A stretch of DNA of 32,584 bases from Betaproteobacteria bacterium (GTDB lineage: Bacteria; Pseudomonadota; Gammaproteobacteria; Burkholderiales; Burkholderiaceae_C): NCBI GenBank assembly GCA_025360705.1, contig JANYBQ010000345.1, forward strand, positions 1 to 32,584, given 5' to 3'. This document shows positions 1 through 32,584 of this stretch, in pieces. Position numbers and translations under genes: made by a program. The notes beneath the pieces are model-generated. The model saw only the letters and a list, made by a program, of their open reading frames with translations, was not told the DNA's origin and did not search any database. Numbering within the stretch: position 1 is the first letter of the stretch; the number at the start of each line of letters is the position of its first letter.

Positions 1-2
1 GG

Positions 3-407
3 CAGCTCTACAAGGTCACCAAAAACAAGGAAGGGATCGTCAAGAAGGAGCGGCTCACCAAGCTCTGGACGGACTGGGTGGACTACTGGGCGGTGGACTT
101 CGACTACTTGCAGCGCAAGGAGATCATCAAGGTGCAAGTAGGAACCGGCCTGGGTGGGGTTGCCCCACTGCCAGGCTTCGAGCCGCCACAGGGCGAGCTA
201 GCCATGCCGGAATTCGAGGAGCGCTGGACCGGTGGCTACATCTTCGAGAACGAATGGCAGAGCTTCCGCACCCGCCAAAACCGCGAGCTGGAACTGACAA
301 CCGCACAGCACACATATGATCGACCAGGCCGTTACACCGTGGCGGTCAAGGTGATCGATATCTTCGGCAACGACACGATGACGCTCGTGCCGGTGAACGT
401 GGGATGA
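3..407 (+). CDS. C-terminal part of a probable site-specific (adenine) DNA methyltransferase, 5' truncated by window edge
   Basis: The reading frame is open from base 3, so the gene starts outside the window and about 134 C-terminal residues are visible. They include a Trp/Asp/Tyr-rich stretch (WVDYWAVDFDY), FENEWQSFRTR, and a final beta-rich segment (RYTVAVKVIDIFGNDT) that reads like a small PKD/Ig-type module. From memory, this ending matches large adenine-specific DNA methylases of type III-like or helicase-associated modification systems. No catalytic motif (DPPY or FxGxG) lies in the visible part, so the call rests only on the tail. It is followed by an AT-richer 100-base spacer and then the TIGR04255 operon on the same strand, which would fit a defence or accessory island. 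Confidence 0.5.
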   Translation, partial: QLYKVTKNKEGIVKKERLTKLWTDWVDYWAVDFDYLQRKEIIKVQVGTGLGGVAPLPGFEPPQGELAMPEFEERWTGGYIFENEWQSFRTRQNRELELTTAQHTYDRPGRYTVAVKVIDIFGNDTMTLVPVNVG

Positions 408-507
408 ATCCGGCAAATGATGGCATCATGCCAATTAGCATCTCATTAATATTTGGGTTGCTAACGTTAACTGCCGATACAACCGCCATAGCCATTAGTG
501 ACTGCGC

Positions 508-1245
508 ATGACATCCGACCAGCATTACCCCAACGCCCCGATTACAGAGGCCGTAGTCGACATTCAGGTGGCAACGGTTGCCACCGCCGATGCGCTTGAA
601 CAGGCCCACGCAGGGGAAGAAGCCAGCTACCCCGTGATTGAGAAATTGAACACCGCCACCGGCGCGATGGTGTTCGGCCCGGAGGCGCATGCGGTTGCAA
701 CTGCATCGTCTGAACCCGTGGGATATTTGTGCCGCAGTTCAGACAGGATTCAAATATTCCAAGCGCGTACCAACGGATATACGTTCAGCAGATTGGCGCG
801 TTATCCCCATTGGGGTGTTTTTAGCGCCGAAGCGCGCCGCTTATGGGACAAGTACCGCGCAGTTGCCAAACCCACCGCGATAACGCGCGTTGCCGTTCGT
901 TACGTGAATCGAATTGATATTCCGCTACCCCTGAAAAGCTTCGGGGACTATTTGCGCACAGCGCCGCAACTATCACCGGATTTGCCAGAAGGTCTCTCAG
1001 GCTATTTTATGCAGTTGATGATCCCGCTTACGAACATCAAATGCAACGGGATAATTAATCAGACGCTCATCGAACCAGCCAAAACCGATGTTGTATCCGT
1101 GGTGCTCGACATAGATATTTTTAGAACAGAAGATTTACCGGGAAATGAGGCTCAACTGTGGGAGTTGTTAGAGCAATTGCGGCAAGCGAAAAATACGGTA
1201 TTTGAAGCCTGCATCACTGACCAAGCCAGGAGACTATTCACATGA
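508..1245 (+). CDS. TIGR04255 family protein
   Basis: This 245-residue protein opens with YPNAPITEAVVDIQV, the signature start of the sporadically distributed TIGR04255 family (function unknown, about 240-280 residues, common in accessory regions). The middle segment (AVRYVNRIDIPLP) and the C-terminal part (DIDIFRTEDLPG, then a helix ending in FEACITD) also fit. No signal peptide or membrane segment is seen. The ATG at 508 is the first in frame and puts the family motif at residue 7, so the start is reasonably secure. The stop overlaps the next start as ATGA, indicating translational coupling with the 121-residue protein downstream. Family members are usually found beside small uncharacterised genes, as here, and their role is not established. 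Confidence 0.8.
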   Translation: MTSDQHYPNAPITEAVVDIQVATVATADALEQAHAGEEASYPVIEKLNTATGAMVFGPEAHAVATASSEPVGYLCRSSDRIQIFQARTNGYTFSRLARYPHWGVFSAEARRLWDKYRAVAKPTAITRVAVRYVNRIDIPLPLKSFGDYLRTAPQLSPDLPEGLSGYFMQLMIPLTNIKCNGIINQTLIEPAKTDVVSVVLDIDIFRTEDLPGNEAQLWELLEQLRQAKNTVFEACITDQARRLFT

Positions 1246-1607
1246 CAACTGCTTACGCTCAACACGCAGAGCCGATTCGCGCATTTGCTCTGTCTGGGTA
1301 CCCTCGCCTGGTCCCGAACACCGCCCCCGCGCAAGGCCCGGAGGCCGCGAAGGTGCTGAACGTGGTCCGAGATTTCAGCCGCGGCACTGCGGCGCGCGGG
1401 CAGAGCCCTGAGTCGGCAAAGGTGCTCGCGACTGTGCGGCAACTTCAAGTTGAGCTAGCTCAACACGTTGAAAATATGCGCGCCACCTTGCAAGACGTCG
1501 AGGATCTGTCTTACAACCATATTTCCGTAAAGCCCGTCTTTTCCGTAAGGGCAACGTATAAATACATCGGCAAGATCAAGCCGCGCCAGTTCTCACTTGA
1601 TGAGTAA
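1242..1607 (+). CDS. Hypothetical protein coupled to the TIGR04255 gene
   Basis: This 121-residue protein is not recognised. It overlaps the TIGR04255 gene by four bases (ATGA) and ends directly at the next coding frame, so it is probably a co-translated partner. The N-terminal half is rich in Ala/Pro/Arg and looks loosely structured. Residues 55-85 form an amphipathic helix (KVLATVRQLQVELAQHVENM). The C-terminus is basic and aromatic (YKYIGKIKPRQFS). There is no membrane segment or cysteine motif. Tight coupling suggests a small accessory subunit or a toxin/antitoxin-like partner, but that is inference only. Confidence 0.6.
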   Translation: MTTAYAQHAEPIRAFALSGYPRLVPNTAPAQGPEAAKVLNVVRDFSRGTAARGQSPESAKVLATVRQLQVELAQHVENMRATLQDVEDLSYNHISVKPVFSVRATYKYIGKIKPRQFSLDE

Positions 1608-1613
1608 GTGCCA

Positions 1614-2129
1614 ATGACGAAGCCGTTTTGGTGCGAGGTCAACGAGCGAAAATTGGCGCAGGGCGACTTGCTTAACCGATGCCTGGTACCTGTGTTCAAG
1701 CCTGACTTTGGCACCAATGGCGGGGAAGTGCCGGTAGGCGAGTCGGATTTGATCATCATCACGCAAAGCTGTGATTTGGAAAATGCGAAAGTGGATCTCG
1801 TGGCACTGTGCCCGATCTACAGCTTGGCAGAATTTGAAGAGGGCAACCCGCAATACAAGAAAAGAGGTGAGTGGGAGAAAGTACGCAAGGGCCGGGTAGA
1901 AGGGCTGCACTTGTTAGGTTCGCCCGCCACGCCGGACGACAATCAAGGCGCTCTGGTTGTCGATTTCGGGCAGATTTTCAGTTTGCCGCCCGCCTATCTG
2001 GAAAAACGGGCGGAGGAGTTGGGGCCACGCTGGCGGCTTGATTCGCCGTTCCTAGAGCATTTCTCGCAAGCCTTCGCGCGGTATTTCATGCGAGTAGGTT
2101 TGCCGTCGTCTATTCCAACGTTCAAATAG
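1614..2129 (+). CDS. Hypothetical protein with a TQSCDLEN motif
   Basis: A protein of about 171 residues from the ATG at 1614. A GTG at 1608, immediately after the preceding TAA, is an alternative start. The visible landmark is LIIITQSCDLENAKVD near residues 45-60, a motif I associate with uncharacterised bacterial proteins in accessory loci. A hydrophobic strand precedes the Cys-Asp pair, and the C-terminal region (FLEHFSQAFARYFMRVGLP) looks helical. No transmembrane segment is seen. It is the third gene of the TIGR04255 group, and the AlbA_2 gene follows 65 bases later on the same strand. The function is unknown; the Cys-Asp pair could be catalytic or metal-binding, but nothing here proves it. 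Confidence 0.6.
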   Translation: MTKPFWCEVNERKLAQGDLLNRCLVPVFKPDFGTNGGEVPVGESDLIIITQSCDLENAKVDLVALCPIYSLAEFEEGNPQYKKRGEWEKVRKGRVEGLHLLGSPATPDDNQGALVVDFGQIFSLPPAYLEKRAEELGPRWRLDSPFLEHFSQAFARYFMRVGLPSSIPTFK

Positions 2130-2194
2130 AGGTTGCGCCGAACCGGAGATGGCCGCCAGTCGGTACGCACCGGTTCTTCACCCGAGGCCGAGAA

Positions 2195-3406
2195 GTGGCT
2201 ACTACCCGCACTGAACTTCTTGAGATCATTCGCAACGGCGAAAACTCCGGCGTCGAATTCAATCGCGATGCGATTCAGAACCTTGCCCTGGCCAAGGAGC
2301 TTGTGGCGTTCTCCAATTTCGAGGGTGGGATGGTGCTGTTGGGTGTGGAGGATGATGGCAGCGTCAGCGGCATTACGCGACCGGACCCCGAGATGTTCGT
2401 CATGAACTCCTGCCGCGACAAGATACGGCCTGGTCTGATTCCGTTCTATGAGCGCGTCAAGGATGTTGAACCCGGCAGGGACGTTGTGGTTGTGCGCGTT
2501 TCACGCGGGCTGGATGTTCATACGCTCTGGCATGACAACAAGAATGTTTACTTCATCCGCGTTGGAACGCAAAGCCGCGAGCCGACGCCGAAGGAACTCG
2601 GCCGGTTGTTCCGGCAGCGGGGAGGTTTTCGGGCTGAGTTGCGTCCCGTATCCGGTGCGACATTCGCCGACCTGGACCTGCGCCGGCTGAAGAACTATTT
2701 CGCCCGCGTCAGACAGCAGGATGTGCCGGCCGACGATGATGAAGCCGCCTGGGCAACCCTGCTATTCAACACGGAGATCATGGTCGAAGACGGCATTACC
2801 GTTTCAGGCATTCTTTTGTTCGGCCGCACGCCGAATCGTTTTCTGCCGCAAGCAGGTATCGACGCTGTTGCATACCCTGGCGTGGACAAGGAATATGCGG
2901 CGCGTGAACGGAGCGCACTTCGCGGGCCGATAACGCCTCTTCTGAACGATGCCGGCGAGATTGTCGAAGCCGGCCTGGTGGAGCAGGCCCTCGCCTTCGT
3001 CAACAGAAACATCGCCATCATCAACCAACTGGAAGTGGGCGGTGCGCGCCGCGAAGAAATTCCAGCTTATCCACGGGAGGCAGTCCGCGAGGCGATCGTG
3101 AACGCGCTCGTACATCGGGACTATCTGCTGTCGAGCACGGACATCGAGCTTTCGATTTACGAAGACCGCATGGAGATCGTTTCACCCGGTCGCTTGCCGA
3201 ATGGTATTACGCCGGTGCGGATGTTGACCGGCTGCCGTGCGGCACGAAACCAACTCATCAAGGATGTAATGCGTGACTATCGTTACCTTGAGCATTCCGG
3301 CATGGGTGTTCCGCGCAAGATCGTCAAGTCCATGAAGGAACACAATGGCACCGCACCCATGCTGATCGAGGAAGGAGAGCGATTCACGATGCGACTCGTT
3401 CGATAA
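2195..3406 (+). CDS. AlbA_2-domain ATP-binding protein (putative transcriptional regulator)
   Basis: This 403-residue protein has the layout of the COG2865 family. An N-terminal AlbA_2/Schlafen-like domain (about 5-125) carries GVEFNRDA, then FSNFEGGMVLLGVEDDGSV and a conserved YFIRVGTQSREPT. A linker domain follows. The C-terminal GHKL-like ATPase domain (about 285-400) has REAIVNALVHRDY, with the Asn-containing N-box, then a beta-strand EDRMEIVSPGRLPNG and the HSGMGVPR glycine segment. Members are thought to bind nucleic acid and ATP and are often encoded in defence or mobile regions. The start is GTG at 2195; no in-frame ATG precedes the conserved N-terminus. The shine-dalgarno is weak. 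It may be co-transcribed with the three genes upstream. Confidence 0.85.
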   Translation: MATTRTELLEIIRNGENSGVEFNRDAIQNLALAKELVAFSNFEGGMVLLGVEDDGSVSGITRPDPEMFVMNSCRDKIRPGLIPFYERVKDVEPGRDVVVVRVSRGLDVHTLWHDNKNVYFIRVGTQSREPTPKELGRLFRQRGGFRAELRPVSGATFADLDLRRLKNYFARVRQQDVPADDDEAAWATLLFNTEIMVEDGITVSGILLFGRTPNRFLPQAGIDAVAYPGVDKEYAARERSALRGPITPLLNDAGEIVEAGLVEQALAFVNRNIAIINQLEVGGARREEIPAYPREAVREAIVNALVHRDYLLSSTDIELSIYEDRMEIVSPGRLPNGITPVRMLTGCRAARNQLIKDVMRDYRYLEHSGMGVPRKIVKSMKEHNGTAPMLIEEGERFTMRLVR

Positions 3407-3720
3407 ACTTCGCTGCGAGATCTAACAGTCGCTTCCTTTGAAAGCCGCACCACGAGCCATTCAACTGGGAGCCAGCAGCAAGTTTCGCGCCTCACGGGTA
3501 AGCGGCTCCTTGGACACTGGTTCAGTCTTGCAGTGGGGCCTTACTGTCTCAAATCCGGGGACCACTTCAGTTAAATTTTCCATCCGCTTGCGCTTGCAAG
3601 TGCCGACTACATAACGTCTAATGGCGTGAGGGTCGGCCCTCGGGTCGGCCCGCCCACACCGCAAGCGCGGCTGCTGAAGCCGGTCGCGCGCCATCACCAT
3701 CAACCATTTTGGAGAACCCC
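3407..3720 (+). other. Intergenic boundary stretch without a supported gene
   Basis: These 314 bases separate the accessory block from the hydrolase gene. I see no convincing coding frame. Around 3545-3569 lies a 25-base string that begins TGTCTC and ends CTTCA; read on the minus strand it begins TGAAG and ends GACA, which resembles a terminal inverted repeat of an IS3-type element. No transposase is present, so at most it is a scar. The leader just before 3721 contains the ribosome-binding site GGAGA (3711-3715) of the next gene. Confidence 0.4.
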
Positions 3721-4399
3721 CATGCCCTATCGCTTTGATCGAATTGAACCCCGCAAGACCGCGATGATCGTGGTCGACATGGAAAACGATTTCGTTGCCG
3801 AGGGTGCCAAGTTGCAGTCTAAACAGGCGCATGCCATGGTGCCCAAGCTCGCCGCCACCTTGCAGTTCTGCCGGGACCGTGGGATTCGCGTCATCTACAC
3901 CACGCACGTGCATCGCAAGGACGGCTGCGATATGGGCCTGTACGACGACCTGTATCCACCGATTGCCGACCGTTCTTCGCTGAGCGATGGCTCGCCCGGA
4001 GTTGAGATCTACCCCGATCTCGCCCCGGCGCCCGGCGAGCACGTCATCAAGAAGCATCGCTACAGCGCCTTTTTCGCGACCGACATGGACATGATCCTTC
4101 GCGAATGGGGCATCACGTCGGTGGTGATATCCGGGACGACGACCGAGAACTGCTGCCACGCCACTGCGCGCGATGCCATGTTCCACAACTACAAAGTGGC
4201 GTTTCTCTCGGATGTGACCGGAACGTTCGACTATCCCGACGTCGGATGGGGAGCGATGAGTGCGGCTGAAGTGCACAAGGCCACCCTCACGATCCTCGCG
4301 TTCTCGACCGCCCACGTGATGACGGTGGACGAGTTCCGCGCCCTGGCTGGCGGCAAGGTGGAGCAGTCGGTGCAGTCGCAGCAGGCAGTGGCGGCCTGA
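3721..4399 (+). CDS. Isochorismatase-family cysteine hydrolase
   Basis: The 226-residue product has the full catalytic triad of the isochorismatase-like hydrolases: Asp19 in MIVVDMENDF, Lys111 in IKKHRYSAF and Cys144 in TTTENCCHATARDA, preceded by the usual cis-peptide-type GTTTEN loop. It is cytoplasmic, with no signal peptide. The family includes ureidoacrylate amidohydrolase (RutB), biuret hydrolase and N-carbamoylsarcosine amidase, which all cleave ureido or amide bonds. The nearby ureide pathway makes such an activity plausible, but the substrate cannot be read from the sequence. The start is ATG 3721 because GGAGA lies 6 bases upstream; the longer frame from 3626 lacks this support. It converges with the DUF72 gene. 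Confidence 0.85.
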
Positions 4400-4457
4400 T
4401 CCACACCACCCGACCGGGGCGCTTCGATGAATCAGGACTGCTGGCGCTAAACGGCCC

Positions 4458-5261
4458 TCACGCGAGCCGCGCAATCAACGCCTGCGCCGCTGCCGGTGCG
4501 CGCTCTTTGGCGCCGTTGATGAAGAACACGAAGACGTCGCGGGCCTTGGCCGCTTTGCCTTTTGGTTCGACGCGTGGCAACTCATCAGGCGCATCGCCTT
4601 TGGCCCAGACCTGCGCGGCCGCAGCCCACTGGTCAAGTGCCTTGGGCGCATAACCAGTCTTCACTTTCTCTTCACTCTTCATCAGCCGCGTATAGACAAA
4701 GTCGCTCGTCAAATCAGCAAACGACGGAAATTTTTCGGAGTCGGTAAACACGCTGGCGCATTTGTATTTGCGGGCCAGCAACAGGTAGTCGCTCGACATG
4801 AAACTTGGGTGGCGCACGTCCAGCACATGGCGCAGTTTGCGGCCGTCCACGTCTTTGGGCAACAGGACCAGAAAGGCCTCGAAGTCTTCGGCGTCGAACT
4901 GTTTGGCGGGCATAAATTGCCAGACGATGGGGCCGAGTTTGTTGCCCAGTTCACTGATGCCGCTACCCACAAACCGCGTAATGGATTCGCCTGCGCCGGC
5001 CAGCACGCGGCGGTTGGTAGCAAAACGGTTGGCCTTGAGCGAGAACATGAAATCGTCGGGCGTCTCGTCGTGCCACTTCTTGAAGCTGGCGGGCTTCATG
5101 GTGCTGTAGTAGGTGCCGTTGACTTCGATAGCCGTGAGCTGGCGGCTCGCGTATTCAAGCTCTTTGGTCTGCGCCAGGCCTTTGGGATAAAAGTTGTTGC
5201 GCCAGGGCTCGAAGGTCCAGCCGCCGATGCCGACGCGAATCTGGGTTGTTGTCTTGGCCAC
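4458..5261 (-). CDS. DUF72 domain-containing protein
   Basis: About 267 residues with the typical start of the DUF72 (YecE-like) family: RVGIGGWTFEPWRNNFYP, then ATERN-type features such as AIEVNGTYYSTMKPASFKKW and FMFSLKANRF, and later IVWQFMPAKQFD, VLDVRHPSF and YTRLM. The fold is a TIM-barrel-like enzyme of unknown reaction. The GTG at 5261 has an excellent ribosome-binding site (GGAGGAG) six bases upstream. The TTG at 5267 would sit directly against that site, so GTG is preferred. The tail is Lys/Ala-rich (KGKAAKARDVFVFFINGAKERAP), which is normal for the family. It has no evident link to purine breakdown. Confidence 0.85.
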   Translation of the reverse strand: MAKTTTQIRVGIGGWTFEPWRNNFYPKGLAQTKELEYASRQLTAIEVNGTYYSTMKPASFKKWHDETPDDFMFSLKANRFATNRRVLAGAGESITRFVGSGISELGNKLGPIVWQFMPAKQFDAEDFEAFLVLLPKDVDGRKLRHVLDVRHPSFMSSDYLLLARKYKCASVFTDSEKFPSFADLTSDFVYTRLMKSEEKVKTGYAPKALDQWAAAAQVWAKGDAPDELPRVEPKGKAAKARDVFVFFINGAKERAPAAAQALIARLA

Positions 5262-5286
5262 TTTCAACTCCTCCGTATCGATGCCT

Positions 5287-5400
5287 GAGGTTGTGAAGAT
5301 TTCGTAGCGAGCGGGTCAAGGTGATGTCGAGGAGCGGAGCCGTACAGGTGTACGGTGGGCACCGCAGGCGCCAGATTGGCACGCGCAGTAGAAAGATTCA
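5287..5400 (+). repeat. 114-bp MITE-like intergenic repeat, copy A
   Basis: This segment matches the reverse complement of 28606-28719 over its full 114 bases with about 8 mismatches (about 93 percent, counted by eye). The element has inverted ends related to TTGTGAAT/ATTCACAA and a central palindrome CCGTACA-GG-TGTACGG. It fills the space between the DUF72 start and the M20 amidohydrolase end, and its right edge includes that gene's TGA codon. No coding potential is apparent. It could act as a transcript-end hairpin. Confidence 0.85.
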
Positions 5401-6624
5401 TAGCCTCAACAGGTCGTGCAGGCTGCGTGCAATGACCTTGGTCGCGCGACGCAGGTCTTCCAGCTCAAGCCGTTCATCAGCGCGTTTGGCGTGTGACTCC
5501 AACACCGTGCGCGGGCCCGCACCATAAATCACGCCCGGAATACCCGCCTCGCAGAACAGGCGCACGTCGGTATACAGAGGTGTGCCCAGGGCGGGAATTT
5601 TTTCGCCGAAAACCAGCTCACCGTGTTTCTGAATCGCATCCACCAGCGGCTGGTTGCCGGCCAGGGGCCGCATGGCATGGGCCAGTAGCAGGCGCTTGAT
5701 CTCGACCGTCACACCCGGCAATTTGGCGGCGGTGTCCAGAATGAGCTGGTGCAGCGTGTCTTCCACCTGCGCCGGATTCTCTTCGGGGATCATGCGGCGG
5801 TCGAGTTTGAAAGTGATGCGGCCCGGCACCACGTTGGTGTTGGTGCCGCCTTCGATCATGCCGACGTTCAGGTAAGGGTGGTTGATGCCTTCCACTTTGG
5901 AACTGATACTTTTGTACAGCGTGTTCTGCCGATACAACGCATTCAGAATTTCCACTGCGGCCTGCATCGCGTCCACGCCGGACTCGGGAATCGCGGCGTG
6001 CGCCATCTTGCCGTGCACCGTAACTTCCATTTGCAGACAGCCGTTGTGTGCCGTTATCACCTGGTAGCTGAAGCCGGCCGCGATCATAAGGTCGGGCCTG
6101 ATGATTTTGTGCTTGAGCAGCCAGGCCGGCCCGACTTCACCGCCAAACTCCTCGTCATAGGTAAACAGCAGTTCCACGCTCCCGGTCACGGGCTGGGCTA
6201 CTTCTTCCAACGCCCGTACGGCGAAGGTATAGGTGGAAAAATCGCATTTGCTCACAGCCGATGCGCGGCCATAGATCTTGCCGTCATCGATCTCGCCGCC
6301 GTACGGATTCTTCGTCCAACCCTCTCCCGGCGGAACCACGTCGCCATGCGCATTGAGCAGGATGGTCTTGCCGCTGCCGTATTTGCGCCGCACCACCAGA
6401 TTGGTGATCGTCTCCAGGCCGCAGGCGCGTACTTCGTCCTCCGGCACCGGGTATTTTTCCGCTTCCATTCCCATTGCCTTGAGCAGTTCGGCGGTGCGCT
6501 CCGCATGCGGCGCGTTGTTGCCGGGCGGCGTGTCGGTGGGAACGCGGATCAGTTCCTGCAGGAACTTGACCTGTTGGTCGAAATGTTCGTCGATCCAGGT
6601 GTCGAGTCGTTCGTAAGTTGTCAT
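5398..6624 (-). CDS. M20-family metallo-amidohydrolase (ArgE/DapE/AllC superfamily)
   Basis: The 408-residue protein carries the M20 di-zinc motifs: LLNAHGDVVPPGEGW (His and bridging Asp), LLFTYDEEFGGEVGP (catalytic Glu followed by a metal Glu), a lid/dimerisation domain beginning HGKMAHAAIPESGVDAM and RRMIPEENP, and a C-terminal His in VLESHAKRADE. It is cytosolic and likely removes an acyl, carbamoyl or formyl group from an amino-acid-like substrate. Its ATG at 6624 lies 8 bases past the natural TGA of the upstream UraD-AllC frame, so it is the last gene of the allantoin operon. By context it may act on a ureide intermediate such as ureidoglycolate, or on a carbamoylated side product; acetylornithine deacetylase-like annotation would also be compatible. 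Confidence 0.8.
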   Translation of the reverse strand: MTTYERLDTWIDEHFDQQVKFLQELIRVPTDTPPGNNAPHAERTAELLKAMGMEAEKYPVPEDEVRACGLETITNLVVRRKYGSGKTILLNAHGDVVPPGEGWTKNPYGGEIDDGKIYGRASAVSKCDFSTYTFAVRALEEVAQPVTGSVELLFTYDEEFGGEVGPAWLLKHKIIRPDLMIAAGFSYQVITAHNGCLQMEVTVHGKMAHAAIPESGVDAMQAAVEILNALYRQNTLYKSISSKVEGINHPYLNVGMIEGGTNTNVVPGRITFKLDRRMIPEENPAQVEDTLHQLILDTAAKLPGVTVEIKRLLLAHAMRPLAGNQPLVDAIQKHGELVFGEKIPALGTPLYTDVRLFCEAGIPGVIYGAGPRTVLESHAKRADERLELEDLRRATKVIARSLHDLLRL

Positions 6625-6710
6625 GGGATATTTCAGGTTTCTTGGGCCATCTGGCCAAGCAGGGACAGGAAGGCATCGACGGCCAGTTGCATGTCGTCGC
6701 TGTTGGTGGA

Positions 6711-8405
6711 CTAGAGCGGGTTGTGGCTGATGCCGGCGTTTTGTCCACGCACGAACAACATTGCCTGCGGCATGATTTGGTGCAGTTTCATCGCGTCGTG
6801 ACCGGCACCGCTGGGCATGCGGTGCAGCGGCACGCCAAGTGCGTCGACGGCGCGTTCCCAACGCGCCTGCCACTCGGGCGCGCTGGGAGCCGCCGAGGCC
6901 CGTACGTTTTCTTCGAGCGTGTAGTGCATATGGCGGCGTTCGCAGACTTCCGCCAAGCTGGCCAGGATGTCGTGCACCAGCGCGTCGCGTTGTGGGTCGG
7001 TGGGGGCCCGCATGTCCAGCGTGAACTGGCATCGCCCGGGCACCACGTTGACCGAGCCGTTGGGCACGGTCAATTGACCGACTGTCGCCACCGAGTCGCC
7101 GTCCTGCGCGGCGCGTTTTTCGGCGGCCAGGATGACCTCGGCAACCGCCGCGGCGGCATCGCTGCGCCGGTTCATCGGTGTGGTGCCGGCATGGCAGGCG
7201 GTGCCGATGACATCGACCGAATAACGGGCGCTGCCGTTGATCGACGTCACGACACCCAGCGGCAGATTCATCTCGCCCAGCACCGGGCCCTGCTCGATGT
7301 GAACTTCGACAAAACCGAGATAGTTTGCTGGATCGCGCTTTAATTTGGGGATGTCGTCGGTGTGCAGTCCCGCGTGTTCCATGGCCTCGCGCATGGTGAT
7401 ACCGTCGGCATCTTTTTGCGCCAGCCATTCAAGGTTGAAGTCGCCCACCAGGGCGCCCGAGCCGAGCAGGGTGGCCCTGTAACGCTGGCCTTCCTCTTCG
7501 GCAAAACCCACCACTTCCAGGTTGAAGGGAAGACGTTTTCCGGTGCGTTTGAGTTCCCGCACGCAGGCCATTGGCACGAAGATGCCGAGCCTGCCATCGT
7601 ATTTTCCGGCGTTGCGAACGGTGTCGTAATGGCTGCCGGTCAGCAGCGTGGGTGCGCCGGCTCTATCGGCGCGGTAGATACCGACCACATTGCCTACTGC
7701 GTCGATGGCCGCTTCATCGAGGCCGCACTCCGACATACGCGACTGGATGCGTGCTGCGCAGCTTCGGTGCGCGTCGGTCAGATAGGTTACCGTCAGCTGG
7801 CCCTTTTCGGCATAACCGGGATCGGTAAAAGCGCTGAGGTGTTCCTGCCAATCCCAGACATCGTTGCCGAGTGCCGGCTGCGTATCGAACTTGTCGTTGA
7901 GCCGGATTTCCACGATACGGTGGATGTTGCGCAGGCTTTCCTGCAACTCGAAGTTCGGATGGTTCAACAGCCGCCGTTCGAACGTCTCCAGAATTTCCCT
8001 TTTGGGCAGGCCCAGCCCGCGCGGCCCGCGCACCGCCAGGATGAAGGGGAAGCCGAATTTGGCAGCATAGGCCGCGTTCAAGCGCGTGATGTGTTGCAGC
8101 TCTTCGGCGCTGCATTGTGTCAGCCCGGCCTGGTTCTGCTCGTTGCTTGATTCCGACGTCAGCGTGCTGGAGGCCATGGCCTTGCCGGCCAATTCCGGAT
8201 GGGCGCGGATCAGGGCCAATTGCGCGTCGCGGCCGGCTTTGCCAACTACCTGCGCCATGCAATATTTGAGCTGCGCGAGTGAGCGAAATGGACGCTGGGT
8301 GAGCGCCTGTTCTGCGATCCAGGGCGAATGTTCATACAGACCCGCCAGCATGCGCTGCGCCTCCTGCGGCGGAGCCTGGTTGAGTTGTTGCAGCGTGAGG
8401 GCCAT
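6711..8405 (-). CDS. uraD: Bifunctional OHCU decarboxylase (UraD) / allantoate amidohydrolase (AllC) fusion, interrupted by an amber codon near the 3' end
   Basis: Residues 1-170 are UraD: the catalytic His69 lies in RAHPELAGKA, followed by SSNEQNQAGL, the conserved helix NAAYAAKFGFPF and FILAVRG. This domain decarboxylates OHCU to S-allantoin. Residues 180-564 are an M20-type allantoate amidohydrolase: GSHYDTV (His259), GKYDG (Asp270), GFAEEEGQRY, VEVHIEQGPVL, CHAGTTPM and the final metal His in GISHNPL. The frame is then cut by TAG at 6713-6711, where homologues have Glu. Beyond it the same frame continues for 25 more family-like residues (STNSDDMQLAVDAF and so on) to TGA at 6635-6633. All metal ligands precede the stop, but the last helix is lost unless the codon is read through. 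The gene starts 3 bases after puuE. The AllC part could be inactive or unstable. Confidence 0.9.
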   Translation of the reverse strand: MALTLQQLNQAPPQEAQRMLAGLYEHSPWIAEQALTQRPFRSLAQLKYCMAQVVGKAGRDAQLALIRAHPELAGKAMASSTLTSESSNEQNQAGLTQCSAEELQHITRLNAAYAAKFGFPFILAVRGPRGLGLPKREILETFERRLLNHPNFELQESLRNIHRIVEIRLNDKFDTQPALGNDVWDWQEHLSAFTDPGYAEKGQLTVTYLTDAHRSCAARIQSRMSECGLDEAAIDAVGNVVGIYRADRAGAPTLLTGSHYDTVRNAGKYDGRLGIFVPMACVRELKRTGKRLPFNLEVVGFAEEEGQRYRATLLGSGALVGDFNLEWLAQKDADGITMREAMEHAGLHTDDIPKLKRDPANYLGFVEVHIEQGPVLGEMNLPLGVVTSINGSARYSVDVIGTACHAGTTPMNRRSDAAAAVAEVILAAEKRAAQDGDSVATVGQLTVPNGSVNVVPGRCQFTLDMRAPTDPQRDALVHDILASLAEVCERRHMHYTLEENVRASAAPSAPEWQARWERAVDALGVPLHRMPSGAGHDAMKLHQIMPQAMLFVRGQNAGISHNPL

Positions 8406-8408
8406 GGC

Positions 8409-9374
8409 TCAATCCCCCCTATACGGATGTGTTCGTTTCCAATGCCGCGCGATGTCCAGACGACGGCAGATCCACACCTTGTCATGCGACTGCACATAGT
8501 CGATAAATTTTTGCAGGGCTTTTATGCGCCCCGGCCGGCCCAGCAGGCGGCAATGCATACCGACCGTCAGCATCTTCGGAGCATTCACGCCCTGCGGGTC
8601 GCCCTCGGCGTACAACACGTCGAAGCTGTCCTTGAGATAAGTCAGGAAGTCATCGCCCTGCGCGAACCCCTGGGCCGACGCGAATCGCATGTCGTTGGTG
8701 TCCAGCGTATAGGGCACGATCAGTTGCGGCACCACGCTGCCATCGGTTTTGCGGACCTTCATCCAGAATGGCAAGTCGTCGCCGTAGTAGTCGCTGTCGT
8801 ATTCGAAGCCGCCATAGTCGGCCACCAGGCGTCGCGTGTTGGGACTGTCGCGCCCGGTGTACCAGCCCAGCGCGCGTTGGCCGGTAAGCTGCTCGATGAT
8901 CTGCATGCCGATACGCATGTGTTCGCGTTCCGTGGCCTCGTCGATGTTCTGGTAGTTGATCCAGCGCCAGCCGTGGCAGGCGATTTCGTGCCCCAGTTGC
9001 TTGAACGCCGCCGTCAGATCCGGGTGCCGTTGCAAGGCCATGCTGACGCCGAATATGGTCAACGGCAGTTCGCGTTGCTCGAACTCGCGCAGGATGCGCC
9101 AGACGCCCGAACGCGAGCCGTATTCGTACAGGCTTTCCATGCTTTGATGGCGCGCCGCAAATGCCGCGGGGTTGAATATCTCGGACAGGAATTGCTCCGA
9201 CGCCGGGTCCCCATGGAGTAGCGCGTTTTCGCCGCCCTCCTCGTAATTCAAGACGAACTGCAAGGCGATGCGGGCGGCGCCGGGCCATTGCGCGTGGGGA
9301 GGTTTGCGTCCGTAACCGGTCAGGTCGCGCGGGTAGGCAGCGGTGGAGTCGTAGACGCAGCGCGTAGGGGTCAT
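8409..9374 (-). CDS. puuE: Allantoinase PuuE (polysaccharide-deacetylase fold)
   Basis: This 321-residue enzyme hydrolyses allantoin to allantoate in the cytosol. It belongs to the metal-independent or weakly metal-dependent PuuE type rather than the amidohydrolase AllB type. Diagnostic segments are RDLTGYGRKPPHAQWPG, ALQFVLNYEEGGENALLHGD, RSGVWRILREFEQRELP, EIACHGWRWINYQ, GWYTGRDSPNTRRLV and the C-terminal MLTVGMHCRLLGRPGR. The length is normal for the family (about 300-325). The ATG at 9374 follows the gntR stop by 9 bases and the stop is 3 bases before uraD, so the three genes form one tight operon, presumably controlled by the regulator at its head. Confidence 0.93.
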   Translation of the reverse strand: MTPTRCVYDSTAAYPRDLTGYGRKPPHAQWPGAARIALQFVLNYEEGGENALLHGDPASEQFLSEIFNPAAFAARHQSMESLYEYGSRSGVWRILREFEQRELPLTIFGVSMALQRHPDLTAAFKQLGHEIACHGWRWINYQNIDEATEREHMRIGMQIIEQLTGQRALGWYTGRDSPNTRRLVADYGGFEYDSDYYGDDLPFWMKVRKTDGSVVPQLIVPYTLDTNDMRFASAQGFAQGDDFLTYLKDSFDVLYAEGDPQGVNAPKMLTVGMHCRLLGRPGRIKALQKFIDYVQSHDKVWICRRLDIARHWKRTHPYRGD

Positions 9375-9383
9375 GACGGGCTT

Positions 9384-10049
9384 TCAGGCCAAAGCCATAG
9401 AAATGTCGTTACTCGGAATCTTGCGATCGAAGCTCAGGTTTTCTTCCACATGCAGCAGGTGTTCGTTCATGAGCCGTATCGACAGCTTCTCGTCTCTGGC
9501 GGCGAAGGCGCGCACAAGTTCCGCGTGTTCATCATGGGAATGGGTCGCGGCACCCGTGGTCTGGTACATCAGCGTGATCAAGGCGCAACGCGAGATCAGC
9601 TGGCCCAGCAACTGCGCCAATACAGCATTGCCCATTAGTTCGGCAATACGTACATGGAAGTCGCCCAGCAGTTCGGTTCGACCGGGCGCATCCTCCAACT
9701 CGATGGCCCGCTTTTCCTGCGCGATATGCTCTTTCAGCGCCTTGATCTTCGCCGGCGTTACCTGATGCACGAAGGCGCGCGCCATCTCCGACTCCAGCAT
9801 GCGGCGCACCGCGAAAACCTGTTTTGCCTCGCTCACGGAAGGGGCCGCCACAAAGGCGCCGCGCGCGGGCTCCAGCGTGACCAGCCGGTGTTGCGACAAT
9901 TGCAGCAGGGCCTGGCGTACCAGGGTGCGCGACACGCCAAAATGATTCGCCAGCTTCTGTTCCGCCAGCTTGCTGCCTGGATGCAGCCGGTGCTCCACAA
10001 TCGCTTTGGTCAGCGCCTGGACGATCAGGTGGGTCGAGGAAGATTCCAT
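9384..10049 (-). CDS. GntR-family (FadR/FCD) transcriptional regulator of the allantoin operon
   Basis: The 221-residue protein has a winged helix-turn-helix (about 10-68; KLAEQKLANHFGVSRTLVRQALLQL is the recognition region) and a helical FCD effector domain (about 75-210). The FCD domain shows the metal-type residues DFHVRIAEL and a later HDEHAELVRAF. FCD regulators usually repress catabolic operons and respond to an organic acid or ureide. The gene heads the puuE-uraD/allC-M20 operon and faces uraH across a 71-base spacer. That spacer contains a perfect GTGTATACAC palindrome, a good match to the GntR operator type, so autoregulation and control of uraH are likely. The effector is not deducible; allantoin or allantoate are natural guesses. 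Confidence 0.9.
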   Translation of the reverse strand: MESSSTHLIVQALTKAIVEHRLHPGSKLAEQKLANHFGVSRTLVRQALLQLSQHRLVTLEPARGAFVAAPSVSEAKQVFAVRRMLESEMARAFVHQVTPAKIKALKEHIAQEKRAIELEDAPGRTELLGDFHVRIAELMGNAVLAQLLGQLISRCALITLMYQTTGAATHSHDEHAELVRAFAARDEKLSIRLMNEHLLHVEENLSFDRKIPSNDISMALA

Positions 10050-10073
10050 CGATTAATCATAGCGCGATGCCAG

Positions 10074-10091
10074 AAATGTGTATACACTTTT
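10074..10091. promoter_or_regulatory. Probable GntR/FCD operator in the gntR-uraH divergent spacer
   Basis: The bases read AAATGTGTATACACTTTT. The core GTGTATACAC (10078-10087) is a perfect 10-base palindrome and the AAA/TTT flanks extend the symmetry. FadR/FCD regulators favour sites of the GTnTACnA or TGTATACA kind. The site is 25 bases upstream of the regulator start and about 30 bases upstream of uraH, ideal for shared control. Confidence 0.6.
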
Positions 10092-10120
10092 GTTTTTTCC
10101 GCAGCCGTAAGGGGATGCCC

Positions 10121-10474
10121 ATGGGATTGAGCACACACGTACTGGACACCATGCATGGCAGCCCGGCAGCCGGAATGCCCGTGGCCCTGTACACCACGGC
10201 CGGTGACTTGGCGACCCTGGTAAAAAGTTTTGTCCTGAACCCGGATGGCCGCAACCCGGACGGTCCGTTGTACGACGCCAGCAGCCTGAAAGTGGGTACC
10301 TACCGGCTGGTGTTCGACGTTGCCGCCTACTTTCGCTCAAAGGACGTTGCGCTGCCCGAGCCCAACTTCCTGAACAAGGTCAGCGTCGACTTTGGCGTAG
10401 CCCTTGCCGATCAGCATTACCACGTGCCGCTACTCGTGAGCCCGTGGAGTTACTCGACCTATCGTGGGTCATGA
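10121..10474 (+). CDS. uraH: 5-hydroxyisourate hydrolase (transthyretin-like)
   Basis: The 117-residue protein converts 5-hydroxyisourate to OHCU, the step between PuuD and UraD. Family signatures are the N-terminal LSTHVLDTMHGSPAAGMPV (catalytic His6), the internal FDVAAYF and the C-terminal HYHVPLLVSPWSYSTYRGS, which ends in the diagnostic YRGS. The size matches bacterial UraH (about 110-125). The ATG at 10121 is chosen because AAGGGG lies about 6 bases upstream and it places the family N-terminus correctly; a second ATG two codons earlier is possible. There is no signal peptide, so the enzyme is cytosolic. It is transcribed away from gntR and probably shares its operator. Confidence 0.93.
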   Translation: MGLSTHVLDTMHGSPAAGMPVALYTTAGDLATLVKSFVLNPDGRNPDGPLYDASSLKVGTYRLVFDVAAYFRSKDVALPEPNFLNKVSVDFGVALADQHYHVPLLVSPWSYSTYRGS

Positions 10475-10490
10475 AAAAATTCGTCTCCCC

Positions 10491-11042
10491 TCAAAGCTGG
10501 CCTTCGGTCAGGGTGTCCAGTTGAAACTTGCCGCCTTTGTCCCACAGCCAGATGTCGCTATAGGTGACTTTGCCCAGGCGGCTGGGAATGGGGTAGGGCG
10601 CCGCCGCACGGACGGTGCGCACGATTTCGGCCATCACTTCCGGCGCATGGCTGGGGGCGCGGCGCCAGTTGATGGCGGTGACGTTGCCCTGGCGGTCGAT
10701 ATCCACGTCCAGTACACCGATCGCATACAGGTTGGGCTGCAACATGCCTTTGTAAATGCGCTCTGCGTTGGACGCGTACAGATGGGTGGCTGCGTCGCGG
10801 CGATAGGCTTTCGCGCTGGTGGCCGCGGAGTTGGCGGGCCGGGTGGTCGGGCGTGGCGCAGCCGCAGCAGGTGCCGGGGCAGTCGCGGGGCCGACCGCGG
10901 ATGGAGGGACCGTGTTCGGCACGGGCGCCTTTTCGCCGGGCGCGGGCGCGCCCTGGGGTGTTACGTTGCATGCCACCAGCAAGGCGGCAGCCGCGGCGCC
11001 AGTGGCGGCCAGCAAGCAATGGGTGCGGGAAAGGAAGGACAT
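10491..11042 (-). CDS. Lipoprotein with a TonB C-terminal-like domain
   Basis: About 183 residues. The N-terminus (FLSRTHCLLAATGAAAAALLVAC) is a lipoprotein signal ending in a lipobox-like LVAC. A Pro/Ala-rich spacer follows (about 28-75), then a domain with YAIGVLDVDIDRQGNVTAINWRR and EIVRTVRAAAPYPIP, the pattern of TonB-type energy transducer C-termini. It therefore looks like a periplasmic, membrane-anchored TonB-like protein, though it lacks the usual N-terminal transmembrane anchor of true TonB. It converges with uraH (16 bases apart) and diverges from xdhC. A TTG at 11054 is an alternative start. Its role with purines is unknown and it may be unrelated. Confidence 0.75.
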   Translation of the reverse strand: MSFLSRTHCLLAATGAAAAALLVACNVTPQGAPAPGEKAPVPNTVPPSAVGPATAPAPAAAAPRPTTRPANSAATSAKAYRRDAATHLYASNAERIYKGMLQPNLYAIGVLDVDIDRQGNVTAINWRRAPSHAPEVMAEIVRTVRAAAPYPIPSRLGKVTYSDIWLWDKGGKFQLDTLTEGQL

Positions 11043-11135
11043 GGTGATGCTCAATCTTTGGGGAGCGATGAACGCGTACTGTGCCCGATATTTTCAGATC
11101 CCTTCGCCGGTGCGCCGGCGCAAGGGTAACGACTC

Positions 11136-11936
11136 GTGACATTATCCGATCGCGCGTTTGAGCGGCTTGGACACGCGTCCGCTGTCTGGGTCACGGTGGA
11201 CGCGACCCAAGGTTCGGTGCCGCGTGACGCGGACACCTGGATGGCGGTTTTTGCCGACGCAACGCTGGGCACCATTGGCGGTGGTCAGGTGGAATACGAA
11301 GTCATCACCGAGGCGCGCCGGCGTCTGGCCGGCGCAAGCGGGGAGCCGGTTGTGCGATATGCCTTGGGTCCGAGCCTGGGCCAATGTTGCGGTGGCGTCA
11401 TGCACCTGCGGTTCGAGCTGGTACACGCCGCCGATGTGCCGATGTTGCAGCAGCGCCTCGCTGGAGGCCTGGTGCCGGTGGCGCTGTTCGGTGGCGGCCA
11501 TGTGGGGGGCGCCTTGATCGAGGTGCTGGGCAACCTGCCGTTTTCGGTGACCTGGATCGACAGCCGCGACGAAATTTTCCCGCTGCATTTGCCCGGCAAT
11601 GTGGCCTGTGAATATTCCGATCCCGTGCACGCGGCGGTTGCGGAATTGGCGCCGCTGACCCGGGTGTTGATCATGAGCTTCAGCCACGCCGAAGACCTGG
11701 ATGTGGTCGCAAGCTGCCTCAAGCGCCAGCGTGAATCGCATGATCTTCCCTACATCGGATTGATCGGCAGCAAAACCAAATGGGCGACTTTCCGCCACCG
11801 CTTGCAGCAGCGCGGATTCTTGCCGGATGAGTTGGCATGGGTGACCAGCCCGATCGGGGTGCACGGGGTGGTGGGCAAGGAGCCCGAGGTGATTGCCGTT
11901 GCTGTGGCGGCACAGTTGTTGCAGTTGAAAACGTAA
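11136..11936 (+). CDS. xdhC: Xanthine dehydrogenase accessory protein XdhC
   Basis: The 266-residue protein is the maturation factor that binds molybdenum cofactor, assists its sulfuration and delivers it to XdhB. The N-terminal XdhC/CoxI domain has TVDATQGSVPRDADTWM, LGTIGGGQVEYEV and GQCCGGVMHLRFE. The C-terminal Rossmann domain begins VALFGGGHVGGALIEVL and contains PYIGLIGSKTKWATF and a final TSPIGVHGVVGKEPEVIAVAVAA. It starts at GTG 11136. It is separated from xdhAB by about 8 kb and instead precedes puuD by 34 bases, suggesting that the two are co-transcribed. Confidence 0.93.
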   Translation: MTLSDRAFERLGHASAVWVTVDATQGSVPRDADTWMAVFADATLGTIGGGQVEYEVITEARRRLAGASGEPVVRYALGPSLGQCCGGVMHLRFELVHAADVPMLQQRLAGGLVPVALFGGGHVGGALIEVLGNLPFSVTWIDSRDEIFPLHLPGNVACEYSDPVHAAVAELAPLTRVLIMSFSHAEDLDVVASCLKRQRESHDLPYIGLIGSKTKWATFRHRLQQRGFLPDELAWVTSPIGVHGVVGKEPEVIAVAVAAQLLQLKT

Positions 11937-11970
11937 ATATTGAGAATGTAGAGACCAAAGGATCCGGGAC

Positions 11971-13203
11971 ATGGAAAGTTATTACCTCGACTGGGCCAAC
12001 CTGCTGCTGCGCTGGGTCCATGTCATTACGGCCATTGCCTGGATCGGCTCTTCGTTCTACTTCGTTTTTCTTGACAGCAGCCTGGTCAAACCGGTGTCCA
12101 AGGAGTTGCAGGACCTGGGCGTCGGCGGTGAGTTGTGGGCGGTGCACGGCGGCGGCTTTTATAACCCGCAAAAGTACACGGTGGCACCCAAGGTGGTGCC
12201 CGACCATCTGCACTGGTTCTATTGGGAAAGCTACAGCACGTGGCTGAGCGGCTTCGCGTTGTTCACGGTGTCGTACCTCTGGAGCGCTGGCGCCTACCTG
12301 ATCGACAAGTCGCTGATGGACTGGTCCAGCGGCGCGGCTATCAGCGTGGCCTTGTCGTTCCTGCTGGTGTTCTGGATCGTCTACAGCCTGATCTGCCACC
12401 TCTTCGGCCAGCGCAGGAACGGCGACGGGATTGTGGGCATATTGGTTTTCATAGTCGTGTGCTTCGCGTCCTGGCTGGCCTGCCACTGGTTCGCCGGCCG
12501 CGCCGCGTTTTTGCTGGTGGGCGCCATGATCGCCACGGCGATGAGCGCCAATGTTTTCTTTTGCATCATTCCGGGCCAGCGCATCACCGTGAAAGAACTG
12601 CGTGAAGGCCGGCCGGTCGACCCGATCCATGGCCAGCGTGCCAAACAACGCAGCGTACATAACACCTATTTCACGCTGCCGGTTTTGTTCGCGATGCTCA
12701 GCAACCATTACAGCTTTACCTACACCGCCCAGCACAACTGGATCGTGCTGGTGGCCATGATGCTGGCCGGTGCACTGATCCGGCAGTTTTTTGTCACGCG
12801 TCACGGTTACAAGCTGGGCCGCAACCCTCATCCGTGGCCGTATGCGATGGTGGGCGTGGCGGTAATCGTTGGCGCGATTGTGTGGATGCAACCGTCACCG
12901 GGGGCCGTCGTCGCTTCCGGGCCTGCCTCAACTTCCGTTGCCAGCGCCAGCGGGGCTGCCGGCCCGAGCGTCAAGGAGGTGCAGAAGGTACTGGAGCAGC
13001 GCTGCACCATGTGCCATGGCCCAACGCTGCAGATGAAAGGTGTCCGCCTGGATTCGCTCGAAGGGCTCAAGCAACACGCGCAACTGGTTTACCAGCAGGC
13101 CGTGGTGACCAGGGTCATGCCGATGAATAACGCGACCGGCATTACCGATGCCGAGCGCGCGCTGATCGGGCAGTGGTTTCTGGCGGGGGCCAGTACCGAG
13201 TGA
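11971..13203 (+). CDS. puuD: Membrane urate hydroxylase PuuD with C-terminal cytochrome c domain
   Basis: This 410-residue inner-membrane protein oxidises urate to 5-hydroxyisourate. Residues 1-300 hold about eight hydrophobic helices, beginning LLLRWVHVITAIAWIGSSFYF, with conserved histidines in VVPDHLHWFYWESY and NTYF. Residues 330-410 form a cytochrome c domain with the haem motif CTMCH at 345-349 and a likely axial Met in RVMPMNN (Met383). Electrons would thus pass to a cytochrome rather than directly to oxygen, as proposed for the PuuD family. It starts at ATG 11971, just after xdhC, and ends convergent with the hydratase gene. It replaces a soluble uricase, which is absent from the window. 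Confidence 0.93.
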   Translation: MESYYLDWANLLLRWVHVITAIAWIGSSFYFVFLDSSLVKPVSKELQDLGVGGELWAVHGGGFYNPQKYTVAPKVVPDHLHWFYWESYSTWLSGFALFTVSYLWSAGAYLIDKSLMDWSSGAAISVALSFLLVFWIVYSLICHLFGQRRNGDGIVGILVFIVVCFASWLACHWFAGRAAFLLVGAMIATAMSANVFFCIIPGQRITVKELREGRPVDPIHGQRAKQRSVHNTYFTLPVLFAMLSNHYSFTYTAQHNWIVLVAMMLAGALIRQFFVTRHGYKLGRNPHPWPYAMVGVAVIVGAIVWMQPSPGAVVASGPASTSVASASGAAGPSVKEVQKVLEQRCTMCHGPTLQMKGVRLDSLEGLKQHAQLVYQQAVVTRVMPMNNATGITDAERALIGQWFLAGASTE

Positions 13204-13357
13204 TCCTTCGCCGGTGAAAGTTTTGCTGCGCGTCCATGGCATTGTCCGCAGAAGGGACCGGACGGCATGGTAATGCCGGACTGGAAGCTGAAGAAGATCA
13301 TCGCAAAGATCGAACGATTGAACGTAGCCGAGCCCATTGGCCGATCGTCTTTGCGCC

Positions 13358-14122
13358 TCAGTCGAAAGCCACTTCAACCACGCCAAACGGCGTAAACCGG
13401 GACAGCACCGCCTCACCCCGGCGCGCTGCAAATTGTTGGGTGAAGCTGCCGGACATGATGCGCATTCCCGATTCCAGCACGACCCCATATTCGGACAGCT
13501 TGTTGGCGAGCCAGACCACCGAGTGGACCGGATTGCCCATGACTTCGGCGCCCATGGCAACGGCGCCTTGCTGCCCGTTGAAGTACACCTCCACGCGGGC
13601 CTGGTCCAGCGCATCGTCAACGCCAAATGCGCAGGGAACGCCGGTCACAAAGGCCTTCTGCTGCGCGTTGTCCGCCATCGACAGAGGCATGTCGGCCTTG
13701 AAGTCGCCACGAACTTCGGCAATCTCCAGCGCCGGCTCCACGCTGGCAATGGCGCTTCGGGCCCGGTCGTAAGTGACGCCCGGTCCACGCAGCGTCTCGC
13801 CCAGCGTGAGGCAGAGTTCGTTTTCGATGCCGGGCGCGATCAGCTCGTCGAACTTCAATCGGACACCTGACTGGAGGTGGCCCGAGCGCAGCAGAAAACC
13901 AAAGCAGGGTTCCGCAATGCCTTGCTGCGCACGCATGGCGTTGGAGGTCAGGCCGACCTTCCATCCGGCTTGGACGTCACCTTCGGCGACATACTTTCGC
14001 AAAATAGCCAGTTGCACCGCGTAGGCTTCCACCATGGTCAACTTGCCGACCCATTCGGGTGGCAAATAGCGCTTGCGCTTCATTTCCCGCCAAAGTGCTT
14101 GCGCCGCGTATTCGATGTCCAT
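13358..14122 (-). CDS. 2-keto-4-pentenoate hydratase-like protein (MhpD/FAH fold)
   Basis: The 254-residue protein fits the hydratase/decarboxylase branch of the fumarylacetoacetate-hydrolase superfamily: AGWKVGLTSNAMRAQQGIAEPCFGFLL, then the metal-site segment GIENELCLTLGE, VEPALEIAEVR, a helix with DNAQQKAFVTG, and AVMGNPVHSVVWLANKLSEYG. These enzymes hydrate 2-hydroxypenta-2,4-dienoate or decarboxylate 4-oxalocrotonate in aromatic meta-cleavage routes. The start ATG 14122 gives the family length (about 255-265). It is transcribed alone, convergent with puuD and divergent from the split dikinase operon. No ring-cleavage dioxygenase is nearby, so its substrate here is open. A role as a ureidoglycolate lyase of the FAH type is conceivable but not supported by specific residues. 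Confidence 0.8.
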   Translation of the reverse strand: MDIEYAAQALWREMKRKRYLPPEWVGKLTMVEAYAVQLAILRKYVAEGDVQAGWKVGLTSNAMRAQQGIAEPCFGFLLRSGHLQSGVRLKFDELIAPGIENELCLTLGETLRGPGVTYDRARSAIASVEPALEIAEVRGDFKADMPLSMADNAQQKAFVTGVPCAFGVDDALDQARVEVYFNGQQGAVAMGAEVMGNPVHSVVWLANKLSEYGVVLESGMRIMSGSFTQQFAARRGEAVLSRFTPFGVVEVAFD

Positions 14123-14262
14123 GATCTTGCTTTTTGATTTGTGGGGACCCGCGGCAGGTGCTCGGCGGTCTGCCACGGTACGTCCCACGTGACCGGACCA
14201 GCGATCATAACCAGCGGGCTGCACCTCCGCACCCTAGAATGTGACGAGGAGGTGACAAATCC

Positions 14263-15960
14263 ATGACAGAAGCCAGAGTGTTCCATCCACCGGGCCCGGG
14301 AGCCTGGGAGTTCGAAACGACGCATACGAGCCGGCCCGTAACGACCTTCACGCAGCAGGCGACGCTGCACGGATTCGCAGCGGGCTTCATCGCGAGCGCG
14401 GCGCGTTACGGCGTCATGCTGAGCCATCTGCAGCCCGCGTTTGTCCATGGTTTCATGTACCTCAGGGCGGTCGGTTTCGGCGCGCCCGAGGGCGCGAAAG
14501 GCCCGCCTCCCAAGCTCGTCATGCAGCTGCTCACCCGCCTCGTTCCCAAGATGCGCCAACGCATCCAGACCGCCCACGACGCCATCACCAACCGGGTCTG
14601 GCGCCATGACCTGGCGCGCTGGGACCAGGAGGTCAAACCGGCGGCGATTGCCCGGCACCGCGCGCTGCAGGGTATCGAGCTGGCGTCGCTGGACGATGCC
14701 GCGCTTGCCTTGCATGTCCGCGCGACCTATGAACATCTGTGCGCGATGTTGAAACAACACCACGATTTCACGCTGACGGTTGCCGTGCCCATCGGGGATT
14801 TCCTCGCGCATGTGCACCAGTGGACGGGCAAGCCCGCGGGCGAGATTCTGCAGGTGCTGCGCGGTACTTCAAAGATATCGCTGGGTGTCGCCCATGGGGA
14901 GCTGGCCGCTCTGGCGGCTGCCATCGATGCGGACCCGGCCGCACGGGCCATGCTGGACGGCGCCGGGCCGGCGCAGGCGGTCCTGGATGCGCTCTCGGTT
15001 CACCAGAGCACCGCCGGACCGTTGCATGCGTACCTGGACCTGGTCCGGGTACGCTGCCTCGGTTACGACCTGGGCTCCAAAAGCGTCGGTGAGATGCCCG
15101 AGGTGATAGTGCGTGCTATTCAGGCCAGCCTCGACGGGGCCGGTGCCCGGCGCGATGACGACTCGGCGATGCAGGCCCGCATCGCGTCGCTGCGCAATGC
15201 CGTGCCCCATGAACACCGCGCCGCGTTCGACGCGCTGCTGGCCGAGGTGCAGCTGATCAACCGGCTGCGCGACGAACGCGGACATTATTCCGACGGCTGG
15301 GCGATCGGCATTGCGCGCGGCGCGTTGCGCGAAGCCGGGCGTCGGCTTACGGCGCGTGGAACGCTGGCGTCGGCCGATTTGGCGCTCGATGCGTCGGTCG
15401 ACGAGATCGTCGGCATGCTCCATGGCCAAGTCGGCCCGACCGGGACCGAGCTGGCCGCGCGCTGCGCGTGGCGCACCGGCAAGACCACATCCAACCCGGA
15501 CGTTCCGGTGTGGCTCGGCGCGCCGCCCGCGCCGCCACCGCCGGCGGAATGGCTTCCGCCCAATGGACGGCGCACGGCGCGGGCGGTTGCGATTTTCATC
15601 GAGACCATGTTTATGGAGCCGGAACCGAAGAACACCCCGACCGCGCTGAAAGGCCTTGCCGTGAGCCCGGGCACCTACGAAGGCGTGGCGCGCCTTGTCG
15701 ACGACGAGGCCGATTTCGGCCGGATCCAGCGCGGCGACATCCTGGTAGCGCGCGCGACGTCCCCTTACTTCAACCTGGTGCTGCCGCTGCTGGGTGCCAT
15801 CGTCACCGACCGGGGCGGCCAGTTGTGCCACGCGGCGATCGTGGCCCGGGAGTACGGAATCCCCGCCGTGGTGGGCACACGCGAGGCGACCCGGCTGGTG
15901 CGCGATGGCGCGCGCCTGCGGGTCGACGGAACGACCGGCGAGGTCACGCTGCTGCCATGA
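14263..15960 (+). CDS. Phosphohistidine subunit of a split PEP-synthase-like phosphotransferase
   Basis: This 565-residue protein carries at its C-terminus (about 470-565) the PEP-utilising mobile domain: SPGTYEGVARLV, GDILVARATSPYF, and GGQLCHAAIVAREYGIPAVVG with the phospho-accepting His523. The residue before it is Cys rather than the usual Ser or Thr. The N-terminal 450 residues are mainly helical and resemble the substrate part of rifampicin phosphotransferase-type enzymes in position, though I cannot assign a substrate. No ATP-grasp domain is present; it is encoded by the next gene, which overlaps as ATGA. A strong GAGGAGGT ribosome site lies 8-9 bases before ATG 14263. The split resembles the PpsA/PpsB subunits of phenylphosphate synthase. 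Confidence 0.8.
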   Translation: MTEARVFHPPGPGAWEFETTHTSRPVTTFTQQATLHGFAAGFIASAARYGVMLSHLQPAFVHGFMYLRAVGFGAPEGAKGPPPKLVMQLLTRLVPKMRQRIQTAHDAITNRVWRHDLARWDQEVKPAAIARHRALQGIELASLDDAALALHVRATYEHLCAMLKQHHDFTLTVAVPIGDFLAHVHQWTGKPAGEILQVLRGTSKISLGVAHGELAALAAAIDADPAARAMLDGAGPAQAVLDALSVHQSTAGPLHAYLDLVRVRCLGYDLGSKSVGEMPEVIVRAIQASLDGAGARRDDDSAMQARIASLRNAVPHEHRAAFDALLAEVQLINRLRDERGHYSDGWAIGIARGALREAGRRLTARGTLASADLALDASVDEIVGMLHGQVGPTGTELAARCAWRTGKTTSNPDVPVWLGAPPAPPPPAEWLPPNGRRTARAVAIFIETMFMEPEPKNTPTALKGLAVSPGTYEGVARLVDDEADFGRIQRGDILVARATSPYFNLVLPLLGAIVTDRGGQLCHAAIVAREYGIPAVVGTREATRLVRDGARLRVDGTTGEVTLLP

Positions 15961-16769
15961 CAGTTGGCTTGGCCGAGGTTCGCGACGAGAGCCGGTTCGG
16001 CGGCAAGGCAACGCAGCTCGGAGCCTGTGTTCGTGCCGGGCTCCCGGTCCCTCCCGGCTTCGCGCTGGGTGTTGACCAGGTGCACGCGATTGCCCAGGGT
16101 AATGAGGAGGCGCTGGACCCGGTGTTCCGCCTGGCGGATGCGCTTGGCTCGGTTGCCGTGCGTTCTTCCGCCGTGGGTGAAGACGGCGCGAATGCCAGCT
16201 TCGCGGGGCAACACGCGACTGTGCTGGACGTGCGCGGTCGCGGCGCGTTGAAAGAGGCGATCCGCCGGGTGTGGGCCTCGGGGCAGACGGCCAGCGCGCA
16301 AGGGTATCGGGAACGGATGGGGGTCGAGGGGGCACCGCGTATGGCGATCGTGGTCCAGCAGCTGATCGCGGCCGAGACGGCGGGCGTGATGTTTACGTGC
16401 AACCCGATGACCGGAGACGATGAGCGTGTGGTCGAGGCGGCATGGGGCCTGGGCGAGGTGGTGGTGGCCGGTCTGGTGACGCCCGACCGGTACCGGCTAG
16501 GGCGCCATGGCGAGGTGCTGGAGCGCAGCGCGGGTGAAAAAGACATTGCCATTTGTTCGCTTGCCGGTGGTGGAACGGCGCAACATGCCGTGGCGCTCCA
16601 TCTGGTATCGGCCCTGTGCCTCAGCGACGCCCAGCTCGCGGCCCTCGGAGATTTGGCGCTGCTGTGCGAGGCGCACCATGGAGCGGGGCCGCACGACATC
16701 GAATTCGCATTTGCGGGCGGCGCGCTGTTTCTTCTGCAGCGCCGTTCGATCACCCGGGCCGCGCGGTAA
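15957..16769 (+). CDS. ATP-grasp (PEP synthase N-terminal-type) subunit of the split phosphotransferase
   Basis: The 270-residue protein is a stand-alone PPDK_N/PEP-synthase ATP-binding domain. It keeps the nucleotide-site residues: Lys17 in FGGKATQLG, Arg69 in AVRSSAVGEDG with the ASFAGQH loop, GVMFTCNPMTGD, and Glu249 and Gln261 in HDIEFAFAGGALFLLQRRS, spaced 12 apart as in pyruvate phosphate dikinase. At 270 residues it is shorter than the usual 300-330. The ATGA overlap with the preceding gene implies coupled translation and a stoichiometric complex: this subunit would phosphorylate His523 of the partner from ATP, which then phosphorylates an unknown acceptor. The MFS gene follows after 13 bases. 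Confidence 0.82.
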   Translation: MTVGLAEVRDESRFGGKATQLGACVRAGLPVPPGFALGVDQVHAIAQGNEEALDPVFRLADALGSVAVRSSAVGEDGANASFAGQHATVLDVRGRGALKEAIRRVWASGQTASAQGYRERMGVEGAPRMAIVVQQLIAAETAGVMFTCNPMTGDDERVVEAAWGLGEVVVAGLVTPDRYRLGRHGEVLERSAGEKDIAICSLAGGGTAQHAVALHLVSALCLSDAQLAALGDLALLCEAHHGAGPHDIEFAFAGGALFLLQRRSITRAAR

Positions 16770-16782
16770 GCGGACGCCCCGA

Positions 16783-18156
16783 GTGTCGGTGCAACAGGCT
16801 CCCATCAAAGCCTCGGCAAGTCCGGTCGCGCGGCGCGAACTGATTGCGCTGGCGTGCAGCATCGGCCTGATGCCGCTCAACTCCACCATGATCGCGGTCG
16901 CCATCCCGGCCATCGCCGCGGACTTGGCCGCGGCTCCGGGAGTGCTTATCCAGTGGCTGGTGACGAGTTACCTTGTTGTGGGTATCGTGGCACAAAGTCC
17001 GGCCGGAAAACTCGGGGATCGCGAGGGCTACACACGCGCCCTGGCCTTGGGCCAGGCGGTTTTCGCCTGCGGCAGCGTGCTTGGCTTCTTGGCCCATGCG
17101 CTGCCCCTTCTGGTGGCCGCACGGGTACTGATGGCCGTGGGTGGAGCGATCATCATGCCCTCCGCGATGGCGATGGTTCGGGTGCGACTGCCCGCGGAAC
17201 AACGCGCCAAGGCTTTTGGCATGTTCGGCGCCGTGATGGGCCTGTCGGCGGCTATCGGTCCCCTGATAGGAGGCGAGATCGCGTCCCGCTTCGGCTGGCC
17301 TGCGCTGTTTCTGGTGAACATCGCGCCACTGGCGCTGGCCCGGGTTTTGGGCTCGGGCAAAGGTCCTGCGCCGGACCGGGAGCCAACCCAGGCTCGCAAG
17401 GCCCGTTTCGACGTGTTGGGCAGCGTGTTGCTTGGCTTGGGCCTGGTGCTGGTTGTGATCGGAGCCCGGAGCCCGGCACTGTGGCTGCCACTGGTCGGCA
17501 CTGGCTTGGCGACCCTGTTTGCATTTGTCTGGTGGGAACGGCGCGCCACCGATCCGGTGGTCGATCTTCGGCTCTTCATGCACCGTGCCTTCACGGCGGG
17601 AACGCTGATCGTGGGGCTGCAGAATTTCGCGATGTACGCGCTGTTGTTCGAACTTCCGGTCGTGTTCTCCAGAAGCTTCGGTGCCACCTCGGCGCAGTCT
17701 GGGCGGGCGCTGCTCGCGCTGACGCTGGCCATGGTGGTGGGCTCGATGCTGGGGGGTCGAGTCGCGGGGGCGATCGGTTCGCGCAAGGGCGCCTTGCTCG
17801 GTAGCTTGGTGGCTTTCGCGGGGGGCGTGCTGCTGGCGTTACGCCCCCTGGCCGGCGTCACGGATTCACTGCCCGCGCTTCTTGTGCTGGGCTTTGGGCT
17901 CGGATTCACGACACCGGCCGCGACCGCCGCGCTGATGGCGGTCGCGCGACCGGGCGAAAGCGGGATGGCGTCCGCTGTCTCAAGCACCGTGCGTTACCTC
18001 GGGGGGATCGCGGGCGTCGCCGTGGTCAGCGCACTTGTCGCGGGCGACGATGTTCTTGCGGCGCACAGGAGCGCCGCAGTGGTCTTTGCGCTGGCGCTCG
18101 GGCTGGCCACTGCGCTGGCCACTGTCATTCCCCGTCACAAAATCCGCGGCCCATAA
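16783..18156 (+). CDS. MFS transporter, DHA2-like (EmrB/QacA type)
   Basis: About 457 residues with 12-14 hydrophobic helices. MFS motif A appears as GKLGDREGYTRAL after helix 2, the antiporter-type motif C as GAVMGLSAAIGPLIGGEI in helix 5, and a second-half repeat near LLFELPVVFSRSFG. The length and motifs fit the proton-driven drug or metabolite exporters. The start is taken at GTG 16783 (GTG 16789 is an alternative), 13 bases after the ATP-grasp gene, so it is the third gene of the phosphotransferase operon. That setting suggests export or uptake of the phosphotransferase substrate or product. No periplasmic adaptor gene is adjacent. Confidence 0.88.
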   Translation: MSVQQAPIKASASPVARRELIALACSIGLMPLNSTMIAVAIPAIAADLAAAPGVLIQWLVTSYLVVGIVAQSPAGKLGDREGYTRALALGQAVFACGSVLGFLAHALPLLVAARVLMAVGGAIIMPSAMAMVRVRLPAEQRAKAFGMFGAVMGLSAAIGPLIGGEIASRFGWPALFLVNIAPLALARVLGSGKGPAPDREPTQARKARFDVLGSVLLGLGLVLVVIGARSPALWLPLVGTGLATLFAFVWWERRATDPVVDLRLFMHRAFTAGTLIVGLQNFAMYALLFELPVVFSRSFGATSAQSGRALLALTLAMVVGSMLGGRVAGAIGSRKGALLGSLVAFAGGVLLALRPLAGVTDSLPALLVLGFGLGFTTPAATAALMAVARPGESGMASAVSSTVRYLGGIAGVAVVSALVAGDDVLAAHRSAAVVFALALGLATALATVIPRHKIRGP

Positions 18157-18208
18157 CGTACAGGTGTCGCTGTCCAGCGCGGCACAATGCCGCGAGGAGA
18201 CACTGCCC

Positions 18209-19549
18209 ATGCCCGCCACCCATACTATTCCGCGCCCCGACCTGGAACCCGGAGCTTTCCTGGAACATCTCTACAACGTCGCCGTACTGCGCGCCTTGCC
18301 GCTGCACAACACGGCGGCTTATTTGCCCGCGCCACCCGATCCCGCAAGCGGCGGCCGCACCATCGTGCTGGGCGCCGGCAAGGCGGCGGGCTCCATGGCG
18401 CAGGCAGTGGAAACGTGGTGGCCCGTCAATGCGCCGCTGCAGGGTCTGGTGGTGACGCGGTACCACCATATTCCGCCGCGTGCGCCTGATCTGAAGCAAC
18501 GCATTGAAGTGGTCGAAGCCTCGCATCCGGTGCCCGACGCCGCGGGCATGGCGGCCGCGCAACGCATCCTGGCCATGGCGCGGGGGCTGACAAAAAACGA
18601 TCTTGTGTTGTGCCTGATCTCGGGCGGCGCGTCGGCGCTGCTGACCCTTCCGACAGTCGGCCTGACGCTGGAACAAAAGCAAAACGTCAACCTGGCCTTG
18701 CTGGACAGCGGCGCCAGCATTTCCGACATGAATTGCGTGCGCAAACATCTGTCGCGGATCAAGGGTGGGCGACTGGCCGCCGCCTGTTTCCCGGCGCGCG
18801 TTGTGACGCTGGCCATCAGCGACGTGCCGGGCGACGACCCGGGCATCATCGGCAGCGGTCCGACCGTGCCCGATGTCACGACCTGCGCTGACGCTCTGGC
18901 GGTATTGCGGCGCTACCGCATAGACCTGCCGGCCGAAGTGCTCGACGCATTGCGAAAAAATGACCTCGAAACACCCAAGCCCGGCGACGCCGTATTTATG
19001 GGCCATGCAGTGCACCTGATCGCGACGCCGCAACAAAGCCTGGAAGCCGCGGCGGCCGCAGCGCGCGCGGCAGGCCTGAACGCCTACCTATTGAGCGACG
19101 CAATGGAAGGCGAGTCGCGCGAGGTGGGCAAGGTGCATGCAGCACTGGCGCGTGCCGTGGCGCTGCGCGGCCAACCCTTCACCCGTCCCTGCGTGATTCT
19201 GAGCGGCGGGGAGACCACGGTCACGATCCGGCCCCGTACGCCCGGCGCGGCGAAAGGCCGAGGCGGGCGCGCCGGCGAATTCTGCATGGGCCTGGCCCAG
19301 GCCTTGCAGGGCCAGCCGGGCGTCTACGCGCTGGCGGCGGATACCGACGGCATCGACGGTGTAGAGGACAACGCCGGCGCGCATGTGCTGCCCGACACCT
19401 TGCAGCGCGCGAACGCTTTGGGCATGAAGATCGACCAGTACCTGGACCGCAACGACGCCTACGGTTATTTCAGCGCTTTGGGCGACCTGGTCGTTACCGG
19501 ACCCACGCACACCAACGTCAACGACTTCCGGGCGATCCTGGTGTTGTAG
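18209..19549 (+). CDS. ttuD: Glycerate 2-kinase (MOFRL family)
   Basis: The 446-residue enzyme phosphorylates D-glycerate to 2-phosphoglycerate. The N-terminal DUF4147 domain has TIVLGAGKAAGSMAQAVE, VVEASHPVPDAAG, LCLISGGASALLTLP, MNCVRKHLSRIKGGRLA and ISDVPGDDPGIIGSGPTVPD. The C-terminal MOFRL domain has LSGGETTVTI, GRGGRAGEFCMGLA and AADTDGIDG. GAGGAGA lies 8 bases before ATG 18209. In purine degradation, glyoxylate from ureidoglycolate can be turned into glycerate by glyoxylate carboligase and a reductase, and this kinase closes that path. Those two enzymes are not in the window. The product is also called GckA. Confidence 0.92.
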   Translation: MPATHTIPRPDLEPGAFLEHLYNVAVLRALPLHNTAAYLPAPPDPASGGRTIVLGAGKAAGSMAQAVETWWPVNAPLQGLVVTRYHHIPPRAPDLKQRIEVVEASHPVPDAAGMAAAQRILAMARGLTKNDLVLCLISGGASALLTLPTVGLTLEQKQNVNLALLDSGASISDMNCVRKHLSRIKGGRLAAACFPARVVTLAISDVPGDDPGIIGSGPTVPDVTTCADALAVLRRYRIDLPAEVLDALRKNDLETPKPGDAVFMGHAVHLIATPQQSLEAAAAAARAAGLNAYLLSDAMEGESREVGKVHAALARAVALRGQPFTRPCVILSGGETTVTIRPRTPGAAKGRGGRAGEFCMGLAQALQGQPGVYALAADTDGIDGVEDNAGAHVLPDTLQRANALGMKIDQYLDRNDAYGYFSALGDLVVTGPTHTNVNDFRAILVL

Positions 19550-19573
19550 CACCCATGGGCCTGAAGGCCAGCA

Positions 19574-22003
19574 TCAGCGCCATTTAAGCGCGCGCAACAC
19601 GTTCTCCGCCGTGGCGGGGGCCACCAGCCTGACCGGTGCGTGCCCATCCGGCTGCGTAGCCGCAACCGCGGCGCGCAGCGCCTCGTAGACACCGATGGCC
19701 AGCATGAGAGGCGGCTCACCCACCGCCTTGCTGCCGAAGACGTTGTCTTCGCGATTGGCCTCAGGCCACAGCGCCACGTTGAAATGCGCGGGCACGTCGC
19801 CAGCGGTTGGAATTTTGTAGGTGCTGGGCGCGTGGGTCGACAGATGCCCCTTGTCGTTCCACACCAGCTGCTCGGTGGTGAGCCAGCCCATGCCCTGTAC
19901 AAAGCCGCCTTCGATCTGGCCAATGTCGATGGCCGGGTTGATGGAGCGCCCCACGTCCTGCAGGATGTCGATCTTGAGCACCCGGCTCTCGCCAGTCAGC
20001 GTGTCGATTGCCACTTCGGTGCAACCGGCGCCGTACGCGAAATAAAAGAACGGCCGGCCCGTGAGCGTGACCTTGTCGTAGTGGATCTTGGGCGTACGGT
20101 AAAAACCGTCACTCCAGAGCTGGATGCGATTCGCGTACGCCAGTTTCACCACGTCGTTGAAGTCGCGGGTCACGCTGGGGGAGCTTATCCGGCCACCCGC
20201 GAAGCGGATCGCTCCAGCTCCGCAGCCGTCCAGTCCGGCGACGAACTGCGCCAGGTTGTCGCGTATGTGGCGCGCCGCGAACTGCGCCGCGCGGCCGTTC
20301 AAATCGGTGCCGGCAGACGCGGCAGTGGCCGAGGCATTGGGAATCTTGCTGGTGTCGCTGGCCGTGGACAACACCCGCTCGAACGGCACGCCGAGTTCGT
20401 CCGCCACGATCGCCGCCACCTTGGTGTTCAGGCCCTGGCCCATTTCGGTGCCGCCGTGGTTGACCTGCACGCTGCCGTCGGTGTAGACATGTACCAGCGC
20501 ACCGGCCTGGTTGAACAAGGTGGCCGTGAACGAGATGCCGAATTTGACCGGCGTCAGAGCGATGCCGCGTTTGATCACCGGGCTGTTCAGGTTCCACGCC
20601 GTGATGGCCGCGCGCCGTTCGCGGTAGTGCGAAGACCGCTCCAGCTGGGACATCAGCGGGTCCAGGATGTTGTCCTCGACCTGCATCCGGTAATGCGTGG
20701 TGTCGCGGCGCTGCTCAGGCGCGGTTGCGCTTGCGGGCGCGAGGACTTCGTCGCTGTACAAGTTGCGTTTGCGCACGTCCAGCGGGTCCAGGCCCAGGCT
20801 GCGCGCGATGTCGCCCATGATGGCTTCGATAACGATCACGCCCTGCGGGCCGCCAAAGCCGCGGAACGCCGTGTGGCTCTGGGTATTGGTCCTGCAGCGG
20901 TAAGACGCGATGTCCACGTCGGCCAAAAAGTAGGCGTTGTCGCTGTGGAACACCGCGCGGTCGGACACCGGACCGCTCAGGTCGGCGGAAAAACCGCAGT
21001 TGGTCATCAGCACCAGCTTCAGGCCATTCAGCCGGCCGGTGTCGTCGAAGCCTGCCGTGTACTCATATGCAAAAGGATGGCGCTTGCCCGTCACCATAAA
21101 GTCGTCGTCGCGGTCCATCCGCAACTTGACCGGACGCTTGAGTTTGTGGGCGGCGATCGCGGCCCACACCGCCATGTGCCCAGCCTGTGTTTCCTTGCCG
21201 CCAAAGCCGCCGCCCATGCGCCGGCACTCGACGCGCACTGCGTGGTTGTCGATGCCCAGCGCATGCGACACCCAGTGCTGCACTTCCCCGGGATGCTGGG
21301 TGCTGGAATACACCACCCACTGGTTCTGTTCCTGGGGCACCACGTAGGCGACCTGGCCTTCCAGGTAAAAGTGCTCCTGCCCGCCGACTTCCAGCGTGCC
21401 GCTGAGCTGGTGGGGCGCGCGTTGCAGGGCCGCAGCCGCATCGCCGCGGCGCACGAACACCGGCGGCAATACATAACTCTGCGCCGCCATCGCATCATGT
21501 ACGTTCAGGATGGCCGGCAGCTCCTCGATCCGCGGCTTGACCTTGCGCGCTGCGCGTCGGGCGTGCATCACCGTATCGGCTACCACGACACCCACCACCT
21601 GTCCGACGTGTTTAACCTCGGTGGTGGCGAATATCGGCTCGTCACCGATAAACGATGCCAGCATGCGATGGCCCGGAATGTCGCGTGCCAGGATCACATC
21701 GCGCACACCCGGCATGGCCAGGGCGGCGGTGGCATCGACGCCCAGCAGCCGGCCATGTGCCACTGTGGATAACACCGGCGCGGCAAACAACGTGCCCTTG
21801 ATTTCACCGATGTCGTCGATGTAAGTGGCGGCTCCCGCTACCTGCGCGCCCGCGCTTTCGTGGGGCCGGGACACACCAGAGGCGGGGCCGGTTACCGCGC
21901 CACCGTTCAGACTGGGGTTTGAGAAGCTTTCACGCCCTTGGACAGGGTCAGGAAAAACGGAAGTTATTTTGGCGCGAACAGGCAGTTTTTCCGGTGCGTT
22001 CAT
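19574..22003 (-). CDS. xdhB: Xanthine dehydrogenase, molybdopterin-binding subunit XdhB
   Basis: The 809-residue large subunit holds the molybdenum cofactor and oxidises hypoxanthine and xanthine to urate. It shows SAGAQVAGAATYIDD near the start, the glycine-rich MGGGFGGKETQAG, the substrate-Arg loop HTAFRGFGGPQG, GGTEMGQGLNTKV, and the catalytic Glu763 in SKAVGEPPLMLA. The length is close to that of the family (about 770-800), with a slightly long N-terminal leader. It overlaps xdhA by the ATGA 22003-22000 and ends convergent with glycerate kinase, 24 bases apart. The cofactor inserter XdhC is encoded 8 kb away. Confidence 0.95.
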   Translation of the reverse strand: MNAPEKLPVRAKITSVFPDPVQGRESFSNPSLNGGAVTGPASGVSRPHESAGAQVAGAATYIDDIGEIKGTLFAAPVLSTVAHGRLLGVDATAALAMPGVRDVILARDIPGHRMLASFIGDEPIFATTEVKHVGQVVGVVVADTVMHARRAARKVKPRIEELPAILNVHDAMAAQSYVLPPVFVRRGDAAAALQRAPHQLSGTLEVGGQEHFYLEGQVAYVVPQEQNQWVVYSSTQHPGEVQHWVSHALGIDNHAVRVECRRMGGGFGGKETQAGHMAVWAAIAAHKLKRPVKLRMDRDDDFMVTGKRHPFAYEYTAGFDDTGRLNGLKLVLMTNCGFSADLSGPVSDRAVFHSDNAYFLADVDIASYRCRTNTQSHTAFRGFGGPQGVIVIEAIMGDIARSLGLDPLDVRKRNLYSDEVLAPASATAPEQRRDTTHYRMQVEDNILDPLMSQLERSSHYRERRAAITAWNLNSPVIKRGIALTPVKFGISFTATLFNQAGALVHVYTDGSVQVNHGGTEMGQGLNTKVAAIVADELGVPFERVLSTASDTSKIPNASATAASAGTDLNGRAAQFAARHIRDNLAQFVAGLDGCGAGAIRFAGGRISSPSVTRDFNDVVKLAYANRIQLWSDGFYRTPKIHYDKVTLTGRPFFYFAYGAGCTEVAIDTLTGESRVLKIDILQDVGRSINPAIDIGQIEGGFVQGMGWLTTEQLVWNDKGHLSTHAPSTYKIPTAGDVPAHFNVALWPEANREDNVFGSKAVGEPPLMLAIGVYEALRAAVAATQPDGHAPVRLVAPATAENVLRALKWR

Positions 22004-23595
22004 ACGACCTCCTCGGGCAGCGTGAAAGACTCGAGATTGATCGCCTGCATGCCCCGGCTCTCCAGCCAGAAGCGTTGCAGCAAATTGCCCAGCACCTCGC
22101 TGCGATAGGCCGCGCTGGCGCGCATATCCGAGATCGGCTGGAATTCCGCGCGCAGGATGCTCATGGCGGTCTGCACCGTGTCGAGTGTCCAGGCCTGGCC
22201 CTGCAGCGCCGCTTCAGTTTTATGCGCACGCACGGGTGTGGCGGCGACACCGCCGACACCGATCGATGCCGACACCACGCGCGCGTCGTCGATTCGCAGC
22301 TTGAGCGCCAGGCAGATAGCCGAAATGTCGTCATCGAAGCGCTTGGAGATTTTGTACACGCGCAGGAATTCGGGGACATTTGTTTGCCTGGGGCCCTGCG
22401 CCGCACCCGGGTCGTCCGCCACCGCGGTCAACGGCACCTTGATCCAGGCCAGCACTTCGTCGCTTGCCATCACGTTTTTGCGGTAGCCGGTGTACAGCGC
22501 CTCCAGCGGCAGTTCGCGGCGGCCACGTACGCTCATCAACACCACCGTCGCGCGCAGCGCGATCAACAGCGGCATGCTGTCGCCGATCGGCGATCCGTTG
22601 GCCACGTTGCCGCCCATCGTGCCGGCATTGCGCACCGGCAAACCCGCGAACCGGTGGGCGAAAACACGCAGCTGCGGCCGGCTTGCAACCAGTGCCGTAT
22701 ATGCGTCGGCCAGTGGAACAGCGGCGCCGATAACAACCTGGCTCGGTTCGAACTCGATGCGACGTAGCTCGGCCACCCGTGTCAAGTCCAGCACGCTGGC
22801 AAATTCCATATGCAGCTTGGTGACCCACAAGCCCACGTCGGTGCAGCCGGCCACGAGTTGGGCTTGCGGGTGGTCGGCGCGTGCCTGGAGCAGCTGTTTC
22901 AACGTACGCGGTGCCATGTATCCGGACCAGGATTCAGGCGCCGGGTACTCCGTTCGCACCGGGCTAGTCGAAGTGCCGATCGAGGCTTCGGCAGGCGCAG
23001 CCCGAACGGAGCTTGCTTCCTCGTCGCGCGTCGAAGCGGCAAGCAGCTCATCGAGTTGCACCTTTAGCCGTGCTTCATCCACCCGCACAGCCGGAAAATC
23101 GCCCATCCTTGTGGCCGCTTCCAGAATCGGCTTGTAGCCGGTGCAGCGGCACAGATTGCCCGAGAGTGCTTCCTGCGCCAGTTCGCGCGAAATCGTTTCA
23201 CCCTGGCAGCTATGGGTCTGGTACATGCCAAACAGGCTCATCACAAAACCGGGGGTGCAGAAGCCGCACTGCGATCCGTGGCACTGCACCATGGCTCGCT
23301 GCGCCGGGTGCAAGCTTCCGTCTTCCGCGGCGAGGTCTTCCACTGTCCACAGCGCCAGCCCATCCACGGCATGCGCCAGTTTGATGCAGCTATTGACGGC
23401 GCGGTAGATCAGCCTGTCGCCGGCCAATTCGCCCAGCACCACGGTGCATGCGCCGCAGTCGCCTTCACCGCAACCTTCCTTGGTACCGGTGCAGCCCAGG
23501 TCTTCACGCAACACTTCCAGCAGCGTGCGGCTGGGTGCTACATTTTCCAGCACCACGGGCTGGCCACGCCGGATAAAACGGATTGTCTGGGTCAT
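22000..23595 (-). CDS. xdhA: Xanthine dehydrogenase, iron-sulfur/FAD subunit XdhA
   Basis: The 531-residue small subunit passes electrons from XdhB to NAD. The N-terminal plant-type [2Fe-2S] cluster uses Cys42, Cys47, Cys50 and Cys70 (EGCGEGDCGACTVV). The second cluster uses Cys110 and Cys113 (SQCGFCTPG) and Cys149 and Cys151 (LCRCTGYKPI). The FAD domain (about 225-410) has LVAGCTDVGLWVTK and the FAD loop GTMGGNVANGSPIGDSMPLL. A C-terminal CO dehydrogenase flavoprotein domain follows. A less conserved linker (about 180-215) joins the parts. It is the first gene of the xdhAB operon and is transcribed divergently from the purine ABC importer across 208 bases. Confidence 0.95.
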   Translation of the reverse strand: MTQTIRFIRRGQPVVLENVAPSRTLLEVLREDLGCTGTKEGCGEGDCGACTVVLGELAGDRLIYRAVNSCIKLAHAVDGLALWTVEDLAAEDGSLHPAQRAMVQCHGSQCGFCTPGFVMSLFGMYQTHSCQGETISRELAQEALSGNLCRCTGYKPILEAATRMGDFPAVRVDEARLKVQLDELLAASTRDEEASSVRAAPAEASIGTSTSPVRTEYPAPESWSGYMAPRTLKQLLQARADHPQAQLVAGCTDVGLWVTKLHMEFASVLDLTRVAELRRIEFEPSQVVIGAAVPLADAYTALVASRPQLRVFAHRFAGLPVRNAGTMGGNVANGSPIGDSMPLLIALRATVVLMSVRGRRELPLEALYTGYRKNVMASDEVLAWIKVPLTAVADDPGAAQGPRQTNVPEFLRVYKISKRFDDDISAICLALKLRIDDARVVSASIGVGGVAATPVRAHKTEAALQGQAWTLDTVQTAMSILRAEFQPISDMRASAAYRSEVLGNLLQRFWLESRGMQAINLESFTLPEEVV

Positions 23596-23803
23596 TGAAT
23601 GGCAGTCCTTGCACGCGAGGGTAAAACTGGAGGCGTAGCGCGACGATACACGCTAGCATATGGGCACAATGTTTATGCCAGTATGGGTGATCAGGCGGCA
23701 GACCCGTGGCGTCAAAAGTTGCATCAGGAAGAATGGGCAAATTCGCCATGGACCTCCGCAATCGGCAACTCCAAAAAAAAAAGAAGGCTGAAACAGCCGC
23801 AGC
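23596..23803. promoter_or_regulatory. Divergent spacer between xdhA and the purine ABC importer
   Basis: These 208 bases must hold the promoters for xdhAB (minus) and the importer operon (plus). The stretch is AT-richer than its neighbours around 23640-23700 and contains a run of ten A near 23772-23781. I see no perfect copy of the GTGTATACAC palindrome; only a half-like GATACACGC occurs near 23645. No gene is supported in it. Confidence 0.5.
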
Positions 23804-25354
23804 ATGACAACTCCCAGATTGCAGTTATCGGGCATCACCAAACGTTACCCGGCCGTGGTGGCCAACAGCGCTGTGTCGCTCACCGTCATGCCCGGCGAAA
23901 CCCATGCCGTGCTGGGCGAGAACGGTGCCGGTAAATCGACCTTGATGAAAATCATCTACGGCTCGGTCAAGCCCGATGAGGGCAGCGTAATGTTCAACGG
24001 CCAGCCGGTGTTTATCCGCAACCCGCAGGAAGCGCGTGCCATGGGCATCAGCATGGTGTTCCAGCACTTCAGCCTGTTCGACACCATCACGGTGGCCGAG
24101 AACGTGTGGCTGGGGTTGGCAAAAACGCTCACGCTGGACGACGTCACCCGCAGCATCACCGCCAAGGCCCAGGAGTACGGTCTGGACATCGACCCTGCGC
24201 GCCCGGTGCACACTTTAAGCGTGGGTGAGATGCAACGCGTGGAAATCATCCGCGCGCTGCTGACCAACCCGCAGTTGCTGATCCTCGATGAGCCGACCTC
24301 GGTGCTGACACCACAGGCCGTGGACAAGCTGTTCGTGGTGCTGAAAAAGCTGGCGTCCGAGGGCTGCAGCATCCTGTACATCAGTCACAAGCTGCACGAG
24401 ATCCGCGAGTTGTGCAAGGCCTGCACGGTATTGCGCGGCGGCAAGGTCACCGGTGTCTGCGACCCGTCCGAAGAGTCCAACGCTTCGCTGTCGCGCCTGA
24501 TGATCGGCGCCGAACCGCCGCAACTGACGCACCGTGCCCAAAAACCCGGCGCACCGGTGTTGCGCGTGCAGGCCCTTAGCCTTGCGCGGGAAGACCAGTT
24601 CGGCGTGGACCTGGAAGAAATTTCGATCGAGGTGCGGGCGGGCGAGGTAGTCGGCATTGCGGGTGTGTCGGGCAATGGCCAGAGAGAATTGTTGTACGCT
24701 TTGTCGGGCGAAGACTGCCGCGCCGCAGCCGGTGCCATCAAGCTCGGAGAAGTCGATATGTCGTCGCTGCACCCCGGCATGCGGCGCAAGCTCGGACTGC
24801 ATTTTGTGCCCGAAGAGCGGCTGGGCCGCGGGGCCGTGCCCACGCTGGGGCTGGCGCACAACCTGCTGCTTACGCGCACCGAGGCGCTGTCCAAAGGGCT
24901 CGGCTGGATCAACGTCAAGACGCTGCAGGAGCAGGCGGCCGACATCATCCAGCGCTTTAACGTCAAGGCCGGCGGGCCGGATGCGGCGGCGCGTTCATTG
25001 TCGGGAGGCAATCTGCAAAAGTTCATCGTCGGGCGCGAGATCGACGCCAGGCCCAAACTGCTGATCGTGTCGCAGCCGACCTGGGGCGTGGACGTGGGTG
25101 CGGCGGCGCAAATTCGCGGCGAAATCCTCGCCTTGCGTGACCAGGGCTGCGCGGTGCTGGTGGTCAGCGAGGAGCTGGACGAACTGTTCGAACTCAGCGA
25201 CCGCCTGCACGTGATTGCCAAGGGCCGCCTGTCGCCATCGGTTCCGGTCGCTGACGCCACGACAGAAAAAATCGGCGAGTGGATGAGCGGCCTGTGGAAC
25301 GAGAATGAGTACGACCTGTTAGCGTTAACTGGCCTAACCCATGATCAAGCTTGA
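23804..25354 (+). CDS. ABC transporter ATP-binding protein, BMP/nucleoside importer type (two ABC domains)
   Basis: The 516-residue protein contains two fused ABC domains. The first has Walker A GENGAGKST (38-46), signature LSVGEMQRVEI (about 137-147) and Walker B LLILDEPTS. The second has a degenerate P-loop GVSGNGQREL (about 287-296), signature LSGGNLQKF (about 398) and a degenerate Walker B ending in SQPTWGVDVGA. This asymmetry is the rule for the sugar/nucleoside (RbsA-YufO-NupO) class. It powers the purine or nucleoside importer formed with the two following permeases and a BMP lipoprotein. The stop overlaps the next ATG by 14 bases, so translation is coupled. Confidence 0.92.
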   Translation: MTTPRLQLSGITKRYPAVVANSAVSLTVMPGETHAVLGENGAGKSTLMKIIYGSVKPDEGSVMFNGQPVFIRNPQEARAMGISMVFQHFSLFDTITVAENVWLGLAKTLTLDDVTRSITAKAQEYGLDIDPARPVHTLSVGEMQRVEIIRALLTNPQLLILDEPTSVLTPQAVDKLFVVLKKLASEGCSILYISHKLHEIRELCKACTVLRGGKVTGVCDPSEESNASLSRLMIGAEPPQLTHRAQKPGAPVLRVQALSLAREDQFGVDLEEISIEVRAGEVVGIAGVSGNGQRELLYALSGEDCRAAAGAIKLGEVDMSSLHPGMRRKLGLHFVPEERLGRGAVPTLGLAHNLLLTRTEALSKGLGWINVKTLQEQAADIIQRFNVKAGGPDAAARSLSGGNLQKFIVGREIDARPKLLIVSQPTWGVDVGAAAQIRGEILALRDQGCAVLVVSEELDELFELSDRLHVIAKGRLSPSVPVADATTEKIGEWMSGLWNENEYDLLALTGLTHDQA

Positions 25355-26408
25355 AGCCCGGCCGCAGCCCTCCGGTTTCTGGAGTTACGGCTCTCCGCTG
25401 CTGGCGCTGGCCATGACCGTGGTGATCGGGGTGATCATGTTCCTGGCGCTCGGAAAAGACCCGGTACGGGGCCTGGAGATGTTTTTCTGGCAACCGATAC
25501 GCAACGGATATGCGCTGGGGGAACTGATGGTCAAGGCGACGCCGCTGCTGATCATCGCGCTGGGGCTGGCGGTATGTTTTCGCTCCAACATCTGGAACAT
25601 CGGCGCCGAGGGGCAATACATAATCGGCGCCGTCTTTGCGGGCGGGGTGGCGTTGCTGGCCGACAAGGGTACCGGCGCGTGGATCGTAGTGCCGATCGTG
25701 CTGGCCGGTGTTGTTGGCGGCATGCTGTGGGCCGCGATTACGGCCGTGTTGCGGGACCGCTTCCATGCGAGTGAAATCCTGGTCAGCCTGATGCTGGTCT
25801 ATATCGCGGTGCAGTTGCTGAGTTACCTGGTCGGCGGTCCGTGGAAGGACCCGAATGGCTTCAATTTTCCGCAAAGCAAAACCTTCGAGGCAGCGACGCG
25901 AATCCCGCGCTTGTTCGAAGGTTCGCGGATAAGCATCGGAGTCGTGCTGGCGGCGTTGGGTGTGGGCGCGATGTGGGTGTTCCTGTTCCGCACGCGGGCC
26001 GGGTTCGCGCAGCAAGTGGGTGGCCTTGCGCCGGCCGCCGCGCGTTACGCCGGCTTCTCGTCGCGCAAGACCTTGTGGACCGCACTCATGATCTCGGGCG
26101 GCGCCGCCGGTCTGGCGGGTGCACTCGAAGTGGCGGGCCCGATCGGGCAACTCACCACCTATGTGCCGGCGGGTTATGGGTTCGCGGCCATCATCGTGGC
26201 ATATGTCGGCCGGCTGCATCCGGTCGGTATGGTGTTCTCGGCCATTTTGATGAGCATGTTCTACATCGGCGGCGAAATGGCGCAGTCGCGCCTCGGGCTG
26301 ACCAAATCGCTTACGGGCGTATTCCAGGGGCTGCTGCTGTTCAGCCTGCTGGCCTGCGATACGCTGGTGAACTACCGGCTCGGGTTCGGCCGTTCGGGAA
26401 GCAAATAA
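25341..26408 (+). CDS. ABC transporter permease 1 (BMP/nucleoside importer type)
   Basis: The 355-residue protein has eight to nine hydrophobic helices. The family core is visible in the segment FRSNIWNIGAEGQYIIGAVF (about residues 77-96), followed by DRFHASEILVSLMLVYIAVQL, and GFAAIIVAYVGRLHPVGMVF near residue 280. These identify the BPD_transp_2 class used by purine and nucleoside importers (YufP/NupP-like). It overlaps the ATPase gene at its start and touches the second permease gene as TAATG at its end. The two permeases probably form a heterodimer in the inner membrane. Confidence 0.92.
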   Translation: MIKLEARPQPSGFWSYGSPLLALAMTVVIGVIMFLALGKDPVRGLEMFFWQPIRNGYALGELMVKATPLLIIALGLAVCFRSNIWNIGAEGQYIIGAVFAGGVALLADKGTGAWIVVPIVLAGVVGGMLWAAITAVLRDRFHASEILVSLMLVYIAVQLLSYLVGGPWKDPNGFNFPQSKTFEAATRIPRLFEGSRISIGVVLAALGVGAMWVFLFRTRAGFAQQVGGLAPAAARYAGFSSRKTLWTALMISGGAAGLAGALEVAGPIGQLTTYVPAGYGFAAIIVAYVGRLHPVGMVFSAILMSMFYIGGEMAQSRLGLTKSLTGVFQGLLLFSLLACDTLVNYRLGFGRSGSK

Positions 26409-27328
26409 TGGAAACCTACGCTCTGCTGATTGCCGCGACCCTGAACGCCGGTACGGTGCTGGCGCTGGCCTCATTGGGGTTGCTGATCAACGAAAAAGTA
26501 GGCATCGTCAATCTGGGCGCGGAGGGCATGATGCTGTGCGCGGCAATCGCCGGGTTCGCGACCGTGGTGCATAGCGGCAACGACTGGCTCGGTTTTGCCG
26601 CGGGGATGGCGGCCGGCGCCGTGCTGGCGGCCATCTTCGGCGTGCTGGTGATCTGGCTCAACACCAACCAGTACGCCACCGGCTTGGCACTCACATTGTT
26701 TGGCACCGGCTTCTCGGCTTTTGTGGGCACGGGTTATGTGCAAGCCAGAATGCCCGAGCGTCCTGGTTATGCCATTCCGGGTCTGGCGGATATACCGCTG
26801 GTCGGACCGGCATTGTTCCGGCACCACCCTCTGGTATATCTGACGGTGCTGATCGCGCTGGCGCTGATCTGGTTCATGTACCGCACGCGTAGCGGCCTGG
26901 TAATGCGCAGTGTCGGCGAGAGCCCTGAATCGGCGCATGCGCTGGGTTATCCGGTACGGCGTATCCGGCTGCTGGCCGTGGTGGTGGGCGGTGCGTTATG
27001 TGGGCTGGCGGGCGCTTACCTGTCTATCATCTATACACCGTTGTGGGTCGAAGGCATGGTGTCGGGCAAGGGCTGGATCGCGCTGGCGTTAACCACTTTT
27101 GCCACCTGGCGCCCGGCCCGCGTTTTGCTGGGTGCCTACCTGTTCGGCGGCGTGACGATGTTGCAGTTCCACCTTCAGGCCATCGGGGTGGATGTGCCGA
27201 GCCAGTTTCTGACGATGTTGCCGTACGCCGCCACCATCGTGGTGCTGGCGCTGATCTCGCGCAACCCGCAGTGGATTCGCATCAATATGCCCGCGTCGAT
27301 CGGAAAACCGTTTTATCCCGGCTCATAA
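26408..27328 (+). CDS. ABC transporter permease 2 (BMP/nucleoside importer type)
   Basis: The 306-residue protein belongs to the same BPD_transp_2 class as its upstream neighbour: LASLGLLINEKVGIVNLGAEG (about 22-42) holds the conserved NLGAEGMM motif, followed by NTNQYATGLALTLFGTGFS and the EAA-like loop RSVGESPESAHALGYPVRRIR. About eight hydrophobic segments are seen. ATG 26408 shares its A with the preceding TAA, giving coupled translation. Similar to YufQ/NupQ by order and size. The BMP lipoprotein gene follows after 100 bases with its own ribosome-binding site. Confidence 0.92.
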   Translation: METYALLIAATLNAGTVLALASLGLLINEKVGIVNLGAEGMMLCAAIAGFATVVHSGNDWLGFAAGMAAGAVLAAIFGVLVIWLNTNQYATGLALTLFGTGFSAFVGTGYVQARMPERPGYAIPGLADIPLVGPALFRHHPLVYLTVLIALALIWFMYRTRSGLVMRSVGESPESAHALGYPVRRIRLLAVVVGGALCGLAGAYLSIIYTPLWVEGMVSGKGWIALALTTFATWRPARVLLGAYLFGGVTMLQFHLQAIGVDVPSQFLTMLPYAATIVVLALISRNPQWIRINMPASIGKPFYPGS

Positions 27329-27428
27329 TCGGTGGCTAACGACCGGACCCCGCGTGCCAGGGACAGCGCGAAATTCAGCGCCGCCCCTAAACTTGGCTTT
27401 TTTTGCAACCCCCAACTAGAGGAAACAC

Positions 27429-28598
27429 ATGACAGACTTGAACAAACGATCTCTTATCAAGGCGGCCGCGTTGTCGGCCATCGCAGCAGCCGCGCTTGCT
27501 GGCTGTGGCAAGAAGGAAGAACCAGCTCCGGTGGTGGTTGTCCCCGCGGCGCCCGCGTCGGTGGCCGCGCCGGCGCCCGCCAAGGCCGAGCCGCTAAAAA
27601 TTGCGTTTGCCTATGTGGGACCGGTGGGTGATGGCGGCTGGACCTTTGCGCACGATGTGGGGCGCAAGGCGCTTGAGAAAGAGTATGGGGACAAGATCGT
27701 GACCTCGTTTGTCGAAAACGTTCCTGAAGGAGCCGATGCCGAGCGTGTCATCCGGGACATGGTCAGCCAGGGCAACAAACTCATCTTCGGGACTACCTTC
27801 GGGTATATGGAGCCGATGCTCAAAGTGGCCGCCGACACCAAGGGCGTGATGTTCGAACATGCCACCGGCTTCAAACAGGCCGACAACATGCGCACCTACG
27901 ACAGCCGAACCTACGAAGGTGCCTACATGGCGGGCGTGATCGCGGGGAAAATGACCAAGACCAACACACTCGGCGTGGTGGCATCGGTGCCGATTCCCGA
28001 AGTGCTGCGCAACATCAACAGCTTCACACTAGGTGCGCAGTCCAGCAACCCCAAGATCAAAACCAAAGTAGTGTGGGTCAACGAATGGTTCAACCCGCCC
28101 AAGGAGACCGAGGCGGCTACCGCTCTGATCAACGGCGGTGCCGACGTCCTGTTCCAGAACACCGACTCTCCGGCCGTTCTCAAGACCGCGCAGGACAAGG
28201 GAAAACGCGCCTTCGGCTGGGACTCCGACATGACGGCCTATGGCCCCAAGGCACACCTCGCCTCGGCTGTGATCAATTGGGCTCCGTACTACATCAAGGC
28301 CACCAAAGAGGCACTCGATGGCAGTTGGAAAGGCGGCGGCGGCGCGTGGTGGGGCGTGAAGGAGGGCGCGATCGACCTGGTGTCGATCGCCGACGACGTG
28401 CCTGCCGAAACCAAGGCAAAAATCGATGAGATCAAGGCCGGTCTCAAGGCTGGCACCTACAACATCTGGAAGGGCCCAATCATGGGCTCGGACGGCAAGG
28501 AAGTGCTGGCCAAAGACACCGTCGCCGATGACAAGTTTCTGAGCAGTTTGAACTTCTACGTCAAGGGCGTGGAAGGCAAGGTGCCAGCCGGCAAATAA
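27429..28598 (+). CDS. BMP-family substrate-binding lipoprotein (purine/nucleoside type)
   Basis: The 389-residue protein has a lipoprotein signal peptide with LAGC (lipid Cys26), a Pro/Ala-rich tether, and a BMP/PnrA-type binding fold from about residue 55. Landmarks are KIAFAYVGPVGDGGWTFAHD, NVPEGADAERVIRDMVSQG, GTTFGYMEPMLKVA, and SVPIPEVLRNINSFTLGAQ. The aromatic and acidic residues at these positions bind the base in nucleoside-specific relatives. It starts at ATG 27429 after GAGGAAA. It ends the importer operon; its stop is followed 7 bases later by repeat copy B. A second, soluble paralogue is encoded at 29876. Confidence 0.93.
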   Translation: MTDLNKRSLIKAAALSAIAAAALAGCGKKEEPAPVVVVPAAPASVAAPAPAKAEPLKIAFAYVGPVGDGGWTFAHDVGRKALEKEYGDKIVTSFVENVPEGADAERVIRDMVSQGNKLIFGTTFGYMEPMLKVAADTKGVMFEHATGFKQADNMRTYDSRTYEGAYMAGVIAGKMTKTNTLGVVASVPIPEVLRNINSFTLGAQSSNPKIKTKVVWVNEWFNPPKETEAATALINGGADVLFQNTDSPAVLKTAQDKGKRAFGWDSDMTAYGPKAHLASAVINWAPYYIKATKEALDGSWKGGGGAWWGVKEGAIDLVSIADDVPAETKAKIDEIKAGLKAGTYNIWKGPIMGSDGKEVLAKDTVADDKFLSSLNFYVKGVEGKVPAGK

Positions 28599-28605
28599 GA
28601 GCTTG

Positions 28606-28719
28606 TGAATCTTTCTACTGCGCGGGCCAATCTGACGCCTGCGGTGCTCACCGTACAGGTGTACGGCTCCGCTCCTCGACGCCACCTTGACCCGCTCGCT
28701 ACGAAATATTCACAACCTC
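28606..28719 (-). repeat. 114-bp MITE-like intergenic repeat, copy B (inverted relative to copy A)
   Basis: The reverse complement of this segment matches 5287-5400 at about 106 of 114 positions. Its outer ends form a perfect 8-base inverted repeat, TTGTGAAT at 28603-28610 and ATTCACAA at 28708-28715, extendable imperfectly to about 24 bases. The centre is CCGTACA-GG-TGTACGG. It lies just after the BMP gene stop and just before adenine deaminase, without disrupting either. Confidence 0.85.
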
Positions 28720-28735
28720 TGTGCCCGCTTAGGGA

Positions 28736-29776
28736 ATGAAAGTCAAACCCGTAAGCGCCGAACGCCTGCCCGACCTGTTGCGCAGCATGCCCAAGGCGGA
28801 GCTGCATATCCACATCGAAGGCTCGCTCGAGCCCGAACTGATCTTTGCGCTGGGCCGGCGCAATGGCATACCTCTGGCCTATCCGGACGTGGAAGCTTTG
28901 CGCCGCGCCTATGTCTTCGAACACCTTCAAAGTTTTCTCGACGTGTACCACGCAGGCACCATGGTGCTGCGTACCGAGCAGGACTTCTACGACATGGCGC
29001 GTGCCTACCTGGTGCGTGCCCATGCCGACAACGTGGTCCACGCCGAAATATTCTTCGATACCCAGACCCACACCGGCCATGGGCTGGACGCGGCGGTTGT
29101 CATCAACGGCCTGCACCGAGCCTGCATGGATGCGGCGTCTCAATTTGGCATGAGCGCCTCGCTGATCCTGTGCTTCCTGCGCCATCTGAGCGAGCAGGAT
29201 GCCTTCGAGGCGCTGGAGCAGGCTATGCCACTGCGCGACAAGATTGTCGGCATCGGTCTGGCATCGAGTGAGGTGGGCCATCCGCCGGAGAAATTCGCGC
29301 GCGCGTTCGCGCGTTGCCGAGAACTTGGATTCAGGTTGGTGGCGCATGCGGGCGAGGAGGGCCCGCCGGCCTATATCTGGAGCGCTCTCGACATCCTCAA
29401 GGTGGAACGCATCGACCACGGCGTGCAGTCGGTCCAGGATCCAGCCCTGATGCAGCGCCTGCTGCGCGACCGGATTCCGCTCACGGTGTGTCCCTTGTCG
29501 AACCTGAAACTTCGCGTGTTTCCGACGCTGGCCCAACATAACCTGGGCCGCCTGCTGGACGCCGGTATCGTGGCGACTGTCAATTCAGACGACCCGGCTT
29601 ATTTCGGTGGTTACCTCAACCAGAACTTCACGCAGACTTTTGCGGCCCTGGGGCTGTCGGCGCAGCAGGCCTGGCAGCTGGCGCAAAACAGTTTCAACGC
29701 GAGTTTTATAGACGCGGGCTTGCGGCGTAACTATACCGACCGGCTGGGCCAGGTCTTCGAAACTTTCGACGCTTGA
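28736..29776 (+). CDS. Adenine deaminase (adenosine-deaminase superfamily, Aah1/PA0148 type)
   Basis: The 346-residue metalloenzyme converts adenine to hypoxanthine, feeding XdhAB. Zinc ligands are His24 and His26 (ELHIHIEGSLEP), His204 (VAHAGEEGPP, with catalytic Glu207) and Asp285 (VNSDDPAYF); the catalytic His228 is in ERIDHGV. The segments VHAEIFFDTQTHT, SLILCFLRHLSEQ and SSEVGHPPEKF are, from memory, those of adenine deaminases such as Pseudomonas PA0148 rather than true adenosine deaminases, which carry a GDE-type motif in place of SSEVGHPP. ATG 28736 has a poorly placed ribosome site (AGGGA directly before it). It lies between two BMP binding-protein genes. Confidence 0.88.
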   Translation: MKVKPVSAERLPDLLRSMPKAELHIHIEGSLEPELIFALGRRNGIPLAYPDVEALRRAYVFEHLQSFLDVYHAGTMVLRTEQDFYDMARAYLVRAHADNVVHAEIFFDTQTHTGHGLDAAVVINGLHRACMDAASQFGMSASLILCFLRHLSEQDAFEALEQAMPLRDKIVGIGLASSEVGHPPEKFARAFARCRELGFRLVAHAGEEGPPAYIWSALDILKVERIDHGVQSVQDPALMQRLLRDRIPLTVCPLSNLKLRVFPTLAQHNLGRLLDAGIVATVNSDDPAYFGGYLNQNFTQTFAALGLSAQQAWQLAQNSFNASFIDAGLRRNYTDRLGQVFETFDA

Positions 29777-29820
29777 CGCTGCCGTAAAAGCTCAACAACC
29801 GGCGGTTAAAATCCACGGCT

Positions 29821-29840
29821 GGCTTGCTGCTCCGCAAGCC
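29821..29840 (+). terminator. Stem-loop between adenine deaminase and the second BMP gene
   Basis: GGCTTGC (29821-29827) and GCAAGCC (29834-29840) form a perfect 7-base stem around a six-base loop, followed by CCCTTTCTGTT. The T-tract is interrupted, so it may be a weak terminator or attenuator, or a stabilising hairpin in the leader of the gene starting at 29876. Confidence 0.35.
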
Positions 29841-29875
29841 CCCTTTCTGTTCCCGGAGCCATGTAGAGGACCACC

Positions 29876-30973
29876 ATGTACAAAAACCTCGTTGCCGCGT
29901 TTGCGGCCGCCTGTTTTTTATTCCCCGTTTTTGGCCAGGATGCCAGGCCCCCGCTCAAGATCGGTTTCGTTTACGTCGCGCCCTTGACCGACACCGGCTG
30001 GGTACACCAGCATGATCAGGGTCGCAAGGCCTTGGAGGCGGCGCTGAATCTGCCCGGCCAGACACCCAGGGTCCAGACCACTTATGTCGAGAACGTGCCC
30101 GAGGGACCGGACGCGGAACGCGTGATCCGCGACCTGGTGCAGCAGGGCAACAAGCTGATCTTCACGCCCAGCTTCGGTTACATGGAGCCCACGCTCAAGG
30201 TCGCTCAGGAGTTCCCGGACGTGCGCTTCGAGTCCATCACCGGCTACAAAACCGCGGCCAATGTGGCGACTGCCAACGCGCGTTATTACGAGGGCCGTTA
30301 TCTGTCCGGTGTGGCCGCCGGGCGCATGAGCAAAACCCATCTGGCGGGTTATGTGGCCGGCTTTCCGATCCCGGAAGTGCTACAGGGCATCAATGCGTTC
30401 ACGTTGGGCATGCGCTCGGTGGACCCGTCGGCGCAGGTCAAAGTGATCTGGCTCAACACCTGGTTCGATCCGGCGCGCGAACGCGACGCGGCCGTGACGC
30501 TGTTCAACCAGTATGTGGACGTGATCGCTTTCCATACTGCCTCCAACGCGGTGATGGTCGCGGCGCAGGAACGCGGCAAGATGGCCGTGGCCTACCACTC
30601 GGATATGCGCAGTGTGGCGCCCGACGCGCAGATCGTGGCCGTCATCCACGAATGGGGCAGCTATTACACCCAGCGCGCCCAGGCCGTGCTCGACGGCTCG
30701 TGGAAAAGCGGCAATGTGTGGGGCGGCGTCAAGGAAGGCATGGTGCGCGTCGGCGACTTTGGCTCCAGGGTGCCTTTGCAGGTGCAGCAAGAAGTACTGG
30801 CGCGCCAGAAGGACATTGCGGCGGGGCGACTGCAACCATTTGCGGCGCGCCAGGCGGTGCGCGATAACCAGGGCCATGTGGTGATTGCGGCCGGCAAGTC
30901 ACTCACGGATGCGCAGATTCTGGAGATGAACTGGCTGGTGCAAGGGGTGCAGGGCAATTTGCCGAAGCCTTAA
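29876..30973 (+). CDS. Second BMP-family substrate-binding protein, soluble periplasmic
   Basis: The 365-residue protein is a paralogue of the lipoprotein at 27429, sharing VYVAPLTDTGWVHQHDQGRKA, VENVPEGPDAERVIRDLVQQG, FGYMEPTLKVA and GFPIPEVLQGINAFTLGMR. Unlike that protein, it has an ordinary cleavable signal peptide (cleavage probably after PVFGQ, about residue 21) and no lipobox Cys, so it should be free in the periplasm. GAGGA precedes ATG 29876. No second set of ATPase and permeases is seen, so it probably shares the upstream importer and may widen its specificity, for instance toward adenine given the neighbouring deaminase. Confidence 0.92.
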   Translation: MYKNLVAAFAAACFLFPVFGQDARPPLKIGFVYVAPLTDTGWVHQHDQGRKALEAALNLPGQTPRVQTTYVENVPEGPDAERVIRDLVQQGNKLIFTPSFGYMEPTLKVAQEFPDVRFESITGYKTAANVATANARYYEGRYLSGVAAGRMSKTHLAGYVAGFPIPEVLQGINAFTLGMRSVDPSAQVKVIWLNTWFDPARERDAAVTLFNQYVDVIAFHTASNAVMVAAQERGKMAVAYHSDMRSVAPDAQIVAVIHEWGSYYTQRAQAVLDGSWKSGNVWGGVKEGMVRVGDFGSRVPLQVQQEVLARQKDIAAGRLQPFAARQAVRDNQGHVVIAAGKSLTDAQILEMNWLVQGVQGNLPKP

Positions 30974-31142
30974 GCGCCCACCGGTAGCAGCGCCTTCAAT
31001 TGCGCAAGGTTGACTTTATGCTGACCAGCCTGGGGTGTTGTTCCGCCAACTGGCGGCGGCCTATCGCAAGGACCGCCGAATACGGCTCATCGGTTAAAAG
31101 AGCCGCGAGAACTTCCCGGCCCACCAGACCGGTTGCCCCCGC
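30970..31142 (-). pseudogene. Fossil N-terminal fragment of a Rossmann-fold NAD(P)-binding oxidoreductase
   Basis: On the minus strand this frame reads AGATGLVGREVLAALLTDEP, then YSAVLAIGRRQLAEQHPRLVS, the usual start of atypical SDR-type NAD(P)H-binding oxidoreductases (GxTGxxGxxV dinucleotide loop and a GRR motif at the second strand). After a probable one-base deletion near 31011, the next frame continues HKVNLAQLKALLPVGA before TAA at 30972-30970. No start codon and no rest of the protein are present. The first part overlaps the last codons of the helicase gene in a different frame. The fragment ends against the BMP stop codon. Confidence 0.6.
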
Positions 31143-32583
31143 CCCCAAAGCCACCCGTCCCGCCGCCGGAGCGACCGCCACCGCCATAAGAACCTCCGCT
31201 GCGGTTACCACCATATCCGCCGCCACCGCCACCGCCACCGCCACCGCGACGTTGGCCACCGCGTTCCACCATCATGTCCACACCGGTACGCATAGGATCG
31301 GGTTCGCGAGGGGCCGTATTGCGCGGCTGCACGTTGCCACCACCACGCAGCGGATCGGGCTGGCCCTGCGATGCGTGGCGTGGTTGCTGATTGCCGCCGC
31401 CCATACCACCATTGCGGTTGCCCTGGAAGTTGCCACCACCGCCGGGACCGTTACGCGCGCCATTGCCAGCGCCCTGGCCGTTGCCGCGACCGCCGCCTGA
31501 GCGTCCACCGCCACCATAGCCACCGCCGTTGCCGCCCCGGCCGCCACCCCCTCCACCGCCGGCATTGTTGCCGCGGTTGTCGCGTACGCGCTCCATCATC
31601 TCGGTACGCGCGGCCTTGGCCGCGGCCATCATCACATCGCGGCCGGGTGGTTTGCCGGCGCCGCCCCAGATGGTCTGGCGGCCCATGGCGATAGGTTCGG
31701 CGCGTTCGCCCGGCTCGGGACCGAATCCATCAACCAGCACCACTTCAATATTCTGTTTGGTGTAACGCTCGATATCCTGCATGAAGCCTTCTTCGTCCAG
31801 GCACACCAGGCTCACTGCCGCGCCATCGGCTCCCGCGCGACCGGTGCGGCCGATGCGGTGCACATAGTCTTCGCTCACATTGGGAATGTCGTAGTTGACC
31901 ACGTGCGGCAAGTCGTCGATGTCGATGCCACGCGCTGCGATGTCGGTGGCAACCAGGGCCCGTATTTCACCGCTCTTGAAGCCGCCCAGCGCCTGGGTAC
32001 GCGCACCCTGGCTCTTGTTGCCGTGCAAAGCCATGGCGTGAATGCCGTTCTTGCTCAGGAACTCGGCCACATTGTTGGCGCCGAACTTGGTGCGCGTGAA
32101 GACCAGCACCTGGCTCCAGTTGTGCTGCTGGATTATGTGCGCCAGCAGCGCCTTTTTCTTGCCGCGCCCGACCGGGTGAATCGTCTGGGTGATGCTTTGT
32201 ACGGTCGTGTTGCGCGGTGTCACCTGCACGCTCTGCGGGTCCTTGAGCAAGGTCGCCGCCAGGTCGCGTATTTCGTCGCTGAAGGTGGCCGAAAACAACA
32301 GGCTCTGCTTTTCTTTGGGTACGACCGCCAGCACTTTTTTCACGTCATGGATAAAACCCATGTCGAGCATGCGATCGGCTTCATCCAGCACCAGTATTTG
32401 CACCTGGCCCAGGTCCAGCAGGCCTTGACCCAGCAGGTCCAGAAGGCGCCCGGGCGTGGCCACCAGAATGTCGACGCCTTTCTTGACGCGGCTGATTTGC
32501 GGGCCCATGCCAACGCCACCAAAAATTACCGTGGACGTCAGTTGCAGGAATTTGCCGTAGGTCTGTACCGACTCTTCTACCTG
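31087..32583 (-). CDS. rhlE: RhlE-like DEAD-box RNA helicase with Gly/Arg-rich tail, 5' part outside the window
   Basis: The frame is open to the right edge, so the N-terminus (Q motif, motif I) is missing; about 498 residues are visible. Motif Ib TPGRLLDLLG, motif II VLDEADRMLDMGF, motif III LLFSATFS, motif IV VLVFTRTK, motif V ATDIAARGIDI and motif VI HRIGRTGRAG are all intact. The last 170 residues are a low-complexity Gly/Asn/Arg tail (RGG-like), typical of beta-proteobacterial RhlE proteins that unwind short RNA duplexes in ribosome assembly and mRNA decay. The final 16 codons overlap a fossil oxidoreductase in another frame. It converges with the second BMP gene and is unrelated to purine catabolism. 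Confidence 0.92.
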   Translation of the reverse strand, partial: QVEESVQTYGKFLQLTSTVIFGGVGMGPQISRVKKGVDILVATPGRLLDLLGQGLLDLGQVQILVLDEADRMLDMGFIHDVKKVLAVVPKEKQSLLFSATFSDEIRDLAATLLKDPQSVQVTPRNTTVQSITQTIHPVGRGKKKALLAHIIQQHNWSQVLVFTRTKFGANNVAEFLSKNGIHAMALHGNKSQGARTQALGGFKSGEIRALVATDIAARGIDIDDLPHVVNYDIPNVSEDYVHRIGRTGRAGADGAAVSLVCLDEEGFMQDIERYTKQNIEVVLVDGFGPEPGERAEPIAMGRQTIWGGAGKPPGRDVMMAAAKAARTEMMERVRDNRGNNAGGGGGGGRGGNGGGYGGGGRSGGGRGNGQGAGNGARNGPGGGGNFQGNRNGGMGGGNQQPRHASQGQPDPLRGGGNVQPRNTAPREPDPMRTGVDMMVERGGQRRGGGGGGGGGGYGGNRSGGSYGGGGRSGGGTGGFGGGGNRSGGPGSSRGSFNR

Positions 32584-32584
32584 C

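Follow-up and report, generated by a model that had tools for sequence, protein, structure and literature searches.

The uraD-allC fusion gene in the window (the whole stretch of 32,584 nucleotides analysed here) is interrupted by an in-frame TAG at a codon where its relatives encode glutamate. The stop is best read as a real and very recent single-base nonsense mutation, a reading to which we give a probability of about 0.5. The gene starts with an ATG at position 8405 of the minus strand, and the frame up to the TAG encodes 564 residues. The fusion protein displays an OHCU decarboxylase domain at residues of about 9–170 and a hydantoinase/carbamoylase-family (M20) amidase domain at about 180–589. 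Direct reading of the window bears out the positions given in a preliminary description of this DNA, i.e. TAG at 6713–6711, then 25 sense codons that translate as STNSDDMQLAVDAFLSLLGQMAQET, then TGA at 6635–6633. The same is true of the M20 gene, said there to begin 8 bases past the natural TGA; its ATG is at 6624–6622. The features are collected in Table 1.

Table 1. Coordinates of the fusion gene, its stop and the neighbouring genes in the window
Feature	Position	Strand	Remark
uraD-allC fusion gene, extent as in relatives	6633..8405	-	TAG interrupts at codon 565
In-frame TAG	6711..6713	-	Glu (GAA or GAG) here in 99/99 relatives (80 of them the best 80 of 129 loci)
Tail past TAG, 25 sense codons and natural TGA	6633..6710	-	helix predicted at residues 569–588
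M20 family hydrolase, ArgE/DapE type, open	5398..6624	-	usual downstream partner
Allantoinase PuuE, open	8409..9374	-	family match
GntR/FCD regulator, open, upstream of fusion gene	9384..10049	-	same direction
Protein with Urate_ox_N domain, open	11971..13203	+	domain match

The relatives compared number 99 and consist of 19 genomes and the best 80 of 129 loci found, with the same species possibly present in both sets. Titles among the 80 loci include Acidovorax, Variovorax, Comamonas, Delftia and Polaromonas, which we take to be Comamonadaceae. Glutamate is at the stop position in 19/19 of the genomes and in 80/80 of these best-ranked loci, as had been expected from the window alone. With the same limit to the best 80 of 129 loci, the frames of all 99 continue for 23–32 codons from this Glu (Glu counted), and the tail residues D571 and L574 are each found in 99/99. 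Orthologues that end naturally at HNPL had been named as a check on the nonsense reading; among the 99 (80 being the best 80 of 129) there are none, and a natural short form of the protein is thereby ruled out.

A wider search compared the read-through protein with 150 genomes of the family at a threshold of E ≤ 1e-150. It scored the extent of the match, and the residue at position 565 was read only for genomes that are among the 19. A match was found in 119 genomes, own genome included. Apart from the latter, 116 of 118 matches extend to residue 582 or further. The remaining two (G062 and G139) stop at residues 420 and 417 and may represent contig ends. Inner stops flagged in two genomes (a TAA in G116 and a TGA in G154) are natural ends at residue 589.

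The tail has the character of coding sequence. A scan of 381 kb, made up of the window and 20 stretches of the same genome in which a simple script called 345 genes, gives the tail a score of 0.53 bits per codon, compared with a coding mean of 0.24. This is the highest per-codon score of the eight listed continuations that score above 4 bits and are clear of other called genes. The TAG and tail in the fusion gene exceed chance expectation.

The closest family profile, NF010373 (PRK13799), is described as an “unknown domain/N-carbamoyl-L-amino acid hydrolase fusion protein” and shares its domain order with the window gene. The truncated protein aligns with profile positions 1–564 of 591 and scores 961 bits; once the gene is read through, the alignment covers positions 1–589 and the score is 989–992 bits, a gain of 28–31 bits. 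The earlier view that the tail is still an intact family C-terminus is upheld. The window gene differs from NF010373 in its stop at codon 565 and in falling below the curated equivalog cut-off of 1087 bits, which is missed in the truncated form and even when read through. The cut-offs of the OHCU decarboxylase profiles are passed (TIGR03164, 171 bits vs 96.25; PF09349, 153 vs 24). The truncated protein also passes TIGR01879, the hydantoinase/carbamoylase family amidase (M20) profile, with 304.7 bits vs a cut-off of 204. The C-terminus after the SHNP motif, i.e. the Glu and the terminal helix, is missing from the translated product and present in the DNA past the TAG. Thus the fusion gene is a member of the M20 amidase family by ancestry, and its product is an incomplete member because the TAG cuts off the Glu and the terminal helix. 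TIGR03176, the equivalog for AllC allantoate deiminase, is missed (220.7 bits vs 597.75); an allantoate role of the gene is suggested by the nearby allantoinase and urate oxidase genes together with the decarboxylase domain.

The structure model of the fusion protein has a mean pLDDT of 81 and a pTM of 0.82. Residues 557–565 are of low confidence, and residues 569–588 form a helix with a pLDDT of about 90. The 21 top-ranked solved chains (ranks 1–21) belong to the amidohydrolase/carbamoylase/beta-alanine synthase group, and their alignments all terminate at model residue 589 or 590, where the ranges denote the first and last aligned residue only. Among known structures, Escherichia coli allantoate amidohydrolase (1z2l, 2imo and 4pxd) aligns to model residues 175–590 with Z of 31–32. 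Its chains of 399–423 residues are without the decarboxylase domain and are 27–29% identical to the model. The sequence matches of 1z2l and 4pxd continue beyond the TAG as far as query residue 407 of 410. The five PDB sequences shown in alignment with the tail, including two variants of a single protein, likewise have Glu at the stop position.

The truncated protein of 564 residues might work well enough, since it is preserved as far as the SHNP motif. Such a tolerated truncation gains something from the location of the stop past this family motif and from the untouched decarboxylase domain. It is nevertheless very improbable, as Glu is found in 99/99 fusion relatives (80 being the best 80 of 129 loci) and in the five displayed PDB sequences, the 21 top-ranked chains align through to the model end, and none of these relatives ends at the stop position. 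In passages of a paper on a related enzyme (PMC10952681), the catalytic domain is described as extending to the C terminus, and a conserved His385 as taking part in substrate binding; this residue would correspond to the His of the SHNP motif. With the loss of the Glu and the last helix, the amidase domain is therefore probably unstable or inactive. The OHCU decarboxylase domain of the truncated protein may still work.

A real mutation would most simply be GAG to TAG, with T replacing G on the coding strand, and would have occurred in a single lineage or within the population sampled. Translation would then halt after SHNPL and release a 564-residue protein with the OHCU decarboxylase domain and with an amidase domain that extends as far as the SHNP motif. 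Deprived of the conserved Glu and of the terminal helix, the amidase domain would be expected to be unstable or inactive, and allantoate use would be lost or weakened. The mutation would be a recent one.

Comparison of invariant columns bears on the age of the stop. With the stop itself excluded, 0/161 columns of the fusion protein that are invariant in the other rows are altered in the window; the neighbouring genes give the same result (puuE 0/101, M20 gene 0/138). By this comparison no decay is seen elsewhere in the fusion gene, therefore the stop is either recent or not real. In the tail, a comparison of 21 codons with those of each of five congeners gives 4–7 synonymous and 5–8 replacement codon differences. 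The PuuE sequence of locus L081 has a single stop, at the fourth codon of its alignment and before the next Met, and this stop is taken to sit upstream of the true start.

The codon route is less direct than first proposed. The preliminary description explained the stop by a single GAG-to-TAG change. The glutamate codon is confirmed by 99/99 relatives (80 of them the best 80 of 129 loci), however the gene is present in five of six congeners (the sixth is without a match) and all five encode the residue as GAA. A one-step change therefore requires an ancestor with GAG, since GAA to TAG takes two changes. Such an ancestor is plausible because GAG makes up 1580 of 3425 Glu codons in the long frames of the own-genome sample.

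An isolated stop without other decay is also the typical look of a base error. The fragmented draft may carry an error here, in base calling, in the consensus or through mixing of strains, the organism itself having an intact gene; this ranks second, slightly below a real mutation in probability. The source assembly is a draft of 701 contigs and 94% complete, and the fusion gene is otherwise without decay, both of which favor an error. A scan of the genome for inner stops, to which it was specifically aimed, covered 296 matches of five domain families. None were found in ABC_tran (0/150, 150 of 283 candidates having been scored), LysR_substrate (0/32) and ACR_tran (0/11), and one each in AMP-binding (1/36) and adh_short (1/67). 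The adh_short case is an SDR gene whose frame is open except for one in-frame TAG (contig C164, 2791–2793, plus strand, in L162). The column of this TAG varies among the seven SDR domains compared from this genome, and a search of 11 other genomes at E ≤ 1e-60 yielded no relative of the gene. The AMP-binding case, of acyl-CoA ligase type, is split, apparently by a frameshift (contig C301, about 4365–5491, minus strand, in L163).

Thus the window stop is not the sole interruption in the draft, and with two further broken genes among the 296 domain matches of this 701-contig draft an error rate that yields such stops is possible. These two genes fit ordinary pseudogenes and draft errors alike, and a similar background of broken genes is expected from natural pseudogenes, a point against the error reading. 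Further against an error, nothing in the draft points directly to low quality: 294/296 domain matches are stop-free and 22 of 23 frames listed in the window are open, the fusion gene being the only one with an inner stop, although several of these frames match no family and may be non-genic. The fusion-gene region is also single copy in the assembly, therefore there is no rival strain contig. The search for a second copy or AllC-like gene in this 94% complete genome gave one weak match only (query residues 373–499, E = 5.5e-4, contig C619).

According to passages of a 2024 study (PMC11017572), low coverage or quality accounts for many of the internal stops seen in public assemblies of bacteria, which adds to the case for an error. 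The nonsense alleles and spurious stops in drafts described in these passages likewise consist of one internal stop in a gene that is otherwise intact and conserved; the present stop differs from them in being known from the assembled sequence alone. The significance of the stop is small outside this strain. It exemplifies cleanly how a lone stop can fall on an invariant codon of a draft assembly, and the reads need to be checked before the strain is counted as having lost allantoate use. If real, the nonsense mutation would capture gene loss at its first step, with the pathway's other genes in the window still open.

Translation of the TAG as an amino acid, by amber suppression or programmed readthrough, would yield the full protein. 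The persisting conservation of the tail agrees with this, as does the second gene broken by a TAG: both stops found inside otherwise open frames are TAG, although two are insufficient to show a bias. An RF1 gene is however present in the genome, and TAG terminates 49 of the 345 called genes in the 381 kb sample, fusion gene counted. A CUA anticodon is absent from the 32 tRNA genes identified, an incomplete set in which none is assigned to Trp, Cys or Ile. Among 32 same-frame followers scoring above 8, five lie behind a TAG and the other 27 behind TGA or TAA. The five TAG-ended genes stop coding at the TAG, with at most 0.08 bits per codon over the next 25 codons. A TAG-ended short frame at a contig end (L149, 14545–14889, minus strand, contig C143 of G000) has a mildly coding-like continuation, at 0.29 bits per codon across the next 25 codons, which counts in favor of suppression. 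RNA structure 3′ of the window TAG is not unusual (z = 0.03), and there is no Rfam match across window positions 5000–10500. The 99 relatives (80 being the best 80 of 129) have no stop here, therefore nothing is conserved as readthrough. Decoding of the TAG is thus highly unlikely, and a strain with an unseen amber suppressor, in which the TAGs of the fusion gene and of the C164 SDR gene are decoded at some rate, is more unlikely again.

The remaining proposal is that the downstream M20 gene compensates for a truncated fusion protein. The M20 gene has a match of 65–85% identity in the loci of 96 of the 99 relatives, and the fusion genes beside it are all without an inner stop (80 of the relatives being the best 80 of 129 loci). 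It is therefore a standing partner of intact fusion genes and not a substitute. Aligned with the AllC part, it matches at best over 109 residues, 29% of them identical (E = 5e-5). Compensation is ruled out by this remote similarity, by the ArgE/DapE-type branch to which the gene belongs and by its partnership with intact genes. Thus, among the four options of the preliminary description, a recent nonsense mutation and a base-call error are retained and are together by far the likeliest, while a truncation tolerated through the M20 paralogue and amber suppression find no support. The window stop is an ordinary event; among the readings only suppression would surprise.

The TAG increases the stop-to-start gap before the M20 gene from 8 to 86 bases. 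A gap of at least 86 bases is found in 7 of the 94 relatives measured, so a loss of translational coupling to the M20 gene is possible, if uncertain.

The region displays further genes of purine degradation. The protein with the Urate_ox_N domain is presumably a urate oxidase of the PuuD kind, and there are also two xanthine-dehydrogenase-type subunits, an adenosine deaminase and a Bmp-type transporter. Every other gene of the purine cluster that matches a family has an open frame. Allantoicase (PF03561) has no match in the genome and likewise none in 14 control genomes (0/14), so its absence is uninformative. A gene at 18035–19549 with DUF4147 and MOFRL domains adjoins the xanthine-dehydrogenase-type genes. 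We take it to be of the glycerate 2-kinase type, and it could serve glyoxylate use from allantoin. Elsewhere in the window, a gene at 2195–3406 has Schlafen AlbA_2 and HATPase_c_4 domains, and a minus-strand gene for a DEAD-box helicase at 31087–32584 is cut by the contig end.
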